From: a virus
Reading direction: 5' to 3' (one strand)
DNA length: 64,000 bases
IMG/VR virus record: IMGVR_UViG_3300037840_000227
Coordinates: 1 to 64,000 of that record
The translations under genes were made by a program, and so were the position numbers. This document shows positions 1 to 64,000 of the stretch, piece after piece. The notes below the pieces were generated by a model. It was given only the letters and a program-made list of their open reading frames with translations, had not been told where the DNA came from and made no database searches. The stretch's first letter is position 1, and each line of letters opens with the position of its first letter.

Positions 1-156
1 GAAATGGCGTTCATCAGGGGCGGCGAGGCGGCGATGGATCGCATTCGGCTCCAGTTCATGCCGTCGAACAGCGGGAAATATTTGGAATTTCAGCAAAACT
101 GCGGGCTTGTGCCCAAGGACGACGCCATGATCAAGGCGCCGCTGATCATCCAATAG
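1..156 (+). CDS. C-terminal end of an unidentified protein (partial)
   Basis: An open frame enters from the left window edge and stops at TAG, giving the last 51 residues of a protein. It contains a Met/Arg-containing stretch and ends in hydrophobic residues (…APLIIQ). No domain is recognisable. It runs in the same direction as the fibre operon that starts about 100 bp later, so it is probably the previous virion gene. The 157-257 interval shows no further gene. Confidence 0.55.
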   Translation, partial: EMAFIRGGEAAMDRIRLQFMPSNSGKYLEFQQNCGLVPKDDAMIKAPLIIQ

Positions 157-257
157 CGCCCCCAAGGGCTTCTACACACTACCTATTGATCGCATCTTCC
201 CGATAATCGTTTGTCGTGCTATCCCTGCGGCCAATAATGGCCCAGCGGGGTGGCCCT

Positions 258-1670
258 ATGGACTTTCGTCGGATTTTCCGAACGGCGCTTATAGGCGCTG
301 TCATAGGCTGCCTCGCGCCATTGGGCCTTCCGGAGGCCTATGCCGAACAGGGCGTCAAGGCCTCCGCGGCGTCCCTCTCGGCAGTGGCGCAGTCGAAAAT
401 CAACCTCGTTCTTAATGGTGAAACCGTTGTCGGCTTTTACGTTTCCGGCCTGACCGCCTCCGGCGCGACGATCACCATCGAGGAATCGACTGATTCCCAA
501 GCCATCGTGAGCGCCACCAAGACGTGGGTTGCAGTCAACGGCTATGCCCTGCCGGGCGGATCAACGACAGGATTCACCACCGTCGCCGCCGACGGAGCCT
601 TCCGGGTTGATGTCGCCGGCGCGAGCGATGTTCGCCTGCGCGTCTCCACGGGCGGCACGGGAACCATCACCGTCGGTTATGACGCGGTTCCGGCCGCAAC
701 GATTGTTGGCTCCGGCTCCGGCGGTGGCGGCGGCAGCAGCTCTGTCACGCAGGGCACGTCGCCATGGGTTGTCAGCATTCCGACATGGGCTGGCGGAACA
801 CTCGGCGCGATGGCGAACTACGGCACATCGCCCGGCGCCGTGCTTGTCCCCGGCGTCAATGCATTCATCACCAACACGCCAGCGGTGACGGTGAGCGGCG
901 TTGCAACGGCCGCCAACCAAACCAGTGTTCAGGGTACAGCGGGATCGCCTGCCGCCACTGTTCTTTCTGTTCAAGGTGTTGGCAGCGGAACGCCCGTGCC
1001 GGTCTCCAACGCGTCGCTACCACTCCCGACAGGCGCCGCGACTTCCGCCAATCAAGAAGTAACTGCGGCGGGAGCGTCTGCGACTTCGGCCCAGGGTGTC
1101 CAGGGCGTCACAAGTGGCGTCCCGCTCCCAAGCTACATCATCGACGGTGTCGGCGCTTCGAATAAGGCGAGCGTCGTCGCAGTCTCGACTGCGCCGGTCA
1201 CGGCGACTAACCCGGCGCTTGTTGTCGATCTTCGCCCAGACAGTCCTGGCATCATTACGCTTGGCGCGGCTGCAATCGGCAACTCCGTCCCAACGATCCC
1301 CTCTTCCGATTATCCAGCTAACGCAACCGCCGCCGCCAATCCAATCACCGCCTCGGCGACAGGAACCACGGCAGCAACAACTGCAACTCTGGCTGCAGCC
1401 GCTAGCAAGACGACATTCCTCTGTGGCTTTTCAATCAGAGCTAACGCAACCGCCGCCGCCACTGGCAACGCCACTGTCACTGGAACAGTCACCGGAACGC
1501 TGAACTTCACGCAATTCACCGCAGCCGGGTCATCTGGTGTCGGTGTGACCGAACCGCCAATTACACGCTGCATTCCAGCTTCGGCAGCTAACACCGCAAT
1601 AGCTGTTGTCTCCGCCGCCCCAGGAACCGGCGGAGTGGTTAGCGTCACCGCTTGGGGCTACCAGCTATGA
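258..1670 (+). CDS. Secreted fibre-like virion protein with signal peptide
   Basis: This is a 470-residue protein of low-complexity Ala/Thr/Ser/Val/Gly sequence, typical of phage fibre or baseplate-decoration proteins. The start at 258 (MDFRRIF) is preferred over upstream in-frame starts at 216 and 237: it gives a clean Sec signal peptide (basic start, hydrophobic core, A-Y-A-E-Q cleavage region) and has a G-rich stretch just upstream. The middle holds [11 protein letters not shown] and NQTSVQG-type repeats and a short Gly/Ser linker near residue 155; the C-terminal part is beta-rich with two cysteines. The stop overlaps the next start (ATGA), so the genes are translationally coupled. No catalytic motif was seen. 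Function as a fibre or adhesin is inferred from composition and neighbours. Confidence 0.75.
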
Positions 1671-3568
1671 GGCTGTTGTGGGCAGCATTATTCGCAGGGT
1701 TAATGCTGTGCGCTGCAGCGCAAGCCCAATTCCTTTTGCCCGTATCATCACAACAAACGGATTGTTCCACCGCCGAAGCGATGCTCGCTCGGCCCTCATT
1801 CACTGGGCTAACAAAGACGCAGCAGCAGGCCTATAAGAACCTCGTCTGCCCACTCGTAACCTCCGGCACTTGGGCGAAGCTCGATGCATTCTATGCTTTT
1901 GGCCTCGCGCCAACCGCAGCCTTCGCCGAGGCAAATCTCGTTAGCTCCAGCTACACCCTCACCGTCACCGGCACTGAGACGTTTGTCCCTAATGTCTGTG
2001 TCTACGGCGATAATTCAACTGGCTGGCTGAACACCTCATTCACACCGAGCACCGCTGGTGGCCACATGACGGCCAATAGCGGCAATTATAGTGTTTATGT
2101 TCTTAACAATCGCACAGCGGGGGAAAGCGGCTGGGCGGCAATAGGGACTGCAATTGGCTCTGGTTCTGCAACCAGCGTGATCTATCCGTATTATTCAGTC
2201 GGCTCTGGCAGCTTTGGCCGCATCGGCAATATCACAAACGTCGCTTATGCGGGGATCACTTCTGGCCGGGGGCTGCTCAGCATCAGCAGAACGTCAAGTT
2301 CGCAGGTTGATTATTACATCAATGCTGTTGATGTCGCGACTAATGCTTCAGACACGGCGGGCTCGCTTGAGAGTGATACCGTCGTCATTGGAGCTAATCG
2401 CACTGGCGGCGCGGTCTCCAACTTTAGTGGCGACTGTATTGCGGCGGCTTTCTTCGGAGGAGGACTGACTCAAGCAGACGAAACGGCGCTCCAGAGCGCA
2501 ATAAGCGGCGTTCAGCCGCTTACTGTTTCTAATCAAACCCCTGGCGGCGTCCAGTTCTGGGGCTTCACGACAAACAAATTCTACGACAACACTTTTGCAT
2601 CTGTCGATCTGAACCAGACAAATAATCCAGGGTACAACTGGTATCTCACGCCTTGGCGCGGCACATCCGCCTTCCCGTCGACTTGGGTGACGGTGACAGG
2701 CGGCGTCATGACAATCAATCAGCTTGCGCTTGCCACGAATGAGTACGCCGTCGTTTGGAGCGCTGCCGATACAGCCCTTGCCTACTTCACCGGAACAATT
2801 TCCGGCTCTGTCCTGACTGTTTCAGCAGTCTCCTCTGGCACGATCGCCAACGGGATGATCGTCGTCGGCGGAAGCGTCACTCAAGGCACAACCATCACCT
2901 CGCTCGGAACAGGCACGGGTGGAACTGGCACCTACAATCTCTCAGCGTCTTCTACAGTGTCGAGCGGCGAGGCGATGGTGGGCGGTACCGTCATAGGGAC
3001 TCTTTTCCCTCCCGGCGGCTACTACGAGGCATGCTACAACGGCAATCCAACTTCGGCTCCCGCCTCTGGTTCTGGCTCGGATAACCTCGCTTGGTGGATG
3101 GAGGATGTCAGCGTTTTGCTAGGGAAAAATTTCGTCGCTTCAAGTCTGGGCATCGCCTCCACCGGCATCGAAGTCGATCACGAAGAGTCAATCATTGGAA
3201 CAGTCGGCGCTCCGACATATACCTTCAACGAGCATGATTGGACTAACACCAACGGCGGCGGCGGCGGCACTGACAACTACGTGCAAAAAAACGGATCATC
3301 TGCTGCCAACATCCATTGTTGGGGGACACTTTGGATACTGTCGACGCAGAATGGAGGCACCGGCAAGTTCGCCTATTTCCTCGATGGCGTGCCACAAGGC
3401 GCTCTAGGCGTTGTGACCTACACCGCTACAACTGGCTCAACGCCTGCGTCGACGCCAAGCAACCCGAATGGCCAGTTTTTCGCCGGCGAAAGCGATAGCT
3501 TTGTCCTTAGCCTTCAGGGTGGCCTCAACTGGCCGATGAACGTCTCCAGCGTGGGAGTATGGCACTGA
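1667..3568 (+). CDS. Secreted LamG-like plus GH16-like tail/depolymerase protein
   Basis: A 633-residue protein starting in an ATGA overlap with the previous stop, with a strong Sec signal peptide ([14 protein letters not shown]…AQA). Residues about 90-280 look like a LamG/concanavalin-type jelly roll that ends in an alpha-helical [10 protein letters not shown] segment, typical of LamG tails. The C-terminal half carries E502-V-D504-H-E506-E507, which fits the ExDxE catalytic signature of glycoside hydrolase family 16, followed by a Trp-rich beta sandwich ending [12 protein letters not shown]. The likely role is binding and cleaving host surface polysaccharide. GH16 membership is inferred from motif and fold-like pattern and was not confirmed by search. 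A signal peptide is unexpected on a virion protein. Confidence 0.72.
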
Positions 3569-4848
3569 TGATTGGGATCACACATACCTTGCGCTGCGTT
3601 GCGACTACGCTCATCGCGCTTTCCCTCGCGGCCATCTTCGCCAACCCGGCGCTGGCCGACTTCCCGGGCCCTGTCTATCCATTCCTTCCAAATGGGAATT
3701 ACGGAGCGATTAACTTAATAGGAAGCGTCTCGAGCAATATTCCGATTCCCGGCGGAGCCAACAGCACGATCTTCATCGTCACCAATCTTGGCGCAACGAT
3801 CGCGTATACGACGCTTGGAACCTCGAACGCCGTCACGGCTAACACAACCGTTGATCCAATCCAGCCTGGCGCCAACCGCTGCTTCAGTCGCGGCGCCTAC
3901 ACCTATATCGCGGGATACTCTACCAATAGCGAGACGCTGACGATCGTTGGGGGAACTGGCCAGTGCCAGGATACTTCTGGCGCTCCCGCCACCGGGAGCG
4001 CCACGGCGGCAAATCAGACGAATGGAAGTCAGTTGACAATGATTGTCGACGGGCTTGGTAATGTCATCGGGTCCACCGCGAATGCTCTAAATGTGGACTG
4101 CATCGCCGGATGTAGTGGGGGCGGCGGAGGCGGAGGTGGCGCTGTCACAGCAGCGCTCGGTTCCTACGCTGCGGGCTTCAGCCCGGACATCGGCAACTCC
4201 GCGACGCCGACGGCGGCCTGGATAGGTAGCGGAACACCGACGGTTCTCGGCACCAATCAGGGCATCTACAATCAGCTCGTTGCGCTGAACACTGCCTTCA
4301 ACGCCTCGCTGACGCCGAACGCCGCGCTGACCTCATGGCAGACCTCACCGAATGCCGGCTTCGGTATTCTTTGCCAATATCTCAGCGCCAACCCATCCGC
4401 GCCAGCGAACACCAACACGATCGGCCTTCGTTGCGATCCGAACGGGCTCCTTAAGATTGCGCCGACAGCCTCGACTAATGGCGGCGCGCTGAATAGCGCT
4501 AGCTTCATTATCACCAACAATACGACGGCGGTTGTTGTCCGGAATGCGCCGGCGACACTCTATTCGATCAGCGCCTACACATCGACTGCTGCGACTGAGG
4601 GTGTCTGGCTCAAGCTTTATGACACGGCGACAACCTTCACATGCGGGACGGGGACGCCGGTCAGGCGCGATGCAGTTCCGGCAGCCTCGACGCCGGCGAA
4701 CCTCTCGGGCGCCACGATCGATCTCGGCCCAGCCGGCCGATACTTCACCACCGGCATTACGGCCTGCGTAACAGTCAATGTTGCGGACTCAGACGCTACT
4801 GCCCCGCCGGCGGCAAACTACGGCGCCGCCAACTTTGTGATCCAATAA
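3568..4848 (+). CDS. Secreted fibre-like protein
   Basis: A 426-residue protein. The start at 3568 shares a TGATG overlap with the previous stop and has GGGAG ten bases upstream; an ATG at 3559 has poor spacing. The N-terminus is a Sec signal peptide ending NPALADF. The body is beta-rich, with an NLGATIAYTTLG-type repeat, a TAANQTNGSQ segment resembling the gene at 258, a poly-Gly run near residue 187, and a C-terminal domain resembling phage virion proteins with T-A-A-T-E-G-V-W-L-K-L-Y. No catalytic motif was seen. The TAA stop lies 12 bases before, and in frame with, the next gene. Probably a fibre or fibre-tip component. Confidence 0.72.
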   Translation: MIGITHTLRCVATTLIALSLAAIFANPALADFPGPVYPFLPNGNYGAINLIGSVSSNIPIPGGANSTIFIVTNLGATIAYTTLGTSNAVTANTTVDPIQPGANRCFSRGAYTYIAGYSTNSETLTIVGGTGQCQDTSGAPATGSATAANQTNGSQLTMIVDGLGNVIGSTANALNVDCIAGCSGGGGGGGGAVTAALGSYAAGFSPDIGNSATPTAAWIGSGTPTVLGTNQGIYNQLVALNTAFNASLTPNAALTSWQTSPNAGFGILCQYLSANPSAPANTNTIGLRCDPNGLLKIAPTASTNGGALNSASFIITNNTTAVVVRNAPATLYSISAYTSTAATEGVWLKLYDTATTFTCGTGTPVRRDAVPAASTPANLSGATIDLGPAGRYFTTGITACVTVNVADSDATAPPAANYGAANFVIQ

Positions 4849-4860
4849 GGGCTGACTACA

Positions 4861-7578
4861 ATGAACCTCTCTTGGAAGATTCTCCGGGCGGCCATCGCGG
4901 CGCTTGCGTTTGTAGCTCTCGGATGCGGGATTGAGGCGGCCGGGGCCACCGGCACGCCAATCCTAAGCGGGCCGCCGTTGTCTGGCGTCGCCCTCGGCGC
5001 GGGGACGGACTTCACGTCGGCGACGAGTTCACTCTTCATCCCTAATAGCGTTTCACTTGGCATCGTCTCTCCATGGACGGTGGCATACGTCGTAAAAACG
5101 ACTGCTGCGCTTGCAACAGATCAAGTGTTTATTGCTCACACAGATTCGGCGAATCCGATCCTTACTAATGGAACAGTGGGGTTCTCGAATCATAACAGCC
5201 ATTTTGGTAGAAACACAACTTTCGAGAACGTTATCGAGCAGCCAACACAGTCTGGTTTTTGCGGCTCGCTATCTCTTTCATATCTTTGTACCCGCCTAGC
5301 CTGGATCAATGACGGCGCCAAGCACTCTGTCGTTGTGACATTCGTGGGCGGTTGCCAAACTATGTACATTGACGGGGTCATAAGGGACGCGCAGTGCGGC
5401 CTGACCTATTACCCAGGCGCCAATTATTGGGTTGTCGGGTTCCCCAATACGCCGACAACCATCGCGGACCTTCGCGTCTATAATCGCGCTCTGAGTCAGG
5501 CGGAGGCGACTCGACTCTCATCTCTTATCGCGCAAGGTCTCACAGCCAATAGCGGCTCTCTTCAAACCGGCTTGGCGGAATACTGGCCGATGGGCTCGGC
5601 GTGCCCCTGCACGGGCACGATCAATGCAAATGTTATGCAAACTGAGTCGACGGGCCCGACTGTCGCGATCACAACCCCGCTCAACGGCGGCACGATCACC
5701 GGCGCGGCGGTTACTGTCACCGCGACAGCAACCGATCCGATCGGTGTCAACAGCGTCCAGTTCCAGGTTGACGGGTCCAATGCTGGCGCGCTTCTGACTT
5801 CTGCACCGTATACGATATCATTCGATTCGACGAAGCTCGTCGATGGACCTGGCCACACGATTGTCGCGACCGCCACTAATGCTGGCGGGATCACCAGCAC
5901 ATCCCAGGTCAACGTTACTTCATCGAATGGTGTCAGCGAGCAGAACTGGTACTTCGCCGTCGCCGGCAGCGATTCTAACAACTGCAAGACGACAGGAACC
6001 GCCTGTAAGACCCTTGCCCACGTCGCCACTCTCACCATGCATGAGAGCGATCATGTGCTATTCAACGGCGGCGACACTTTCACCGGGTGCGTATCTCTGA
6101 ACGGCACGAACACTCTATCGAGGCCGCTATTTCCGGTCATCTTCGACAGCTACGGCACTGGCCCCGCGATCCTCACAACGCAAGGTTCAGGATGCACATC
6201 GGCTGATGGGCGTGTCGGTATAATTGACATCACGGCTGGAGCTCAAGGGATTCAGCTTAATGGCGTTCCCGGAACTTCCGGCCTCAAGCTCGTTTGCGAC
6301 AGCACCGGCGCGGCAGGCATCGGTGTCTACATTAGCAGTTACGGCGGGGCGACAAATTGGATCACGCTTAATGGCGTCGAGATCACTGGCCTGTGCCATG
6401 ACGGTATCAGCGCGAATTTTGACGCCGCCATCCTCGTTGATCCGACGAGCGGCAATCGAGTCGATAACGTCGCCCTGATCAACACGGTCATCCACGGTCC
6501 TTCGGGGCCAGCCGATCTTGTCGACAATGGGCTCTTTACATTTGGGCCGCAAACTGCGAACACCTACCGAGCGATACAAGGAAACTACATCTACAACATC
6601 GGCGGTCAGCCATCGAGCGCCAGCAGCGGCAATGGCTTGGCTATTTCCACCAATCAACCTCCGACTGCTCCACCGTTTTCGGGGAATGTCATTCACGATA
6701 CTGGCGCCAACGGAACGACCTGCGGCGGTCCTGTTCTCTTCGGCACGTTCTTCGCCGACAGTATCTACTGGTCACAGAACGAAGGCTATAATAGCATCCC
6801 ATACCCCACCTTTGTGAGCGGGTGTGATCATGATGGGATCGATTTTGACCTCGGCACGACAAACAGCACTGCCAAGTACAACTACATTCACAACACGTTT
6901 GGCGAAGGAATATACGCATTCGTCGAAGATGCGTACGGGCCGATCAACATCGGTTTTAATATCGTCGATGAGTCGGCGCAGACAGCGTCGAACACACAGT
7001 CAAACGCGATTGCTGTGGCTTGGGGCTATCCTGCGACTCCTGCGATAAATGTATTCAACAACTCAGTGACATGCCCCGGCAGTACTGCAGGATTCTGCTT
7101 TTTTCACGGGTTTACCGATACGAGCCTATTCCCTGGCGTGATCGCCAACAACATCTTCAATTCCTTGAATGGCAATTTCGTTTACTTGGAAGGTCTATCC
7201 TATCCAGGTCTCCACATGCTGAGCAATGATTACTACACGACGCACAGCACAAAGCTGTGGCGATTGGGGTATGCAACCTATGCGACGACGTTTGCCGCTT
7301 GGCAGGCAGTCGCTCCCGGCGGCGAGGTCGGCTCCATCACGACAAATCCAGCGTGGGTAGGGCCTACCGGAACGAATGTGACCTGCAACGCCACTGCTGG
7401 AACTACAGGGCCGCAGCCTTGTCCCGCCGGCTATGCTCTTAGCGGCGGCTCGCCTGCTCATAACACTGGAACCGATCTGACCTCCTACCTCGGCGCAGGA
7501 TGGGCGACGCGTGACTACTACGGAACGACGCTGCCGAGCGGCGGCGGGACGGGCTTCCCAATCGGAGCGGCAATATGA
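4861..7578 (+). CDS. Secreted tailspike-like protein: LamG, Ig-like and right-handed beta-helix domains
   Basis: A 905-residue protein with a Sec signal peptide (WKILRAAIAALAFVALG…). Residues about 40-240 form a LamG-like domain (YIDGVIRD, LRVYNRALSQAEATRL). Residues about 265-355 resemble a bacterial Ig-like (Big) domain (GAAVTVTATATDPIGVNSVQ). From about residue 362 (WYFAVAGSDSNNCKT) it matches the opening of pectate-lyase-like right-handed beta-helix proteins and continues with repeated N/G-rich rungs. This layout is typical of phage tailspike depolymerases acting on capsule or exopolysaccharide. Substrate is unknown. It belongs to the same coupled run of secreted proteins; the next gene overlaps its stop (ATGA). 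Confidence 0.78.
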   Translation: MNLSWKILRAAIAALAFVALGCGIEAAGATGTPILSGPPLSGVALGAGTDFTSATSSLFIPNSVSLGIVSPWTVAYVVKTTAALATDQVFIAHTDSANPILTNGTVGFSNHNSHFGRNTTFENVIEQPTQSGFCGSLSLSYLCTRLAWINDGAKHSVVVTFVGGCQTMYIDGVIRDAQCGLTYYPGANYWVVGFPNTPTTIADLRVYNRALSQAEATRLSSLIAQGLTANSGSLQTGLAEYWPMGSACPCTGTINANVMQTESTGPTVAITTPLNGGTITGAAVTVTATATDPIGVNSVQFQVDGSNAGALLTSAPYTISFDSTKLVDGPGHTIVATATNAGGITSTSQVNVTSSNGVSEQNWYFAVAGSDSNNCKTTGTACKTLAHVATLTMHESDHVLFNGGDTFTGCVSLNGTNTLSRPLFPVIFDSYGTGPAILTTQGSGCTSADGRVGIIDITAGAQGIQLNGVPGTSGLKLVCDSTGAAGIGVYISSYGGATNWITLNGVEITGLCHDGISANFDAAILVDPTSGNRVDNVALINTVIHGPSGPADLVDNGLFTFGPQTANTYRAIQGNYIYNIGGQPSSASSGNGLAISTNQPPTAPPFSGNVIHDTGANGTTCGGPVLFGTFFADSIYWSQNEGYNSIPYPTFVSGCDHDGIDFDLGTTNSTAKYNYIHNTFGEGIYAFVEDAYGPINIGFNIVDESAQTASNTQSNAIAVAWGYPATPAINVFNNSVTCPGSTAGFCFFHGFTDTSLFPGVIANNIFNSLNGNFVYLEGLSYPGLHMLSNDYYTTHSTKLWRLGYATYATTFAAWQAVAPGGEVGSITTNPAWVGPTGTNVTCNATAGTTGPQPCPAGYALSGGSPAHNTGTDLTSYLGAGWATRDYYGTTLPSGGGTGFPIGAAI

Positions 7579-7967
7579 GAACTCTCGTCATTCTCCTTCT
7601 GCTTTCCACCAGCGCCCTCGCGCAATCCGCGCCGGGAGTGATCAGTTCGTCGCCGATGCGTTGGCAGATGGGGCCGAAGGACTTTCCACTCCTCACCAAG
7701 GCTCTCTCAGTCCTAATGGAGGAGCGTACCCGCCTCGGTGACAAGGAAGGTCTTGCCCACTTGGAAGCGATGATTCCGGAGGCTGCTGGGACGCAACGTC
7801 CTAGTGGCATCCAAATCCCAGTCTTCATCCAAGCCCTAAGCCGCATCGCCACGCCCGGTTCGCCCTACTGCGAGCTTCTCCAGCGTCTCCAGCCAGCCGG
7901 TCCTGCAACGCCTACCGAACCGGCCCATGCTGCGGCATTGTGCGAGGGCCGCGCGCCGCCGCCATGA
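7575..7967 (+). CDS. Small secreted protein of unknown function
   Basis: A 130-residue protein starting in an ATGA overlap with the tailspike gene. It has a short signal peptide (MRTLVILLLLSTSALAQ). The mature part is largely helical and charged (LLTKALSVLMEERTRLGDKEG) with a Pro/Ala-rich C-terminus and two cysteines. It is not recognised. Its position between two large secreted tail-like proteins suggests a partner, chaperone or trimerisation cap for one of them; this is inference only. The stop again overlaps the next start. Confidence 0.6.
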   Translation: MRTLVILLLLSTSALAQSAPGVISSSPMRWQMGPKDFPLLTKALSVLMEERTRLGDKEGLAHLEAMIPEAAGTQRPSGIQIPVFIQALSRIATPGSPYCELLQRLQPAGPATPTEPAHAAALCEGRAPPP

Positions 7968-9856
7968 TACCTACGCTCGCGCGGCTTCTTCTCGCCTTCT
8001 GCGTCGCCGTCGCGTCGCCCGCGTTTGCCGATTCCATCACCACGACGGGCGTTGGGTCGATCGAAGCCGCCGCGCAGGTATGCGGTTCCCAAAAGACGGT
8101 TTTCATCACCTCGGGAACGACATGGACCGTTCCGAGCGATTGGTGCAGCACCAACACAGTTGTCGCGATTGGCGGCGGCGGCGGCGGCGGAGCGCCAATC
8201 AATGGGGCTGATACCGGCGGCGGCGGCGGTGCGGGAGCCTTTGCATTCGCAACGAATGTCGCGTTAACGCCTAGTTCGGTGATCCCGGTTCAGATCGGAA
8301 CCGGCGGCGCTGCTGGCGCTCCAGTTGGAGGAAGCGGCGGCAACGGAACCGACACGATATTCAATACCTCAACTATCATCGCTAAGGGCGGTCAGGGCGG
8401 AACGGGCAACCCGCTCACGCCAAATGGCGTAGGCGGCCTGGCCTCCGCCTCAGCGCCGACGACTGGCGCTCAGAACGGCGGCAATGGCGGCGTCAGCGGC
8501 ACTGGCAATGATGGCGGTGGCGGGGGCGGCGGCGCGGGCGGTCCGAATGGCGCAGGCGCCAATGGCGGCGCCACGAGCTCGAGCGGTAATAACGGCGGCT
8601 CTGGCGGCGGCGCTAGCGATGGCGGTTCGGTTGGCGGCAATGCAGCGTCGGGAAGTATTGGGGCCAACGGCGGCGCTGCCTTCGATGCAACGCTGGGGGG
8701 CGTTGGCGGCGGAGCGGGCCTCAACGGCGCGGCGGGTTCGCATGGCTCGGGCGGTGGTGGCGGCGGGGCATCGAATGGCAACGGCGGCAATGGCGGGGCA
8801 GGAATCGATTACATTCAGACTGCCGGCGGCGCTGTAGCGGGGCCGGGCGGCGGCGCGGGCGCGGGCGCGGGCGGACCGGGCAATGGCGGAACCGGCGGCC
8901 TCTATGGTGGCGGCGGCGGTGGCGGAGGCTGGTTCGAAGGCGCGGGCGGCGCTGGGGCCAATGGAATCATCATTGTCACTTACGGGACGCCAAATGCCTG
9001 TGGGGCGCCCATGTCGGCGCCGTCTCAAGCGGCTGGCCTGACAAAGCAGATCGACGATCAGTTCTGCCCGTCGACGACGCTCAACGCCACCAATTGGCTG
9101 CCGTATATGAACAACGCAGCCACCTTTGGACGGTGGACAAACGCCGGCAACCTGCCCAGCCCCTATTCAGCGGTCCAGAATACGGCCAGCCCCGGCTGCG
9201 CTTCGGCTGGATCGCAGCTCAACTGCGAATACGGCGATCCTTATCCTGCCGGCTATGGGACAAACAACGGCGATGGTTCTCACATGGTTATCCCCGGCAC
9301 ATCAACCGGGCTGCGCCTGATCGCCAACAATTCAAGCTCTCAGTACAACTCAGGCGCGAACCTCTATCCCTTCGCTAGCGCCTATATTACATCCGTCTGG
9401 CAATGCCCGTCGTCGGGCACATGCGTCATCCAGGTCAAGCAGAAGTTCTCGGACGTCAGTGGCGGCTTCTGGCCAACCCTCTGGTCCGACAATATGAGTG
9501 CGGAGGTTGATTTCAACGAGGGCGGCTTCCTCAACGGCGGCAGTTCGGCAAACGCCAACTTCGTCTTCGCCACTCACGTTTTTCCCAACGCTCAGTGCCT
9601 CGTCAACACCTCAACGAATATGTCGCTGGGGTATAATGTCTATCTCATCGTGATCATCCCCGGCACGTCAGTCACCACCTACCTCAACGGCGTGCAGATG
9701 TGTACCCAGACCTCCAGCGTGCCGACGGGGAACTTTACGCTGAGCGCCACGGCGACAGTGATGGGCATCAATGGGGCCGGCTACCATACCGATTGGGTCA
9801 GCGGAACTGTAACCATGGAGCAAGACATTGCGGAAGTGCAGGTCTGGCATAATTAG
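7964..9856 (+). CDS. Secreted glycine-rich protein with C-terminal GH16-like domain
   Basis: A 630-residue protein. The ATG at 7964 overlaps the preceding TGA and gives a good Sec signal peptide (MIPTLARLLLAFCVAVASPAFA). Residues about 65-335 are an extreme Gly-rich region with runs of six to eight glycines and GGxGG repeats, reminiscent of the polyglycine-helix tips of phage adhesins and of animal-type glycine-rich structural proteins. The C-terminal 270 residues resemble a GH16/laminarinase jelly roll: FWPTLW is followed by E514-V-D516-F-N-E519, matching the ExDxxE form of the GH16 signature. Suggested role: surface-exposed beta-glucan/galactan-type hydrolase or lectin. Enzyme activity is inferred. 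Confidence 0.72.
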   Translation: MIPTLARLLLAFCVAVASPAFADSITTTGVGSIEAAAQVCGSQKTVFITSGTTWTVPSDWCSTNTVVAIGGGGGGGAPINGADTGGGGGAGAFAFATNVALTPSSVIPVQIGTGGAAGAPVGGSGGNGTDTIFNTSTIIAKGGQGGTGNPLTPNGVGGLASASAPTTGAQNGGNGGVSGTGNDGGGGGGGAGGPNGAGANGGATSSSGNNGGSGGGASDGGSVGGNAASGSIGANGGAAFDATLGGVGGGAGLNGAAGSHGSGGGGGGASNGNGGNGGAGIDYIQTAGGAVAGPGGGAGAGAGGPGNGGTGGLYGGGGGGGGWFEGAGGAGANGIIIVTYGTPNACGAPMSAPSQAAGLTKQIDDQFCPSTTLNATNWLPYMNNAATFGRWTNAGNLPSPYSAVQNTASPGCASAGSQLNCEYGDPYPAGYGTNNGDGSHMVIPGTSTGLRLIANNSSSQYNSGANLYPFASAYITSVWQCPSSGTCVIQVKQKFSDVSGGFWPTLWSDNMSAEVDFNEGGFLNGGSSANANFVFATHVFPNAQCLVNTSTNMSLGYNVYLIVIIPGTSVTTYLNGVQMCTQTSSVPTGNFTLSATATVMGINGAGYHTDWVSGTVTMEQDIAEVQVWHN

Positions 9857-10094
9857 CGCGGCGCTCTTGCTGGCTCTCCCGGCGCTAGCCCAGCAGCGCC
9901 CGGACATCCAGCGCTATGCCGTGCTCGACAAGGTCGGCCAAGTCGTCTGGTTCATTGACAGCAACTTCCTGCCGCCATCACCGAAGGCCGGGTGGACCGT
10001 TCGCCTGGCGACGGCTGCCGATCTCGCCATCCCGCCGATCGCGCCCCCGTTCCATTCGCGCCTCGAACAGCAGCAATGGATGGCGGCGCATTGA
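9828..10094 (+). CDS. Small secreted protein overlapping the previous gene
   Basis: An 88-residue frame beginning at TTG inside the end of the Gly-rich gene (29-bp overlap). It has a signal peptide (SGIISAALLLALPALAQQ) and a compact mature part with VLDKVGQVVWFIDSN and WTVRLATAADLAIPP. A frame resembling this (secreted, about 70 mature residues) fits the pattern of small partners following each large protein in this operon. The start codon is uncertain because TTG lacks a clear ribosome binding site. Function unknown. Confidence 0.5.
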   Translation: MRKCRSGIISAALLLALPALAQQRPDIQRYAVLDKVGQVVWFIDSNFLPPSPKAGWTVRLATAADLAIPPIAPPFHSRLEQQQWMAAH

Positions 10095-10135
10095 TGTGTT
10101 AAACCGGAATTGGGCTATGAGGGTGAGACAGGGCC

Positions 10136-10465
10136 ATGACCGAATATAATGGAGCGATCCCCGCTGGCGGCGCGATGGCGGTGTCTCCGCCAGGCGGCAA
10201 CGGCAGCCGCCGCCGGCTCAAGTATCAGAACAATGGGGTTTCCCTCATGCGGTTCTCGGCGACAACCGGCGTGCCGGCGAGCCTGACAGTTGGCCTCGCT
10301 GTGCCGGGGGGAAGCAACCAGGTCTACGAATGGCCGAGCCACATCGCCGCCGCCATCATTGGCGCAAGGGGCGCCTTGACGAGCCCGGACAATGGCGTGC
10401 CGACGGGACAGATTACGGTCTGGGGCCAGAATCCAGGCGATACCTGGTATGTCGAGGAGGAGTAA
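10136..10465 (+). CDS. Small structural-type protein; insertion target at its stop codon
   Basis: A 109-residue protein with no signal peptide, beta-rich and Gly/Pro-rich (GGSNQVYEWPSHIAAAIIGARG, shortened here as the core region), resembling small phage virion or head-completion proteins, but not recognised as a family. Its TAA stop lies inside the 8-bp target duplication (GTAATCCG) created by the downstream transposon-like element, so the insertion landed exactly at the end of this gene and left the protein intact. Confidence 0.6.
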   Translation: MTEYNGAIPAGGAMAVSPPGGNGSRRRLKYQNNGVSLMRFSATTGVPASLTVGLAVPGGSNQVYEWPSHIAAAIIGARGALTSPDNGVPTGQITVWGQNPGDTWYVEEE

Positions 10466-10469
10466 TCCG
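10462..10469. repeat. Left copy of 8-bp target-site duplication
   Basis: GTAATCCG directly abuts the left inverted terminus of the inserted element; the identical octamer abuts the right terminus at 12326-12333. Duplications of 8-9 bp are typical of IS1-family transposition. A perfect copy argues for recent insertion. Confidence 0.88.
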
Positions 10470-10485
10470 GGTAGTGTCTCAGTTT
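10470..10485. repeat. Left terminal inverted repeat of the element
   Basis: GGTAGTGTCTCAGTTT; its exact reverse complement lies at 12310-12325. All 16 positions match. Confidence 0.9.
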
Positions 10486-10586
10486 CCGGAAGCGAACTTT
10501 ATGCTTAACAGCTGTCTCGAATTTAGGAGACAGCCTCCGAGTCGATATGCATACTAATTTGCCAGGGGAAAAATCACGGATTGATC

Positions 10587-10904
10587 GTGGCAAACGATCC
10601 CGGTCCACAAGGGCATAAAGACGGGGATGCGAAGCCCGTCCGACGCGTTGGCCCCTTTCCCCCGCCGAGGACGCTCCCTGCTTTCCCGAACGCGATAAAA
10701 GTCAAAGGCAAAACCCCGAGGCATAAGGGATCGAGCGGGATGCGCCCCCGTTGGAAGGAGCCTGACGGAACTATCTACGAATGGGATAGTCAACATGGAA
10801 CAGTCGAAAAATATGACGCAGACGGTAACCACTTAGGAGAGTTTGATCAGTTTAATGGGAAACAAACGGGACCTGCAATTTCTACGAGGAGTGTAGAACC
10901 ATGA
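10587..10904 (+). CDS. Colicin E3-type cytotoxic ribonuclease domain (free-standing)
   Basis: A 105-residue basic protein. The core IYEWDSQHGTVEKY is very close to the catalytic segment of the colicin E3 / cloacin DF13 RNase domain, which cuts 16S rRNA in the decoding site. Catalytic residues known in that family align: Asp67, His70, Glu74 and a C-terminal Arg101 (start at GTG 10587; an in-frame TTG lies at 10581). The preceding Lys/Arg-rich stretch and WKEPDGT also match the family. No receptor-binding or translocation domain is present, so the protein is either an intracellular toxin or the payload end of a lost larger toxin. It overlaps an acidic downstream gene, as toxin-immunity pairs do. 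Carried inside the mobile element. Confidence 0.82.
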   Translation: MANDPGPQGHKDGDAKPVRRVGPFPPPRTLPAFPNAIKVKGKTPRHKGSSGMRPRWKEPDGTIYEWDSQHGTVEKYDADGNHLGEFDQFNGKQTGPAISTRSVEP

Positions 10905-11146
10905 GCTACACACTTGCGCATCAATTAGTCGGGTATGATCCTGAAACTGAGCGTCTTGAGGTCCAATGGGAAATCCCCGAGAGTCTTATGGATAAGGTTC
11001 GAAGGCTGGTCGTAACAGACGAAGACGATCCCGATATTGTCGACGCTTATCCTGTCGACCCCACCGTGGCTCGCGATATCCTAGGAATGCTTCACAGCAA
11101 CGAACGTCGGCAACTCGACTATTTCCTGGAAGGCTTTCAGCGCTAA
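10901..11146 (+). CDS. Putative immunity protein for the E3-type ribonuclease
   Basis: An 81-residue, strongly acidic protein (for example TDEDDPDIVDAY) whose ATG overlaps the toxin stop (ATGA). Translational coupling, small size and opposite charge to the toxin are what is expected of an immunity protein. The GYDPETERLEVQWEIPES opening resembles small proteins annotated next to E3-type toxins (a DUF7683-like pattern, from memory). Direct binding to the toxin is inferred. Confidence 0.65.
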   Translation: MSYTLAHQLVGYDPETERLEVQWEIPESLMDKVRRLVVTDEDDPDIVDAYPVDPTVARDILGMLHSNERRQLDYFLEGFQR

Positions 11147-11149
11147 CTG

Positions 11150-11491
11150 CTATCGAATGCGCTTCGCTTTTTTAGCCTCGCGATAGCGTTCGTCGCGCGC
11201 ATCGAGAAGCGCGACAATATCATCCATGCCCCAAAGCCGATCAGAGACGCCAGCGGCCATCGCGGGCGTGACCCTCAGGCTCTTATGGATGCGGATGAAG
11301 TTGTAATAGAGGAAGTACAGCGCCAGAGAATGACAATGGTTCTCAATCTTCTTTGAGAATGCGTTCGTCAATCGGGTGAAGCGCCGCATGCCCATGCGCA
11401 TATTCAAGTTCTGACGCTCAACATGGCTTGTCGAGATATGCGCTTCATCGGGGTTGCCTTCGATTGGCGTCCTGATCGCGCCCGTGCCCAC
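11150..11491 (-). pseudogene. Truncated IS1-type DDE transposase (C-terminal part)
   Basis: About 113 minus-strand residues match the C-terminal catalytic region of a widespread proteobacterial IS1-like transposase: [19 protein letters not shown], then the [18 protein letters not shown] motif and [16 protein letters not shown]-like end. Full-length relatives have about 200-230 residues with a zinc/HTH N-terminus and the first Asp of the DDE triad; all of that is missing here. The break falls at the nested palindrome at 11483-11572. Non-functional alone. Confidence 0.8.
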
Positions 11492-11572
11492 CGGCGCTCA
11501 GGGCCATAACAGGAAGGCCCGTATCTGACCTTTGCCGTGGGGGCGGGACAGATACGGGCCTTGGTGGGCACG
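11483..11572. repeat. Nested palindrome at the transposase break point
   Basis: Inner arms AAGGCCCGTATCTG (11514-11527) and CAGATACGGGCCTT (11549-11562) are perfect 14-bp inverted repeats. Outer arms CGTGCCCACC (11483-11492) and GGTGGGCACG (11563-11572) are a second perfect 10-bp pair, adjacent to the inner arm only on the right. It may be a transcription terminator, a recombination hotspot, or the trace of a smaller insertion that truncated the transposase and brought in the adjacent tRNA. Confidence 0.75.
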
Positions 11573-11580
11573 CCTTCTTA

Positions 11581-11693
11581 GGAGGCGTGGCCGAGCGGTT
11601 TAAGGCAGCGGTCTTTAAAACCGCCGGAGCTTGCCCTTCCGAAAGGAAGGGATAGACGGGCTTCCGTAGGTTCGAATCCTACCGCCTCCGCCA
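11581..11693 (+). tRNA. Class II tRNA with anticodon TTA (reads UAA; Ser-like, possible ochre suppressor)
   Basis: Seven-bp acceptor stem GGAGGCG/CGCCTCC, G73 and encoded CCA; D-arm 11590-11606; anticodon stem GCGGT/ACCGC with 7-base loop CTTTAAA, putting T33 before anticodon TTA (11615-11617); T-arm GTAGG-TTCGAAT-CCTAC. Overall sequence resembles bacterial tRNA-Ser(TGA) with G35 changed to T. The variable region is 41 nt (11625-11665), about twice the usual class II length, and contains CCCTTCC-GAAA-GGAAGGG. A UUA anticodon pairs with the ochre stop codon. Misreading of the loop register is unlikely because the stem fits perfectly, but charging and function are unproven. Confidence 0.75.
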
Positions 11694-11738
11694 GTTTCCC
11701 GGCGCATCTTTTATTATAAAGGGTGCGCCGTTCTTTTT

Positions 11739-11972
11739 CTATTTCTTATTCCAACGGCTTGCGGCGGCTTGCTTCGCTATCTCCATCCTTCTTTCCGGCG
11801 TCATCTTCGCGGCCCTCGCGGCGCCGCCTTTCTTGCCGAGCGCCTTAGCGCCGGGGTCTTTCCCGTCATCCGGCGACGTGTCGTCAACCTCTCCCGTCGC
11901 GATCTTGGCGATTAGGACGGCGCGGGCGTTTATGTCAGCGGGGCGGCGCTCGCCTTTAGGACCTCGGGGCAT
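11739..11972 (-). CDS. Small basic protein, passenger of the element
   Basis: 77 residues: MPRGPKGERRPAD start, then KKGGAARAAKMTPERRMEIAK and an A-A-A-S-R-W end. Small proteins with this PRGPKG…GGxARAxxMTPERR pattern are common in Rhizobiales genomes and probably bind nucleic acid. It starts in a TAATG overlap with the upstream minus-strand gene, so the two form an operon inside the element. Function unknown. Confidence 0.65.
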   Translation of the reverse strand: MPRGPKGERRPADINARAVLIAKIATGEVDDTSPDDGKDPGAKALGKKGGAARAAKMTPERRMEIAKQAAASRWNKK

Positions 11973-12259
11973 TAGATTTTCCGCTTTCCCGGTTTTCTGA
12001 CTGAACTCGGCTCAAGAGAGCCGTTCCGCATGGCCTCCTCGAATGCGCGTCTAAATTTCTCAGAATCTCTGCGGACCGGCAGTGGCTTGCCGTCCGGGCC
12101 TAGCTTGACGATTTCCGTTTGATCGCGACGACCGCAGAGATTTGGCCCGCGCGGACCGCGGCGCCACTCATCACCGATTCGATCGCCGATGGTTTCCGAC
12201 CTAGCGTCCGGCCATCGAAGTTTCCCTGACACATCCGCCTCATGCTTTCCGCCAAGCAT
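11972..12259 (-). CDS. Unknown small protein, passenger of the element
   Basis: A 95-residue, Arg/Lys-rich protein (EIVKLGPDGKPLPVRRDSEKF… and a basic C-terminus). It is the first gene of the minus-strand pair beginning near the right end of the element. Not recognised; a DNA-binding or regulatory role is a guess from composition. Confidence 0.5.
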   Translation of the reverse strand: MLGGKHEADVSGKLRWPDARSETIGDRIGDEWRRGPRGPNLCGRRDQTEIVKLGPDGKPLPVRRDSEKFRRAFEEAMRNGSLEPSSVRKPGKRKI

Positions 12260-12309
12260 ATAGGCGACGAGCGCCGGAGGCGAGAGCTAGTCAAGCTGGA
12301 TTATTTTTC

Positions 12310-12325
12310 AAACTGAGACACTACC
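12310..12325. repeat. Right terminal inverted repeat of the element
   Basis: AAACTGAGACACTACC, exact reverse complement of the left terminus at 10470-10485. Confidence 0.9.
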
Positions 12326-12333
12326 GTAATCCG
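12326..12333. repeat. Right copy of 8-bp target-site duplication
   Basis: GTAATCCG immediately outside the right terminus, identical to the left copy at 10462-10469. Confidence 0.88.
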
Positions 12334-12396
12334 CTACCCCTAGCGCGTTTCTGAAATTCGTGATTAAAGAGGGGCGGACTCAGCCTTGCCCGTGGG

Positions 12397-12918
12397 ATGG
12401 GGGAGATTATGTCGCCAGTTGGAACGATTCTCGTCGAAGTTCACCGTCCGCTGCTCGGCATTGACGACAACGGCAATCTCGTCCTCAACACCGACGGCAA
12501 TATGAATGTCGCCAACGCGAACCCGGGCCTTGTCGGCAAGGGCATCGGGAACGCCGTGACGATCACCAACGGTGTCGGCGCTTCCGCCAATATCTGCAAC
12601 GTCACCTTCCAAGCCACCGATTCGCTCGGCAATCCGTTGTCGAAGGTGGCCTCTATGGAGGTTCTTCTCTCCGACGCCGCAACCGGCGCGGGACTTACCG
12701 CTACGACGGCCTCGGGCGGCATTGCCGCGGCGGCGGGCGGTGGAGTGGTTCTGGGCGTTCTGACTGCCGCCAAGGCGCTTCTCGTCCAGACGAACGCCTC
12801 GGGCCAGTTCATTCTCGCCATTACCGATACGGCGAAGACTCTCTTCTATCCAGTCGCCCAGTATGCCGGGGCCACGGTAGTCGGCGCGCAGCTTACGGCG
12901 GCGAGCTATCACGCCTGA
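12397..12918 (+). CDS. Small virion-type protein upstream of terminase
   Basis: A 173-residue protein, Ala/Gly/Val-rich and beta-type, with an Ig-like repeat pattern (VTFQATDSLGNPL, MEVLLSDAATGAGL, QTNASGQFILAIT) resembling phage decoration or head-fibre proteins. An alternative ATG at 12409 has GGGGGAG close upstream. It is the first phage gene after the inserted element and precedes the terminase gene by 26 bp. Not assigned to a named family. Confidence 0.65.
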   Translation: MGEIMSPVGTILVEVHRPLLGIDDNGNLVLNTDGNMNVANANPGLVGKGIGNAVTITNGVGASANICNVTFQATDSLGNPLSKVASMEVLLSDAATGAGLTATTASGGIAAAAGGGVVLGVLTAAKALLVQTNASGQFILAITDTAKTLFYPVAQYAGATVVGAQLTAASYHA

Positions 12919-12944
12919 TATGACTCGAGCCCGCGTCGAGATGA

Positions 12945-15674
12945 ATGGCCGACGAGCAGCAGACGCTTGCTGATAGTGTGCCCCAGTGGGGCAGCATGTC
13001 CCTTGATGAGATAGCCAAGCATCTCGCTGGGCTCCCCAAACAAAATCGTGATGACATTGTCGAGGCGGCTTACCACGCCACGGCGGAACGTAAATGGATT
13101 CCTAACACCGGCGCTCAACTCGACGCATACTTCAATAAAGCCGATGTATTACTTTATGGCGGCGCGGCAGGTGGCGGTAAACTGCTTGATATCAATGAGT
13201 TACTGCCAACACCGCATGGTTGGGTGCGGATGGGCGATGTTGCGATCGGCGACATTCTCTTTGATCAGGCCGGGTCCCGGTGCAGCGTTACGGCAGTTTC
13301 TCCTGTCAAATCAGCGAAGACATATCGCCTAACCTTTGACGATGGAACGGAAGTAACCTGCTGCGCCGATCATCTCTGGCTTACCTACGACGCTAAAGAG
13401 CTTGGCCAGCTTCTCAAGAAAACCGATGAGTGGCGGAGTCGGCGGCGCGCGGCTCGGCCATCAAGAGCCAAGGGCATCAAAAGCGAAAAATTTCGACTGT
13501 CAATCTCGGCGAGAAACTCCACGTTAGCGAAATCGACGCCAGCTCCAACTGGCTCGATCAGGACTACTCAGCAGATCGTCGATACCCTCATCGTCAAGAG
13601 AGGCCGTCGCAATCACGCCGTTCCGGTTGCTGGTGCGATAGAGCTGCCGGCTGCCGACCTTTCTTTAGATCCATATATCTTAGGCGCATGGCTCGGCGAC
13701 GGGACGGCCATAAGTGGTGGGTTTACTGGCGTGGATGACTTCATTTGGCGGGAGATAGAACGCGCGGGATTTGTCGTTACTCACGCAGCCGGAAAAGCTA
13801 GCGCTCATCACATCAGGGGACTCGTCCCATTCCTTCGTCGTCTTGGCGTCTTGGGCAATAAGCATGTTCCCCCGGCTTATCTCCGAGGTTCTATGGCGCA
13901 GCGCTTGGCCCTTCTACAGGGCCTCATGGATACGGATGGCCACGCCGCACTTGATGGTGGGTGTGAGTTCGACAACACAAATCTTAGTCTCGCTGAGGCC
14001 GTTTATGAGTTGGTGGCTAGCCTCGGCATCAAGGCAACAATCAATGAAGGTGTGGCGACGCTTTATGGCCGTGCTCTTGGGCCGAGATGGCGCGTTAAGT
14101 TCACGACCGATGTCCCGGTTTTCCGGCTTCCGCGTAAACGTGCGAGGCAAAAAGCAAAGGTGCGTCAAGTCGCAAGATTTCGTTACATCCGCGAGGCGAT
14201 CGAGGTGGACCCGGTTCCCATGCGGTGCATCTCTGTAGACAGTCCGACTAGGCTATATTTATGTACGAAATCATTTATCCCGACTCATAACAGCCAGTTA
14301 ATACTTGGGCTTGCTTTCTGCGAACACAAGCGGTCGCTTATCATGCGACAGGAATTCTCTGCATTAACAACGCTCACACAGCAGGCGATCAAGATAAACG
14401 GGACGAAGCAAGGGTATAATGGGTCAAACCCTCCTAGTATAAAGACGTCTGATGGAAGATTTATTCAGTTTAGTGGAGAACAGATTGAAAAGTTCCAAGG
14501 TGCAGATTTCGATTTAAAGGGGTTCGATGAGGCCGTACATCTCTCCGAGGAAACCATTCGTCTTAACCTCGGGTGGCTCCGTACTGCGGAGATCGGGCAG
14601 CGCACGCGAGCCGTTTTGGCCACAAATCCGCCGACGGACTCCAGGGGCGACTGGATAATTCCTATGTTCGGCCCGTGGCTTGACATCAACCATCCAAATC
14701 CGGCCCAGCCAGGCGAATTGCGATGGGTTGCCGTCGACCCGGACGGCCGGGATTTTTGGACCGAGGGGCCAGAACCATACCTATTTCCTGGCGAACGAAT
14801 TCCGGTCATCCCGAAATCAAGAACGTTCATCCCAGCCAAGCTCTCTGAGAATCCTTATTACGTACAGAGCGGCTATCAGAAAGAACTCGACGCTCTTCCA
14901 GAGCCGTATCGCTCTGCCTACCGCGACGGCAACTTCATGGCCGCGAGGAGCGATCAGGATAATCAAGTCATCCCCACTCAGTGGGTGCTCGAGGCACAAA
15001 AGCGCTGGAAGAAATCCGGGGGCGCCGAATTGATGATGAGCGCTATGGGCATTGACGTCGGGCAGGGCGGGATCGATCGCATAGTAATCGCTCGCCGGCA
15101 TGGGGAATGGTATGCGCCACTGATTGTTGTCTCCGGCAAGGATGCGCCGGACGGTTCTAAACAGGCGGCGCTGATTGTCGAAAATCGTCGCGATGGCTGT
15201 AGTGTGATTGTTGATGTCGGCGGCGGCTATGGCGGTGACTGTGTCGGGCGCCTCCAAGATAACAAGATCACGCCGGTTCGCTTCAACGGCTCTAGCGGCT
15301 CAACCAGTCGGGCCAAGGATGGCTCCGGCCGCCTCTTCGAGAATCGGCGCGCTGAGGCATGGTGGCGCTTCCGCGAGGCGCTTAATCCTGATCAGGCCGG
15401 CGGCTCAATCATTGCCCTCCCAGATGATTCAGAACTGCGGTCCGAATTGACCGCACCAACCTTCAAAAGCGAAATGCTGAAGATCCAAATCGAGGATAAG
15501 AAGGACATTAAAAAGAGGTTAGGCCATTCCCCGGACAAAGCCGACGCCGTGGTGATGGCCTGGGCGCCGGGCGAGACTGCGATTCGCCGCCAGCGCTATT
15601 CTGGCTTTGGCGGTCCAGTTGAAATGCCGTCGCGAACAAACTTGGGATATTCCGATATGAAGAAGAGGATTTGA
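12945..15674 (+). CDS. terL: Terminase large subunit, interrupted by an intein
   Basis: A 909-residue precursor; removing residues 80-449 leaves a 539-residue terminase. The Walker A motif GGAAGGGK/S is split by the intein exactly between Lys79 and Ser450. Walker B and the catalytic Glu appear as LKGF-D528-E529-A. The C-terminal RNase H-like nuclease shows Asp704 (GIDVGQGG), Asp757 (VIVDVGGG) and Asp867 (DKADAVVMAW). It packages DNA into proheads through the portal encoded downstream. Activity depends on intein splicing, because the ATP-binding loop is broken in the precursor. Start ATG 12945 follows the previous gene by 26 bp. Confidence 0.93.
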   Translation: MADEQQTLADSVPQWGSMSLDEIAKHLAGLPKQNRDDIVEAAYHATAERKWIPNTGAQLDAYFNKADVLLYGGAAGGGKLLDINELLPTPHGWVRMGDVAIGDILFDQAGSRCSVTAVSPVKSAKTYRLTFDDGTEVTCCADHLWLTYDAKELGQLLKKTDEWRSRRRAARPSRAKGIKSEKFRLSISARNSTLAKSTPAPTGSIRTTQQIVDTLIVKRGRRNHAVPVAGAIELPAADLSLDPYILGAWLGDGTAISGGFTGVDDFIWREIERAGFVVTHAAGKASAHHIRGLVPFLRRLGVLGNKHVPPAYLRGSMAQRLALLQGLMDTDGHAALDGGCEFDNTNLSLAEAVYELVASLGIKATINEGVATLYGRALGPRWRVKFTTDVPVFRLPRKRARQKAKVRQVARFRYIREAIEVDPVPMRCISVDSPTRLYLCTKSFIPTHNSQLILGLAFCEHKRSLIMRQEFSALTTLTQQAIKINGTKQGYNGSNPPSIKTSDGRFIQFSGEQIEKFQGADFDLKGFDEAVHLSEETIRLNLGWLRTAEIGQRTRAVLATNPPTDSRGDWIIPMFGPWLDINHPNPAQPGELRWVAVDPDGRDFWTEGPEPYLFPGERIPVIPKSRTFIPAKLSENPYYVQSGYQKELDALPEPYRSAYRDGNFMAARSDQDNQVIPTQWVLEAQKRWKKSGGAELMMSAMGIDVGQGGIDRIVIARRHGEWYAPLIVVSGKDAPDGSKQAALIVENRRDGCSVIVDVGGGYGGDCVGRLQDNKITPVRFNGSSGSTSRAKDGSGRLFENRRAEAWWRFREALNPDQAGGSIIALPDDSELRSELTAPTFKSEMLKIQIEDKKDIKKRLGHSPDKADAVVMAWAPGETAIRRQRYSGFGGPVEMPSRTNLGYSDMKKRI
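13182..14291 (+). other. Class 3 intein with LAGLIDADG endonuclease inside terL
   Basis: 370 residues (80-449 of the precursor). The first residue is Leu, not Cys or Ser, followed by LPTPHGWVRMGDVAIGD, a block A pattern. The class 3 signature Trp-Cys-Thr is present: block B W145 (GTEVTCCADHLW), block F C428 (MRCISVDSP) and block G T447 (FIPTHN), with Asn449 last and Ser450 as +1 residue. The two LAGLIDADG helices are YILGAWLGDG (Asp252) and LLQGLMDTDG (Asp329/Asp331), so the homing endonuclease looks active. Inteins favour such essential nucleotide-binding loops because imprecise loss is lethal to the phage. Confidence 0.9.
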
Positions 15675-15675
15675 C

Positions 15676-15885
15676 ATGGCCGACGAGCGCTATCCTCACC
15701 AGCGAATGGTTGAACCTGTTCCAGCGCCTAGCCGCAATGAGGCAAAAGATGGTAAGCCATCTTCTGAAATGGAGAAGGAAGTGAACCTCGCGTTGCTCGA
15801 GGCCGACATTGCGGAGAAAGACCGCAAGCATGGCGATCGAACCAATGTGGCGTATCAATGGATCAAATATCCATTTCGGAGATAG
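15676..15885 (+). CDS. Small charged hypothetical protein between terL and the portal region
   Basis: 69 residues starting one base after the terminase stop. Highly charged, helical second half (EMEKEVNLALLEADIAEKDR). Not recognised. It is part of the packaging/portal operon and could be a small assembly factor. Confidence 0.6.
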   Translation: MADERYPHQRMVEPVPAPSRNEAKDGKPSSEMEKEVNLALLEADIAEKDRKHGDRTNVAYQWIKYPFRR

Positions 15886-15887
15886 TC

Positions 15888-16118
15888 ATGGCCAATCTCT
15901 TCAAGCCGCCGAGCCCGCCGCAGGTTGCCGTTGCGCCGCCGATGCCCGATGCGAACTCGCCATCCGTCCTCGAGGCGCAGAACCAGGCCGCCGCGGCCGC
16001 GATGGCGCGCGCCGGGCGGGCGTCGACAATAATCGGGGCTCAAAGCAAGAATGCGCCCAGCCAAGCGCCGGTGGCGCAGGATGCTTACGCGGCGACTCGC
16101 TTGGGTGCGTCACAATAG
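15888..16118 (+). CDS. Small conserved podovirus protein, gp7.3-like
   Basis: 76 residues starting MANLFKPPSPP; an upstream in-frame ATG at 15858 would overlap the previous gene. It is rich in Pro, Ala and Met at the N-terminus and ends with ARAGRASTII…, a pattern I associate with the small protein preceding the portal in podoviruses (T7 gp7.3-like tail/host-range assembly proteins). Homology is from pattern recall, not search. The downstream HNH gene follows at once. Confidence 0.6.
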   Translation: MANLFKPPSPPQVAVAPPMPDANSPSVLEAQNQAAAAAMARAGRASTIIGAQSKNAPSQAPVAQDAYAATRLGASQ

Positions 16119-16126
16119 GGGTTTCC

Positions 16127-16774
16127 GTGGCTCATCCGCACCTCATTGACATGACGGGGACGAAAGTCGGCCGCCTAACCGTGTTTGGGCGCGCTGGGAA
16201 TCATCCCAGCGGCGGTGCGACTTGGTGGTGCGATTGTGAATGCGGCAAAATGGTTGAAGTGCGCGGCGCAGACCTGAGGAATGAGAACGTGCGCTCTTGC
16301 GGGTGTTTGCATATCGAGCAGGCCACCCAGCATCAGCGCGCGGTTTTGACGCCGAAGGCCATCAAGCACGGGGCCTACCGGACACCGGAATACCAGCTCT
16401 GGGCGAATATGAAGGATCGCTGCAATAATCCTAATAACAAGAATTTCAGCCACTATGGCGGCCGCGGCGTCAGAGTTTGTCCGCAATGGGAAAGTTCCTT
16501 CGAGGTATTTCTTGCGGACATGGGCCCGCGCCCATCCTCCAAGCATTCGGTAGACCGCTACCCGGATAAGAATGGCGATTATCAACCAGGGAATGTCCGG
16601 TGGGCGACTCAGATTGAGCAGGCTAACAATAAGCGCAATACCAGAAAGACAGTATTCAGGGGCAACGAGATGACCTGGGCTGAGGCTTATAGGCTCGCCT
16701 CGCCAGCTTTTTCCTATCAGACATTTTGCTCCCGCATGGTGAGCGGGTGGCCCGTGGAGAAGGCGTTGTCATGA
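16127..16774 (+). CDS. HNH-type homing endonuclease
   Basis: About 215 residues from GTG 16127 (AGGGG upstream; an ATG at 16151 is the alternative start). The N-terminal DMTGTKVGRLTVFGRAG and paired Cys motifs (CDCECGK, SCGCLH) form a zinc-binding recognition module. The nuclease part has YQLWANMKDRCNN, HYGGRGVRVC, then VDRYPDKNGDYQPGNVRWAT with EQANNKR, typical of free-standing phage HNH genes. Its stop overlaps the portal start (ATGA), so it is inserted without breaking the operon. Confidence 0.85.
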   Translation: MAHPHLIDMTGTKVGRLTVFGRAGNHPSGGATWWCDCECGKMVEVRGADLRNENVRSCGCLHIEQATQHQRAVLTPKAIKHGAYRTPEYQLWANMKDRCNNPNNKNFSHYGGRGVRVCPQWESSFEVFLADMGPRPSSKHSVDRYPDKNGDYQPGNVRWATQIEQANNKRNTRKTVFRGNEMTWAEAYRLASPAFSYQTFCSRMVSGWPVEKALS

Positions 16775-18498
16775 GGCAGCGCGCGCATGAGTTGATCGCG
16801 ATTGGGGACGATCTATTTAATCGCCGACAGGCCATTAATAGCCTGTGGCAGGCTACTGCTGAACAGTTCTACGCGGAAAGAGCCGACTACACTTATACTC
16901 GCAGTATAGGAATGGAATTTGCAAGTCACCTGATGACCGGCGTGCCAGCTATGGCCTCCCGTGACTTGGCGAACGCCATCTCTGCCATGCTTAGGCCTCC
17001 GGGTCAAACATGGTTTCATGCGAGGACTGATTCCGAACTAATTAATAAGGATACGCAATGCCGCCGCTGGTTGGATTGGGCGACGGAGATGATGCGTCAG
17101 GCCATGTACGACAATATGTCGGGCTGGTCCCGCGCGGCGAAGGAGGGAGATCGGGACTTCGTTACGATCGGCAATGCCTGCATCATGTTGCGGCCGAATG
17201 AAATCCATAACGGCTTGCTCTATCGCTGCATGCACATGCGGGATGTCGCCTGGTCAGAGGATCCGTCGGGCCAGATCGATACCGTCCATGTCAAGCGCAA
17301 GATCGCGCAATTAAATCTGATTAAGCTTTTTCCGAAAACCGTCGATCAGAGGGTGAAGGACGGCGCCAAGAAGGATCCTCACACCGAAGTCCAATGTCGC
17401 CATATCGTCCTTCCGACGCGTGACTATGATAGTGTCACGCCGGCGACAGAGGATAATTCGACGCCGGAAGGCATAATGAGGCGCGGCAGAAAACTGCCCT
17501 TTACCTCGATTTGGATCGATGTCGATCACGAGACGATCCTTGAGGAAATCGGCCAGTGGCAGCTCGGCTACATCTGCCCGCGGTGGGAGACGGTCCCGGG
17601 CTTTGGCTACGGCTACTCGCCGCCGACGGTCATCAACATCGCTGATGCGCGCATGTTGCAGCAAATCACCCTGACGTTGCTCGAGGCTGGCCAGAAGGCC
17701 GTCGATCCGCCGTTGAAGGGCGTCTTCGAGGCGATCCAGGGCGGCGTCAACACATTCGCCGGCGGCATCACTTGGACAGATGCGGAATATGACGAGCGCA
17801 CCGGCGCGGCGCTGGAGCCCTTGCTGGGCACCCATCCGGATCTCGGCTGGGGCGTCGATCGCGAGAAGCGCATTCAGGAAATCATCGCCCAAGGGCACTA
17901 TCTCAATCAGATCAAGCTTCCCGACACGACTCATGCCCGCACGGCGTTCGAGGTGTCGAAATTGTGGGAAGAGTACATCCGCAACACGACGCCGCTCTTC
18001 GAGCCGCTACAAGTCGAGTACAACGGCGCGGTCTGCGATCGCACCTTCGAGCTCATGTTGCGGATGAACGCCTTCGGGGACCTCGGCTACATGCCGAAGA
18101 AGCTCCGGGGCATGAATGTCCGGTTTGTCTTCGAAACTCCGCTCACCATGGCCGCCTCGAGGGCCAATGTGCAGGCTTTCACCCAGGCCTTGCAGATTCT
18201 CCAGGGCGCGGTCGCGGTTGATCCAACGGTCTCGCACGACTTCAATCTCGACAATGCGTTCCGTGACGCGCTCGAGGGCGCCGCGGTGCCGGCAACCTGG
18301 ATTGTGCCGAAGGAGCTGGCGAATCAGATGAAGGCGCAGTCGCGGCAGCAACTTGCCGCCCAGCAGCAAGGCCAGCAGGTTATGCAGGGCGCTAGCCAGG
18401 GCGCGGACGTTGCAGCCAAGATCGGCAATGCGGCGACGATGCTCCAGCAGGGCGGCATCTTACCGCCGCAACAAGCCCAACAGGGGGGAAGTATATGA
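16771..18498 (+). CDS. Portal (head-to-tail connector) protein
   Basis: 575 residues, within the usual size range for podovirus portals. The start ATG overlaps the HNH stop; upstream in-frame extension is not supported. The sequence has RRQAINSLWQATAEQFYAER and FASHLMTGVPAMASRDLANAI near the N-terminus and MLQQITLTLLEAGQKAVDPP in the stem region, all typical of T7/BPP-1-type portals. The C-terminus is Gln-rich. It forms the dodecameric ring on which terminase acts and to which tail tube A binds. Confidence 0.88.
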   Translation: MRQRAHELIAIGDDLFNRRQAINSLWQATAEQFYAERADYTYTRSIGMEFASHLMTGVPAMASRDLANAISAMLRPPGQTWFHARTDSELINKDTQCRRWLDWATEMMRQAMYDNMSGWSRAAKEGDRDFVTIGNACIMLRPNEIHNGLLYRCMHMRDVAWSEDPSGQIDTVHVKRKIAQLNLIKLFPKTVDQRVKDGAKKDPHTEVQCRHIVLPTRDYDSVTPATEDNSTPEGIMRRGRKLPFTSIWIDVDHETILEEIGQWQLGYICPRWETVPGFGYGYSPPTVINIADARMLQQITLTLLEAGQKAVDPPLKGVFEAIQGGVNTFAGGITWTDAEYDERTGAALEPLLGTHPDLGWGVDREKRIQEIIAQGHYLNQIKLPDTTHARTAFEVSKLWEEYIRNTTPLFEPLQVEYNGAVCDRTFELMLRMNAFGDLGYMPKKLRGMNVRFVFETPLTMAASRANVQAFTQALQILQGAVAVDPTVSHDFNLDNAFRDALEGAAVPATWIVPKELANQMKAQSRQQLAAQQQGQQVMQGASQGADVAAKIGNAATMLQQGGILPPQQAQQGGSI

Positions 18499-19016
18499 GT
18501 CTGACCCAAGAGAAGATAAGGGAATTCGTCATCTATGACGAAGGGACTGGTGCGCTAGTTTGGCGACGGCGTGAGGAGACAAGTCAGTATTTGAAATCCT
18601 GGAATAAGAGATTTGCTGGTAGAGAAACCGGCAGCCTCGATAGGGAGGGTTATACTCAGACCGAGGTTTGCGGAAAATACTACCGCGTTCACCGGCTTAT
18701 TTGGCTGTACGTCTATGGATCGTGGCCTAACGGACAGATCGATCATATCGACGGAGACCGTGCGAATAATCGCCTCGCCAACCTTCGCGAGGCCACGCCA
18801 TCACACAACCGGCAAAACCTATCGGCTGTGACGACAAAAGAAAGTGGCTTAGTCGGCGTGACAAGAATGTCTCGAGGCGATAGGTGGCAGGCACGCATCG
18901 GCATTGACGGCATTTACCACTATCTCGGTAGCTTCGAGTGTCCAGATGAGGCGCATGCCGCCTACCTCAAGGCGAAAGCGAGATTGCACGTTTTTCAGCC
19001 AGCGCCGCGACAGTAA
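18495..19016 (+). CDS. HNH endonuclease with AP2 domain
   Basis: 173 residues, ATGA overlap with the portal stop. The central HNH_3 motif is VHRLIWLYVYG…IDHIDGDRANNRLANLREAT with SHNRQN; it is followed by an AP2-type DNA-binding segment (GVTRMSRGDRWQARIG…YLGSF). This is a standard free-standing homing endonuclease design. It separates portal from the Bbp19-like gene with no disruption of either. Confidence 0.88.
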   Translation: MSLTQEKIREFVIYDEGTGALVWRRREETSQYLKSWNKRFAGRETGSLDREGYTQTEVCGKYYRVHRLIWLYVYGSWPNGQIDHIDGDRANNRLANLREATPSHNRQNLSAVTTKESGLVGVTRMSRGDRWQARIGIDGIYHYLGSFECPDEAHAAYLKAKARLHVFQPAPRQ

Positions 19017-19019
19017 TCA

Positions 19020-19394
19020 ATGGCAATCCGTTCTATCCCTCCCCGCGCGCCGTCTATCGCTCCCTATTTACCGCCAAAGGTCAGCAAGGCTGTCGCTTAT
19101 GCTACAAAGGCTGTCGCCGGCGGCACGGCGGATGCAAACCAGCAGCAGCTCTTCATGACGTGGCTGATCGAAGAGGCGTCGAGGGCGCACGATATGTCTT
19201 ACAGGCCTGCCCACCTCGGCGGCCAAAGCGATACTGACTTTGCCGAGGGCAAGCGCTATGTCGGTTTGAGCGTCATCAGGCTCGTGCGCATGGCTCCGGC
19301 CGATATTGACGAGCTTGAGGCTGAGAAACGCGTCAAGGGAATCCCCACCGCCCCGGCTGGGATGGGCGAGGATGACGAGATCAGGAACACCTGA
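19020..19394 (+). CDS. Bbp19-like small phage protein
   Basis: 124 residues. The segment FAEGKRYVGLSVIRLVRM resembles the conserved core of the small Bbp19 protein family of BPP-1-like podoviruses, which lies between portal and scaffold genes as here. Function in that family is not known. Start ATG 19020 is three bases after the HNH stop. Confidence 0.65.
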   Translation: MAIRSIPPRAPSIAPYLPPKVSKAVAYATKAVAGGTADANQQQLFMTWLIEEASRAHDMSYRPAHLGGQSDTDFAEGKRYVGLSVIRLVRMAPADIDELEAEKRVKGIPTAPAGMGEDDEIRNT

Positions 19395-19405
19395 AGGAGA
19401 AGAAA

Positions 19406-20506
19406 ATGGCAGAGGCAATCGAAGGGCGTCCCGGCGAACAGCCGGCTCCCGTTAACCCAATGGATGGAGGCGCGCCGCCGTCGTCGCCGCCGCCGCCTGA
19501 TCCGACACCTCCTGCGCCGCCTGCGACTCCCCCTGCGCCCACTCCGCCTACTGGAGGGCCAACTCCGACGCCCGAGCCGGCTGCCCCGCCAGTAACCGGC
19601 CCAGGGCCGCCGCCACTACCGCCCGAGCCGCCAAAGAAGACGCTCGCCACGACGCCGCCTGATCCGAACGCGCCGCCGCCGGCGGTTCCGGCCGACTGGC
19701 CCGCCGACTGGCGCGAGAAAATGGCCTCCACGATCGGCGGCCCGGACACCAAGACGATCCTCGAGCGCCTCAAGCGCTTCGATTCGCCAGCCGACGTCGT
19801 CAAGTCGTGGCGCGCGCTCGAATCGCGCCTGTCGTCCGGCGATTTGAAGAAGGCCCTCCCCAACAACTACACCCCGGAGGAGCTACAGGAATACCGGAAG
19901 TCTCATGGCATCCCGGACACCCCTGACGGCTATTCGACGGATATCGGCGGCGGCTGGGTTTGGGGCGACAATGACAAGGACACGCTGAAGTCTTTCACGA
20001 CATTCGCGCATGAAAACAACATGCCGCCGAATATCGTGCAGGACGCGCTGCGTTGGTTTGCCCAGGAGCAACAGCAATCCGTCGATCGCCTGGCGAATCA
20101 GGATGTAACCGACACCCAGCGCGGCGAGGCCGATCTGCGCGCCAAGTGGGGTGCGGAATTTCAGAAGCGCTACACCGCGGCGCAGAACTACCTCGCGGGC
20201 TCCGGCCTCTGGAACGAAATCATCGAGGCTCGCGGCCGCGATGGTAAGCTGATCGGCAACCGGACGGATTTCATGGAAATGATCGCCCAGATGGGCCTCG
20301 CGGCCAATCCATGGGGCGCTCTCGTTCTCCCGGACAATGCGGATCCGGCGAAGTCCGTCGATGATCGTGTCGCCGAGCTCGACAAGATGATGCGCGACAA
20401 GGGCAGCGAATACTGGCGCGGCCCCAAGTCTCCCGCCATCCAGCAGGAGTATCGCGATCTCATCGACGCCCAGATTAAAATGGGCAAGAGGCCGGTTGCG
20501 GCTTAA
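19406..20506 (+). CDS. Capsid assembly scaffolding protein
   Basis: 366 residues. The first 110 are an extreme Pro/Ala-rich disordered region; the rest is charged and helical (DWPADWREKMAS, WRALESRLSSGDLKK, AELDKMMRDKGSEYWR). This acidic, helical, Pro-rich profile and the location just before the capsid gene are typical of podovirus scaffolds. The C-terminal 60 residues include the basic end expected to touch the coat. A strong terminator follows 20 bp after the stop. Confidence 0.82.
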   Translation: MAEAIEGRPGEQPAPVNPMDGGAPPSSPPPPDPTPPAPPATPPAPTPPTGGPTPTPEPAAPPVTGPGPPPLPPEPPKKTLATTPPDPNAPPPAVPADWPADWREKMASTIGGPDTKTILERLKRFDSPADVVKSWRALESRLSSGDLKKALPNNYTPEELQEYRKSHGIPDTPDGYSTDIGGGWVWGDNDKDTLKSFTTFAHENNMPPNIVQDALRWFAQEQQQSVDRLANQDVTDTQRGEADLRAKWGAEFQKRYTAAQNYLAGSGLWNEIIEARGRDGKLIGNRTDFMEMIAQMGLAANPWGALVLPDNADPAKSVDDRVAELDKMMRDKGSEYWRGPKSPAIQQEYRDLIDAQIKMGKRPVAA

Positions 20507-20525
20507 TGAGGCCAATGCTGTAATT

Positions 20526-20551
20526 GGAGGCGGCGTTCACACGCCGCCTCC
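20526..20551 (+). terminator. Rho-independent terminator after the scaffold gene
   Basis: GGAGGCGGCGT-TCAC-ACGCCGCCTCC is a perfect 11-bp stem with a 4-base loop, followed by TTTCATTT. It separates the packaging/scaffold transcript from the tRNA region. Confidence 0.85.
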
Positions 20552-20569
20552 TTTCATTTGGAGAGGAAA

Positions 20570-20767
20570 ATGACACCCAATCAGCTACGCGAAGCCGCCG
20601 TTAAGATTTTCGGGACGCGGTATCGATCATCCCTCCCCCGAGCGATCGGGAAAAGTAGATACCAAACGTGGCGATATTTGAATGGAACCACCGAGATACC
20701 GAAATTAGTGGAGATAGTCGTCAAGAGCTGGCTCGAGCATGGAATCTCCAAAGATATTGCAGCATGA
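20570..20767 (+). CDS. Small Cro/Arc-like helix-turn-helix protein
   Basis: 65 residues from ATG 20570, with GGAGAGG at 20560-20566. Helical, basic, with LPRAIGKSRYQTWRYLNGTTEIP, which fits a minimal HTH (turn around Gly-Lys-Ser). It sits right after a terminator and before the promoters of the tRNA array, so it may be a local regulator. Specific function unknown. Confidence 0.6.
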   Translation: MTPNQLREAAVKIFGTRYRSSLPRAIGKSRYQTWRYLNGTTEIPKLVEIVVKSWLEHGISKDIAA

Positions 20768-20791
20768 AACATTTCGCTTGATTTAGTCCAT

Positions 20792-20859
20792 TTGACAGTC
20801 TACAGAGCGCCGCTATCTTGAATGCGCTGTTTGACACCTGTGAATCGCTAACGTTAACG
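20792..20859 (+). promoter_or_regulatory. Tandem sigma70-type promoters ahead of the tRNA array
   Basis: TTGACA (20792-20797) is followed after 16 bp by TATCTT (20814-20819). A second TTGACA (20831-20836) lies 39 bp downstream with a weaker -10 (TTAACG at 20854). Both precede the first tRNA by 40-80 bp and follow a terminator, fitting host RNA polymerase transcription of the array. Confidence 0.6.
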
Positions 20860-20898
20860 CGGCTCGCCCGAAAAGAGGCTGGCCGTGTGTAGAAGCTT

Positions 20899-20973
20899 GC
20901 CGCTTAAACTTTGATGGTGAAGCCCGGTCCTGTAAACCGGCGGAACGGTGTTCGAGTCACCGAAGCGGCCCCA
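20899..20973 (+). tRNA. tRNA-Thr (TGT)
   Basis: Acceptor GCCGCTT/AAGCGGC, C73, encoded CCA. Anticodon stem CCGGT/ACCGG with loop CCTGTAA: C replaces the near-universal T33. T-arm CGGTG-TTCGAGT-CACCG. First gene of the array. Confidence 0.75.
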
Positions 20974-20978
20974 TATTT

Positions 20979-21054
20979 GCTGCCTTAGCTCATCAGGTAG
21001 AGCGCCGCTCTCGTAAGGCGGAGGCGCCCGGATCATGGCCGGGAGGCAGCTCCA
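20979..21054 (+). tRNA. tRNA-Thr (CGT)
   Basis: Acceptor GCTGCCT/AGGCAGC, T73, CCA. Anticodon stem CCGCT/GGCGG, loop CTCGTAA. The T-loop is ATCATGG, unlike the usual TTCGAAT, closed by CCCGG/CCGGG. Confidence 0.75.
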
Positions 21055-21059
21055 GTTTC

Positions 21060-21133
21060 GCCCTTGTCCTTCAACGACAGGAGAGCGCTTTGGTATAGCG
21101 TCAATCGAGGTTTGATTCCTCGCAGGGGCACCA
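21060..21133 (+). tRNA. tRNA-Thr (GGT)
   Basis: Acceptor GCCCTTG/CAGGGGC, A73, CCA. Anticodon stem GCGCT/AGCGT, loop TTGGTAT. T-arm CGAGG-TTTGATT-CCTCG. Third threonine isoacceptor in a row. Confidence 0.72.
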
Positions 21134-21138
21134 TCTTT

Positions 21139-21212
21139 GGCGCTGTAGCCCAATTGGTAGAGGCATCTCGCTCAGACCGAGAAGGATCCGAGTTCGAATC
21201 TCGGCAGCGCTA
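21139..21212 (+). tRNA. tRNA with Leu anticodon CAG, class I shape
   Basis: Acceptor GGCGCTG/CAGCGCT with A73 but no encoded CCA (CGC follows). Anticodon stem TCTCG/CGAGA, loop CTCAGAC. Variable loop is 5 nt, whereas bacterial tRNA-Leu normally has a long variable arm. T-arm CCGAG-TTCGAAT-CTCGG. Confidence 0.75.
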
Positions 21213-21213
21213 C

Positions 21214-21290
21214 GCGGGTGTAGGCAAATCGGCAAAGCCGCCTGCCTCAAAATCAGGTGTTTCGAGATTCGAGTTCTCGCATCCGCACCA
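21214..21290 (+). tRNA. tRNA with Leu anticodon CAA, class I shape
   Basis: Acceptor GCGGGTG/CATCCGC, A73, CCA. Anticodon arm CCTGC-CTCAAAA-TCAGG (closing pair mismatched). Short variable loop TGTTT. T-arm CGAGA-TTCGAGT-TCTCG. Begins one base after the previous tRNA's position 73. Confidence 0.75.
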
Positions 21291-21295
21291 AATTC

Positions 21296-21369
21296 GGCCG
21301 CCTAGGCCAACGGTAGAGTCGGGAGATTTAAATCCTCCTTCAGTGCGCGTTCGAATCGCGCGGCGGCTA
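21296..21369 (+). tRNA. tRNA with Leu anticodon TAA, class I shape
   Basis: Acceptor GGCCGCC/GGCGGCT, A73, no encoded CCA. Anticodon arm GGAGA-TTTAAAT-CCTCC (A-C closing mismatch). Short variable loop. T-arm GCGCG-TTCGAAT-CGCGC. Confidence 0.7.
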
Positions 21370-21370
21370 C

Positions 21371-21445
21371 GGGCGGTTAGCTCAGAGGAAGAGCGGGGGT
21401 CCTACAAACCTCAGGTCGGGATTTCGAAATTCTCACCGCCTACCA
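21371..21445 (+). tRNA. tRNA-Val (TAC)
   Basis: Acceptor GGGCGGT/ACCGCCT, A73, CCA. Anticodon stem GGGGT/ACCTC with loop CCTACAA; again C at position 33. T-stem weak (GGGAT/TTCTC) with loop TTCGAAA. Confidence 0.72.
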
Positions 21446-21450
21446 TTCAC

Positions 21451-21524
21451 GGTCACGTAGCTCAGTGGCAGAGCCGGCGCTCGATAAGCGTCTGACGCGA
21501 GTTCGATTCTCGACGTGACTTCCA
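21451..21524 (+). tRNA. tRNA-Ile (GAT)
   Basis: Acceptor GGTCACG/CGTGACT, T73, CCA. Anticodon stem GGCGC/GCGTC, loop TCGATAA with C33. D-arm GCTC…GAGC. T-loop TTCGATT. Confidence 0.72.
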
Positions 21525-21571
21525 ATAAGGGAAGGTTCCAGCCATGTGCGAATATCTCAAACGGGTTCTCT

Positions 21572-21666
21572 GGACCCGTGACCGGAGTAGGCCGATCGGC
21601 CCTGACTTTTAATCAGGTGTGGACTTCGGTCCACCATCGCGAGTTCGAATCTCGCCGGGTTCTCCA
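21572..21666 (+). tRNA. Class II tRNA with Lys anticodon TTT
   Basis: Acceptor GGACCCG/CGGGTTC, T73, CCA. Three-bp D-stem with large loop as in Ser/Leu tRNAs. Anticodon stem CCTGA/TCAGG, loop CTTTTAA. Variable arm of about 21 nt with stem TGGAC-TTCG-GTCCA. Lysine tRNAs are normally class I, so identity is uncertain. The 21525-21571 spacer before it shows no gene. Confidence 0.72.
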
Positions 21667-21669
21667 CTT

Positions 21670-21755
21670 GGACCGGTAGTCAAGCGGCCAACGACAAGAG
21701 ACTCTTAATCTCTCGACGAAAGTCTTCGGGAGTTCGAATCTCCCCCGGTTCGCCA
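21670..21755 (+). tRNA. Class II tRNA with Lys anticodon CTT
   Basis: Acceptor GGACCGG/CCGGTTC, G73, CCA. D-stem GTC/GAC. Anticodon stem AGAGA/TCTCT, loop CTCTTAA. Variable arm of about 14 nt with GAC-GAAA-GTC. T-arm GGGAG-TTCGAAT-CTCCC. Same unusual class II shape as its neighbour. Confidence 0.74.
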
Positions 21756-21759
21756 ACAC

Positions 21760-21835
21760 GGCGTCGTACCCCAAAGGCAGAGGGAGAGCGTTGAGAACGC
21801 TTTCAGTGGACGTTCAAGTCGTCCCGACGCCACCA
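21760..21835 (+). tRNA. tRNA with Leu anticodon GAG, class I shape
   Basis: Acceptor GGCGTCG/CGACGCC, A73, CCA. Anticodon stem GAGCG/CGCTT, loop TTGAGAA. Variable loop TCAGT. T-arm GGACG-TTCAAGT-CGTCC. Fourth Leu-anticodon tRNA without a long variable arm. Confidence 0.75.
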
Positions 21836-21839
21836 GTCG

Positions 21840-21914
21840 GGTCCGTTACGCATCCGGTGAAGCGATCCGCCTGTCGAGCGGATGAGGCGGGATCGTCCCC
21901 CGCACGGACCGCCA
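21840..21914 (+). tRNA. tRNA-Asp (GTC)
   Basis: Acceptor GGTCCGT/ACGGACC, G73 (normal for Asp), CCA. Anticodon stem TCCGC/GCGGA, loop CTGTCGA. T-arm GCGGG-ATCGTCC-CCCGC, atypical T-loop. Confidence 0.82.
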
Positions 21915-21915
21915 T

Positions 21916-21993
21916 CAGGGAGTAGCTTAGCCAGGCGAAAGCGCATGCCTCGGGCGCATGAGACCGGGAGTTCAAATCTCCCCTCCCTGACCA
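21916..21993 (+). tRNA. tRNA-Pro (CGG)
   Basis: Acceptor CAGGGAG/CTCCCTG with the C1-G72 pair typical of tRNA-Pro, A73, CCA. Anticodon stem CATGC/GCATG, loop CTCGGGC. T-arm GGGAG-TTCAAAT-CTCCC. Confidence 0.85.
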
Positions 21994-22020
21994 GTTAGTC
22001 GCAGCAGCAGGAGAAGCAGA

Positions 22021-22257
22021 ATGTTAACGGTAAAGCATGTGGATATAGGCGGTCACGAAAGCATAACGCTGGCGGAGACCGTCATTTTCGATCCCGCGGT
22101 GGGAAAGGACAATGAGTACCCCGCCGGACAAGTTGTCGCCTTTGGCGTGCCAGCGCCGATATCGGACGGCTGTAACCGCTACTCTAGCGGGCGAGTCTTT
22201 GTCATGAATGATTTTGGCAAGACCGTCGCTGTCTATCGGCTACTCGAAACTCGTTAG
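22021..22257 (+). CDS. Small hypothetical protein within the tRNA array
   Basis: 78 residues with AGGAG upstream. Beta-rich (VKHVDIGGHESITLAETV; GRVFVMNDFGKTVAVYRL). Not recognised; similar short phage proteins occur among early and tRNA-linked genes. Its TAG stop overlaps the first bases of the next tRNA (Met), showing tight packing. Confidence 0.62.
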   Translation: MLTVKHVDIGGHESITLAETVIFDPAVGKDNEYPAGQVVAFGVPAPISDGCNRYSSGRVFVMNDFGKTVAVYRLLETR

Positions 22258-22334
22258 CCGCGAGCCCGAAAAGTGGAGGGTACCCGCTCATAACGGGTCG
22301 ATTAGCGGGCTCACCCAGCCCGCCGCGGCCACCA
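22256..22334 (+). tRNA. tRNA-Met (CAT), initiator-like end
   Basis: Acceptor AGCCGCG/CGCGGCC leaves an unpaired A1-C72, similar in principle to the mismatched first pair of initiator tRNAs. A73, CCA. D-arm CCC…GGG. Anticodon stem ACCCG/CGGGT, loop CTCATAA. The T-arm is aberrant (GGGCT-CACCC-AGCCC). Whether it acts in initiation or elongation is open. Confidence 0.7.
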
Positions 22335-22346
22335 GTGAGACGTCCC

Positions 22347-22697
22347 ATGCGCACTATTATCAAGTACGTCGAGCGTGCCGATGATCTGCCGCTCCTCCAA
22401 TTCTATATTCACGGCGCTCCCCATCGTCGGATGCACCATCAGACGATTGAGGCCTATCGGAAGGAGCTAGTCGAAGCGGCGCAGAAGGAAAAGATCGTCA
22501 TCCCGATCAAGCATCCGGTTGCGGTATCGGTCCTCTTCATTGATCCTACTTCCATTGACCTCGATAATCTCTTGACTGCCTTGTGGAGAGCAATGGATGG
22601 CAAGGATCATAGGAAGCCGACGGTACTTGCCGACGATGGCTTAATCCACTGGATCGAGAGGACCGGCAAGTACTACCCGCAAGACAAGAAAAAATAG
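22347..22697 (+). CDS. RusA-like Holliday junction resolvase
   Basis: 116 residues from ATG 22347 (a GTG at 22335 is the alternative). The C-terminal half carries IDLDNLLTALWRAMDG and VLADDGLIHWIERTGKYY, matching the RusA family core, in which Asp residues of D-x-D-N and A-D-D bind metal. Role: cutting branched DNA during replication, recombination or packaging. It sits between tRNA-Met and tRNA-Arg; the Arg tRNA begins at the base after its stop. Confidence 0.82.
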   Translation: MRTIIKYVERADDLPLLQFYIHGAPHRRMHHQTIEAYRKELVEAAQKEKIVIPIKHPVAVSVLFIDPTSIDLDNLLTALWRAMDGKDHRKPTVLADDGLIHWIERTGKYYPQDKKK

Positions 22698-22773
22698 GTT
22701 CTCCTAGCTCAATGGATAGAGCGCCGCCCTCCGAAGGCGGGAGATGGCAGTTCAAGTCTGCCGGAGAACGCCA
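22698..22773 (+). tRNA. tRNA-Arg (CCG)
   Basis: Acceptor GTTCTCC/GGAGAAC, G73, CCA. D-arm GCTC…GAGC. Anticodon stem CCGCC/GGCGG, loop CTCCGAA. T-arm GGCAG-TTCAAGT-CTGCC. Starts directly after the RusA-like stop codon. Confidence 0.88.
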
Positions 22774-23011
22774 ACATGGATGACTAACCGGCCAGGGGCC
22801 GGCGCCGTTTTGAACACGGAAGGACGGGAAACCGGATCGATACGGCGCCCGCAACATTTCGCAGAGCCGGGAAACGCGTGACAGTTAACCCTGTTCGCCA
22901 TGAGCCCATCAGGACATGGTGCTGGGAAGGCCGTCGTCGGCCGCTGTCAGACCCAGAGACCCGTGTGCTGAGGTACGCGCTGTAATGCACGGCGCTCTGC
23001 GAAACCATTTC
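22774..23011 (+). other. Unresolved structured RNA-like interval
   Basis: No coding frame or clean cloverleaf was found, yet the region is full of strong pairs: GGCGCCGT/ACGGCGCC (22801-22808 with 22842-22849), a CCGT-TTTGAAC-ACGG hairpin resembling an anticodon arm (22805-22819), and CGCAGAGC/GCTCTGCG (22860-22867 with 22994-23001) closing a 142-nt segment. It may hold degenerate tRNAs (one Ser TGA-like) or a separate structured RNA. Confidence 0.4.
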
Positions 23012-23103
23012 GGGAGACGCAAATAAGACGGGCCGGTGCCCGTGCCTGACTGTAAATCAGGTCCCTATGCGGCGAGGTGTTCAACTCATCCCGTCTCCCA
23101 CCA
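23012..23103 (+). tRNA. tRNA-Tyr (GTA)
   Basis: Acceptor GGGAGAC/GTCTCCC, A73, CCA. Anticodon stem CCTGA/TCAGG, loop CTGTAAA. Long variable arm, normal for bacterial tRNA-Tyr. T-stem is weak. Confidence 0.82.
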
Positions 23104-23107
23104 TTCT

Positions 23108-23181
23108 GCGGGTATAGCTCGAAGGTCGAGCAACAGCATGCCATGCTGAAGGCGGGGCTTCGATTGCCCCTACCCGCTCCA
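23108..23181 (+). tRNA. tRNA-Gly (GCC)
   Basis: Acceptor GCGGGTA/TACCCGC, T73 and CCA, typical of tRNA-Gly. D-arm GCTC…GAGC. Anticodon arm CAGC-ATGCCAT-GCTG region with GCC. T-arm GGGGC-TTCGATT-GCCCC. The following 120 bp (23182-23301) hold only a short open frame without a clear start. Confidence 0.82.
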
Positions 23182-23301
23182 CAAGTACAACAAGGCTCGC
23201 CGCCTCAACAAGCACTTGGCCCGGTGGCCTCGTGATCTTTGCGCCAAGGAAGCCCTTGCGCGTTGCTATCTCGTCATCCGGCCTCAAGCCGGGTGACTTC
23301 T

Positions 23302-23377
23302 GCGCGATAAGTTGATCTGGTGATAACGCTGCGCTGAAGACGCAGAGAGCGAGGTTCGAAACCTCGATCGCGCACCA
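23302..23377 (+). tRNA. tRNA-Phe (GAA)
   Basis: Acceptor GCGCGAT/ATCGCGC, A73, CCA. Anticodon stem CTGCG/CGCAG, loop CTGAAGA. T-arm CGAGG-TTCGAAA-CCTCG. Confidence 0.85.
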
Positions 23378-23383
23378 TCAATC

Positions 23384-23454
23384 GGGGGACGTGCAGGGCA
23401 CAGCGAACTCTTGCAAAGTTCGCGAGCCCGGATCGTTACCGGGGTCCTCCACCA
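23384..23454 (+). tRNA. tRNA-Ala (TGC), reduced D-arm
   Basis: Acceptor GGGGGAC/GTCCTCC, A73, CCA. Anticodon stem GAACT/AGTTC, loop CTTGCAA. T-arm CCCGG-ATCGTTA-CCGGG. Only 71 nt; the D region (GTGCAGGGCACAGC) makes at most a 2-bp stem. Confidence 0.72.
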
Positions 23455-23457
23455 ATT

Positions 23458-23536
23458 CCTAGTCAAGCCAAGCAAGGTGCAGGGCCGAAGCTGTTAACTT
23501 CTGTTTAGCGAGGTTCGATTCCTCGGACTAGGGCCA
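23458..23536 (+). tRNA. tRNA-Asn (GTT)
   Basis: Acceptor CCTAGTC/GACTAGG, G73, CCA. D-arm GCC…GGC. Anticodon arm GAAG-CTGTTAA-CTTC. T-arm CGAGG-TTCGATT-CCTCG. Confidence 0.82.
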
Positions 23537-23579
23537 GCTTCTCCTTGCGGATTGTTCGAGTCTTGGCTAAGGTAGCCAA

Positions 23580-24116
23580 ATGGCTATGGACTTATCCTCT
23601 GCTGCCGATGTGAATGATAATGGCCGTCTCCGGCGCAAATGGCTCGACAAAAGGAAGAACGCAAAGAAGAATGGAAACGCCTTTCTCCTCTCATTCGAGG
23701 AATACGCAGACCTTCTTCGGGAAGCTGGAATTGTTTCGTCTACAGTCGGGCCTAGTGGCTATCATCTAGCCCGGTATGGCGATAAAGGACCCTATGCGAT
23801 TGGAAATTGCCGGTTTGTCCCTTACATCGTCAATGCTCGAGAAAGGGTTGTTGATGGTGGCGCCGTATCGCGGGGCCTCATTGCCTATTATGCGACGCAT
23901 CCGGGTTCTTTCACCGGTATATCTCATAAAGATAGTACCAAAGCCCTTATCGGCGCAGCGAATTGTGTCAGTCAAGCGGGCGCTAGAAATTCCCAGTTCG
24001 GACGCGCATGGATCACCGATGGTAAAGTCAATAAAAAGATTGATACATCGGAACTATCGTTTTACCTCGATGCTGGATGGCGTCGGGGCCGTACGCTTCC
24101 ATCGTCTATTGGATAG
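23580..24116 (+). CDS. Homing endonuclease-like protein overlapping a tRNA gene
   Basis: 178 residues. YHLARYGDKGPYAIGNCRFVPY with the following N-A-R-E is the type of motif found in phage HNH-like homing nucleases, and the C-terminal AWITDGKVNKKID…AGWRRGRTLP resembles the WITNG…GWxxGR DNA-binding module (NUMOD-like) of such proteins. The last 22 bp of the gene also encode the 5' part of tRNA-Glu(CTC). It is the only nuclease gene inside the tRNA array and may target tRNA genes. Confidence 0.75.
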   Translation: MAMDLSSAADVNDNGRLRRKWLDKRKNAKKNGNAFLLSFEEYADLLREAGIVSSTVGPSGYHLARYGDKGPYAIGNCRFVPYIVNARERVVDGGAVSRGLIAYYATHPGSFTGISHKDSTKALIGAANCVSQAGARNSQFGRAWITDGKVNKKIDTSELSFYLDAGWRRGRTLPSSIG

Positions 24117-24169
24117 GACACCGCTCTCTCACAGCGGAAATCTCGGGTCAGTACCGAGTGGAAGCGCCA
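24095..24169 (+). tRNA. tRNA-Glu (CTC)
   Basis: Acceptor GCTTCCA/TGGAAGC, G73 (normal for Glu), CCA. D-arm GTC…GAC. Anticodon stem CCGCT/AGCGG, loop CTCTCAC. T-arm CTCGG-GTCAGTA-CCGAG. Its first 22 bases lie within the preceding endonuclease gene. Confidence 0.8.
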
Positions 24170-24170
24170 T

Positions 24171-24253
24171 CCTCGCTTAGCCGGCCCTGGCTACGAACCA
24201 GTGGAACCGTAATGGAGCTGTAAATGGGAGTTCGACCCTCCCAGCGAGGTCCA
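24171..24253 (+). tRNA. Degenerate tRNA, probably Arg (ACG)
   Basis: Clean acceptor CCTCGCT/AGCGAGG with T73 and CCA, and T-arm GGGAG-TTCGACC-CTCCC. The best anticodon arm is CTGG-CTACGAA-CCAG (ACG), but this leaves only six bases for the D region and a 20-plus-base variable region. It is either a D-armless or rearranged tRNA, or a decayed gene. Confidence 0.5.
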
Positions 24254-24259
24254 TGTCAA

Positions 24260-24334
24260 CTGCGCGTAGCTCAATGGTAGAGCTCCGGCCCTGGAAGCCG
24301 GAGGGTGCAGGTTCGAGTCCTGCTGCGCAGACCA
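24260..24334 (+). tRNA. tRNA-Pro (TGG)
   Basis: Acceptor CTGCGCG/TGCGCAG with C1-G72 as in tRNA-Pro, A73, CCA. Anticodon stem CCGGC/GCCGG with loop CCTGGAA, giving TGG and another C33. T-arm GCAGG-TTCGAGT-CCTGC. Confidence 0.75.
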
Positions 24335-24348
24335 GTCCTCGTCCTCGC

Positions 24349-24425
24349 TGGGGGGTGGCGCAATTAGGCAGCGCAGCGCACTTTGAATGCGAAGGTTGGT
24401 GGTTCGATCCCACCCCCCCCAACCA
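24349..24425 (+). tRNA. tRNA-Gln (TTG)
   Basis: Acceptor TGGGGGG/CCCCCCA with the T1-A72 pair typical of tRNA-Gln, A73, CCA. Anticodon arm CGCA-CTTTGAA-TGCG. T-arm GGTGG-TTCGATC-CCACC. Confidence 0.82.
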
Positions 24426-24434
24426 CGTATATGA

Positions 24435-24508
24435 TCCCGGCTAGTTCAGCGATAGAACGCCGTGCTCTGGACACGGAGACTGAGGTTTGAATCCTCGGCT
24501 GGGAGCCA
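24435..24508 (+). tRNA. tRNA-Gln (CTG)
   Basis: Acceptor TCCCGGC/GCTGGGA (T1-A72), G73, CCA. Anticodon stem CCGTG/CACGG, loop CTCTGGA. T-loop TTTGAAT. Confidence 0.85.
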
Positions 24509-24513
24509 GCTAC

Positions 24514-24588
24514 GGCGGCATGCCGAGAGCGTCTATCGGCCCCTCTGCAAAAGGGAGTAGCCGGGTTAAACTCCCGGTGCCGCCTCCA
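24514..24588 (+). tRNA. tRNA-Cys (GCA)
   Basis: Acceptor GGCGGCA/TGCCGCC, T73 (normal for Cys), CCA. D-stem CCGA/TCGG. Anticodon arm CCCT-CTGCAAA-AGGG. T-arm CCGGG-TTAAACT-CCCGG. Confidence 0.83.
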
Positions 24589-24592
24589 CTTC

Positions 24593-24667
24593 GGTCGCAT
24601 CAGCCAACAGGACAGGCCGGCGCCTTCTAAGCGCTGAATCGAAGTTCGAGCCTTCGTGCGATCTCCA
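24593..24667 (+). tRNA. tRNA-Arg (TCT)
   Basis: Acceptor GGTCGCA/TGCGATC, T73, CCA. Anticodon arm GGCGC-CTTCTAA-GCGCT. T-arm CGAAG-TTCGAGC-CTTCG. The next 95 bp (24668-24762) contain two strong hairpins (GCGCACCGT/ACGGTGCGC; GATCGTC/GACGATC) but no acceptable cloverleaf. Confidence 0.8.
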
Positions 24668-24762
24668 CTACTTCCGCGCACCGTAGGGCATGAGAGCCGT
24701 GGACACGGTGCGCTCTAAGAGCGCCTGATCGTCGTGCTCGAAGAAAGGACGATCGCCACTTC

Positions 24763-24839
24763 GGTCCAGAGGCGCTATTGGATGGCGCGCCCGTTTCCTA
24801 AACGGGAGGATGCGAGTTCGAGTCTCGCCTGGATCACCA
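24763..24839 (+). tRNA. tRNA-Arg (CCT)
   Basis: Acceptor GGTCCAG/CTGGATC, A73, CCA. D-arm GCGC…GCGC. Anticodon stem CCCGT/ACGGG, loop TTCCTAA. T-arm GCGAG-TTCGAGT-CTCGC. Confidence 0.87.
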
Positions 24840-24842
24840 TTT

Positions 24843-24932
24843 GGAGATGACAAGCCGGGGGGATCCGGCGGCGGGTTGCTAACCCGAACGGGCCCGCAAG
24901 GGCTTGGGGATCGTATCCCCGTGTCTCCGCCA
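24843..24932 (+). tRNA. tRNA-Ser (GCT)
   Basis: Acceptor GGAGATG/TGTCTCC, G73 (Ser identity), CCA. Anticodon arm CGGG-TTGCTAA-CCCG. Long variable arm, normal for tRNA-Ser. T-loop ATCGTAT. Confidence 0.8.
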
Positions 24933-24936
24933 TCTC

Positions 24937-25011
24937 GCGGGCTTGGGTCATTGGTTGATCGTCAGGCTTCCAACCTGTTCCAAGGGAGTTCGATTCTCCC
25001 AGCTCGCTCCA
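24937..25011 (+). tRNA. tRNA-Gly (TCC)
   Basis: Acceptor GCGGGCT/AGCTCGC, T73 and CCA as in tRNA-Gly. Anticodon loop CTTCCAA in stem TCAGG/CCTGT. T-arm GGGAG-TTCGATT-CTCCC. Confidence 0.85.
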
Positions 25012-25012
25012 T

Positions 25013-25087
25013 CCCCCCTTCGACTAACGATCAAGTCAACGCCCTTTCACGGCGTTAACGCGGGGTGAGCACCCGCAGGGGGGTCCA
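25013..25087 (+). tRNA. tRNA-Glu (TTC)
   Basis: Acceptor CCCCCCT/AGGGGGG, T73, CCA. D-arm GAC…GTC. Anticodon stem ACGCC/GGCGT, loop CTTTCAC. T-arm has a non-standard loop (GTGAGCA). Confidence 0.72.
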
Positions 25088-25110
25088 AACTATCTTTGGG
25101 AGAGTGACGA

Positions 25111-25290
25111 ATGAACCTCTTTTGGCACCCAACTGGGCCTTCCCTCAGATACGAGAGGGGGGTTCTCTACATCTCTGACCTTAATCCAGAGATTCATACG
25201 AAGTGGCGTATGAGTCGATCGGAGATGTTTTGGCTTGGTATAAAATCACTTCTTTCGGCGATTCGTCCGGCGACGGCCGCGGTCTCATAA
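25111..25290 (+). CDS. Small hypothetical protein in the tRNA array
   Basis: 59 residues from ATG 25111, with GGGAGAG upstream. MNLFWHPTGPSLRYERGVLYISD is followed by KWRMSRSEMFWLGIKSLL. Trp-rich, with no membrane segment and no known domain. Short proteins with a P-x-L-R-Y…W-x-M-S-R pattern occur in many tailed phages. Ends TAA 38 bp before tRNA-His. Confidence 0.65.
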   Translation: MNLFWHPTGPSLRYERGVLYISDLNPEIHTKWRMSRSEMFWLGIKSLLSAIRPATAAVS

Positions 25291-25328
25291 GCCGCGCAGG
25301 CGCGATCGACACGCGCATTCGCCTCCAT

Positions 25329-25405
25329 GCAAGCGATGCTCGACGGCAATGAGCGGCGCGACTGTGAATCGCGAGGAGCCCGTCCGACTCGGGCCGCTTG
25401 TACCA
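25329..25405 (+). tRNA. tRNA-His (GTG)
   Basis: Acceptor GCAAGCG/CGCTTGT, A73, CCA; the first G could also act as the extra G-1 of tRNA-His. D-arm GCTC…GAGC. Anticodon stem CGCGA/TCGCG, loop CTGTGAA. T-arm GCCCG-TCCGACT-CGGGC. Confidence 0.78.
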
Positions 25406-25409
25406 ATTT

Positions 25410-25481
25410 AGGGGTGAGCGTAGGACGCGGCCAGGTCTCCAAAACCTTCGTCAGAGGGATCGTTACCCTACACCCCTGCCA
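25410..25481 (+). tRNA. tRNA-Trp (CCA)
   Basis: Acceptor AGGGGTG/CACCCCT with A1-T72 and G73, as in bacterial tRNA-Trp, then CCA. Anticodon arm AGGT-CTCCAAA-ACCT. T-arm AGGG-ATCGTTA-CCCT. Last tRNA of the array. Confidence 0.82.
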
Positions 25482-25537
25482 TTTCGACGTTGGCGATTAA
25501 CGGTGAAACTTCCCATCGCCCATGCTATGAATCAAAC

Positions 25538-25571
25538 GGAGCCGCCGGTCGGTTGCACGGCCTGCGGCTCC
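25538..25571 (+). terminator. Hairpin ending the tRNA array
   Basis: GGAGCCGC and GCGGCTCC form an 8-bp stem around an 18-nt loop, 56 bp after tRNA-Trp, with another stem just before it (GGCGAT/ATCGCC, 25492-25520). No U-tract follows, so it may be a processing signal or weak terminator. Confidence 0.45.
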
Positions 25572-25598
25572 TAACCCTTGACCCGTAGCACCCGAGCC

Positions 25599-26501
25599 AT
25601 GGCTGACGAGAACGATAGCACACCGCCGCCAGCGCGCCCAAGCGCCGAGCAAGTCCGGCAACTCCTAAATTATGAGCCCGACACTGGGCGCCTCGTCTGG
25701 CGTGTCACGAGCGGGCGCGCGATAGCGGGCCGGGAGGCTGGGGGCATCTCCAAGGATATCGGCTATCGCCGGATCCGGCTCCTGAAGTCGGGAATCTTCC
25801 TCACACATCATCTTGTCTGGCTAATCCTCAAGGGAGAATGGCCTAAGCGGTTGGATCACATTGACGGCGACCGGTTAAACAACCGAATCGAGAACCTGCG
25901 CGAGTGCACGCAGAGCCAGAACTTGGCGAACACCGGGAAGCTCTCAACGAACACGAGCGGGATCAAGGGCGTAAACTGGCACAAGGCAAGTCAGCGCTGG
26001 CTCGCGCAGATCAAAGTTAGGGGCAAGCAGCGGCATCTTGGCGTCTTCAAAACGAAGGAAGAGGCCGGCGTTGTTTATGCTGCCGCAGCGAAGGAGGCAT
26101 TTGGTGATTTCGCCAGGACCGAAGACTTTATCGCGCCAGCGCCCATCGCGGCCACCGATTACGCGAAGCCGAAAGGATACCGGCCGACCGTTGAGGAGCT
26201 TCGGGAGACCTTTGAATATGTTCCAGACACCGGCGAACTTCGATGGAGGATGGCTCTAAGTTTCCGAGGGCCCATCGGAAGTATTGCTGGGCAGATTAAG
26301 GCCGATGGCTACCGCCGATTAGGCCTATTCGGCCGCCAATATTATGCACATGTTGTCATCTGGGCGATGGTCACTGGCTCGTGGCCGGTTCTCGTGATCC
26401 ACCATGTTGATGCGAATCGCTCAAACAACCGTTGGGCCAACCTGCAAGAAATAACCCAAGCAGAGAACGTGCAGGCCGCTTATCGCCGTATGCGACGCTG
26501 A
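25599..26501 (+). CDS. Double HNH endonuclease (HNH-AP2-HNH)
   Basis: 300 residues from ATG 25599 (an upstream TTG at 25578 is possible). First HNH_3 unit: HHLVWLILKGEW…LDHIDGDRLNNRIENL. Then an AP2 module: GIKGVNWHKASQRWLAQI…HLGVF. Then a second HNH-like unit: HVVIWAMVTGSW…IHHVDANRSNNRWANL, in which the usual D-H is H-H. It looks like a tandem duplication with a possibly weakened second nuclease site. It lies between the tRNA array and the capsid gene. Confidence 0.85.
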   Translation: MADENDSTPPPARPSAEQVRQLLNYEPDTGRLVWRVTSGRAIAGREAGGISKDIGYRRIRLLKSGIFLTHHLVWLILKGEWPKRLDHIDGDRLNNRIENLRECTQSQNLANTGKLSTNTSGIKGVNWHKASQRWLAQIKVRGKQRHLGVFKTKEEAGVVYAAAAKEAFGDFARTEDFIAPAPIAATDYAKPKGYRPTVEELRETFEYVPDTGELRWRMALSFRGPIGSIAGQIKADGYRRLGLFGRQYYAHVVIWAMVTGSWPVLVIHHVDANRSNNRWANLQEITQAENVQAAYRRMRR

Positions 26502-26729
26502 TCCTTTACTTTTTCAGAAAACGGTCTATTAGTGGCGTCGTCAGAGATGACGCTACGCCATATGTGCTGGCAACCCTCTTCTGAGGCCCAGAAACAGCCG
26601 ACGCAGCAAGCCGACGTGTAGGCCCTTCAATTACAGTATTCGGCCCCGACGAGGGCAACCCGAATAAGTATAGCGAAGGCAACCCGAAGCAGGCGGACAG
26701 TATAGGTCCTCTAATTCGGGATTAATACT
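26502..26729 (+). other. Capsid leader region with direct repeats
   Basis: A 228-bp non-coding leader. It contains a GTGGCGTC/GACGCTAC hairpin near 26533 and two copies of GGCAACCCGAA (26654-26664 and 26678-26688, 24 bp apart). These could be regulatory or promoter elements for the capsid gene. No T7-like promoter consensus was recognised. Confidence 0.4.
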
Positions 26730-27590
26730 ATGTCGGATACTGCATTTCAGATCCAGTACAGACAAGAGTTCATCGCCGGCTTCGAAGTTGGCGTGTCTCT
26801 TCTTCGCAATACTGTGGTGACGGAAGCCGTCATCAAGGGCAACCAGGCGACATTCCTCGTTGCCGACTCCGGCGGCGCTGTCGCTCAGACCCGCGGCGTG
26901 AACGGTCTCATCCCGTCCCGCACCGATGACCTCAACCAGTATACGGCGACCTTGATCGAACAGCATGACCTCGTGCAGCGCACGGGCTTCAACCTGTTCG
27001 CATCGCAGGGCGACGGCAAGCGGATCATGCAAGAGACCTCGATGAAGGTCATCAACCGCACGATCGACTTGGACATCCTCTCGGCGCTTTCCGCCGCCAC
27101 CCAGGCGATTGGCCCTCCCGGCGCCACGGCCAGCCAGTCCATGGTTTCCCGCGCGATGACGAAGCTGGGCAACCAGGCGGTCGCAGTCGACGAAATCGAC
27201 AATATGTTCTTCGTCGTCAGCCCTGGCTTTATGGGCTACCTCTATCAGGTGAAGGAATTCACCAACGTCTTCTACGTTGACGTCAAGCAGTTGACGGAAA
27301 CCCAGCCGAATGTCGGCGCCACCGCGAACCGTCGCGTGATGCGCTGGATGGGCTTCAACTGGATCGTCAGCGCTCTCGTCACCGGCCTCGGCACGAATGC
27401 CGAGCTCTGCTACGCCTATCACCGGAATGCGATCGGCCACGCCGTCAACTCCGGCGAGATCATGGCGATGGCCGACTACCACCGCCGGCAGGATTACTCG
27501 TGGGCTCGCACTTCGGTCTACATGGGCTCCAAGCTCCTGCAGACGAAGGGTGTGGTTCAGGTCTATCACGACGCTTCGGCGATCAGCTAA
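26730..27590 (+). CDS. Major capsid protein
   Basis: 286 residues. It begins with QIQYRQEFIAGFEVGVSLLRNTV and contains GNQATFLVADSGGAVAQTRG and MRWMGFNWIVS-type segments, all typical of the compact HK97-fold capsid proteins of BPP-1-like podoviruses. Position after scaffold (with the tRNA array between) and before a decoration-like gene supports the call. No protease gene is seen, consistent with T7-like uncleaved coats. Confidence 0.87.
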   Translation: MSDTAFQIQYRQEFIAGFEVGVSLLRNTVVTEAVIKGNQATFLVADSGGAVAQTRGVNGLIPSRTDDLNQYTATLIEQHDLVQRTGFNLFASQGDGKRIMQETSMKVINRTIDLDILSALSAATQAIGPPGATASQSMVSRAMTKLGNQAVAVDEIDNMFFVVSPGFMGYLYQVKEFTNVFYVDVKQLTETQPNVGATANRRVMRWMGFNWIVSALVTGLGTNAELCYAYHRNAIGHAVNSGEIMAMADYHRRQDYSWARTSVYMGSKLLQTKGVVQVYHDASAIS

Positions 27591-27614
27591 GGCCCGGAAG
27601 AGAGGATCACAGCA

Positions 27615-28250
27615 ATGGCTTACTCCGGCACTGGCCTTTCCAGGATCACCCAGACGATCGAGGGCGGCTTCGGTCTCTATGTGCTCTACACCACCGACTC
27701 AATCGCGGCGGTGCTGGGAGCCAACTACATCACCGACCTCAACCGCGGCTTGGCGGCAGGCGATATCGTGTTTGCCCTCTGCGGCGCAACGAACCCATCC
27801 GGCCAGATTTGGCAGGGCGGCGACATGGTGATTACCTTCGTGTCCGCGGTCAGCGCCACGGGTGTCACGCTCAGCCCGTCGGGCGGCAGCTCGCAGAGAA
27901 CGAAGTATACTACCGCGGCCCTTACGGCTGGCACCCTGACTGCGGCCCAGATTGCTGGAGCGGATACCGTTTATCTCAGCAACAGCGGCGCAACTCCTGG
28001 CGCGCAGACCCTTCCGGCGGCGTCGGTTCTCTTTGCCGCGCAGCCCGGAGCGCAGACCGGCGATTCCTACGTCCTCCGGATTATCAACACCGGCGCCGGC
28101 ACCTTGACGGTGACGGACGACGTCGGCGCGACGATCACGCTCAGCGGCCACGTTGCGATCACGACGAACACCTTTGTCGATTACCTGATCACCTTCACGT
28201 CACCCACCACGGCGACGATGACTTCGATCGGCTCGGGCGTTTCCCCGTAA
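27615..28250 (+). CDS. Capsid-associated or decoration-like structural protein
   Basis: 211 residues, Ala/Thr/Gly-rich and beta-type. The middle (RTKYTTAALTAGTLTAAQIAGAD) and the C-terminal repeat (GTLTVTDDVGATITLSG) resemble virion decoration or head-fibre proteins. It lies between the capsid gene and a strong terminator, so it is expressed at the same high level. Exact role inferred. Confidence 0.68.
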   Translation: MAYSGTGLSRITQTIEGGFGLYVLYTTDSIAAVLGANYITDLNRGLAAGDIVFALCGATNPSGQIWQGGDMVITFVSAVSATGVTLSPSGGSSQRTKYTTAALTAGTLTAAQIAGADTVYLSNSGATPGAQTLPAASVLFAAQPGAQTGDSYVLRIINTGAGTLTVTDDVGATITLSGHVAITTNTFVDYLITFTSPTTATMTSIGSGVSP

Positions 28251-28295
28251 TAGCGAGACCCCTCCCGCACGGCCTCCAGCGGGCGGGCACACTAG

Positions 28296-28328
28296 GCGGC
28301 GACCTTCGGGTCGCCGCTTTTTGTTTTT
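28296..28328 (+). terminator. Strong rho-independent terminator after capsid genes
   Basis: GCGGCGACC-TTCG-GGTCGCCGC (9-bp perfect stem with UUCG tetraloop) followed by TTTTTGTTTTT. Textbook intrinsic terminator. Confidence 0.95.
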
Positions 28329-28376
28329 CCCAACATCTGGTAGGACTCCGGATGGGGCCGCCCATTAGGAGTGATC

Positions 28377-28898
28377 ATGGCTATCGATACATTGGACCGT
28401 CCGCAGCCCGCCACACCTCCAGCGCCCGCCCCTATGCCGCCGCCGGTGGCAAGGAAATTCGAGCCGCTGCCGGAATTCCACTTCCACCTCCGCGAGGTAA
28501 AGCAGAACGAGTGGCTGGCTGTCGTTTTCAAGGAAGTTTCGATCGAGGACGTCCTTCGGCGCGACTTCTGGACGCATGTGGCGCACAAGTTGCGCTTCCC
28601 GGACAAGATCATCGTCGTGCGTGAGGACAAGGGCTTCTATCTCGAGCTCGTCGTCTTCTCATCCTACGGAACCAGTGTTGACGTGCGCCCGCTTTGCGAT
28701 CCGATCACGGTTGGCGATCACATGCCGCTCGTTAAGCCGGAGGAGGACTATTACATCGCCGACGGCGGCGAAATCCGCGGCTGGCAGGTCATCCGCCGGA
28801 AGGACAACAAGGTGATCAAGGGCGACGGCAAGCTGCGCAGCGAGTCAGAGGCCATGAAGTGGATGTCGGATTGGCTCAAGGCCACAGGGAAGAGGTGA
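28377..28898 (+). CDS. Hypothetical protein between capsid and tail genes
   Basis: 173 residues from ATG 28377, with AGGA six bases upstream. A Pro/Ala-rich N-terminus leads into a charged globular domain with FHFHLREVKQNEWLAVVF, IIVVREDKGFYLELVVF and a C-terminal helix. Not recognised. Location suggests a head-completion or connector-associated role. Confidence 0.6.
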   Translation: MAIDTLDRPQPATPPAPAPMPPPVARKFEPLPEFHFHLREVKQNEWLAVVFKEVSIEDVLRRDFWTHVAHKLRFPDKIIVVREDKGFYLELVVFSSYGTSVDVRPLCDPITVGDHMPLVKPEEDYYIADGGEIRGWQVIRRKDNKVIKGDGKLRSESEAMKWMSDWLKATGKR

Positions 28899-28904
28899 GG
28901 GTCA

Positions 28905-29534
28905 ATGGGCGCCTCGCAGCTCGGTATCTTTAATGCAGCACTTCGATTCGTCGAAGAACGCAAACTTGCGTCTTTGACGGAGCAGCGCGAACCACTCCGT
29001 TACCTCTTGGACGAATGGCAGAATGCTGTCGATTGGTGCCTCTATCAAGGCTATTGGCGGTTTGCGATTCGCGAACAGCAAGTCAATAACGACGCCAGCC
29101 AGTCGCCGGCCTTCGGCTACGAGTTCTGCTTTACTAAGCCAGCGGACTGGATCCAGACGTACCAGATTGCGGACAACGAGAGTTTCAACCCGCTGATCCG
29201 CAATCTCGAGGATATGAACAACGTCTGGTATACGGACATTTCGCCGATCTATGTGAAATACGTCTCTAGTGATCCAAACTACGGTTGGAATCTTGGCTTG
29301 TGGACGCCCGGTTTCAGCGAATTCGTGGCGGCCTACCTCGCGTGGCTGATCGCCCCACGTATCAAACAGGCCAAGGATAAGGTCGATACCCTTGAGAAGC
29401 TCGTGAAGCGCAAGAAGATTGAGGGGCAGTCGACGGATGCGTTCAGCCTTCCTCCGGGGGAATTTCCGTACGACACATGGGTTACAAGTCGTGCGCCAAG
29501 AGGTTCTATACTTCCGTACGGATTCCGCGACTAG
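28905..29534 (+). CDS. Tail tubular protein A (gatekeeper, T7 gp11-like)
   Basis: 209 residues. The opening LGIFNAALRFVEERKLASLTEQREPLRYLLDEW and the aromatic-rich centre (DWCLYQGYWRFA, TKPADWIQTYQI) match the tail tube A / head-tail adaptor family of T7-like phages. It binds the portal ring. The last 29 bp overlap the 3' end of a minus-strand HNH gene. Confidence 0.85.
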   Translation: MGASQLGIFNAALRFVEERKLASLTEQREPLRYLLDEWQNAVDWCLYQGYWRFAIREQQVNNDASQSPAFGYEFCFTKPADWIQTYQIADNESFNPLIRNLEDMNNVWYTDISPIYVKYVSSDPNYGWNLGLWTPGFSEFVAAYLAWLIAPRIKQAKDKVDTLEKLVKRKKIEGQSTDAFSLPPGEFPYDTWVTSRAPRGSILPYGFRD

Positions 29535-30165
29535 CCTTCCTCATGGGGACAGTAACCGCTCTCTCTATCGGCCAGTTCTTCTTGAACAGCCGGTATTTAA
29601 GCGCTGTGCGGCTAATGCCGGACATGCGAACCAACTCCGCTAGCGTAACTCTCTTGCCATCAATCGTGAGCCGTCGGTTGGATGACATATTGTTCTGTTG
29701 CTCGCGGCGCGTCGCCCATCGACAATTGCCCGGTTCATAGTTGCCCTCGCGATTCGGGTAGCGATCGATTGTGTAGTAATCATCGCTCGGTCGCTCACCC
29801 ATGTCGCGGAGAAAGCATTCGAACCCAGTCTTGCCGTCTTCTCCGTCTTTCCAGCTAGCGCATACCGAAATGCCGACAGCGCCGTATCGTGCGTAATCTG
29901 GATGGTTCGGATAAGTGCAGCGATAAATCATCGCCTGCCACGAAATGCGCGTGGGGGAAGTTTTAGCACCGCGGAAATGTCCATGCGTCATATTCCCATG
30001 CGAACACCCACACGAACGCGCGCGCCCTTTGATGAGCTGATCATGCGACACACTCTTTTCTTTGCCGCACCCGCAACGGCAAATCCAGGAACCCCGCCAT
30101 CCCTCGACTTCTCGACGGATGAGGGTGAAATGATTTACAACTGAGCCGGGTTCAAGCTTGGCCAT
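29506..30165 (-). CDS. HNH-type homing endonuclease (minus strand)
   Basis: 219 residues starting MAKLEPGSVVNHF with GGAGG five bases upstream. It has zinc-binding CRCGCGK and SCGCSHG motifs, then WQAMIYRCTYPNHPDY, RYGAVGISVC and TIDRYPNREGNYEPGNCRWAT with EQQNN. It has the same domain plan as the gene at 16127 but is inserted antisense between tail tube genes A and B, overlapping A by 29 bp. Confidence 0.85.
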   Translation of the reverse strand: MAKLEPGSVVNHFTLIRREVEGWRGSWICRCGCGKEKSVSHDQLIKGRARSCGCSHGNMTHGHFRGAKTSPTRISWQAMIYRCTYPNHPDYARYGAVGISVCASWKDGEDGKTGFECFLRDMGERPSDDYYTIDRYPNREGNYEPGNCRWATRREQQNNMSSNRRLTIDGKRVTLAELVRMSGISRTALKYRLFKKNWPIERAVTVPMRKASRGIRTEV

Positions 30166-30248
30166 TAGATCCTCCATGTGATTCGCTAGGACGCTATCGC
30201 TGGAAAGTGTAGGGAGTAAGGCAAATAGCCCGGCAGGATCAATTATTA

Positions 30249-33104
30249 ATGGCCCTAAACAGAGGCGAAGTTTCGCCTCTGGCTCTCGCGCGCACGGACC
30301 TTGAGAAGCTGCGCCTCGCTGCGCAGTCGATGGTTAACTGGATGCCGCGCACTGTTGGGCCGATGACCTTCCGGCCAGGCACGGAGTTCATCGGCGAAGT
30401 TCTCAACGATCTGCCGTGCGAATACATTGAATTCGTCGCCGCCTTCGCCGATACGGCTCTTCTTGAGCTCACCAACAACACGATGCGGGTTTGGATCAAC
30501 GAGGCGCTGATGACGCGCCTTGCTGTCGGAACCATCATCCCGGCCTTCGGCGGATCCTGGGCGCTGACGGCAACCGGCACGGCGACGGCCTCCGTCGGCG
30601 GCGGCAATCTCACCTTCGGCGCCGTCAATGCCGGCGCTCTTGCGACTGCGATTGCAACTGTCTCGGTGGCTGCGCCGGATCGGGCGACGGAACATGCATT
30701 GCGAATCGTGGTGGAGAATGGGCCGGTCAACTTCCAGATCGGGAGCACCTCGGGCGGCGTGGATCTCTTTCCCGTCGAGACACTGGATGCTGGGATCTAC
30801 TCGCTCGCCTTCACGCCGGGCGCCGGCACGGCGACGATTTACATCCAGTTCTCATCGACGTCGTCCGCTGAGAATTACAATACAACCTCGAAGACGCAGC
30901 CAACCGCCCTCCAACAAGTCCAGGTGACTTCGATTGCCCTTGAGGCGCCCGGCGTTTTCAACATCCCGGCGCCATGGCCGCAGAGCGTCCTGGGGTGGGA
31001 TGGCGCCAAGGTGCAGCCGTCCCAGCTTCGCCATACCCAATCAGGCGACGTCATCTATGTCGCCTGCGCCGGCTATCCACAGTACGAGATTGTGCGCCTT
31101 AACGGGCCGCACTCATGGGCGATTGTCAATTACCGGCCGGTCAAGGGGCCAATGGCGCCCTTTGCTGCGCAGCCCGCCATCTCGATCACCCCGAGCTCGC
31201 TCAATGGCAACATCACCCTCACGGCGAGTTCCGCGCTCTTTAAGACGCAGGATGTCGGAACGCTCTGGCGGCTGTTTCAGAACGGCCAGAATGTCGATCA
31301 AACCCTGTCGTCCGTCGACACGTACACCGATACCGTCCAAGTTGAGGGCGTCTCCAGCTATTCGAACATCAATGGCGGCGGCATGGTTGTCGACGCTAAT
31401 TGCACGGACCGCGATCTTTATATCACCACCACCGGGACTTGGGTGGGAACTCTATCTCTCCAGCGATCATTCGAAGGGCCTACCTCTGGCTTCACCGATT
31501 ATCAGAAGTACACATCTAACCAAACCGCAACGCTCGTCCGCGACGGCCTCAATAATGAGATCATCTGGTATCGGCTTGGCTTCGAGTCCGGCAACTATAC
31601 GAGCGGGAGCGTTCTGTGCGGACTCAACTATGCCGGCGGCGGCGGATATGGAGTTGCTCACATCACGGGCTACGTGAGCAACACGGTTGTTAACGCCGAG
31701 GTGCTCGTTCCCTTCTATGATATCTCGGCGACAAACGACTGGCGGCAGTCGGAATGGTCTAACTTTGAAGGCTGGCCCACTGCAACCGAGCTCCACGAAG
31801 GACGGCTCTGGTGGAGTGGCGCGGATCGCTGGTGGGGATCGTCGTCGAACGATTACACCAACTTTGACTGGGATGCGATTGGCGAGGCGGCGCTGATTGA
31901 TCAGTCGATCGGCAAAGGGCCGATTGCCAACATCAATTGGATGCTGTCGCTCGATCACTTGCTCGCTGGGGCTGACACTTCAATCATCGCGGCTCTCTCG
32001 GACGCCATCAACTCGCCCTTGACGCCGACAAACTTCAACTTGAAGCAATCGGTGACGAATGGCGCGTTTCCGATCCAGGCCTACCGCGTCGATCAGCGAG
32101 CGATCTATATCGATCAGTCTGGCGCGCGGCTTTATCAGCTTATCTACGACATCGGGCTCTATAATTATCGGCCGTCCGACTTGACGCGGTTCAACCGAGA
32201 GATTGGCCTGCCCGGCTTTATCGCCATGCGAGTGCAGCGCCAGCCGGATACACGTATCAACATGGTGCGCGCCGATGGCGTCCTTGTCTCGTTCGTCTTC
32301 GACATTGAGGACGAGGTGGAGGCCTTCTGGAAGGTGCAGACGCCGAATGGCGTCATCGAGAAGATCATGGTGTTGCCGGGAGCAATCGAGGATCAGGTCT
32401 ATGTTGTCGTGAATCGCCAAATCGGCGGCGTCACCAAGCGCTATCTCGAGAAGTTCGCCCGTATCGATGAATGCCTCGGCGCGGCGATCAACAAGAATGT
32501 CGACGCCATGCTTGTTTATGGGCCGAACGGTCCGGCGGCGGCGACGAATATTCTCTCCGGCTTTAACCACCTCGTTGGCCAGACGGTCTCGATTTGGGGC
32601 AATACGGGCACGGTGATCGACGATCTTGGTACGGCTGTCGTCAGCAATACGGGCACGGTGACGATTCCGAACAATCAGTTCAACGAGGAAGTGACCGTTG
32701 TGCAGGCGGTTGTGGGCTTGCCGTACTCCAGCGAATTCATCTCCGCCAAGTTGGCCTATGCGGCGCAGATGGGATCGGCAATCAACCAGGTGAAGCGCGT
32801 CGATCACATCGGGTTTGTTCTCGCGTCAACGCACTATCAGGGTATTAAGTACGGCAAATATACGCCAACCGATCCTACTGTCACGGTGAGCGGCCTCTTT
32901 AGCGTGCCAGAAGTGCTGGACGCATTGCCGCAAGTCGAGGACGGCGCCGTCACTCCGCCCGGCACGATTTGGCAGCAGTACGACAAGAAGGCGATGGAGT
33001 TCCCTGGTGACGCCGATACGGATGTCAGGCTCTACATTCAGGCTAGCTCGCCCAAGCCCGCAACGGTGGCGGCGATCAGCTTCCAGCTCGAGACGAGCAA
33101 CTAA
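30249..33104 (+). CDS. Tail tubular protein B (nozzle, T7 gp12-like)
   Basis: 951 residues starting MALNRGEVSPLALARTDLEK, the conserved opening of tail tube B/nozzle proteins, followed by MVNWMPRTVGPMTFRPGTEF. A central beta-propeller-like region has YPQYEIVRLNGPHSWAIVNY and WWSGADRWWGSSSNDYTNFD. It forms the lower tail with tube A and the fibres. Larger than T7 gp12 (about 790 residues) because of a beta-rich insertion at residues about 90-220. Confidence 0.85.
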   Translation: MALNRGEVSPLALARTDLEKLRLAAQSMVNWMPRTVGPMTFRPGTEFIGEVLNDLPCEYIEFVAAFADTALLELTNNTMRVWINEALMTRLAVGTIIPAFGGSWALTATGTATASVGGGNLTFGAVNAGALATAIATVSVAAPDRATEHALRIVVENGPVNFQIGSTSGGVDLFPVETLDAGIYSLAFTPGAGTATIYIQFSSTSSAENYNTTSKTQPTALQQVQVTSIALEAPGVFNIPAPWPQSVLGWDGAKVQPSQLRHTQSGDVIYVACAGYPQYEIVRLNGPHSWAIVNYRPVKGPMAPFAAQPAISITPSSLNGNITLTASSALFKTQDVGTLWRLFQNGQNVDQTLSSVDTYTDTVQVEGVSSYSNINGGGMVVDANCTDRDLYITTTGTWVGTLSLQRSFEGPTSGFTDYQKYTSNQTATLVRDGLNNEIIWYRLGFESGNYTSGSVLCGLNYAGGGGYGVAHITGYVSNTVVNAEVLVPFYDISATNDWRQSEWSNFEGWPTATELHEGRLWWSGADRWWGSSSNDYTNFDWDAIGEAALIDQSIGKGPIANINWMLSLDHLLAGADTSIIAALSDAINSPLTPTNFNLKQSVTNGAFPIQAYRVDQRAIYIDQSGARLYQLIYDIGLYNYRPSDLTRFNREIGLPGFIAMRVQRQPDTRINMVRADGVLVSFVFDIEDEVEAFWKVQTPNGVIEKIMVLPGAIEDQVYVVVNRQIGGVTKRYLEKFARIDECLGAAINKNVDAMLVYGPNGPAAATNILSGFNHLVGQTVSIWGNTGTVIDDLGTAVVSNTGTVTIPNNQFNEEVTVVQAVVGLPYSSEFISAKLAYAAQMGSAINQVKRVDHIGFVLASTHYQGIKYGKYTPTDPTVTVSGLFSVPEVLDALPQVEDGAVTPPGTIWQQYDKKAMEFPGDADTDVRLYIQASSPKPATVAAISFQLETSN

Positions 33105-33115
33105 GGGAGGATACA

Positions 33116-33313
33116 ATGACTCGGCCGAAGCCTCATGTGTTTTACATCTTTCAGTGCTGGTTCAGAACCAAATGGGATGGCCGGCTCGAAGCCTGCGGGC
33201 CGACACTACGCGCCGCCGAATGGCTCCCTGTACCGCCACTGAATACCGATGTGATCGTAGGAGTCTTGAAAGGTATGACTGTATCGCCGCTTCGCTTAGC
33301 GAAGCGCCCTTAG
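33116..33313 (+). CDS. Small hypothetical protein
   Basis: 65 residues, ATG eleven bases after the nozzle stop with GGGAGG upstream. Aromatic-rich N-terminus (HVFYIFQCWFRTKWDGR). Not recognised. Possibly part of the tail/internal-protein operon. Confidence 0.5.
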   Translation: MTRPKPHVFYIFQCWFRTKWDGRLEACGPTLRAAEWLPVPPLNTDVIVGVLKGMTVSPLRLAKRP

Positions 33314-33372
33314 GGTGGAGGGTCCCTGGAAGGTCGTCGAACACATGCCGCCTCGACTCATTAGGTGGCTAA

Positions 33373-33744
33373 GTGGGAAAGGTCCAATTCACTCCAGCTA
33401 CGCCGAGTGATTTCTTCGAATTCACTGGCGAGCTGCCACCAGCGCGTGTGCGCGCCTTCACGGCGCGTGTCGACGGGCGCATCATCGGCATTGGCGGCAT
33501 CGGCCTCATGCCGGATGGAACCCGCGTCGCCTTCACCAATCTGAGCGAAGAGGCCCATAACTACCCTATTGCGCTGCACAAAGCGGCGCTTTTCACGCTG
33601 AAGACAGCGCGGGAAATGGGAGTGAAGCGCCTGGTGGCGACGACGGTCACGAATCACCCGGCAGCGGAGCGCTGGCTATTACGGCTGGGATTTGCGAAAA
33701 GAGTTATCAACGGGATAGGAGTTTTCATCCGTGACGACCGCTGA
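33373..33744 (+). CDS. GNAT-like acetyltransferase-fold protein
   Basis: 123 residues from GTG 33373. The pattern DGRIIGIGGIG, ALFTLKTAREMGVKRLVATTV and NHPAAERWLLRLGFAKR is that of small GNAT-fold proteins found at the position of T7 gp13 in podoviruses (internal virion region). Whether it is enzymatic is unclear; the acetyl-CoA loop is not obvious. Its stop overlaps the next gene by 14 bp. Confidence 0.75.
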   Translation: MGKVQFTPATPSDFFEFTGELPPARVRAFTARVDGRIIGIGGIGLMPDGTRVAFTNLSEEAHNYPIALHKAALFTLKTAREMGVKRLVATTVTNHPAAERWLLRLGFAKRVINGIGVFIRDDR

Positions 33745-34006
33745 AACGCTTCGGACTTATATCGAATGGGCGCCGTCTCAAACGGCGCCGAAAGACGGCA
33801 GAAGGGTGCTCCTGTTCATCCCTGATTACAAGGAGCCCATTCAAATAGGCTATTATCAAAAGAGCGAAACGTTCGCGCATGGCAAGCTAACGCACAGCTT
33901 GGAATGCTGGCGTGCAGGGCCTTCGCTCTATTGGAACGATTTTCCGGAGCCGACTCATTGGGCGCCGCTGCCTTTTCCACCTAAAAAGAAGAAGAGGGCG
34001 CCATGA
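33731..34006 (+). CDS. DUF551-like small protein
   Basis: 91 residues from GTG 33731. IEWAPSQTAPKDGRRVLLFIPD and the C-terminal PEPTHWAPLPFPP closely follow the short DUF551-type pattern (W…P.DG..V……THW.PLP.PP) seen in many phages. Function unknown. ATGA overlap with the next gene. Confidence 0.68.
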   Translation: MTTAETLRTYIEWAPSQTAPKDGRRVLLFIPDYKEPIQIGYYQKSETFAHGKLTHSLECWRAGPSLYWNDFPEPTHWAPLPFPPKKKKRAP

Positions 34007-34626
34007 GCTTCCTTGAGCGCCTGCCGAGGCCCTGTTTCGATCCGCTGACGATTGGCTCTCTTGCGGTTTCGGCGATAGGCGCGGGTGTCGGCGCAATGGG
34101 CACGATGGCGGCGGGCCAATCAGCCAAGCAGCTCGGCCAATTCCAGCAAAAGGAATTCCTCCAGCAGGGCGAGGAAGCCGAGTCCGTCGGACAGCGCAAG
34201 ATGCTCGAACAACAGCGCCAGGGCAATCTCGTCCAGTCGCAGTTGATCGCGCGCGCGGCAGGCTCCGGGGCGTCGGCTGATTCGCCGACGGTCATGAGTC
34301 TCTCGCGTCAGATCGCGGGCCGGAGCGAATACAGCTCCTTGATGGATCTCTGGGCTGGCCAGAACCAGCAGGCCGGATTGCTCAACCAGGGGAGCGGCGC
34401 GGCCTATTCCGGCGAGCTCACCGATTTCTCAAGCAAGTTCGGCGCGGCAGGCACGCTAGCCGGCGGATTGGGCTCAATGTTCCGCACCCTGTCATTCAAG
34501 GGTGGCGGCGTTGGGCTTCCGTTCTCCGGCGGCGGCACAGGGTTCGGTGGTGTTGGGCCAGGTGTCCAGCTTCCTGGCGGCGGCATTGGCTCAGATTACG
34601 CCGCAATCGGCGGCGGTTATTACTGA
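34003..34626 (+). CDS. Internal virion protein B-like (T7 gp14-like)
   Basis: 207 residues. A hydrophobic Gly/Ala segment near residues 18-42 (IGSLAVSAIGAGVGAMGTMAAG) is followed by a Gln-rich helix (GQFQQKEFLQQGEEAESVG) and a Gly-rich tail. This is the pattern of gp14-type ejection proteins that insert into the host outer membrane. Location directly before the tail lysozyme gene supports it. Confidence 0.8.
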   Translation: MSFLERLPRPCFDPLTIGSLAVSAIGAGVGAMGTMAAGQSAKQLGQFQQKEFLQQGEEAESVGQRKMLEQQRQGNLVQSQLIARAAGSGASADSPTVMSLSRQIAGRSEYSSLMDLWAGQNQQAGLLNQGSGAAYSGELTDFSSKFGAAGTLAGGLGSMFRTLSFKGGGVGLPFSGGGTGFGGVGPGVQLPGGGIGSDYAAIGGGYY

Positions 34627-34636
34627 GGCTTGAAAC

Positions 34637-37600
34637 GTGGTTCAGCTTCCTGGCCAAGATGCGATCGCCCCGCTTCCCGACAATCTTCCACGCCGTATTG
34701 GCGTCGGCGGGTGGCGGCCCGAGGTGCTCGAGCAAAATGCGCAGCAATTTGCGCACGGCTTCGAAACCTTGGGGATGGACATCGGGCTTTACGACGCCTC
34801 GCAGCAGCGGGCGCAGGACGCGCTTAGTCAGGCCAAGGCGAGGAGCGCGGCCGAGGTCAGCAATATCCAGACTCAGAATGACCTCGCCAATGAGACGGAT
34901 CCAGCCAAGGCCGCTGGCTACATCCAGAAATTCCAGGGCAATGTAAACAGCGCCGCCTCCATGATCCCGGAGGGTCCGCAACGCGACAACTTCCTGACTG
35001 AACAGGCGCCGACTCTGGCGCGCTCAACCGTCGGCGTCTTCAACCATATCAATAACCTCAATAATAACCAGGACTTAGCGGACTTCACCAATAACGAGAC
35101 GACGGCGATCAACGCGGCGCTCTCTACCCCGGATGACGCTCAGCGCGGCAGGGTGCTTGCGAACCTCCAGGCGCAAGGGCAGGCGCTTGTCGATAAGGGC
35201 GTGATGACGCCGGAGCAGTGGGCTCTCCGGCAGCAGAATGTTGCGAAAACCTACGGCATCACCTGGACTAAGAACGAAGCGCTCACCGCTGATCAAACCG
35301 GCGACACCTCGCGCATTCGCGCGATGCTGCCTAATTTCCTAACCTCGCCCGATGGGGCCGGCGGCGCAACGCCAGTGCCCAACGACTTGAATTGGGCCAA
35401 GGGCTCCGGATCATTCCAGGCCTATGGAGCGCAGAACGATCTGCCCCAGAAGGCCAATTTCCTGATGGGCGCCGCGGTATCGCGGCTCGGCGCGAGCCAG
35501 ACAGGCGCCGCAGCGATTGTCGGCAATGCCGTCTCAGAGAGCGGCCTTTCAACGACAGTCGGCAATTGGAAGAACGAGGATTCGCACGGGCTCTTCCAAT
35601 GGAATGACGCGGCAGGCGTACGGCGATGGAGTAAATTCCAGGAGTGGGCGACCTCCATCGATGCTGATCCCGGCAACCCAATGACGCAGTTGGCCTACGC
35701 CAAGGTTGAGGCAAGCCAAATGCGCGGCCCCAATGGCATGAGCGTTTGGCAGGCCGTCAATAGCGCGCCAACTGTCAAGGAAGCATCCGATATTTGGATG
35801 CGCTACTTCGAAGCGCCGAAAGATCAGGGCGCGGGCGCCAGCGCGGCAAGAGCGCGAGAGGCGATGGGCGCCTACCGCACTTACTCGACTGGACAGCCGA
35901 ATGCCTTCGTCGGACTGCCGCCGCCGGCGCAGGTCGCCTCGCCGGACAGCGCAGCGGTGACGCAAGTCGACTTCAGCCCAACGAATCCACAGCCCATCCC
36001 GCCGCGCGCGCAATGGCCGGATGGCGCGGCCAGTGCGGCGCACACTTCCACCGGCGAGCTCGTCTATGTCGGCCATGACGGAACGCCGCTAGGCGGCCAG
36101 ACCGGCGGCGGGACGCCAGCGAATGAGGGCGGCGCGGCCCCTCTCTCACCACCGAGAAGTCAGTGGCCGGATGGTGCAAAGGCCATCGTTCACCAGGGGG
36201 ATGGATCGCTCGCCTATGTCATGTCGGATGGGACGCTCGAGCCTGTGCCTGGCTCCCGCGCGACGGGCTCGCCGGGCGCGATGGCGCCAACTAAGACAGG
36301 AACCATCCTCGATCACATACCCCCGCAAGAAAGAGCGGAACTCGGCATTTATCTCGCCAACGAGGCGACGCGGATCGAACGTCGCAATTACGAAGCCTCC
36401 AAGCAGCAGGTTACGCTAGCCAAGGAGTCAATGAAGGGAATCCAAAGCGATCTGGTGAATGGCCAGCCTGTTCCGGATCAGACGATAAACACTATCGTCG
36501 CGCCTCTCTTGCACCACCCCAATCCAGAGGTGAAGCAGATGGCGGCGAACATCATGAACATCCGCGATAACCTCGCGCACTTCAAAGGGCAAACCCCCGC
36601 CCAGGTCGAGGATGGCATTATCAATCAGCAAGCCGAATACAACCAGGCGGTCAAGGCCAACCCTGGCGATCCACTCAATGAGATGCGATTCCAGACCTTG
36701 CAGGCATCGAAGGCCTATCTGAAGGCATATCAGACGGACATCAGCAAGAATACGCTCGAGCGCGCGGTGCGCGAGGATGTGCTGCCGAACGGCCTCACGC
36801 CACTCAATCCGACTGATCCAAGTATCGTGCAGGAGTTCACCCAGCGCGCCGCGGAAGCGCAGAAGGTGGCTGATTTCTATCACCTGCCGGAGCCGGTCTA
36901 TCTCACCCAGCAAGATCGCGTGCAGTTCAAGCGCATGGCGGCGGCAGGCGGCCAGCCGATGGCCGAACTTGCCGCCAACGCGGTGGCGGGTCTTGGCAGC
37001 CGGGCCGGGACGATGTTCAAGCAGATCGGCGGCGACGCGCCGGCCTTTGTCAGCCTGGGCCAGCTCATGCTCCAAGGCACGTCCAAGCAGAATATCGACG
37101 ACATCGCTCACTATACGGCGGCGGCGAACGATAAAGAGGCCAAGCGCGATTTGCCGCGGATCACCGATTCCGTCCTCGCCCGCTCGAAGGCGGACGATCC
37201 GCTCGGCACGACGGGGAACACCAACAATCCATTGGAGGGATTCGGGCCGGACTATCAGGGCCGCATTCGTCAGACTGCCAACATTCTCGGTGGCGCCTGG
37301 TCCGCGCGGGACGGCAAGGATCCCAAGATTGATCTCGATACGAATTATTACACCACGGAGTGGTTCAACCGCGCCTACACCGCCGCGCTCGGCGGTGAGA
37401 TGGTGAACGGCAAGCAGTACGGCGGCGTCGCGAATTATGGCGGCGGCAATTTCTTCTCGCCATCGACATGGAATAACCACCCTATGACGCAGAAAATCCT
37501 CGTGCCGCCAAACGTGAAGGCCGAGGATATGGGCTCGCTCGTCGCCCGCATTACCGACGACGACTTGAGCAAAATGCCGCGGCCGCCTGTCGATCCCGCC

Positions 37601-37924
37601 GGCCATCCTATCTCCGCCGCCCAAATCAGGAATGGCTATCTTACGGCCATTCCTGATCAGGACGACGGGATATTTCATGGCCGCTATGGCGTTATTCTTG
37701 GCGATCCGCATGACGAAGGCCACCGTCCAGTGCTCAGCAAGGATGGGAAGCCCTTCGAGCTCAACCTCAGCGCAGGAACGCTTGCCGAGGCGCTCAAGAA
37801 GCGCTCGCCGGAATCCTATCGTGACGCGCCGCCGCCGCTCCGCGGGCCAGGCGCTCCTTTGCGGAACCTGCCGGGAATGTTAGAGGCGGGTGAGGAGCCT
37901 GCTACCGCAACTGCGACGGAGTAA
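34637..37924 (+). CDS. Internal virion protein with tail lysozyme domain
   Basis: 1,095 residues from GTG 34637. The N-terminus is helical (gp15-like). Residues about 260-410 form a phage-tail-lysozyme domain: FLMGAAVSRLGASQTGAAAIVGN, SESGLSTTVG and GLFQWN with a probable catalytic Glu in SESG. Then two WPDGA-containing repeats (about residues 455 and 512), then a long helical region. Ejected into the periplasm to open peptidoglycan and form the DNA conduit. Confidence 0.83.
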   Translation: MVQLPGQDAIAPLPDNLPRRIGVGGWRPEVLEQNAQQFAHGFETLGMDIGLYDASQQRAQDALSQAKARSAAEVSNIQTQNDLANETDPAKAAGYIQKFQGNVNSAASMIPEGPQRDNFLTEQAPTLARSTVGVFNHINNLNNNQDLADFTNNETTAINAALSTPDDAQRGRVLANLQAQGQALVDKGVMTPEQWALRQQNVAKTYGITWTKNEALTADQTGDTSRIRAMLPNFLTSPDGAGGATPVPNDLNWAKGSGSFQAYGAQNDLPQKANFLMGAAVSRLGASQTGAAAIVGNAVSESGLSTTVGNWKNEDSHGLFQWNDAAGVRRWSKFQEWATSIDADPGNPMTQLAYAKVEASQMRGPNGMSVWQAVNSAPTVKEASDIWMRYFEAPKDQGAGASAARAREAMGAYRTYSTGQPNAFVGLPPPAQVASPDSAAVTQVDFSPTNPQPIPPRAQWPDGAASAAHTSTGELVYVGHDGTPLGGQTGGGTPANEGGAAPLSPPRSQWPDGAKAIVHQGDGSLAYVMSDGTLEPVPGSRATGSPGAMAPTKTGTILDHIPPQERAELGIYLANEATRIERRNYEASKQQVTLAKESMKGIQSDLVNGQPVPDQTINTIVAPLLHHPNPEVKQMAANIMNIRDNLAHFKGQTPAQVEDGIINQQAEYNQAVKANPGDPLNEMRFQTLQASKAYLKAYQTDISKNTLERAVREDVLPNGLTPLNPTDPSIVQEFTQRAAEAQKVADFYHLPEPVYLTQQDRVQFKRMAAAGGQPMAELAANAVAGLGSRAGTMFKQIGGDAPAFVSLGQLMLQGTSKQNIDDIAHYTAAANDKEAKRDLPRITDSVLARSKADDPLGTTGNTNNPLEGFGPDYQGRIRQTANILGGAWSARDGKDPKIDLDTNYYTTEWFNRAYTAALGGEMVNGKQYGGVANYGGGNFFSPSTWNNHPMTQKILVPPNVKAEDMGSLVARITDDDLSKMPRPPVDPAGHPISAAQIRNGYLTAIPDQDDGIFHGRYGVILGDPHDEGHRPVLSKDGKPFELNLSAGTLAEALKKRSPESYRDAPPPLRGPGAPLRNLPGMLEAGEEPATATATE

Positions 37925-37926
37925 AA

Positions 37927-40900
37927 GTGGCCCTCGATCCAGACGCCGCTGGCGGGGATTTCTCCAACTCCCCGGCCTTCTCAAACCACTACTCGCCGGC
38001 AACCGCCGACGCCGAGGCGCCACCGTTTTCGGATCACTTCAAGAATTTCAGCGAGTCGATGGCGGACCTTGCGGGACGCATTGGCGGCGCTGGGGTAGGC
38101 CTCGCCAAGCAGATCGGCGAGACAGAAGCCGAAGCGCCCGGCGCGCCGGATCAGAAATTCTTTGGAACGCGCGATCCTGATTTGCTCGGCCGCGTCGCCT
38201 CAACTGCGGCTTCGAGCGCCCAATATAGCGGGCCTCTCGGGTTTGGCATCGCCATGGGCGACGCTGTCGAACAGCGCAACGACGCCATTAAGGATGCGGC
38301 CGGCGTCGAGATGAAAAACCCCTTCAGCGGGGATTATCGCGATCAGGCCGAAGCGCAGATGATCAAGGAGGCGCTGCAATTGCCCCCGGATCAGAGGCCA
38401 ATCTTCGGCTCGGAGGAATGGCAGCAGCGCCAGCGTGATCTTGAGTTCTCGCTCTATCAGCAGGATCTTCACAATCTTGCAGAGAAGTATTCCGGCAATT
38501 CGGATCGCGAGCGCGACATTCTCGCCGCCATCGGCGCGGATCGCGATGTTCGCCAGGATGCATCTTCGCTCGCCAACCAGCAGGCCTCGATCGCGAACCT
38601 TGCTTATGAAAAGTCCGGCGGGGGGTTCTTCCCACTGGCCGCAGCGGCGGGTGGCGAGTTTGGCGGCGGCTTCCGCGATCCAGTTACTCTCCTTTCCTTG
38701 CTTGCCTCTGGGCCGGAACGGCAGATTGCGATGCCAGCCATCAGGCGCATTGCGACAACGATGACGGAACAGGGCGCCTTTACTGGCCTAACGACAGCTC
38801 TCTTCGAACCAGAGGTGCAGGCCTTCAACAAGCAGCGCGGCGAGGACAATGGCCTCTGGCCGGCGCTGAAGGATATCGGCGGCTCGGCGCTCTTCGGCGG
38901 CGTTGCCGGCGGACTTATCGAGGGCGTCAAGCAGATCGGCCATGCCTTCGCCGGCTCGCAGCAACAGGCGGCGATAGAGGAATTCATTCGGCAGGCGCAA
39001 TCGCATGGGCCGATGTCGCCTGGGGCTAGGAAGTTTTGGGATGACGTGCAGGCGTGGGAGAATCGCCCGCAAGCGCCGGCTGGACTCCTCGAAGCGCCGC
39101 GGCCGCCGGGCGAGCCGCCGCCCAAGCCAACGAAGGGCGCCGCCAAGCCGCCGATCGAGGTTCCGCCTGGGGCGGAGAATCTCCCCGCCACGACAGCGAT
39201 CACGCCGGGCCGGATCGAAAACGCGGAGCTCGATCACCTCGCCTCGCCGCCGGCTATCCCCGGCGTTCCGCCCTCGGAAGCGCTGCGTGTCTATGAAGGC
39301 CTCGTCCAGCACGGCGAGAACCCGGATACTGTCGCCCCGCCGGCGCCGCCAATGCACGCGCCGCCCTCTGGGCCAATCATCGTCACGCCTGATCATCAGG
39401 GAATGCCGGAACGCTCCGCTGGCTACACTGGCACGATCGATGGCAAGCCAGTCACCTATCAGTCCTTCGATCCCCGGACGCTTGGAACCGACGCCCAGGC
39501 CTTTCAGTATAAGGGCGGCGCCGATCAGGCCGGCGTGACGCACAGGCTTGCGAGCGTGCAGCGCTGGGCTCCTCTCGCAGCGGGGCATGTGGTTGTCTTC
39601 GAGCGTGATAACGGCCAGCAATTCATTGTCGACGGCCACCAGCGGCTCGGGCTGGCCAGGAGGCTCGCTGGCGCCCAAACGGACGGGCAAATGCCCATCC
39701 GTTTCGATGGCGCGCTTCTCAAGGAATCCGATGGCTGGACGCCGGCTGATGCGCGTGCGATCGCGGCGAAGAAGAATATCCAGGAAGGCTCCGGCGAGCC
39801 GCTCGACACCGCGCGGGTTTTCCGCGACCGGCCGGATATGTGGGATGACAGCCTTCCTATCACCTCAGGACGTCTCAAGCAGGCCAAGGGCCTCGCAGAA
39901 CTGTCCGAGCCGGCCTGGGAGATGGCGGTCAACGGCCTCGTTCCGCACAATTACGCCTCGCTCGTTGGCCGCATGATGCCGCAGAAGGAGAATCATGCGG
40001 CGGTGATGGCGGAGCTGGCCAAATTCAGCCCGCAGAGCGAGAACGAAGCCCGGATGATGATCGCCGACGCCAATAGCGCCGGCTTCGCGCGCGATGTGCA
40101 AGAGACGCTTTTTGGAAAAGAGGAAGCCACCCGCTCGCTGATGCGGGAGCGCGCGCAGGTCTATTCCTCGGTTATTTCATTGCTCAACGAGGACAAGCAT
40201 GTCTTCCAGACTCTCGACCGGGAGGCGCAGCGAATCGAGGCGGCGGGGAATGTCCTAGTCGATACTAACGCCAGCCGGGCGGAGCGCGCCGGGCAGCTCA
40301 GTCAACTGATCGGGAAGCTTGCCGTTCGGCAGGGCCCCATCTCTGCGGCATTGAACCGCGCAGCCGCGCGCGTCGCTGCAGGGGATGAAAAGCCAAAAGA
40401 TGCAGCGCGTGCGTTCCTCAGTGACATCACCGACCTTGTTGGCAAAGATGGGATTCGGCTCGACAGGTTCACCCAGGACGGCTCGCAGGGCTCCGAGGTC
40501 GCCGAAACACCGCAGGAGATCAAGGCTCAGTCGGATGCGATGGAGCGCGAGCTCTTAGCCACGCTGCCGGCGCGGGCGCCTGTCGCTACGCCAGCGCCGC
40601 CGCCTGCTGCGCCATCCGGCCTCATGTCCACTCTCGGGACCGGACTCCCCGGCGTCGATCGCATCCTGGCCGATCCTTATGTGTCCGAGGCCATCGGCAA
40701 CCCGATCATCAACCGGAAGAACGACGTCCCCTACGGCGCGGGCCCCAACAACAAGGACGATCGCATCACCAACGTTGACCGCCATGTGCCCAAGACGGAT
40801 ACCGTCAATGGCGTGGCGTACGATCCGGCTAAGCCTGTCGTCATCCACGAGCAAGTCGAGAAGCACGTTCTCAACCGCCTCATTGCCGCAGGCGTGTCGG

Positions 40901-41625
40901 CGGAGAAGGCTTACCCGATGGCGCATTTCGGATTTGCCGAACCTGCCGAAGAGGCATGGGTGCAAACCAACCTCGGCCAGGATGCATGGCCTGAATATCA
41001 GGCTCATTGGGCCAAGTGGCTCAAGCCGATCGATCACGAGAACCCGAAGAACCCGCCGAAGGACTTGTTCCAGAAGCCCTATCCGCACGACGACGATCAT
41101 CTCGCGCCGCAGGACAAGGGCAGCTTCGAGGCCTCTGAAAAGGCAGGCGAGCCAGAGTCAGCGCAGATGCGCGCCGAGGCGGAGCGCATTCTCGGCCTTG
41201 AGGGCATGAGCCCGGCGGAGAGTCTCGCCCGCCATGCGGTTCATGAGGCCGTCACCGCCGCCGCGCAATCGCCAAGTCCGCTCGATCGTCAGATTGGCGA
41301 GATTATCGGCAAGGAAGCCCCTGAGGTTCTCGGAGCGGCGTTCCCGTCCGAGGCTGGCCCCGAGGGGACGCAGCAGACCCTCGTGCCGGGCGTCAAGCCG
41401 GTAACGGACGCCGATCGCCTACGCGCCGCCGCTGGCCAGCCCATGCGCGGCGGCAACGCGCCACCGGCAGAGGGGGGATTGTTCGATGAGGTGGGCCGCG
41501 CGCAGCCAGACATTTTTGATATGGTAGTCGATGATAAGGGCAACCTGCGTGAGAAGGGAGACGTTCTACAAAGCGTTTCCCGTGAAACATATCTCGCCAA
41601 ACTGATCGGGGAGTGTGAGGTCTAG
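37927..41625 (+). CDS. Large internal virion protein with ParB-like and HE-motif domains
   Basis: 1,232 residues from GTG 37927, one codon gap after the lysozyme gene. Residues about 510-700 look like a ParB/DdrB-type nuclease-fold domain (HVVVFERDNGQQFIVDGHQRLGLARRL), as found in DarB-like antirestriction or ejection proteins. Near the C-terminus, VVIHEQVEKHVLNRL (His974-Glu975) with a downstream AHFGFAEPAEEAW resembles a putative metal-binding HExxE-type domain seen in phage proteins. Both domains may act after co-ejection with the DNA, protecting the incoming genome; this is inference. Confidence 0.75.
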   Translation: MALDPDAAGGDFSNSPAFSNHYSPATADAEAPPFSDHFKNFSESMADLAGRIGGAGVGLAKQIGETEAEAPGAPDQKFFGTRDPDLLGRVASTAASSAQYSGPLGFGIAMGDAVEQRNDAIKDAAGVEMKNPFSGDYRDQAEAQMIKEALQLPPDQRPIFGSEEWQQRQRDLEFSLYQQDLHNLAEKYSGNSDRERDILAAIGADRDVRQDASSLANQQASIANLAYEKSGGGFFPLAAAAGGEFGGGFRDPVTLLSLLASGPERQIAMPAIRRIATTMTEQGAFTGLTTALFEPEVQAFNKQRGEDNGLWPALKDIGGSALFGGVAGGLIEGVKQIGHAFAGSQQQAAIEEFIRQAQSHGPMSPGARKFWDDVQAWENRPQAPAGLLEAPRPPGEPPPKPTKGAAKPPIEVPPGAENLPATTAITPGRIENAELDHLASPPAIPGVPPSEALRVYEGLVQHGENPDTVAPPAPPMHAPPSGPIIVTPDHQGMPERSAGYTGTIDGKPVTYQSFDPRTLGTDAQAFQYKGGADQAGVTHRLASVQRWAPLAAGHVVVFERDNGQQFIVDGHQRLGLARRLAGAQTDGQMPIRFDGALLKESDGWTPADARAIAAKKNIQEGSGEPLDTARVFRDRPDMWDDSLPITSGRLKQAKGLAELSEPAWEMAVNGLVPHNYASLVGRMMPQKENHAAVMAELAKFSPQSENEARMMIADANSAGFARDVQETLFGKEEATRSLMRERAQVYSSVISLLNEDKHVFQTLDREAQRIEAAGNVLVDTNASRAERAGQLSQLIGKLAVRQGPISAALNRAAARVAAGDEKPKDAARAFLSDITDLVGKDGIRLDRFTQDGSQGSEVAETPQEIKAQSDAMERELLATLPARAPVATPAPPPAAPSGLMSTLGTGLPGVDRILADPYVSEAIGNPIINRKNDVPYGAGPNNKDDRITNVDRHVPKTDTVNGVAYDPAKPVVIHEQVEKHVLNRLIAAGVSAEKAYPMAHFGFAEPAEEAWVQTNLGQDAWPEYQAHWAKWLKPIDHENPKNPPKDLFQKPYPHDDDHLAPQDKGSFEASEKAGEPESAQMRAEAERILGLEGMSPAESLARHAVHEAVTAAAQSPSPLDRQIGEIIGKEAPEVLGAAFPSEAGPEGTQQTLVPGVKPVTDADRLRAAAGQPMRGGNAPPAEGGLFDEVGRAQPDIFDMVVDDKGNLREKGDVLQSVSRETYLAKLIGECEV

Positions 41626-44375
41626 TGTCTTTCGAATCTTGCATCGACGGCATGATTGCTCGCGCTGAAATCTCCCGCGACGAGGGCGAGGAGATGAAGC
41701 GTCGCTATCGTGACGCCCTGCGCAGCGGGAGGGCGCCCCCGCTTGCCCGCGACGAAGCGCAGCGGCAAATGGACATTGCCGGCGTTCGCTCGCGCTGGCG
41801 CGAGAATGCATCGATCCAAGCGCTCGATCAGATCAAGAAAGACCTCATCTCCTTCCGGGATCCGTGGGGACGCCAGAATATCGTTGAAGCCGGCTACAAC
41901 CTCTTCGAAAACTTCGGCTATGCTGGCTACCCGGCGGTGAAGCAACTCGGCGAAGCCTACATCGGCCTGATGCACAGCCGCCTCACCGATTATCTCCAGG
42001 CCTATGAGCGCAAAGCCATCACCGGGCGCCGTCGCGGCGGTAGGGCGCTCGACAAGGACATCAAGCGCGCGCTCTTCGGCGAGCGCGCCCCGCCGCGCGC
42101 AACGGCCTTGGCGAAATTGCTCAATCAAGAGTTTGAGTTCGCCCGGCAGACGTTCAATCGCTTTGCCGGTCCGGGCAGCATCCCTAAGATGGAGAATTGG
42201 GGCGGTCCGCAGGGGCATGACGACGCCGCCCTCTTGCGCTTCGGCCAGAGCAAGATTCCGGCGGGCTGGGATCGCGATTACATCAAAGGCCTCGAGAAGC
42301 AGTTCCCCAACAATCCCCAAGCCTTCTCCAAGGAGGCCTGGGTGCGCTGGACGCATCCAAAACTCAATTGGACGAAGATGTGGGACCCGCTCACCGGCGA
42401 GCATTACCCCGCCTCCATGCCGCAGGAGAAGTCCTTCGCCATTCTCCACCATGTCTGGGAGACCGTGGCGACGGACGGCAAGATCAATATGCCCCCAAGC
42501 CGCCAGGCCGTGGGGCGCGGCTCCGTCGCCACATCTCGTTCCGATCATCGCTTTCTGATTTTCAAGGATGCCGACTCGGCGGAAGAGTACAATCGTGAAT
42601 GCGGCTCTGGCTCCGGCTTCAACCAGACGATGAATCACCTGCACGGGATGTGGCGGGACATCGCTCTGATGCACCGCTTCGGGCCCAACCCGAATGGCAC
42701 AGTCATGTGGCTCAAGCAGGCGATCGAGGAGCAATCGAACTTCCTGAAGACCGGCCACCCCAACATGTTGCCGACGCGGGCGAAGGGCTTTATTGGCCGC
42801 GCCCATGCGCCAATAGCCCACACGCCGCGCAACACCGCCGTCAAGACCGCCCATGCTCTGCGGACGATTGATGGCTTCTGGGAACAGCTCAATGGCTACA
42901 ATGCCGCGCAGAATAACCTCGCGCTCGCCGGCACGATCATGCGTAACTGGACGCTCGGCTCATTGCTGGGCTCTTCGGTGATCCCGCATGCCGTCGCCAA
43001 CCCAGCCATTCAAATGTATGCCCATTACGAGGGCGGCCTGCCAGTCGCGCGGGTGATCCCAGACTTCCTCCGTGCGCTCTATAACCGCTCGAGGCCAGAG
43101 GAGATGCTCCGGGCCGGCGTTGATACGGAGAATGCGCTCTTCCAGATCGGCTCGCTTGCCCGGCAGCAGTCGGCATTCGCCAAGGTCGCCAACTGGACGC
43201 GGTGGCTCCCTGACCGGACAACCCACTGGTCACAGCTCATCCCCTTCCTTGACGCCTTCAAGGCCGCTCACTTCCGCGGCTCGATGGCCTATCTTTCTGA
43301 TTTGCGGAAAATGTCGTGGGACAAATTGCCATCCCGCCTCAAGGGCAAGCTGCAGGGCTACGGCATCCGCGAGCCGGATTGGAAGGTGATGCAGCTCGCG
43401 CCGGAGTATCAGCCAGTCGACATGTCAGCCAATTGGATGCGCGCGACTGACATCGCCAATATGCCGGCGGAGACGCCAGAGCAGATCAAGGCGATTCTCA
43501 CCGCGGCGGGGCGGCAATCGCTCGATCCGACGAACGATCAGCCGATCGCCCGGCAGGTTGCATTCGATACGGCGGTGAAATTCGTGACTTGGATGGTGGG
43601 CGAGCGCGAGGTTGCGGTTCCGCAATCCTCCATGCGGATGCGCGCCGAGTTCCTCGGCACCGCCAAGAAGGGAAGCTACTGGGGCGAACTCGCGCGTAAC
43701 GCCTTCCAGTTCAAGGGTTTCGTCGGCGCGTTCATGGTGACGCAATCCCAGGCGATCAAGCGCGAGCTGGGCGGCAGCAAGCTGGGCGGCATCGGCTTAG
43801 CTAGCACCATGTTTATCGTGCTCTCCTTGCTCGGCATGGTGAGCCTCCAACTCAAACAGGCGCGCAGCGGCAAGGATTTCTTGCCGATGAACCCCGATTC
43901 CACCTCAGGCATTGCCACATGGGCGCGCGCCATCCTGACGAGCCTATCCTTTGGCTTCGCCGGCGATTTCCTCGCCGCCGATCACACCAGCTATGGCCAG
44001 GGTCCATTCGAGACGCTTTTGGGGCCCGCGACGGCCCTCCCGGTCAGTGCCTATGAAATGGCCAAGGGGGCAGTCGAGAACCTCGGCGGCGGCTCGCGGT
44101 CCCGCAAGCCGTTCTCCGAGACGGCGGCGGATGCAGCCATAAAGCTCCTGCGGATGCAAACACCGTTCCTGTCAACGGCGTGGCCGTTCGCCGCCGCCTA
44201 CAACCGCTTGGTGCTCGACAAACTGCATTACATGATGAACCCCGAGGCGCACCGAGAGGACAGGCTTGGCGAAGAGCGCCTGCGCAAACAGACGGGAGGC
44301 CAAAGTTTCTTCTGGCGTCCCGGCGAGAGCGCGCCGAGCCGCCTGCCGCAGTTCACCACCGCGCCGCCGCGCTAG
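41625..44375 (+). CDS. Large internal virion (ejection) protein
   Basis: 916 residues from GTG 41625, overlapping the previous TAG (TAGTG). Mostly helical, Trp/Arg-rich (SRWRENASIQALDQI, MWRDIALMHRFGPNPN, WTRWLPDRTTHWSQLIPFL) with hydrophobic segments at residues about 720-750 (GGIGLASTMFIVLSLLGMVSL). Size and order fit the third inner-core protein of podoviruses (T7 gp16 C-terminal-like). No enzymatic motif was recognised. Confidence 0.75.
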   Translation: MSFESCIDGMIARAEISRDEGEEMKRRYRDALRSGRAPPLARDEAQRQMDIAGVRSRWRENASIQALDQIKKDLISFRDPWGRQNIVEAGYNLFENFGYAGYPAVKQLGEAYIGLMHSRLTDYLQAYERKAITGRRRGGRALDKDIKRALFGERAPPRATALAKLLNQEFEFARQTFNRFAGPGSIPKMENWGGPQGHDDAALLRFGQSKIPAGWDRDYIKGLEKQFPNNPQAFSKEAWVRWTHPKLNWTKMWDPLTGEHYPASMPQEKSFAILHHVWETVATDGKINMPPSRQAVGRGSVATSRSDHRFLIFKDADSAEEYNRECGSGSGFNQTMNHLHGMWRDIALMHRFGPNPNGTVMWLKQAIEEQSNFLKTGHPNMLPTRAKGFIGRAHAPIAHTPRNTAVKTAHALRTIDGFWEQLNGYNAAQNNLALAGTIMRNWTLGSLLGSSVIPHAVANPAIQMYAHYEGGLPVARVIPDFLRALYNRSRPEEMLRAGVDTENALFQIGSLARQQSAFAKVANWTRWLPDRTTHWSQLIPFLDAFKAAHFRGSMAYLSDLRKMSWDKLPSRLKGKLQGYGIREPDWKVMQLAPEYQPVDMSANWMRATDIANMPAETPEQIKAILTAAGRQSLDPTNDQPIARQVAFDTAVKFVTWMVGEREVAVPQSSMRMRAEFLGTAKKGSYWGELARNAFQFKGFVGAFMVTQSQAIKRELGGSKLGGIGLASTMFIVLSLLGMVSLQLKQARSGKDFLPMNPDSTSGIATWARAILTSLSFGFAGDFLAADHTSYGQGPFETLLGPATALPVSAYEMAKGAVENLGGGSRSRKPFSETAADAAIKLLRMQTPFLSTAWPFAAAYNRLVLDKLHYMMNPEAHREDRLGEERLRKQTGGQSFFWRPGESAPSRLPQFTTAPPR

Positions 44376-44437
44376 CCGACTCTCGTCTAAATGTGGTAGC
44401 TATCCCCTCAAGCGCCACAATGGGCAGGGATTAGCCG

Positions 44438-45058
44438 GTGTCGACCTCACTGGACATCATCGACGGAATTCCAGATCAAATCGCGTATAAAGCGCCATGC
44501 GCTTGCGCTACTACAGGAGATTTAACTAATTCTATGATTGGGCTGATAACCGTGGATGGTTATCAGCTACTTCCGAACGACAGAGTATTGGTTTGGCAGA
44601 ATAGTGATGAACGTACCAATGGAGTCTACAACGCCTCTACTGGAGCATGGGTACGGGCGGTCGATTTCACCTCAACATCTGCTATAGGAGCGGGCACGCA
44701 GGTCTACGTCTACAACGGCGTTACTTACGCCGGCTCTGTCTTTGTTTGCCAAGCCCAAATGCCAGTCGTCGGCACATCGCCGATCACCTTCAATCGCCTT
44801 TCCATGTCGACCGCGCCAAATGTGGCGCAGCTCCCGATTACGCCCGGCCAGGCCAAGCGGGCGCTGGCGACGCTCGGCTACAATGTCGAGACACTCGAGA
44901 TGGCCATCCCGGCAGATAGCCAAAACTCGATCAACATCGCCATGAATGACGCCTTCTGGCCGATCGGCGGCGCGGCGTGGGCTTTCGTGCAGTCAACCTA
45001 CGGCATTACTGGCGCGCAGGTGACGGCGATCCAAAACACGGCGACGACAAATCGATGA
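44438..45058 (+). CDS. Tail fibre protein (N-terminal adaptor type)
   Basis: 206 residues from GTG 44438. GLITVDGYQLLPNDRVLVWQ, DERTNGVYNASTGAWVRAVDF and AGTQVYVYNGVTYAGSVFVC form the typical module repeated in phage tail fibres. It lacks a signal peptide, unlike its neighbours, and probably anchors the second fibre set to the tail. Its TGA overlaps the next start (ATGA). Confidence 0.8.
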   Translation: MSTSLDIIDGIPDQIAYKAPCACATTGDLTNSMIGLITVDGYQLLPNDRVLVWQNSDERTNGVYNASTGAWVRAVDFTSTSAIGAGTQVYVYNGVTYAGSVFVCQAQMPVVGTSPITFNRLSMSTAPNVAQLPITPGQAKRALATLGYNVETLEMAIPADSQNSINIAMNDAFWPIGGAAWAFVQSTYGITGAQVTAIQNTATTNR

Positions 45059-46794
45059 AGCGGATCCTCCTCGCCCTTCTCCTGTCTGTCGCCGCCGTGC
45101 CGGCGAGCGCGCAGGATGTCATCAATCGGCTCTTTTCGGTGACGCCCGGCCTTGGCGTCAGCACGGGCATTGATGTCGGCGGCCAGCAGCATGTCGTCAC
45201 CACGCTTCCCTCCGGCCTCACCTATCCATCCCCCCTCGTCACCGGGCAGGGGCTTGATATCGATCCGACGGCGGGGACGCTCAATCAGGGCATCAACATC
45301 CTGCAGGCTCCGGCAGGAACGGCATCCGGGCCGGTTGACCTCAATGTCATCAACATCTCGCCTGATACAACCGTGGCGGGAGCGAACTTTGTCGACGGGC
45401 TGGCGATCATCCTCGGCTTTGGCGGCTCGAGCGTCACCGGCGGCCGGCAGGCGTTGCAGGTCATCACCAGCCTCAATGCGGCGACTGCGCTTGGCAACCC
45501 CAATCAGAACTATGTTGGCCTCGTGGCGGAGGCGCAGTCTCAGGTCAATGACAATGGCACCAACAGCGTCGCGCAAGGGCGTCTCTACGGGTTCAACCCC
45601 ATCTGTCGCATGGCTGCGGCGGCGACGTTCTTCTATATCTGCAATTCGATGGAGGCCGACGTCCAGGTTGAGGCTGGCGCTTCCGTTCTTAATAAATACG
45701 GCTTTACCGTCGCCCAAACCGCTCTTGATGCGGTGCATGGCTCGACAAGCGAGGCGGCGATCTTCATTGGCGATCAGATCGGGGCGGCGGCGCCCTGGAA
45801 CGTCGGGTTCCTCATCGGCGATGGCGTCAATCAGAACCCCATCTCGGCGACAGGCACACTGCTTCTCTTCAAGGGCGCCCCGACGATCGCCAATGTCTTT
45901 GATCTTTCCAATGCGACGATCTCGACTTGCGCGCTGAAACTCGCGGCTGACTGCGCCGTCGGCGGCAATGGCAATCTCCTTGCGCCAACGATCACGGCGA
46001 CAACCCTCATCACCACGCCGGCCCTGACGATCAGCGGCATCACCGGCTCGACGCAGTGCCTCCAGGTGAGCACGCTCGGCGTAGTCTCCGGCACTGGGAC
46101 GGGATGCGGGGGCGGCGGCGGCGGTGGCGGCAACGTCTCTAACTCGGGCACGCCATCGGCGGGTCAGATTGCTCTCTGGGTTACTTCGACGACGATCCAG
46201 GGCGTCGCCAACCTCCCGGTCGCCAATCTCAATGGCGGCACAGGCGCGTCGAACGCCACCTACTGGCGTGGGGATGGAACATGGGCGACGCCGCCAGGCG
46301 GCACGGGCCGCGTTCTCCTCAATACGTTGACAGCTTCGAGCTCGGCGTCCCTCCAGGATACAACAAGCATTACGGGCACATACGCCCATTATGAATTTGA
46401 TTTCCAGAATGTCATTCCGGCTTCGAGCATCAACCAGTTCGAGATGCTCGTTTGCACCTCGACTTGCGGCTCGTTCCAGACATCTGGCTATGCGGGCATT
46501 TTTGGCGATTATGGCAATGGAGGGGCTTCGAGCGGCACCTCGGGCTCGTCTCAGCCGCTCTCCAGCGCCGGCATTACAACCGCATCCAACCTTAGCGGCT
46601 TTGTCCGACTCGATTACCCAGCCACGGCCAACTCACCAATCAGCGGCCAGATCACCGGCGCGATCGTCAGCGGCAATTACTTCTCCACAGCCCCGCAGGG
46701 CTGGTGGAACGGCACAGGAATTACGGGAGTGCAGTTTAAGTTCTCGACAGGCAATATTGCGTCGGGCACAATCAAAATCTATGGATTCAACTAA
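45055..46794 (+). CDS. Secreted tail fibre-like protein
   Basis: 579 residues. ATG 45055 overlaps the previous stop and gives a Sec signal peptide (MKRILLALLLSVAAVPASAQ); in-frame codons upstream are rejected. Ala/Gly/Thr-rich fibre body, a poly-Gly run near residue 352, then GQIALWVTSTTIQGVANLP and ATYWRGDGTWATPPGG, a common fibre shaft motif, and a C-terminal beta domain. Receptor-binding role inferred. Signal peptide on a fibre is again unusual. Confidence 0.75.
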   Translation: MKRILLALLLSVAAVPASAQDVINRLFSVTPGLGVSTGIDVGGQQHVVTTLPSGLTYPSPLVTGQGLDIDPTAGTLNQGINILQAPAGTASGPVDLNVINISPDTTVAGANFVDGLAIILGFGGSSVTGGRQALQVITSLNAATALGNPNQNYVGLVAEAQSQVNDNGTNSVAQGRLYGFNPICRMAAAATFFYICNSMEADVQVEAGASVLNKYGFTVAQTALDAVHGSTSEAAIFIGDQIGAAAPWNVGFLIGDGVNQNPISATGTLLLFKGAPTIANVFDLSNATISTCALKLAADCAVGGNGNLLAPTITATTLITTPALTISGITGSTQCLQVSTLGVVSGTGTGCGGGGGGGGNVSNSGTPSAGQIALWVTSTTIQGVANLPVANLNGGTGASNATYWRGDGTWATPPGGTGRVLLNTLTASSSASLQDTTSITGTYAHYEFDFQNVIPASSINQFEMLVCTSTCGSFQTSGYAGIFGDYGNGGASSGTSGSSQPLSSAGITTASNLSGFVRLDYPATANSPISGQITGAIVSGNYFSTAPQGWWNGTGITGVQFKFSTGNIASGTIKIYGFN

Positions 46795-46809
46795 CCACGG
46801 AGGCGAATC

Positions 46810-47214
46810 ATGAAGCATGTCTTGGCGCTGACCTTTTTCCTGTCGCCCGTCGCGGCGCTGGCCCAGCCGGTCGGCAAACCTACCGAGGGGCTCCCGCCAG
46901 CGCCGATCACGCTGAGCGCCCAAGAACTCAATGACATCGTTACGACTCTTCGCCAGAGCGGCCTCTTCGTCCAGCAGGCGGATGGTTCGATGCAGCCCTA
47001 TGTCGGCAACGGCGCGGCGAAGGTGATCCAGTTGCTCGCAACGAAGGAAGCGGCAGCCGCTCATGACCTCGCCGAGGCGACGGCGGCGAAGGCCAAGGAA
47101 GAAGAGAAGAAGGCCGACGGCGAGAAGCCGCCACGGCCGCCCCATCGGCCCGACGGCGCCGAACGCACCGAGCCGCTCCGCGACGGGGAACATCACACTG
47201 AGCCGGCTAAATGA
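46810..47214 (+). CDS. Small secreted protein after the fibre gene
   Basis: 134 residues with signal peptide (MKHVLALTFFLSPVAALAQ). A helical centre (LNDIVTTLRQSGLFVQQADG, KVIQLLATKEAAAAHDLAEA) is followed by a charged Lys/Glu/Pro tail. Possibly a fibre cap or periplasmic partner; not recognised. Overlaps the next gene (ATGA). Confidence 0.62.
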   Translation: MKHVLALTFFLSPVAALAQPVGKPTEGLPPAPITLSAQELNDIVTTLRQSGLFVQQADGSMQPYVGNGAAKVIQLLATKEAAAAHDLAEATAAKAKEEEKKADGEKPPRPPHRPDGAERTEPLRDGEHHTEPAK

Positions 47215-47537
47215 AGCCGGCGGGGATTGCCGCGGCTTTCCTTATCGCTTCCTACGGGTTCCTTGGCCCGGCCAGCGGGCACGATCGTTGGGATAACGGC
47301 GATCCAGTTCCGAGTTGGGTGAAGACCCGCTGCTGCGGAAAGTCCGATGTCCACCACATTCCGAATGAGGCCATCCGTATCATGGCGGACGGCTATCACA
47401 TCGAAGGCATCAACACTGTCGTTCCGTTTTCCCAAGCGCTTCCGTCGCCAGACGCGACTTACTGGGGTTTCTGGGCGCCCCTCGGAGAACCGAACCCTGC
47501 CATTTTTTGCTTTTTTGCACCTCCTAATGGGATGTAG
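47211..47537 (+). CDS. Small secreted Cys/His/Trp-rich protein
   Basis: 108 residues with signal peptide ending GPASGHDRW. The mature part has VKTRCCGKSDVHHIP, YHIEGINTVVPFSQALP and YWGFWAPLGEPNPAIFCFF. Similar small exported proteins occur in alphaproteobacterial phages and genomes. The CC, HH and C motifs suggest metal binding or disulphides. Function unknown. Confidence 0.62.
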   Translation: MKPAGIAAAFLIASYGFLGPASGHDRWDNGDPVPSWVKTRCCGKSDVHHIPNEAIRIMADGYHIEGINTVVPFSQALPSPDATYWGFWAPLGEPNPAIFCFFAPPNGM

Positions 47538-47608
47538 TCGTAGGATCCTTCGATGAAATGGTTTATGCTTCTCGTCATCATTCTTAGCGACGGCCGATAT
47601 CAGTCGGC

Positions 47609-48148
47609 ATGGTTCCGGCCAGCCGCGCTTTTGACGTGAAGGCTGTCGACGCATTCTTGGACGAAAAGGGAAAGCTTCTCCAAGGCGCGCCGCCGACCTG
47701 GATTCCCGGCCGCGATGGCATTGAGTTGATGGCCATTTGGAATATCGAAGACAGCTTAGGCATTGTTCGAGCGCATCTGAGATTTAGGGTTGATCCGCAG
47801 AGCCGGAGCTACCCGAGCGTTTCGCTGATTTTTCGCAACAATCAAGTATGGCGCATTGATCTTGCGGAGCTGACCCTCTGCAAGCCAAATCCGGTATGGG
47901 CAAGGTCTGTCGGCGCGCCAAGCACGGTTTGCGGGTCCCACAGTCACGGGTGGCCCGATAATCGCGAACACATCCTAAGCCAGGAAATGTGGGAGTTGCC
48001 GTGCCGCCAACCGATAGCTCCGCAGATTAGGCGTCTTCCGCATGCCGTTCCCTGGCTGGCCGAACGGATTAACTTGACGTTGAGTCCTGATCAGCGAGAC
48101 TTCGACGTGCCTCCGCAGGCGAGTTTGTTTTGGAACGACCGGTCATGA
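47609..48148 (+). CDS. First protein of a two-gene module (with a DUF1828-like partner)
   Basis: 179 residues from ATG 47609. DGIELMAIWNIEDSLGIVRAHL, PSVSLIFRNNQVWRIDL and CGSHSHGWPDNREHI with WELPCRQPI form a conserved-looking beta-alpha pattern; CGSHxHxW…NR is a striking His/Cys motif. Family not named with confidence. The stop overlaps the next start (ATGA), so it is made with the DUF1828-like protein. Probably an accessory (moron) pair of unknown purpose. Confidence 0.6.
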   Translation: MVPASRAFDVKAVDAFLDEKGKLLQGAPPTWIPGRDGIELMAIWNIEDSLGIVRAHLRFRVDPQSRSYPSVSLIFRNNQVWRIDLAELTLCKPNPVWARSVGAPSTVCGSHSHGWPDNREHILSQEMWELPCRQPIAPQIRRLPHAVPWLAERINLTLSPDQRDFDVPPQASLFWNDRS

Positions 48149-48648
48149 TCTGTGAGGCTGTCCAGGGCGCGTTAAGCAACTTCGGCTCGTGTGAGGAGTC
48201 GGAGAGCGGAGCCCGCATTCCCACGCATTGCCTTTATCCGTCTTTTGAGACGGTACATGTTCATATCGTGAGGTACGGGGATGGCTTTAAAGTTCACGAT
48301 GGTTCCGGAGCCTTTCGATGTGCGTGGGATCACGGCCGTGACGCACCGATGATTACTCGCTGCCTAAGTCGGGAGGCGTCACGCTACCACATTAGCGTTC
48401 GCGAAGGCTCCCTTGTTGCTGACGCCCCCACTATTGACTGGCTGGGGAGCGCCATCCTATCGGTGTGCAATGCGTCGGCCGCCGCCGCAAATGCGGCCGT
48501 TGCGCATTTCGCGGCCGCGGCCGAATCGGACCTTGCAGACAGAATTAATGAATCGCTCGTGCGAGAATTCACCAAGAAGCGCGTCGCGAGAGAATTTCTG
48601 TCGCGATTGTTCGGTGCGTTCAAGGCAGTGTGGGGATGGGGTTTCTAA
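48145..48648 (+). CDS. DUF1828-like protein
   Basis: 167 residues from ATG 48145, in the ATGA overlap. THCLYPSFETVHVHIVRYGDGFKVHDGSGAF matches the DUF1828-type core (small beta domain with V-H-D-G-G), followed by an Ala-rich helical C-terminus (SAAAANAAVAHFAAAAES). Such proteins occur in accessory regions of bacteria and phages, often in conserved gene pairs. Function unknown. Confidence 0.6.
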   Translation: MICEAVQGALSNFGSCEESESGARIPTHCLYPSFETVHVHIVRYGDGFKVHDGSGAFRCAWDHGRDAPMITRCLSREASRYHISVREGSLVADAPTIDWLGSAILSVCNASAAAANAAVAHFAAAAESDLADRINESLVREFTKKRVAREFLSRLFGAFKAVWGWGF

Positions 48649-48674
48649 CGACTCCTTGATTTCAGCCGCCTGGC

Positions 48675-48938
48675 ATGGGAAATGTGGCTAAAATGCTACT
48701 GCCAAGGCCCAAAAGGCGCCCTCCAGTTGCAGAATCGTCGTATTTAGTGGAAAAGCTACGCCAGTTGGCTCGGGGACGACCGGCGATGACCCAAGGGCAG
48801 ATTGCAGCGGAACTCGGTGTAGGCATCACCAGTGTTCACCGCTGGGCTAAAAAGCACCACATTCCGACATTGAGCCGGTCTGAGGGACGACTCGTCGCCA
48901 TGGCGCAACGCGCTGGCCGTGTCGGGCGGGGCCCCTAA
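48675..48938 (+). CDS. Helix-turn-helix DNA-binding protein
   Basis: 87 residues with MTQGQIAAELGVGITSVHRWAKKHHIP, a clear HTH (recognition helix ITSVHRWAKK) flanked by basic tails. The stop overlaps the next start (TAATG). May regulate the downstream phosphoesterase operon, or act as a terminase small subunit-like protein; the latter is possible because no other small terminase was seen. Confidence 0.7.
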   Translation: MGNVAKMLLPRPKRRPPVAESSYLVEKLRQLARGRPAMTQGQIAAELGVGITSVHRWAKKHHIPTLSRSEGRLVAMAQRAGRVGRGP

Positions 48939-50194
48939 TGGGCGCCGCGCCTCTCACGCCGCAGCAAATGGCTGCGACGCGCGAGGCCATTTCCAAAAGT
49001 TTGCGTCCGGACGGCTCCGTTAACGCAACGGAGGCCTCCAGGCTCCTCGGAATCACGCGCTCTGCGCTGCATCTTAGAATGCAGCGTCTCGACGAATACG
49101 ATGAGCGCTTGCGGAAGGCCGAGCATGGCGAGCTAGGCTTCGACGCGGTGCTGCCCGGCTACACGATCAAGTCGACATCCAGCGATGGCGAGAAGACTTG
49201 GGTTAAGCAGGTCAAGGAGCACGGCGGCCAGTTCGCCACTCCAACCGAGCATACCGTCAAGGGCGTCTCGGCATTGATCGACGCACAGGGCCGCGTCATT
49301 CAGCAATGGGTCAAGACGCGGCAGGGGGCGGTTGACCCGGCTGAATTAGCCCGCGGCTTAGAGGCGTCATTTGCTGACTTCGAGCCTAGCGCTGCGCCCA
49401 AACCGCCGCCGGAGGGGGACCTAGCGGATCAGCTTGCAGTCTTTCCTTGGGCAGACCCGCACCTCGGGCTCCTGGTGTGGGGGGAAGAGGCGGCGATCGA
49501 CTGGGACCTGAATACAGCCGTGAAGGTGATGAACGATGCTTTCTCGAAGGTGATTGCGCGGACGCCCGCGACAGCCAAGGCAATATTGCTCGTGGGCGGC
49601 GATACGATGCATGCCGACTCAAACGAAAATCGCACGCCTCAGAGCGGACATGCCCTTCAGGTTGACGGCCGGTTCCCCAAGGTCATGCAAATCACCTGTG
49701 AGACGATCGTCCGGAATGCTGATTTGCTTCTCTCGCACCACGGCGAGGTCGAGATTATCGTTGTCCCCGGCAACCATGACGAAATGAGCGCCTATGCGAT
49801 CGCCTACTTCCTCAACGCCTGGTATCGCAATGAGCCTCGCATGCGGGTGGACACCTCGCCCTCTCTCTTCCGGTTCAGGGAATTTGGGCGTGTGATGATC
49901 GCCACTACGCATGGGCACGCCGCGAAGATAAAGAACATGCCGGCGATCATGGCGGCGCGCGAGCCAGAGATGTGGGGACGCACCCAGCACCGCTATTGCC
50001 TCGGATTCCACATCCACCACCAGCAGAAGACAGTCTCCGAAGGCGGCGGCTGCATCACTGAGACGTTCCAGATCATCGCGCCCCAGGATGCTTGGCACTT
50101 TAACCAGGGCTACCTCTCCGGGCGCTCGCTTCAATCCATCGTCTATGACAGAGAACACGGAGAGGTCGGCCGCACCCGAGTCGCAGTCCTATAG
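48938..50194 (+). CDS. Calcineurin-like metallophosphoesterase with N-terminal HTH
   Basis: 418 residues. Residues 24-50 form an HTH (NATEASRLLGITRSALHLRMQRL). From residue 165 the metallophosphoesterase motifs appear in order: WADPHLGL, LLVGGDTMHAD, VVPGNHDEMS, ATTHGHAAK and GFHIHHQQ. Such proteins are common in tailed phages, probably nucleases or phosphodiesterases in DNA or nucleotide metabolism. Precedes HD and MazG-like genes in an apparent nucleotide-metabolism operon. Confidence 0.85.
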   Translation: MGAAPLTPQQMAATREAISKSLRPDGSVNATEASRLLGITRSALHLRMQRLDEYDERLRKAEHGELGFDAVLPGYTIKSTSSDGEKTWVKQVKEHGGQFATPTEHTVKGVSALIDAQGRVIQQWVKTRQGAVDPAELARGLEASFADFEPSAAPKPPPEGDLADQLAVFPWADPHLGLLVWGEEAAIDWDLNTAVKVMNDAFSKVIARTPATAKAILLVGGDTMHADSNENRTPQSGHALQVDGRFPKVMQITCETIVRNADLLLSHHGEVEIIVVPGNHDEMSAYAIAYFLNAWYRNEPRMRVDTSPSLFRFREFGRVMIATTHGHAAKIKNMPAIMAAREPEMWGRTQHRYCLGFHIHHQQKTVSEGGGCITETFQIIAPQDAWHFNQGYLSGRSLQSIVYDREHGEVGRTRVAVL

Positions 50195-50202
50195 GAGCAA
50201 CC

Positions 50203-50733
50203 ATGGCGCGAGTTGGAGATTGGATTCAAACCTTCACAGGCAAGCAGTTTTGGCCGCTCGATCCCCGGCCGGATGAAATCTGCATTGAGGATATTGCCCA
50301 CGCCTTATCAATGCAGTGTCGATATTCGGGGCACTCGAAAAAGTTCTACTCGGTGTGCGAGCACAGCGTCCACGTAAGTTTCACCTGCGATCCGGCGGAC
50401 GCCTTCTGGGGGCTCCTTCACGACGCCTCCGAGGCTTATATCGTCGACATTCCCCGGCCGATAAAGCCCTACCTGACGAATTACGAAAAGCTTGAGGCCT
50501 TGGTGATGGCGGCCGTATGCGAGAAGTTTGATTTGCCGAAGGAAATGCCCGCTAGTGTGAAGACGGCGGACTTCGGGATGCTCACCTCGGAAATGGAGCA
50601 ACTCATGGCGCCGCCGGCAGCCGACTGGCATATTGACCTCAATGCGCCGCGCGTGAGGCTATTCTGCTGGGATCCTGACACGGCTCGGCGCATGTTCTTG
50701 CACCGCTTCAATCAACTGGCCTTTGGGGGATGA
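50203..50733 (+). CDS. HD-domain nucleotide phosphohydrolase (YfbR/DatZ-like)
   Basis: 176 residues. CRYSGHSKKFYSVCEHSVHVS and LLHDASEAYIVDIPRPIKP give the HD metal site (H…HD…D) of the YfbR 5'-nucleotidase / phage DatZ group; length also fits. DatZ removes dATP in phages that use 2-aminoadenine. The next gene overlaps it (ATGA) and is a MazZ-like DUF6378 protein, the other typical partner. dATP specificity cannot be judged from sequence alone. Confidence 0.82.
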   Translation: MARVGDWIQTFTGKQFWPLDPRPDEICIEDIAHALSMQCRYSGHSKKFYSVCEHSVHVSFTCDPADAFWGLLHDASEAYIVDIPRPIKPYLTNYEKLEALVMAAVCEKFDLPKEMPASVKTADFGMLTSEMEQLMAPPAADWHIDLNAPRVRLFCWDPDTARRMFLHRFNQLAFGG

Positions 50734-51038
50734 CGATGGCCAAGCGCCTCAACCGACGCGAGCTGGCCGAGCACGTCGGTCAGCTTATCGCCTCGGAGCG
50801 GAATGCGACGCATGGCGATCCGCATATCCAGTTCGCCTGCCAGCGGGCGCTTATGGAGGTTCTCGAGCGCCATCCCTCCTTCGCCGAGCTGGGCCCCACC
50901 GAGCGCCACGCAATGGAGATGATCACGACGAAGATCTCGAGGATCGCGTGCGGAGCCAATATCCAGGACACATGGGTTGATATCAGCGGCTATGCCCTGA
51001 TCGCGGCCGAAGTTGCGGAGAAGCCGCTCACCAAATGA
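50730..51038 (+). CDS. DUF6378 / MazG-like nucleotide pyrophosphohydrolase
   Basis: 102 residues. RNATHGDPHIQFACQRALM, AMEMITTKISRIACGAN and TWVDISGYALIAAEV fit the short all-alpha DUF6378 family related to MazG and MazZ, with the conserved GD…F, K…R and D..GYA residues. In 2-aminoadenine phages MazZ makes dGMP from dGTP for PurZ. Translationally coupled to the HD gene. PurZ is not in this window. Confidence 0.75.
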   Translation: MTMAKRLNRRELAEHVGQLIASERNATHGDPHIQFACQRALMEVLERHPSFAELGPTERHAMEMITTKISRIACGANIQDTWVDISGYALIAAEVAEKPLTK

Positions 51039-51050
51039 GGGGATACGGAC

Positions 51051-51626
51051 TTGACGCATCTCAACTATGTGCGAAACACCTCCGGGTTGCCCGCAACGAT
51101 TGAGCAGGCGAAATTGATGGGAACTACCCAGTATTTCACGGGTATCCCATGCGCCCGAGGGCACATAGCGCCCAGAACATTAAGTAGCCGTGGATGTGTG
51201 GAGTGTGTTCGTCTCCACCGCTTAAAATATTTGTCTGTTCCTGAGAACAGGGAGAAGCTTAGAGCCACTCGCAATAGGAAATGCGAACGGGAGACATTCG
51301 CCAAACGGAAACGAAATCTTAAGACGTGGGCATGGACTATAATTACTAATCTGCGCTCGCGCGCGAAACAAAAGGGTCTTGAGTGCTCTATCCTTCCGAG
51401 CGACATCTTCGTTCCGACTGTGTGTCCTGTCCTTGGCATTCCTCTTATGGCGGGTGCAGAATCTCCTAAGGCCAACTGGCCTTCAGTAGACCGCGTAGAT
51501 AATGCCTGCGGCTATGTGAAGGGGAATATCCGGGTGATCAGCGCACGCGCAAACCACTTAAAAAGCGACGCAACTGTCGAAGAGATAAGGAGCCTTCTTG
51601 CCTATATGGAGGGAAGGCTATTTTGA
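51051..51626 (+). CDS. HNH endonuclease with N-terminal zinc module
   Basis: 191 residues from TTG 51051 (next internal ATG would remove the zinc module). CARGH…CVEC near residues 34-54 bind zinc; the C-terminal nuclease part has CPVLGIPLMAG and SVDRVDNACGYVKGNIRVISARANHLKSD, a pattern of endonuclease VII/HNH-type phage nucleases. Stop overlaps the next TTG start. Confidence 0.78.
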   Translation: MTHLNYVRNTSGLPATIEQAKLMGTTQYFTGIPCARGHIAPRTLSSRGCVECVRLHRLKYLSVPENREKLRATRNRKCERETFAKRKRNLKTWAWTIITNLRSRAKQKGLECSILPSDIFVPTVCPVLGIPLMAGAESPKANWPSVDRVDNACGYVKGNIRVISARANHLKSDATVEEIRSLLAYMEGRLF

Positions 51627-52090
51627 CTACAATTGCCGTCAGAAAAGGAGCGCTTGCCACCGACAGCCGAGTCACGTCCGAGGACGGCCTTTCGCCTGAG
51701 ACGACGAAGAAGGCCTGGATCAGCCAGAAGCATAAGGCGATCTTCGCCTGTGCGGGAGATCTGGCGAACGTCAACGCCGCCGCGAAAATGGTTGAGGCTA
51801 AAAGGAAATTGCCATGGGACGCGCCGACTGCTTGGGCGCACCGCGACATGCCGGACCTCGATGATTCGATCATCATTGTCCTGCGCAAGGATGGCCGCAT
51901 GTTCGTCATAGAGGCGCAAGGCTGGTATGAGTCGGAGAGTCCGTTCTATGCCGTCGGCTCCGGCGCGATGGCGGCGCTAGCGGCGATGAAAATGGGCGCT
52001 AGCGCGCAGCGGGCGGTCAAGATCGCGATCGAGCTCGATCATATGTCGGGGCCTCCCGTGGTAGTCTTCAAAACCTCGGATATTCGCTAA
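51623..52090 (+). CDS. HslV/proteasome beta-like Ntn-hydrolase
   Basis: 155 residues from TTG 51623, overlapping the HNH stop (TTGA). After Met removal the chain starts Thr-Thr-Ile-Ala, followed by ATDSR (Asp14) and TKKAWI, matching N-terminal Thr, Asp and Lys of HslV/proteasome beta subunits. AIFACAGDLANVNAAAKMV and YAVGSGAMAALAAMKMGASA are also typical. Phage versions occur without an HslU ATPase gene; none is seen here. Probable self-compartmentalising peptidase; substrate unknown. Confidence 0.83.
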   Translation: MTTIAVRKGALATDSRVTSEDGLSPETTKKAWISQKHKAIFACAGDLANVNAAAKMVEAKRKLPWDAPTAWAHRDMPDLDDSIIIVLRKDGRMFVIEAQGWYESESPFYAVGSGAMAALAAMKMGASAQRAVKIAIELDHMSGPPVVVFKTSDIR

Positions 52091-52155
52091 TCGACAATTC
52101 GCCGTGCGCAAGCCCCTGATTGGGACTATGCTGGGGGAGACAAAGCGGGGATCTC

Positions 52156-52521
52156 ATGAGAGCGCTTATCGCTTCCCTCCTTCTCTTCGCCGCCCCGACA
52201 GTGGCCGGCGCCGTCTCTTGCGAGCAGGACGCGGCGCCTATCAAGGCTGCGATTACGGACAAGGGCGGACGCTGGATCGAACTCAATCACGATCAGCGGA
52301 TGTTTGTCGCCGCCTATTATATCCTCTCGCCCGCCACACCCTCCAACGCGCCGCTGGGGGACAAGACTGTCCTTGCCAAGTTGCCGGGCGATAAGGGAGG
52401 CCTTTTAATTTGGCTGGACGGCGACAAGGCCTGCGTGGCGCTCCCGATCCCAGACGAGCTCCTTACCCTCATGGACGATGTGACAAGCGGCGAGGTCCAT
52501 CACGTAGGAAGCGGTTCGTGA
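52156..52521 (+). CDS. Small secreted protein upstream of endolysin
   Basis: 121 residues from ATG 52156 with signal peptide (MRALIASLLLFAAPTVAGA). Mature part has WIELNHDQRMFVAAYYILSP and CVALPIPDELLTLM with two cysteines. Position directly before the endolysin suggests a periplasmic lysis or superinfection-related role; not recognised. Confidence 0.6.
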   Translation: MRALIASLLLFAAPTVAGAVSCEQDAAPIKAAITDKGGRWIELNHDQRMFVAAYYILSPATPSNAPLGDKTVLAKLPGDKGGLLIWLDGDKACVALPIPDELLTLMDDVTSGEVHHVGSGS

Positions 52522-52530
52522 GGGCTCCCG

Positions 52531-53595
52531 ATGGGCGACTGGCTCGGGTTTGATCCAACTCCCTACACACCAGATGAATGGATCGCGCATGTCGCGTCGC
52601 TTGATCTATCGAAGATGCTATGGAAGCCGAGCAAAATTGTTCTTCACGCCACCGGGCTACCGACATTATCGCAATGGGTTGAGCTGGGGCCGGCTCATGA
52701 CGCGCGGCTACGCAACCTCGAAGCGCTTTATCAAGGCATGGGCTGGAAACATGGCCCCCATGCGTTTGTTTCACGCTCGCATATCAACGGGTTCTCGACT
52801 CTCTATGATCGCGGTACGCACGATTCCTGCGAAAACGCCGTCGCCTTCGGGATAGAGCAGGCTGGCAACTACAATATCGGCTACGACGCCTACCTGACCG
52901 GCGACGGCGCGCTTGTCCGCACAAACGCGATCTTGTGCGTATCGACTTTGGCGTTGAGATTCCATGTCGCAGAAGTCGATATCATCCCCCACTCGGCTTG
53001 CCGGGCCGACGGTCATTTCAATTGTCCGGGCAATGAAAACGACATGGGCCTCTTCGTGCGTGACGTGCGCGCCAAGATGGTTGATCTGCTGAACCACCCG
53101 GCGACCGGATCCTCCTTTTCCCTGCCGCCATGGCCGGCGCCCGGCGATCCCTTCTTCGCCCTCGGCGCGCGGGTGTGGAACAAGTGGCTATCGCTTGCCT
53201 ATGACGTCCCAGCGGTTGCCGCCCTGACCGGGCGCGGCGAAGGTGAATGCTCGTTGAATGTCAAACTCCGCGGCGACAGCGGAACGGCTGGAGGGCTCTA
53301 TCAGTGGCATAAGCCGCGCCGCGACTTGATTCTCGCCGGTTGCGGGATCGATGTCTGGGCGGAACCGGACATAGAGAAGCATGTCGCGGCCGCGCACTGG
53401 GAATTGCATAATAGCGAGCGTGTCGCGCTCGAAAAGATCGAGGCGGCGACAACGATTGCCGATGCGGGCGCGGCCGTCGCGGTCTTCTATTGCCGCGCCG
53501 GCGCGCCGCTGGCTGCCCAAAAGACAGGCGCCTATGCCCAGCGGTGGGCGACACTGTTTCAAAATGATCCAAGCCTTCTTCAGGTTTCGCCCTAA
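52531..53595 (+). CDS. Endolysin: amidase_2-like plus lysozyme-like domain
   Basis: 354 residues. The N-terminal half is an N-acetylmuramoyl-L-alanine amidase: KIVLHATG (His39), PHAFVSRSHINGFS, NIGYDAYLTG and IIPHSACRADGHFNCPGN supply zinc ligands. The C-terminal half (about residues 215-345) resembles the tail-lysozyme fold: GRGEGECSLNVKLRGDSGTAGGLYQWH. Two cell-wall activities in one protein are therefore likely. No signal peptide, so it needs a holin. Confidence 0.82.
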   Translation: MGDWLGFDPTPYTPDEWIAHVASLDLSKMLWKPSKIVLHATGLPTLSQWVELGPAHDARLRNLEALYQGMGWKHGPHAFVSRSHINGFSTLYDRGTHDSCENAVAFGIEQAGNYNIGYDAYLTGDGALVRTNAILCVSTLALRFHVAEVDIIPHSACRADGHFNCPGNENDMGLFVRDVRAKMVDLLNHPATGSSFSLPPWPAPGDPFFALGARVWNKWLSLAYDVPAVAALTGRGEGECSLNVKLRGDSGTAGGLYQWHKPRRDLILAGCGIDVWAEPDIEKHVAAAHWELHNSERVALEKIEAATTIADAGAAVAVFYCRAGAPLAAQKTGAYAQRWATLFQNDPSLLQVSP

Positions 53596-53708
53596 TGGAC
53601 AGCGGCGACTGCGCCTTTTGGGCCGGCGTCGTTTTGTGTATAGCCGTTGGATGGATTGTCATCGGCTTAGCCTTCGAATCAGTTATGAGATGGAGAGGAA
53701 GGGAATAG
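53595..53708 (+). CDS. 37-residue single-span membrane peptide
   Basis: ATG overlaps the endolysin TAA (TAATG). MDSGDCAFWAGVVLCIAVGWIVIGLAFESVM spans the membrane once and ends with a basic RWRGRE tail. Position just after the endolysin suggests a holin or spanin-like role. Too short for usual gene finders. Confidence 0.6.
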   Translation: MDSGDCAFWAGVVLCIAVGWIVIGLAFESVMRWRGRE

Positions 53709-53712
53709 GCGC

Positions 53713-54057
53713 ATGAAATTCGAGCTCGATCCGAAGACTGTCCAGTATATCTGCGCTACATTTGCCCTGATCGGGCTTCTCGCGACTGCGTCGCCCTCCA
53801 TGTTTCCGTCCTATCTGCCGGCCGGTGTCGTCGCCGATGTCATCCAGACCGCCGGCTTCTTGACTTTCCTGTGGAACGGCTTCAACGCGATCACTCATGG
53901 GTTCTCGTCCTCGAGGCCTGGCCCGTGGGCGCCGCAGGATCCCCCTGTCGTCGTCGAGGCGCAGAAAGTCGCCGATCTTCCCCCGACAGCCGGCCCGGTG
54001 CTGATCGCCGACACCAAGGCCGCGGCGACACAGGCCGTCCTTAACCACCAACCCTGA
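53713..54057 (+). CDS. Candidate holin (two hydrophobic segments)
   Basis: 114 residues. Hydrophobic stretches at about residues 11-32 (YICATFALIGLLATASPSM) and 36-60 (PAGVVADVIQTAGFLTFLWNGF) are followed by a Pro/Ala-rich tail. This is holin-like and next to the endolysin. Start ATG 53713 lies 4 bp after the small peptide gene. Confidence 0.6.
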   Translation: MKFELDPKTVQYICATFALIGLLATASPSMFPSYLPAGVVADVIQTAGFLTFLWNGFNAITHGFSSSRPGPWAPQDPPVVVEAQKVADLPPTAGPVLIADTKAAATQAVLNHQP

Positions 54058-54068
54058 AGGAGAAGCAA

Positions 54069-54413
54069 ATGAGAAAGATCGCCATCTTCGCCCTCGCGGC
54101 GTCGCTGTTCACCTCGGCTTGCGCGAGTTCGCAGATTTCGCAGACCGAGCAGGCCATTATCACCGATGTCCAGGCCATCACGGTTCCTCTGTGCGGGTTC
54201 CTGCCGGCCGCTGCGTCGATCGGCTCCATCTTCCTCGCCGGGGACCCGGCGCTTGCGACGGCCGAGCAGATCGCCAATGCCGTCTGCGCCGCAGTGAACG
54301 GGACAGCGCCTCCGGCGGCGGCCCGAGCAATGCGCAAGCGCGGCAATGGCCTCCCGGCGATCATCGTGAATGGGCGCCCAGTGGTGGTTAACGGCTCCTA
54401 CGTCACGCACTAA
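54069..54413 (+). CDS. Predicted lipoprotein (possible spanin component)
   Basis: 114 residues with lipobox FTSAC (Cys18) after a short hydrophobic leader and strong SD (AAGGAG) upstream. The mature part is Ala-rich, with cysteines at about 41 and 78. In a lysis cassette a small lipoprotein is often the outer-membrane spanin, but no inner spanin is clearly paired. Confidence 0.65.
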   Translation: MRKIAIFALAASLFTSACASSQISQTEQAIITDVQAITVPLCGFLPAAASIGSIFLAGDPALATAEQIANAVCAAVNGTAPPAAARAMRKRGNGLPAIIVNGRPVVVNGSYVTH

Positions 54414-54426
54414 GGGAGCGGCGCCC

Positions 54427-54624
54427 ATGTTCATCCTTTACTTTCTGATGGACCTGGGCGCCATCATCCTTGGCGTCATCGTGACGGTTGCTCTCTTCGG
54501 CGCCGACGTTATGTGGGCTGGCGATTCGCCGGGTACGGCGCCGTGGTGGATATGGGCCGTCACCGCCATAGGGCCGCTCATGACGATTGCCGGTATCGTG
54601 GGACTTGTGAGGCTTTTCCTCTAG
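54427..54624 (+). CDS. Small two-span membrane protein
   Basis: 65 residues from ATG 54427. MFILYFLMDLGAIILGVIVTVALFG and WIWAVTAIGPLMTIAGIVGLVRLF are two transmembrane segments separated by a short charged loop (GADVMWAGDSPGTAP). Alternative holin candidate or accessory lysis protein. Confidence 0.6.
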   Translation: MFILYFLMDLGAIILGVIVTVALFGADVMWAGDSPGTAPWWIWAVTAIGPLMTIAGIVGLVRLFL

Positions 54625-54633
54625 GAGATTCGG

Positions 54634-55041
54634 ATGACTTCTCCTGTAACCATCGTGGCTATGTTCAATCAGGCGCTCAGTAAAGTCACGCTGAGCCAAT
54701 CCGGGCCGAGCGCCGCGACTGTCCAGACGCGTGTCTGGAACCCAGGCAGTGATCCGAACGGCAATCCGGACAAGGATGTCACCATCGCCCTGACGAATTG
54801 CGTCGCGAGCGCGGATGGCTCCCTTTTTGATTCCCTTGGCCCGCATGTCCTGTGGTTCCAGCCGAAGGTGATGATCACCTTGGCAGCCCCCAAGACAACG
54901 CCGCCGACGTGGACAGTCGAGGTGAATGTTGGGGATGCTGGGCCGGAGAGCGGTGATACCGTCGCGCGGATCAGCCAAGCCGACTTTACCTCCGCGATCG
55001 CCTGGGTGCGCGGATGCGGATTCCCCCTTTTAGTAGACTGA
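54634..55041 (+). CDS. Hypothetical beta-rich protein
   Basis: 135 residues. Beta-type sequence (PVTIVAMFNQALSKVTLSQSG, KVMITLAAPKTTPPTWTVEVNVG) with a C-terminal FTSAIAWVRGCGFPLL. Resembles small phage structural or coat-associated proteins, but is not recognised. It lies among membrane proteins of the lysis region. Confidence 0.6.
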   Translation: MTSPVTIVAMFNQALSKVTLSQSGPSAATVQTRVWNPGSDPNGNPDKDVTIALTNCVASADGSLFDSLGPHVLWFQPKVMITLAAPKTTPPTWTVEVNVGDAGPESGDTVARISQADFTSAIAWVRGCGFPLLVD

Positions 55042-55047
55042 GCATCG

Positions 55048-55302
55048 GTGTGCGGCCCTGGCGCGTTCTGGCCCTGGCTCGTCACCACGTCGTTGTGGGC
55101 ATTCCTCGGCGGCGTATTCGTTAGTTACCGCTATCATCGGTTTCTCGGCGAGTTTCGCGATGAACAGCTTGAGCAAATAAAGGCCGCGTTTCTCGCGATT
55201 GGAAAGGATATTGAGGATGACGCCGGAGGCGCGCAAGAAACGGAACGAAGCAGTGCGGCGATGGATAGCCAAGAATCCGGAGAAGATCGCGGCGTACCGT
55301 AG
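55048..55302 (+). CDS. Small membrane-anchored protein overlapping an HNH gene
   Basis: 84 residues from GTG 55048: a single transmembrane segment near residues 7-26 (FWPWLVTTSLWAFLGGVFVSY), then a charged helical tail (ConfirmED by FRDEQLEQIKAAFLAIGKDI). The last 86 bp overlap the HNH gene start. Topology (N-terminal anchor, helical periplasmic tail) resembles an inner-membrane spanin, although a coding tail reshaped by the HNH insertion is possible. Confidence 0.5.
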   Translation: MCGPGAFWPWLVTTSLWAFLGGVFVSYRYHRFLGEFRDEQLEQIKAAFLAIGKDIEDDAGGAQETERSSAAMDSQESGEDRGVP

Positions 55303-55930
55303 ACGGTACTACGACGTCAACTATGAGAGAATAAGAGAGCGCGCCAAGGAGGCGGCCCGTAAACGACGGCAGGAGCGGCCGGAATATGATGCAGATGTCG
55401 CTCGTCGTTATCGAGAGCGCCATCCTGATAGATCTGCTGAGAGCGCTAAACGCTATCGCCAGAAACACCGCGAAGAGCGCGCCGTTCAAAATAAGGCATG
55501 GCGAGACGCTCACCCTGAATATACAAAAGAGCAAGCTAAGAAACGATTGGAGCGCAACCCGACGATACATGCTGAGAGGTATGCGCATAACAAAGATCGC
55601 ATGCAGATAGCCGCGCTCCAGTGGCGAAAAGACAATCCAGACAAAGCACGGGACATCAACAGCCGTAGTGCCCATAGGCGTCGTGCTGAGCGCAACAACT
55701 CTGACGAGCACTATACGCTTACTCAACTACGCGCGCTCAGGGAAAAATCAGGCGGTCGGTGCGCCTATTGTGATACTAAGGGACGCATGACGATTGATCA
55801 CATCGTCTCCTTGCGGCAGGGAGGCTCAAATAGCATACGCAATATCCAGTTCTTGTGTAAGCCATGTAACTCAGCCAAGCAGGACAAGAACCCGATAGTC
55901 TTTGCTCAAGAAAAAGGACTACTCCTATGA
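55217..55930 (+). CDS. HNH endonuclease with long basic coiled region
   Basis: 237 residues from ATG 55217 (TTGAGG just upstream). Residues 1-150 are a very basic Arg/Lys/Glu helix with R-x-R-Y and NPEK/HPD/NPDK repeats, likely a DNA-binding spacer. The C-terminal HNH is GGRCAYCDTKGRMTIDHIVSLRQGG with FLCKPCNSAKQDK (two CxxC motifs, D-H, N). Overlaps both neighbours, typical of homing genes. Confidence 0.82.
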   Translation: MTPEARKKRNEAVRRWIAKNPEKIAAYRRRYYDVNYERIRERAKEAARKRRQERPEYDADVARRYRERHPDRSAESAKRYRQKHREERAVQNKAWRDAHPEYTKEQAKKRLERNPTIHAERYAHNKDRMQIAALQWRKDNPDKARDINSRSAHRRRAERNNSDEHYTLTQLRALREKSGGRCAYCDTKGRMTIDHIVSLRQGGSNSIRNIQFLCKPCNSAKQDKNPIVFAQEKGLLL

Positions 55931-56700
55931 AGTTCGGCAGAAATCGTCCTATCGCTCGCGGACCTCGTTTCGCAGTCAAGAACTATTTAATGGCGAGCCT
56001 TCCTGATCCGCCTTCGACAATCAATTACGCGCCAAAGGCGCAACCATTTCTAGCGAACCCGCTTGGTAATACAGACTTAGGGGATTGCACATGTGCCGGG
56101 ATCTTCCATCTTGGGGGCCTCTGGCTCGGCAATGCCGGCGCGTCTATTCTACTTACGCAAGACCAGTGCATCGACCTTTACTGCAATGCCTGCGGTTATG
56201 TGCGGGGTAATCCGGATACGGATCAAGGCGGAGATGAGCAGACGGTGCTTAATTATGTCCAGCAGAACGGTCTCGTGCGCGGCTCCCACAAGATCACGGC
56301 ATGGATGGCCGTCAATGGATTGTCGCGCAAGGAAGTCGCGACAGCTATGTGGCTCTTCGAATCACTCTATTTCGGCATTGAGTTGCCCGATGCGTGGACC
56401 GCCGACATGGCGAGCATCCAAAACGGTTTTGTGTGGGACGTAGCTGGCGATCCAGACCCGAGTCAGGGACATTGCGTCGCAGGAGTCGGGTTTAACAATA
56501 AGGGCGTCCAGATTGATTCCTGGGGTCTCATCGGAACCATTACTTGGGCGGCGATCGCCAAGTACGCGACAACTGCGGGCAGCGGAGAACTTTATACGAT
56601 TCTCGGCCCTGACGCGATTGACAGGGCGACTGGAAAGTCCCCCGTCGGGTTCGATTCCAAGCAGCTCCTTGTTGACCTGGAATCGATGGGAATTGCTTAG
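55927..56700 (+). CDS. Papain-like cysteine peptidase-fold protein
   Basis: 257 residues. LGNTDLGDCTCAGIFHLGG provides a catalytic-type Cys54 (or Cys56); GHCVAGVGFNNKGVQIDSWG provides His182 and Asp197, in the Cys-His-Asp/Asn order of papain-like enzymes. No signal peptide. It might process virion proteins, cleave host proteins, or act on isopeptide bonds. Assigned by motif order only. Start overlaps the HNH stop by a few bases (ATGA). Confidence 0.65.
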   Translation: MKFGRNRPIARGPRFAVKNYLMASLPDPPSTINYAPKAQPFLANPLGNTDLGDCTCAGIFHLGGLWLGNAGASILLTQDQCIDLYCNACGYVRGNPDTDQGGDEQTVLNYVQQNGLVRGSHKITAWMAVNGLSRKEVATAMWLFESLYFGIELPDAWTADMASIQNGFVWDVAGDPDPSQGHCVAGVGFNNKGVQIDSWGLIGTITWAAIAKYATTAGSGELYTILGPDAIDRATGKSPVGFDSKQLLVDLESMGIA

Positions 56701-56714
56701 GCAGCCGGTGCCGC

Positions 56715-56924
56715 ATGACAAACACCTTCACCCCTGAATACTGCATCGCGCACGCTCGCTATGCCGCTGAGCAAGAGAGAGTGGCTGCGCCCTATCGGCG
56801 CGAATGGCGCACCCTCTCGCCCTATGAACAGAACAACCTCATGAAAGAGATAAGGGCTGTCCTCGATGCGCTCGAGGCGGCCGGCTATGAGAGGCCGACT
56901 GAAAAGCGGAGGGTGTTTGCGTGA
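56715..56924 (+). CDS. Small hypothetical helical protein
   Basis: 69 residues, charged and helical (AHARYAAEQERVAAPYRREW, LMKEIRAVLDALEAAGYERP). Not recognised. The stop overlaps the next GTG start. Confidence 0.6.
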   Translation: MTNTFTPEYCIAHARYAAEQERVAAPYRREWRTLSPYEQNNLMKEIRAVLDALEAAGYERPTEKRRVFA

Positions 56925-57121
56925 GCTGGCTGCTGATCTGGCTACTCATCGGCTGGATCGGCGTAGGGCTGGCCTTCGTCAAGCTGTTGTGGGGAGAGGC
57001 CAATTCTAAGAACGACTATCTGTTTGCGGTGTTCTTCACGATCGTTTACGGCGGCTTGCTCGGGCCGATCGGCGCTGCGACGGCATGGTATCTCTTCGTC
57101 TGGGAGAATAGAAAAGGCTGA
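56921..57121 (+). CDS. Small two-span membrane protein
   Basis: 66 residues from GTG 56921: WLLIWLLIGWIGVGLAFVKLLW and YLFAVFFTIVYGGLLGPIGAA are transmembrane, separated by GEANSKND. Function unknown; possibly a holin-like or superinfection-exclusion protein. Confidence 0.6.
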   Translation: MSWLLIWLLIGWIGVGLAFVKLLWGEANSKNDYLFAVFFTIVYGGLLGPIGAATAWYLFVWENRKG

Positions 57122-57164
57122 TTTCATCGCGCCAGCCCGTGGGAGCTTTATTTAGCCGTCGGGT

Positions 57165-57192
57165 GGAGATGATCGCAGGAGCGATCATCTCC
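57165..57192. repeat. Perfect 12-bp inverted repeat in an intergenic region
   Basis: GGAGATGATCGC-AGGA-GCGATCATCTCC, flanked farther out by GTCGGG and CCCGAC. It lies in the 147-bp gap before the phosphorylase gene. No U-tract follows, so it may be an operator or a rho-dependent terminator hairpin. Confidence 0.7.
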
Positions 57193-57268
57193 AACGCGCT
57201 GGTTGCCGCGCTCCCGACTGACACCAATATAGCAGAAAACTTGATTGTGTTCTAATTCCCTAGTCGCC

Positions 57269-57967
57269 ATGCCACCTTCCCTCGCCATTGCATGCGGGTT
57301 CCAGCTCGAAGCCAACCTGATCGGGGAGAAGCCTGGCGTCGCAGTTGTTCAGAGCGAGGGGAGCGCGGATAAGCTCGAGGCGGGGCTCGAGGCCGCCGTC
57401 GCTGCCGGCGCCAAGCGCATTCTCAGTTTCGGAACCTGCGGTGGCCTCAACCCAGGCCTCCGCGCTGGCGACTTGGTGATCGGCGTTCTGGTGGCGGTCA
57501 ACTCAACAACGAAGCTCACTTTCGATCTGCGCTGGGGCGCGCATATCAAATTCCTGCTGGACACCGATATCGCCGCGGCGCGGCTGCGCTCGAGCTTCGG
57601 CGTCATGGGCGCCTCGTTTGGCACGTTGGCGACGCCTGCCCAGAAGGCGGCCCTCAGGGCCTCCATAGGGGCCGATGTGGATGACCTGGAGTCCTATACG
57701 GCTTGCCAAGTCGCAGGCCGCCATGGGCTTCCCCTGGCCATCCTCAGGGGAATCACGGACGCGGCGGACTTCGCTTTGCCTCCCGCGGCGCTCGCCGCGC
57801 TGACCGCAAGTGGCCAGATCGACATTTGGGCGGCGCTACAATCGCTCGGCGGCGACATTGGCCAGCTCCCCGAGCTCATTGAGCTATCCAATAATGTGGA
57901 TGCCTGCTTTGCGAATCTTTCTGACGCGCTTGGCATTCTCGGGGAAGATTTCGGCTACGGCGCCTGA
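57269..57967 (+). CDS. Nucleoside phosphorylase, HpnG-like
   Basis: 232 residues from ATG 57269. SFGTCGGLNPGLRAGDLVIG (Gly55-Thr-Cys-Gly-Gly, Asp68) and DDLESYTACQVAGRHGLPLAILRGITDAAD give the PNP/UDP phosphorylase ribose- and base-binding motifs. The C-terminal LPPAALAAL…GQIDIWAALQSL…GQLPELI follows the hopanoid-associated phosphorylase HpnG, which removes adenine from adenosylhopane. It may be an auxiliary metabolic gene in hopanoid synthesis, or a purine salvage enzyme. Confidence 0.78.
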   Translation: MPPSLAIACGFQLEANLIGEKPGVAVVQSEGSADKLEAGLEAAVAAGAKRILSFGTCGGLNPGLRAGDLVIGVLVAVNSTTKLTFDLRWGAHIKFLLDTDIAAARLRSSFGVMGASFGTLATPAQKAALRASIGADVDDLESYTACQVAGRHGLPLAILRGITDAADFALPPAALAALTASGQIDIWAALQSLGGDIGQLPELIELSNNVDACFANLSDALGILGEDFGYGA

Positions 57968-58045
57968 GGCGCTAATTACATCGAACCCGTGGAATTAAAA
58001 TCTGTGTTATGACACCCGGCAACGGTCCGAAGAAGGACAGCGGGG

Positions 58046-58756
58046 ATGACAGACGATAACAGCATCGAGCGGGAGCGTCGGGCTGGCCACGGCATTGATC
58101 CTGAGGGCGGGAGGGTTATTGACCCGACGAAGAACGTGTTGGATCTCGTCAAGGCGGAGAGCAAATACCAAGACGGTATGCGCGATCAGCTCAAGGAGAT
58201 GCACAAGTTCGCGATAGATTCCTCCACCGTCTTTCAGAACTACGCGCGCGATACGGAATCGCGGATGCAGTCTTGGATGAGGGATTCCGAGACGAAGCGC
58301 GTCGATCAACTCACAACGCAAAGGGCGGATTACGAGAAGCGTATCGCCGACATGCTCGCCGAATCGGTGAAGTCGACGCAAGCGCTCGTGTCGACGCAGC
58401 TTCTACAGATTCAGGGCGCCTTCGGCGAGCGACTGAATAAACTTGAGGAATTCCGGCTCGTGAGCCAAGGCCGAAGCAGCGTGGCGGATCCGGCCCTGGC
58501 GACGTCACTAGCAGCGCTCAGCTCCGGCATTGGCGACATACAGAGCGCCTTTGCAAAGGCGCTCGCCGAATCGACGAAGGCCAGTTCAGCCGCAATAGCG
58601 GAAATGGCCGCTAGCATCACGGCCTTGAAGGAATCTCGCGATATGACGGCCGGCCGCTTCCGCGGAATTGGCGAGAGCTGGGGAATCCTCGTCGGGGCGG
58701 CGGGAGTCATCATTGCCATTGCCGCCCTGTTTTACCACGCCGGGGCTCACCCCTAA
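58046..58756 (+). CDS. Coiled-coil protein with C-terminal membrane anchor
   Basis: 236 residues. A long charged coiled-coil (residues about 30-150) and Ala/Ser-rich helices lead to a hydrophobic segment ESWGILVGAAGVIIAIAALFYHAG at the C-terminus. Tail-anchored topology. Function unknown; could tether a phage complex to the inner membrane. Confidence 0.7.
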   Translation: MTDDNSIERERRAGHGIDPEGGRVIDPTKNVLDLVKAESKYQDGMRDQLKEMHKFAIDSSTVFQNYARDTESRMQSWMRDSETKRVDQLTTQRADYEKRIADMLAESVKSTQALVSTQLLQIQGAFGERLNKLEEFRLVSQGRSSVADPALATSLAALSSGIGDIQSAFAKALAESTKASSAAIAEMAASITALKESRDMTAGRFRGIGESWGILVGAAGVIIAIAALFYHAGAHP

Positions 58757-58787
58757 CTTCCAGGTTTTTCTCCCGCTAAGAATTGTG

Positions 58788-58793
58788 TATAAT
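58788..58793 (+). promoter_or_regulatory. Consensus -10 box (TATAAT)
   Basis: TATAAT in the 72-bp gap after the coiled-coil gene, 36 bp before the next start. The region 17 bp upstream (TTTTTC) is a poor -35, so the promoter is tentative. Confidence 0.4.
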
Positions 58794-58828
58794 CCGCTGC
58801 TAGGAGCGCCGTATCTTGGGGGATACAG

Positions 58829-59032
58829 GTGAAAGAGCCGAGCGAACGTCTCCGCTAGCTTGTCAAGGCCGCCCGCAAGGCGCGGCTTGAAGTGCTCGGG
58901 CTCAATTGGAGAACCGATCTGACGGCAGAGGACATCGCACGCAAGAACCCGGATCATGAGATAGTCAAGGCGTGGCGAAAAGCCGAGGAGGAGCTTGAGG
59001 AATTCACTGCAAGGCATAGGAGACTAACGTGA
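58829..59032 (+). pseudogene. Small gene interrupted by an in-frame TAG at codon 10
   Basis: GTG 58829 with GGGGG upstream opens a frame MKEPSERLR, then TAG (58856-58858), then a convincing 57-codon continuation: LVKAARKARLEVLGLNW, RKNPDHEIVKAWRKAEEELEEF, ending in TGA that overlaps the next GTG start. The coupling and coding quality suggest a real gene whose TAG is a mutation, a sequencing error, or a programmed readthrough. Confidence 0.55.
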
Positions 59033-59256
59033 TCGAAGCATTTTTCAGGTTCCTGATTATCCTCGTCGTCCTCGCGCTCATGTTCTTCCTGGCGCTCTGG
59101 GTGATGGGCGAGATGGGGATCGTGCTGCCGGCGATGGTTCTGGTTTGCATCAAAGTGCTGGCGGTGCTCATAATTCTGCTGATCGCTTGGCGGATGTTCG
59201 GTGGCTATCTCGGAGGGTTCAATATCTGGGGACCGCCGCCGCCCCCGCGTCCGTGA
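59029..59256 (+). CDS. Small membrane protein
   Basis: 75 residues from GTG 59029 (GTGA overlap). Two hydrophobic spans (FFRFLIILVVLALMFFLALWV; AMVLVCIKVLAVLIILLIAW) and a Pro-rich tail GPPPPPRP. Another small membrane protein of the late region. Confidence 0.65.
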   Translation: MIEAFFRFLIILVVLALMFFLALWVMGEMGIVLPAMVLVCIKVLAVLIILLIAWRMFGGYLGGFNIWGPPPPPRP

Positions 59257-59259
59257 GAA

Positions 59260-59331
59260 ATGGACGAGCGCGCCTTCATCGGTTTTGTGATAGCCTTCAT
59301 TATCGGCTGGGTGTTCAGCGCCCTAGTCTAG
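59260..59331 (+). CDS. 23-residue single-span membrane peptide
   Basis: ATG 59260 to TAG 59331: MDERAFIGFVIAFIIGWVFS… A hydrophobic span with acidic start. It sits between two small exported/membrane genes and ends in the ribosome binding site of the next. Tentative because of its size. Confidence 0.4.
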   Translation: MDERAFIGFVIAFIIGWVFSALV

Positions 59332-59341
59332 GAGGTTCCTT

Positions 59342-59611
59342 ATGAGAAAGATCGCGCTTCGCTGGCTCACCCCGCTCATGCTCTTGGGCATGACGACGTC
59401 GGCCTACGCCCAGGCCGGCTGCGACATCTTCCCATGGCCATGGTGCCCGAACGCAGAGCCTTCGATTGTCTGCGAGGGGCTTGGCTGCGGCGCGGCTCTT
59501 GGCAGTTTCGTATCGCCTACACCGCCGCCGGCTCCCCCTGCGCCAGCCCCGCACAACCACTGCGATCACAACACGGCAGCGGTATCGCATGGCGCGCACG
59601 GGCATAAGTGA
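59342..59611 (+). CDS. Small secreted His/Pro-rich protein
   Basis: 89 residues, AGGAGG upstream, signal peptide (RWLTPLMLLGMTTSAYAQ). The mature part has six Cys within 35 residues, then PPPAPPAPAPHNHCDHN and a His-rich end (HGAHGHK), suggesting metal binding. Not recognised. Confidence 0.62.
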   Translation: MRKIALRWLTPLMLLGMTTSAYAQAGCDIFPWPWCPNAEPSIVCEGLGCGAALGSFVSPTPPPAPPAPAPHNHCDHNTAAVSHGAHGHK

Positions 59612-59623
59612 GGCGGACAGGCC

Positions 59624-59812
59624 ATGAAAGATGTTGTGATGCAATATTTCATCGTCCTGATGATCCACGGCACCGGCTGTCCTAACTGCCCGGATAAACA
59701 GGCTTATCCGGTGTATATTCAAGTCCCGTCCCTGGAGATTTGCATGCAGGTCAAGGAACGCAATCCCGATATGCCCGCTGAGTGTTGGGCGAAGCCCACT
59801 GGAGAGAAGTAG
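59624..59812 (+). CDS. Small hypothetical protein with CxxC
   Basis: 62 residues. MQYFIVLMIHGTGCPNCPDKQ contains a CxxC motif; the rest is short and charged. Possibly thioredoxin-like fragment or metal-binding peptide; not recognised. Confidence 0.5.
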   Translation: MKDVVMQYFIVLMIHGTGCPNCPDKQAYPVYIQVPSLEICMQVKERNPDMPAECWAKPTGEK

Positions 59813-59815
59813 ATT

Positions 59816-60403
59816 TCAAATGCTCTTCCATTTTTTCCTGGCGAGAATCGCGTGGACAGTTGTTTCCGACACTCCGTAATTTCTTGCGATCTGACGATTG
59901 CTGATAGTCCGGGGCGTTGCACGTATGGCTAAAACCTGCGGCTTGGTTAGTTTAGCGCCGCCATTTCTTTCACCATAGTTGCGCGTTCCATGCGCGATCA
60001 TATCTTCTCTGTTTTCGACACGGGTTGCCCAACGAAGATGCTTTGGCGTTACGCAACCAAGACGCCCCTGCCCGCAAGAATGCGCAACCTCATGTTTCAG
60101 GGTGGGTGGAGGCCCATTAATTTCCTCGCAAATAATGCGGTGCACTGATTCCATCTTACCCCCCCCTATATGGACGACTCCGTATCCAACCCTCCTCGCG
60201 TATGGCCAAAACAAGCACTCGTTGCCACCATATGACTTCACAATTTCATTCATAAATCTCAATGGCTCCCCATAAGGAGTGCCTGATTTGGGTTTAAGGG
60301 GATCACCAACGCGCTTCCATTTTGCGTAATGGAAAGCGCACCATCCGAGCGCCTTATGTTTCTTGCCGCATCCTTCAATAGAACATATTCTTTGGCCGGC
60401 CAT
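59816..60403 (-). CDS. HNH homing endonuclease (minus strand)
   Basis: 195 residues. N-terminal zinc module (CSIEGCGKKHKALGWCAFHY), then SVHRIICEEINGP, HEVAHSCGQGRLGCVTPKHLRWAT with VENREDM (HNH core), and a C-terminal HTH (SNRQIARNYGVSETTVHAI). Convergent with the preceding plus-strand gene; typical mobile intergenic nuclease. Confidence 0.83.
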   Translation of the reverse strand: MAGQRICSIEGCGKKHKALGWCAFHYAKWKRVGDPLKPKSGTPYGEPLRFMNEIVKSYGGNECLFWPYARRVGYGVVHIGGGKMESVHRIICEEINGPPPTLKHEVAHSCGQGRLGCVTPKHLRWATRVENREDMIAHGTRNYGERNGGAKLTKPQVLAIRATPRTISNRQIARNYGVSETTVHAILARKKWKSI

Positions 60404-60431
60404 TTGAGAGCCCCTACGCTCGCGGTGGTTA

Positions 60432-60465
60432 GAAGCCGTAAGGTGTTGACACGCCTTACGGCTTC
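60432..60465. repeat. Perfect 12-bp inverted repeat upstream of the DUF3309 gene
   Basis: GAAGCCGTAAGG (60432-60443) and CCTTACGGCTTC (60454-60465) with a 10-base loop containing TTGACA; outer GGTGGT/ACCACC pairs extend it. It may be an operator overlapping a -35 box, or a bidirectional terminator for the minus-strand HNH gene. Confidence 0.65.
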
Positions 60466-60508
60466 GATATTGCTACCACCTTGATACTAACTTACAAGAG
60501 CAACCACC

Positions 60509-60676
60509 ATGCTCGGACTTCTCTTAATCATCTTCCTCGTTGTGGTTCTCTTGGGTGGGATTGGCGGCGGTAGCCTTGGCGTTCCCTACGGCTACGGATT
60601 CGGACATTCCGGTATAGGGATCGTCGGTATCATCCTGATCGTTCTCGTCATTCTGTTGCTGACGGGACGCCTATAG
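60509..60676 (+). CDS. DUF3309-like small membrane protein
   Basis: 55 residues: MLGLLLIIFLVVVLLGG start, a Gly/Tyr-rich loop (GVPYGYGFGHSGIG) and a second hydrophobic span ending LLLTGRL. This two-span plan with YGxG loop matches DUF3309 proteins, common in Rhizobiales. Function unknown. It ends 4 bp from the convergent minus-strand operon. Confidence 0.75.
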   Translation: MLGLLLIIFLVVVLLGGIGGGSLGVPYGYGFGHSGIGIVGIILIVLVILLLTGRL

Positions 60677-60680
60677 GCGC

Positions 60681-61211
60681 TCACGTCGCCCCTTGAGGCA
60701 GCGGCGAGCCAATCCTTAGCCACGCGAAGACATCCTTCGGCCGCCGTGGGCGATCGGCGCAAGCGTCGAAATAGAGCGTCGACACAAAGGCGACATGCTC
60801 GAGGCAGAACGCGCCGTAGAAAATCCTCTTCAGCATTTCCGTGGAGACAATCGCTTGGTGTGCATCCACCGGCGACGCCAGGATGGCGAACACCAGGAAA
60901 ATGCTGCGCATCACCAAGAAGTGCGAGCGCTCCATCGGGAGAACCCCATGGGTTCCCTTCGGGCGCCCCCGCCACCCCCAATACATGCACACCCAGGCCG
61001 GCGCAGTGAAGGCGCAGAGGGTATCCATGCCGTCCCAATTCGGCGTTGTCGTCAGCCGCGCTACGAGGATAACGCCCGTTATGGCCGCGCTAACGAAGGT
61101 CACATAGGATGCGCGCCAGTCGAACAGATCGCGCGCCAGCCCCGCCACCGGCTGGTAAACCGAATCGATCAGCCAATCGTCGATTGCACGGAAGGCGCCC
61201 ACCTGAATCAA
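60681..61211 (-). CDS. Membrane protein, last gene of the minus-strand operon
   Basis: 176 residues with three to four hydrophobic segments (SYVTFVSAAITGVILVA, TAPAWVCMYWGW, FLVMRSIFLVFAILAS). Not recognised. It overlaps the end of the DHH gene by 4 bp, so the two are coupled. Confidence 0.62.
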   Translation of the reverse strand: MIQVGAFRAIDDWLIDSVYQPVAGLARDLFDWRASYVTFVSAAITGVILVARLTTTPNWDGMDTLCAFTAPAWVCMYWGWRGRPKGTHGVLPMERSHFLVMRSIFLVFAILASPVDAHQAIVSTEMLKRIFYGAFCLEHVAFVSTLYFDACADRPRRPKDVFAWLRIGSPLPQGAT

Positions 61212-62125
61212 TCCTCCAAGAACGGCTTGCCATGCTCCGGCAGATGCACCGGCGTCGCCGCTGAGAAGCCCGCGGCGCTCTTGTGGCCGCCGCCGCCATA
61301 GGCGCGCGCGATCGGCGTCACATCATAGTCGCCGCGCGAGCGCAGGGAATACTGGAACCGTCCTGCCTCGGCCTCGAAATAGCAGGCGCCGAAGTCGGCT
61401 CCGGGCTTCTCGCAGAGCTCACCGGCGACTTCGCTGGCGGCAAAGTAAGGCGCATTGGCGATCCAGCATGCCTCCCCATGGATTGTCGCCGGATAGGCGG
61501 ATGCTTTCAATTCCTCAACCCGGCGCCGGTAATAGCGCTGGATGTCATGGCCAGAAGCGATGAGTGATTCGACGCCCTCCATCATGAGATTCTCCCAGAC
61601 GCCAAAGTCCTGCGGATAGGAGCGCAGCGCAATGGTGAACTCATCTCCGAAGGGGCGCTTCTTGCGCCATAGATCGCGGTCTTCGATGTAGTTGATAAAG
61701 GCCGGGCGCTGCCCTCCGAGGAAGAAATCCCAGGCCAACCCGGCGCCGGAGCGCTCCATGTCGAACAACGCGGCGATGGAATGTTCCTTGATGCCAGGAT
61801 CGAAGCGGCCCGGAATATGGCCGCGCGTCGGCCTCTGCCAGAGGCGATATTCCGGCGGCTTGGGAAGATCGGCGAGATCCTCTGAGGCGCTAAAATGATG
61901 ATCTAAAATAACGATCGACGCTGCTTCCTTCGCCATCTCCTCGAGGACCGGCCGCTTGTAGGAGAAGTCGACGAAAAGGACGTGGCGCCCCTTCGCCGCC
62001 GGCGGCGGCTTCTGATAGACGCCTGGATAGAACTCCCAGGTGTTGTCCGGGAACGTCGACTTGACGATAAGCGCGGCGGCGACGCCATCGTCGCACCCTC
62101 CGTGGTATATGCAAAGCGGTTTCAT
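61208..62125 (-). CDS. DHH/DHHA1 family phosphoesterase
   Basis: 305 residues. CIYHGGCDDGVAAALI, VLFVDFSYKRPV, IVILDHHFS (Asp75-His76-His77) and C-terminal AYGGGGHKSAAGF are the ordered DHH and DHHA1 motifs. Members degrade oligoribonucleotides or cyclic dinucleotides (NrnA/GdpP type). In a phage it could recycle nanoRNA or clear host second-messenger signals. Overlaps neighbours on both sides (ATGA). Confidence 0.85.
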   Translation of the reverse strand: MKPLCIYHGGCDDGVAAALIVKSTFPDNTWEFYPGVYQKPPPAAKGRHVLFVDFSYKRPVLEEMAKEAASIVILDHHFSASEDLADLPKPPEYRLWQRPTRGHIPGRFDPGIKEHSIAALFDMERSGAGLAWDFFLGGQRPAFINYIEDRDLWRKKRPFGDEFTIALRSYPQDFGVWENLMMEGVESLIASGHDIQRYYRRRVEELKASAYPATIHGEACWIANAPYFAASEVAGELCEKPGADFGACYFEAEAGRFQYSLRSRGDYDVTPIARAYGGGGHKSAAGFSAATPVHLPEHGKPFLED

Positions 62126-62271
62126 ATGCCGATTTCCTCCGAGTTCTCAGGCTTAGGGGCATAGCGGACGGCTTCCATCTCGAGCTTCTCGACACGCTTG
62201 CTGAGTTCCCTAAGCCATACAATGCACCAGAACACGAGCACGATCGTTAGAATGAAGAGTCCCATATCCAT
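62122..62271 (-). CDS. 49-residue membrane peptide
   Basis: MDMGLFILTIVLVFWCIVW is a single span followed by a charged helix (LRELSKRVEKLEMEAVRY). It overlaps the DHH gene start (ATGA). The topology resembles small inner-membrane spanins or holin partners. Short but well placed in the operon. Confidence 0.6.
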   Translation of the reverse strand: MDMGLFILTIVLVFWCIVWLRELSKRVEKLEMEAVRYAPKPENSEEIGI

Positions 62272-62280
62272 AGCGTCCTC

Positions 62281-62511
62281 TTAGTGCTTGTCGAGCTCGC
62301 CCTCGAGTTCCGCGATACGCCCACCGAGGCGGTGGATTTCGCCGCGGAGTAGAACGTGCTCTTCGTGCTTCGACATATAGCGCAGCCCGACAAGGAACCC
62401 CGTCCCGATCGCCCAGCAGAACAAGCCGTGGAATGTCGGTAGCGTCCCGACGGCGAAGGCGATGACAGCGAAGATCGCCAGCCAGAATGAGATAGAGCGG
62501 GTGTGGTGCAT
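62281..62511 (-). CDS. Small membrane protein with coiled-coil tail
   Basis: 76 residues. Two hydrophobic segments (FWLAIFAVIAFAVGTLPTF; LFCWAIGTGFLVGL) then a charged coiled-coil (EEHVLLRGEIHRLGGRIAELEGEL). Not recognised. Confidence 0.6.
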   Translation of the reverse strand: MHHTRSISFWLAIFAVIAFAVGTLPTFHGLFCWAIGTGFLVGLRYMSKHEEHVLLRGEIHRLGGRIAELEGELDKH

Positions 62512-62512
62512 G

Positions 62513-62911
62513 TCAGACCCCTAGCTTCACTTTGTCCATTGATCGGAGAACCGCCGTACGCCACGCGGCTCTCGCCACGGCGCTCACGGCGACTATCTCA
62601 CGCCCCCTGAAATTTACAGTTGTATCGCCGGTAAACATGGTGCTGCCGTCAATATTTACCGTGAACGGCCCCTTCATATGCTGGAGCCGGCACCCGGAGA
62701 CGGTCCAATCGTCCGGGGCTTCTCTCAGGGATTTGAGAATGCGTTGTGTAATTTCGTCCGTGATTAGCGCGGGATCGTTGCTGAGCCACTGGAGCAATTT
62801 CTTTATGCGGTCTTCGCACCAGTACGGTCCCAACAGCAGCGTCACCATGAACGCGAGGAAGAAGACTCCAAGGACAAGGACGCCGAAGAAAAAGAGATCG
62901 ACGATGCTCAT
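62513..62911 (-). CDS. Membrane-anchored hypothetical protein
   Basis: 132 residues: an N-terminal span (LFFFGVLVLGVFFLAFMVTLLLG) and a soluble domain with Trp and charged residues (IKKLLQWLSNDPALITDEIT; FTGDTTVNFRG). Function unknown; one base before the next operon gene. Confidence 0.58.
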   Translation of the reverse strand: MSIVDLFFFGVLVLGVFFLAFMVTLLLGPYWCEDRIKKLLQWLSNDPALITDEITQRILKSLREAPDDWTVSGCRLQHMKGPFTVNIDGSTMFTGDTTVNFRGREIVAVSAVARAAWRTAVLRSMDKVKLGV

Positions 62912-62959
62912 TTCGCCTCGTCCTCTTCAAGCCCGTATGTCGCGCCCATCGTGTGTCCT

Positions 62960-63526
62960 CTAATGGCTATCGTCGCAGCGGAGCCAAACGGCTATTACGG
63001 AGCCGCTACCGTTGTAGAGGCATAGCGTATCGTCAGCCGTCGTCCATGCCGTAAGGCCGTTGGTGATGTTGCCTAGAAGTGGCGATGACGCGCCATAGAC
63101 TGTGTTTTCTTTGATATTAACGGTGGAGTCCGGCGCCCTCGCGACGTGTCCGCCGCCGCCGATTCCTCCGAAGCTAACCGGAGGGACAACAGGCTGCTCC
63201 AGCTCGCTATGTGGCGAGAGAGGCTCAAACTGGTTCATGCTATTCGGAGCGACATTCAACGTACTGCCGCTGCCCCCGTTGCCGTACCAAATCTGTGTCT
63301 GATTGACCGGCGGGGCAGGCGGTGGGAACGGTATCGTTGACGCCCAGATGAATAGCCGCAGGATGAGTCCCACCGCGACTACAGCGAAGAACGCCATCGG
63401 CGGCGTCGCCATGCCGAGGAGCCATGACGGAATGTGGACCTCTTCGGCGAACTTTGCGAATGTCCGCGGACACGCTTCAACGGACTTGGTTTCTATCTTC
63501 GGCTTAGCTTGCTTACGTACTGCCAT
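62960..63526 (-). CDS. Membrane protein with Gly-rich exterior region
   Basis: 188 residues from ATG 63526, AGGAGG upstream. A span at about residues 40-65 (PPMAFFAVVAVGLILRLFIWAS) is followed by a Pro/Gly-rich low-complexity domain and a beta-type end (LCLYNGSGSVIAVWLRCD). Not recognised. Confidence 0.6.
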   Translation of the reverse strand: MAVRKQAKPKIETKSVEACPRTFAKFAEEVHIPSWLLGMATPPMAFFAVVAVGLILRLFIWASTIPFPPPAPPVNQTQIWYGNGGSGSTLNVAPNSMNQFEPLSPHSELEQPVVPPVSFGGIGGGGHVARAPDSTVNIKENTVYGASSPLLGNITNGLTAWTTADDTLCLYNGSGSVIAVWLRCDDSH

Positions 63527-63535
63527 CAAGGCCTC

Positions 63536-63874
63536 CTATTCGAATGGCTTGGCGCTCCAGTGGAGAGCCCAGTAGAGGGGCCACACGGCGCCGGCGATGA
63601 ACGGGCCAAGAACTTCCGGGCCCCACCAGCATTCTGCGAAATCGGGGCTCGAAGCCTTAGCGTTCTTCACGCAAGCATCGTGTTCCTTAACCATCGGGCC
63701 CATGATGCTGCCATAAGTGGCGAGCCCAGCGATGATGTAGGCAATGGCAAAGAAGCCGCCCCAAAACTCGCTGGTGCTGAACGAAGCCTCGTTGCGCTTC
63801 ACTCTCATTGTCCACTCCCATGGCCATTCTCCTGAAAAGCCGCTGATGATCGCGAGAACCCCAATGAGCGCCAT
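63536..63874 (-). CDS. Membrane protein, first visible gene of the minus-strand operon
   Basis: 112 residues if it starts at MALIGVLAIISG (63874); the frame stays open to the window edge, so a longer or partial gene is possible. Hydrophobic spans at the start and at GGFFAIAYIIAGLATYGSIMG and FIAGAVWPLYWALHW. Function unknown. Confidence 0.5.
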   Translation of the reverse strand: MALIGVLAIISGFSGEWPWEWTMRVKRNEASFSTSEFWGGFFAIAYIIAGLATYGSIMGPMVKEHDACVKNAKASSPDFAECWWGPEVLGPFIAGAVWPLYWALHWSAKPFE

Positions 63875-64000
63875 GGCCGTGCGCCCTATCACCGTAGGGA
63901 TGACGAGGTATGCTGGTTGCGGCCCCTGCGCGGCGGGCGGCGGCGATGAATTCGAGCAGCGAGAGGATGACAAGCAGAGCTCCGACGAAGCCGCAAAGTC

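What the first reader, a model, noticed from the sequence alone, without database searches (positions are those of the whole stretch)
10462..12333. Recent transposon-like insertion carrying a toxin-immunity pair and a tRNA into a phage genome
Seen directly: 16-bp perfect inverted termini and an 8-bp duplicated target enclose 1,856 bp. The load is an E3-type RNase, an acidic coupled partner, a UUA-anticodon tRNA and two small genes, with only a fragment of transposase. It sits exactly at a stop codon between two virion genes. An rRNase acts on translation and a suppressor-type tRNA acts on stop codons, so the pairing may not be random. Such a cargo unit in a phage is, as far as I know, undescribed.
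Basis: partly seen in the sequence, partly recalled or inferred. Interest (0 to 1): 0.88.

Follow-up and report, generated by a model that had tools for sequence, protein, structure and literature searches.

The report
IS1-type transposon carrying suppressor tRNA
A broken jumping gene that needs a relative's enzyme to move has landed in a phage genome carrying a ribosome-cutting toxin with its antidote and a transfer RNA altered to read a stop codon; it belongs to a widespread transposon family that repeatedly carries defence/toxin genes and transfer RNAs with unexpected codon readers.

Summary
16-nt perfect inverted ends and an 8-bp target duplication bound 1,856 bp. A second assembly is identical, and the nearest relative found lacks the insert. 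It is a non-autonomous member of a divergent IS1-like transposon family (ends GGTAGTG(TC/GG)TCAGTTTGAA, 8-bp duplication). I found more than 200 sites in viral contigs and complete copies on alphaproteobacterial plasmids. Intact relatives encode a ~290-aa transposase plus a small basic protein, the window's '77-aa gene', so that gene is family core and not cargo. Typical cargo is toxin-antitoxin or anti-phage genes (RosmerTA, Abi, methylase, SocA-Panacea).

The window's cargo is an E3-type 16S rRNase and a DUF7683 partner; a Rhizobium E3-tipped toxin also has a DUF7683 protein next to it, so an immunity role is likely. The tRNA is a Ser-type body with anticodon UUA (an ochre suppressor), an encoded CCA and a terminator. 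A second, autonomous element carries a Leu-type UUA tRNA in the same place, and seven further complete elements carry tRNAs, most with anticodons foreign to their bodies. The tRNA-transposon link therefore looks non-random. The tRNA-toxin link is not supported. What the tRNA does is unknown; misdecoding is inferred, not shown.

The parts
10462..10469 (.). Target-site duplication, left copy (GTAATCCG); holds the TAA of the upstream gene
   Evidence: sequence
10470..10485 (+). Left terminal inverted repeat GGTAGTGTCTCAGTTT
   Evidence: same ends on Hoeflea and Mesorhizobium plasmid elements with 8-bp TSDs
10581..10904 (+). 107-aa E3-type ribosomal RNase (catalytic domain only, TTG start); D, H and E of EWDSQHG..E retained
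   Evidence: PF09000 6.7e-28; colicin E3 chains 2.3e-10 with alignment
10901..11146 (+). 81-aa DUF7683 partner, ATGA overlap with toxin; probable immunity protein/antitoxin
   Evidence: PF24731 2.3e-9; a DUF7683 protein also follows the E3 tip of a Rhizobium hemagglutinin-type toxin
11150..11491 (-). C-terminal third of an IS1-like DDE transposase; N-terminal HTH and first acidic residues absent
   Evidence: alignment with 15 family transposases, mostly full length; 101 of ~290 aa covered
11514..11562 (+). Strong hairpin upstream of the tRNA, role unknown; found only in this phage among fetched loci
   Evidence: (z -4.1)
11581..11693 (+). Ser-type tRNA, anticodon UUA (11615-11617), G73, encoded CCA, ~40-nt variable arm: predicted UAA suppressor
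   Evidence: Rfam 57.9 bits; best annotated phage matches tRNA-Ser; cloverleaf and variable-arm fold
11700..11730 (+). Intrinsic-terminator-like hairpin just after the tRNA (14 pairs, T-rich tail); scan count no higher than in shuffles
11739..11972 (-). 77-aa small basic protein, conserved core gene of the transposon family (a relative on a Mesorhizobium plasmid is annotated 'histone H1')
11972..12259 (-). 95-aa ORF, unknown; only found in this element among fetched loci
12238..12325 (.). Right subterminal region, 72-79% identical over ~85-96 nt to the ends of several other family members
12310..12325 (-). Right terminal inverted repeat (continues as TTTGAA like the family)
12326..12333 (.). 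Target-site duplication, right copy (GTAATCCG)
   Evidence: sequence

Best explanation
A non-autonomous transposon of a divergent IS1-like family inserted between two genes of a circularly assembled ~98.7-kb phage genome. Shown: matching ends, TSD, family membership by ends, transposase remnant and core 77-aa gene. Inferred: it moved with transposase supplied in trans by an intact relative, since its own transposase keeps only the C-terminal third. Its cargo is a translation-directed set. [quoted passage not shown] (2) A Ser-type tRNA with anticodon UUA is predicted to be charged by SerRS, which does not need the anticodon, and to insert serine at some UAA codons. The tRNA is an established component of some elements of this family rather than a chance passenger; what benefit it gives is unresolved.
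For: Ends and TSD. Complete relatives with IS1-type transposase and exact 8-bp TSDs: Hoeflea plasmid 4,224 bp, Mesorhizobium plasmid 3,370 bp. 119+ and 94 viral-contig stretches with the two end variants; 32 + 16 pairs of ends with matching 8-bp duplications in the two sets, a few the same insertion. Transposase: best model IS1. Second assembly identical. Nearest relative (G154) has no such ends and 236 nt in place of the insert. Cargo of sister elements: RmrA 3e-191 next to RmrT 1e-97, methylases, AAA HEC-04, SocA-Panacea, Abi_2. DUF7683 next to an E3 tip elsewhere. Second UUA tRNA in an intact element, Leu body, between core gene and transposase. Encoded CCA and terminator-like hairpin after the tRNA.
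Against: The left end matches the family for only 16 nt (no TGAA extension), so how the toxin pair came to lie inside the left end is unclear. The exact pre-insertion site was not found in a close relative; the best relative has a different upstream gene. Toxicity, immunity and suppression are inferred from sequence. The variable arm of the tRNA is about twice the usual length, which could impair charging. The terminator-like hit is within the number expected by chance in the scan. The phage ends 23 of 95 larger predicted genes in UAA, so strong suppression would harm it, and no conserved phage gene has an in-frame UAA to suppress.
Confidence: 0.78

Rival explanations
1. The tRNA and toxin pair are unrelated random passengers caught during aberrant transposition, and the tRNA is a decaying pseudogene whose anticodon drifted.
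For: The transposase is truncated; some in-element tRNAs are imperfect (L058 lacks U33, L296 body unclear); the phage's own 28-tRNA array also has odd tRNAs (Leu anticodons on short-arm bodies, Lys anticodons on long-arm bodies).
Against: The window tRNA keeps perfect acceptor, anticodon and T stems, U33, A37 and CCA. A second element has a UUA tRNA with a different (Leu) body at the same place. Ser-like UUA tRNAs of this pattern occur in only 4 stretches of 84,980 species genomes.
Confidence: 0.3
2. The tRNA is a decoy or replacement that evades or absorbs host anticodon nucleases, and its altered anticodon is a by-product.
For: Phage tRNAs are proposed to carry anticodon-loop changes that evade host tRNases (PMC10264068); the transposon family is rich in defence and TA cargo.
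Against: No known anticodon nuclease targets a UUA tRNA as far as I know; the change is in the anticodon itself and changes decoding.
Confidence: 0.15
3. The suppressor is needed to read through a UAA in a phage or element gene (recoding).
For: A UAA-reading tRNA is present; phages with recoded stop codons are known.
Against: UAA is an ordinary stop in this phage (23/95 larger genes) and several UAA-ended genes are followed by a Shine-Dalgarno-like site and a new start; 433 alignments to relatives show no internal UAA in sense frame.
Confidence: 0.04
4. Assembly chimera.
For: Metagenomic source.
Against: TSD, family ends, and a second assembly with no mismatch across the element and its flanks.
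Confidence: 0.01

Closest known systems
IS1 family insertion sequences and 'tIS' (IS with passenger genes)
   Same: Inverted ends starting GG, 8-bp TSD, transposase best matched by IS1 models; passenger genes are a recognised feature of some IS families (PMC7986276)
   Different: Transposase ~290 aa in one ORF and below NCBI's IS1 cut-off; conserved extra basic protein; cargo of TA/defence genes and tRNAs; frequent in phage contigs
Colicin E3/pyocin S6-type rRNases and polymorphic-toxin tips
   Same: PF09000 catalytic domain with conserved D/H/E; partner gene directly downstream
   Different: Stand-alone 107-aa domain without receptor or translocation domains; partner is DUF7683, not cloacin immunity (PF03513)
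RosmerTA and other TA defence modules
   Same: Two-gene toxin modules carried by the same transposon family
   Different: Different protein families; defence not tested
Ochre/missense suppressor tRNAs (laboratory sup alleles; natural suppressor tRNAs of recoded phages)
   Same: Body whose synthetase ignores the anticodon (Ser, Leu) with a changed anticodon
   Different: Reads UAA in a phage that uses UAA as stop; carried by a transposon; very long variable arm

Membership tests
IS1 family transposon (tIS, non-autonomous) | Terminal inverted repeats and 8-9 bp TSD | tested here: met
IS1 family transposon (tIS, non-autonomous) | IS1-type DDE transposase in relatives with the same ends | tested here: met
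   PF03400 above cut-off in three full-length relatives; NCBIfam IS1 is best but below its cut-off, so a divergent branch
IS1 family transposon (tIS, non-autonomous) | Own complete transposase (autonomy; not required of a non-autonomous member) | tested here: not met
   only the C-terminal ~101 of ~290 aa; hence filed as non-autonomous
Colicin E3-type rRNase | PF09000 domain with catalytic D, H, E | tested here: met
[quoted passage not shown]
   needs biochemistry
Bacteriocin | Receptor-binding/translocation domains | tested here: not met
   107-aa ORF holds only the cytotoxic domain
Immunity protein of an E3-type toxin | Overlapping or adjacent gene, same pairing elsewhere | tested here: met
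   ATGA overlap; Rhizobium E3 tip followed by DUF7683
Immunity protein of an E3-type toxin | Binds and neutralises the toxin | not testable with these tools
   single-sequence model too poor to use (pLDDT 53)
Ochre suppressor tRNA | tRNA cloverleaf with UUA anticodon, U33, A37 | tested here: met
Ochre suppressor tRNA | Body recognised by an anticodon-blind synthetase (SerRS: long arm, G73) | tested here: inconclusive
   Ser-like by phage tRNA matches; E. coli body score puts Tyr 37.6 and Ser 35.2 close; G73 favours Ser
Ochre suppressor tRNA | Suppresses UAA in vivo | not testable with these tools
   needs a reporter assay

The most novel reading that the evidence does not exclude
This IS1-like transposon family disperses misdecoding tRNAs (nonsense and missense suppressors) as functional cargo among phages and plasmids: bodies of Ser, Leu and Arg tRNAs given foreign anticodons that keep synthetase recognition (UUA, CAA, UGG, and Arg bodies with GCU, ACU, CCC that all keep C35), perhaps as translation-directed weapons, addiction factors or tools against defence systems.
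Probability: 0.25. Interest if true: 0.92.

Novelty: new variant of a known kind. Interest (0 to 1): 0.62.

Why it matters
It links three things not, to my knowledge, described together: IS-type transposons that live in phages, a cargo of toxin-antitoxin and anti-phage modules, and tRNAs whose anticodons do not fit their bodies. If the tRNAs are functional, mobile elements would be spreading natural nonsense/missense suppressors, giving a direct, cheap test of why mobile genomes carry strange tRNAs.

Tried and rejected
Recoding of UAA in the phage: rejected for conserved genes. A functional toxin-tRNA pair: eight other records tested, including six with tRNA-bearing elements, lack PF09000. Stop codon as target preference: TSDs vary freely. 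First tRNA pattern scan had a spacing error and found nothing; repeated correctly. DUF7683 in 148 genomes of one phylum: no hit, uninformative. Rfam mir-600 and BaMV_CRE hits in the insert: below gathering score, chance. Literature searches found no description of this family or of tRNAs as its cargo; a paper I remember on natural suppressor tRNAs with unusual cloverleaves is not held.

Full report
Observation. The inverted ends (10470-10485, 12310-12325), the 8-bp duplication GTAATCCG and the listed contents are all present. The ends occur nowhere else in the 98,782-bp record. Another record (G001, 52,148 bp) matches this record at 100% through the region; its other match spans the record's ends, with a 127-nt overlap, so the genome is circular or circularly permuted, about 98.65 kb. 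The insertion leaves the upstream reading frame and its TAA intact, because the TAA lies in the duplicated target.

Surroundings. The closest relative found (L141 = G154, terminase 69% identical) has the downstream 173-aa gene at 56% identity and 236 nt in place of the insert, and no family ends within 2 mismatches. The upstream neighbour differs, so this is an empty locus, not an exact empty site. The next gene downstream is a terminase large subunit carrying a LAGLIDADG-type intein region.

What the element is. The transposase remnant matches elements annotated 'IS1 family transposase' on plasmids of Hoeflea, Mesorhizobium and others. Their ends are the same or GGTAGTGGGTCAGTTTGAA, with exact 8-bp duplications in Hoeflea (4,224 bp) and Mesorhizobium loti (3,370 bp). 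Full-length transposases are ~290 aa; IS1 is the best model, above the Pfam cut-off and below NCBI's. The window keeps only the C-terminal third, with a fully conserved Glu that is probably the last catalytic one. The window's 77-aa ORF recurs in most elements, usually at the end opposite the transposase: it is a family core protein of unknown role. Many are small and lack transposase, as expected for elements moved in trans.

Family cargo. Besides transposase and the core gene, elements carry RosmerTA (RmrA E=3e-191, RmrT E=1e-97), an Abi_2 protein, N6/N4 DNA methylases with Mrr-like parts, an AAA protein (HEC-04), SocA-Panacea, NYN and P63C proteins. The window's E3-type RNase fits this TA/defence class. 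Its catalytic D, H and E align with colicin E3. Its partner is DUF7683. A Rhizobium hemagglutinin-type toxin with an E3 tip is followed within a few nucleotides by a DUF7683 protein (E=1.8e-7), which supports an immunity role. Most other plasmid matches to the domain lie in large colicin-type proteins; here the domain stands alone.

The tRNA. Anticodon UUA (11615-11617) in a regular loop, stems intact, G73 and CCA encoded, a ~40-nt variable arm, and a terminator-like hairpin right after it. The anticodon differs from that of tRNA-Ser(UGA) by one base. SerRS does not read the anticodon (established knowledge), so charging with serine is plausible. Ser-like UUA tRNAs matching a fixed pattern were found in 4 stretches of the 84,980-species genome set and 2 viral contigs, one of them this phage; these are lower bounds because the pattern is narrow.

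The tRNA belongs to the transposon. In L033, an intact 1,323-bp element (TSD AATCTCCC, full transposase), a UUA tRNA with a Leu body and A73 lies between the core gene (truncated there) and the transposase, as in the window. Other complete elements with tRNAs: L246 (Leu body, UGG), L271 (Ser body, CAA), L260 (Arg body, GCU), L106 (Arg body, ACU), L070 (Arg body by phage matches, CCC), L296 (GCU, body unclear), L250 (a 200-bp element holding only a tRNA, GUC, possibly normal). L260, L271 and L296 have both ends but no exact in-register duplication. Long-arm/short-arm class disagrees with the anticodon in 6 of 9 in-element tRNAs and in 4 of 29 tRNAs outside elements in the same loci (Fisher p=0.005). 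Limits: small numbers, E. coli references, mismatches also in 6 of 28 tRNAs of this phage's own array, and a comparison chosen after seeing the data. So the pattern is a lead, not a result.

Mechanism. Shown: ends, duplication, family, contents. Inferred: movement in trans; toxin/immunity action; UAA suppression. Not explained: the benefit of the tRNA.

Novelty. Passenger-carrying IS elements are known (PMC7986276), E3-type toxins are known, suppressor tRNAs are known. The combination, and tRNAs with foreign anticodons as recurrent transposon cargo in phages, I did not find described, though the library is open-access only.

Noticed in passing
window 20899-25405: Array of 28 tRNA genes; four Leu-anticodon tRNAs have short-arm bodies and two Lys-anticodon tRNAs have long-arm bodies.
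   Followed up: partly
window 12945-15674: Terminase large subunit interrupted by a probable LAGLIDADG intein; the relative L141 lacks it.
   Followed up: no
L110 290-390: Leu-type tRNA with UGG (Pro) anticodon next to a transposase-like ORF that looks IS1595-type by eye; only one family end found in the record.
   Followed up: partly
L322 3694-4212: Cluster of long-arm tRNAs with AGA, CAU and UUC anticodons downstream of one transposon end.
   Followed up: partly
L009 3334-5185: RosmerTA defence pair carried by an intact IS1-like transposon on a Hoeflea plasmid.
   Followed up: yes
window 11514-11562: Strong hairpin upstream of the tRNA (z -4.1), not found in any other fetched locus apart from copies of this phage.
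   Followed up: partly
L220-L224: Rare natural UUA-anticodon tRNAs in Planctomycetaceae, Acidobacteria, a gut MAG, a deltaproteobacterium and a 377-kb phage.
   Followed up: partly
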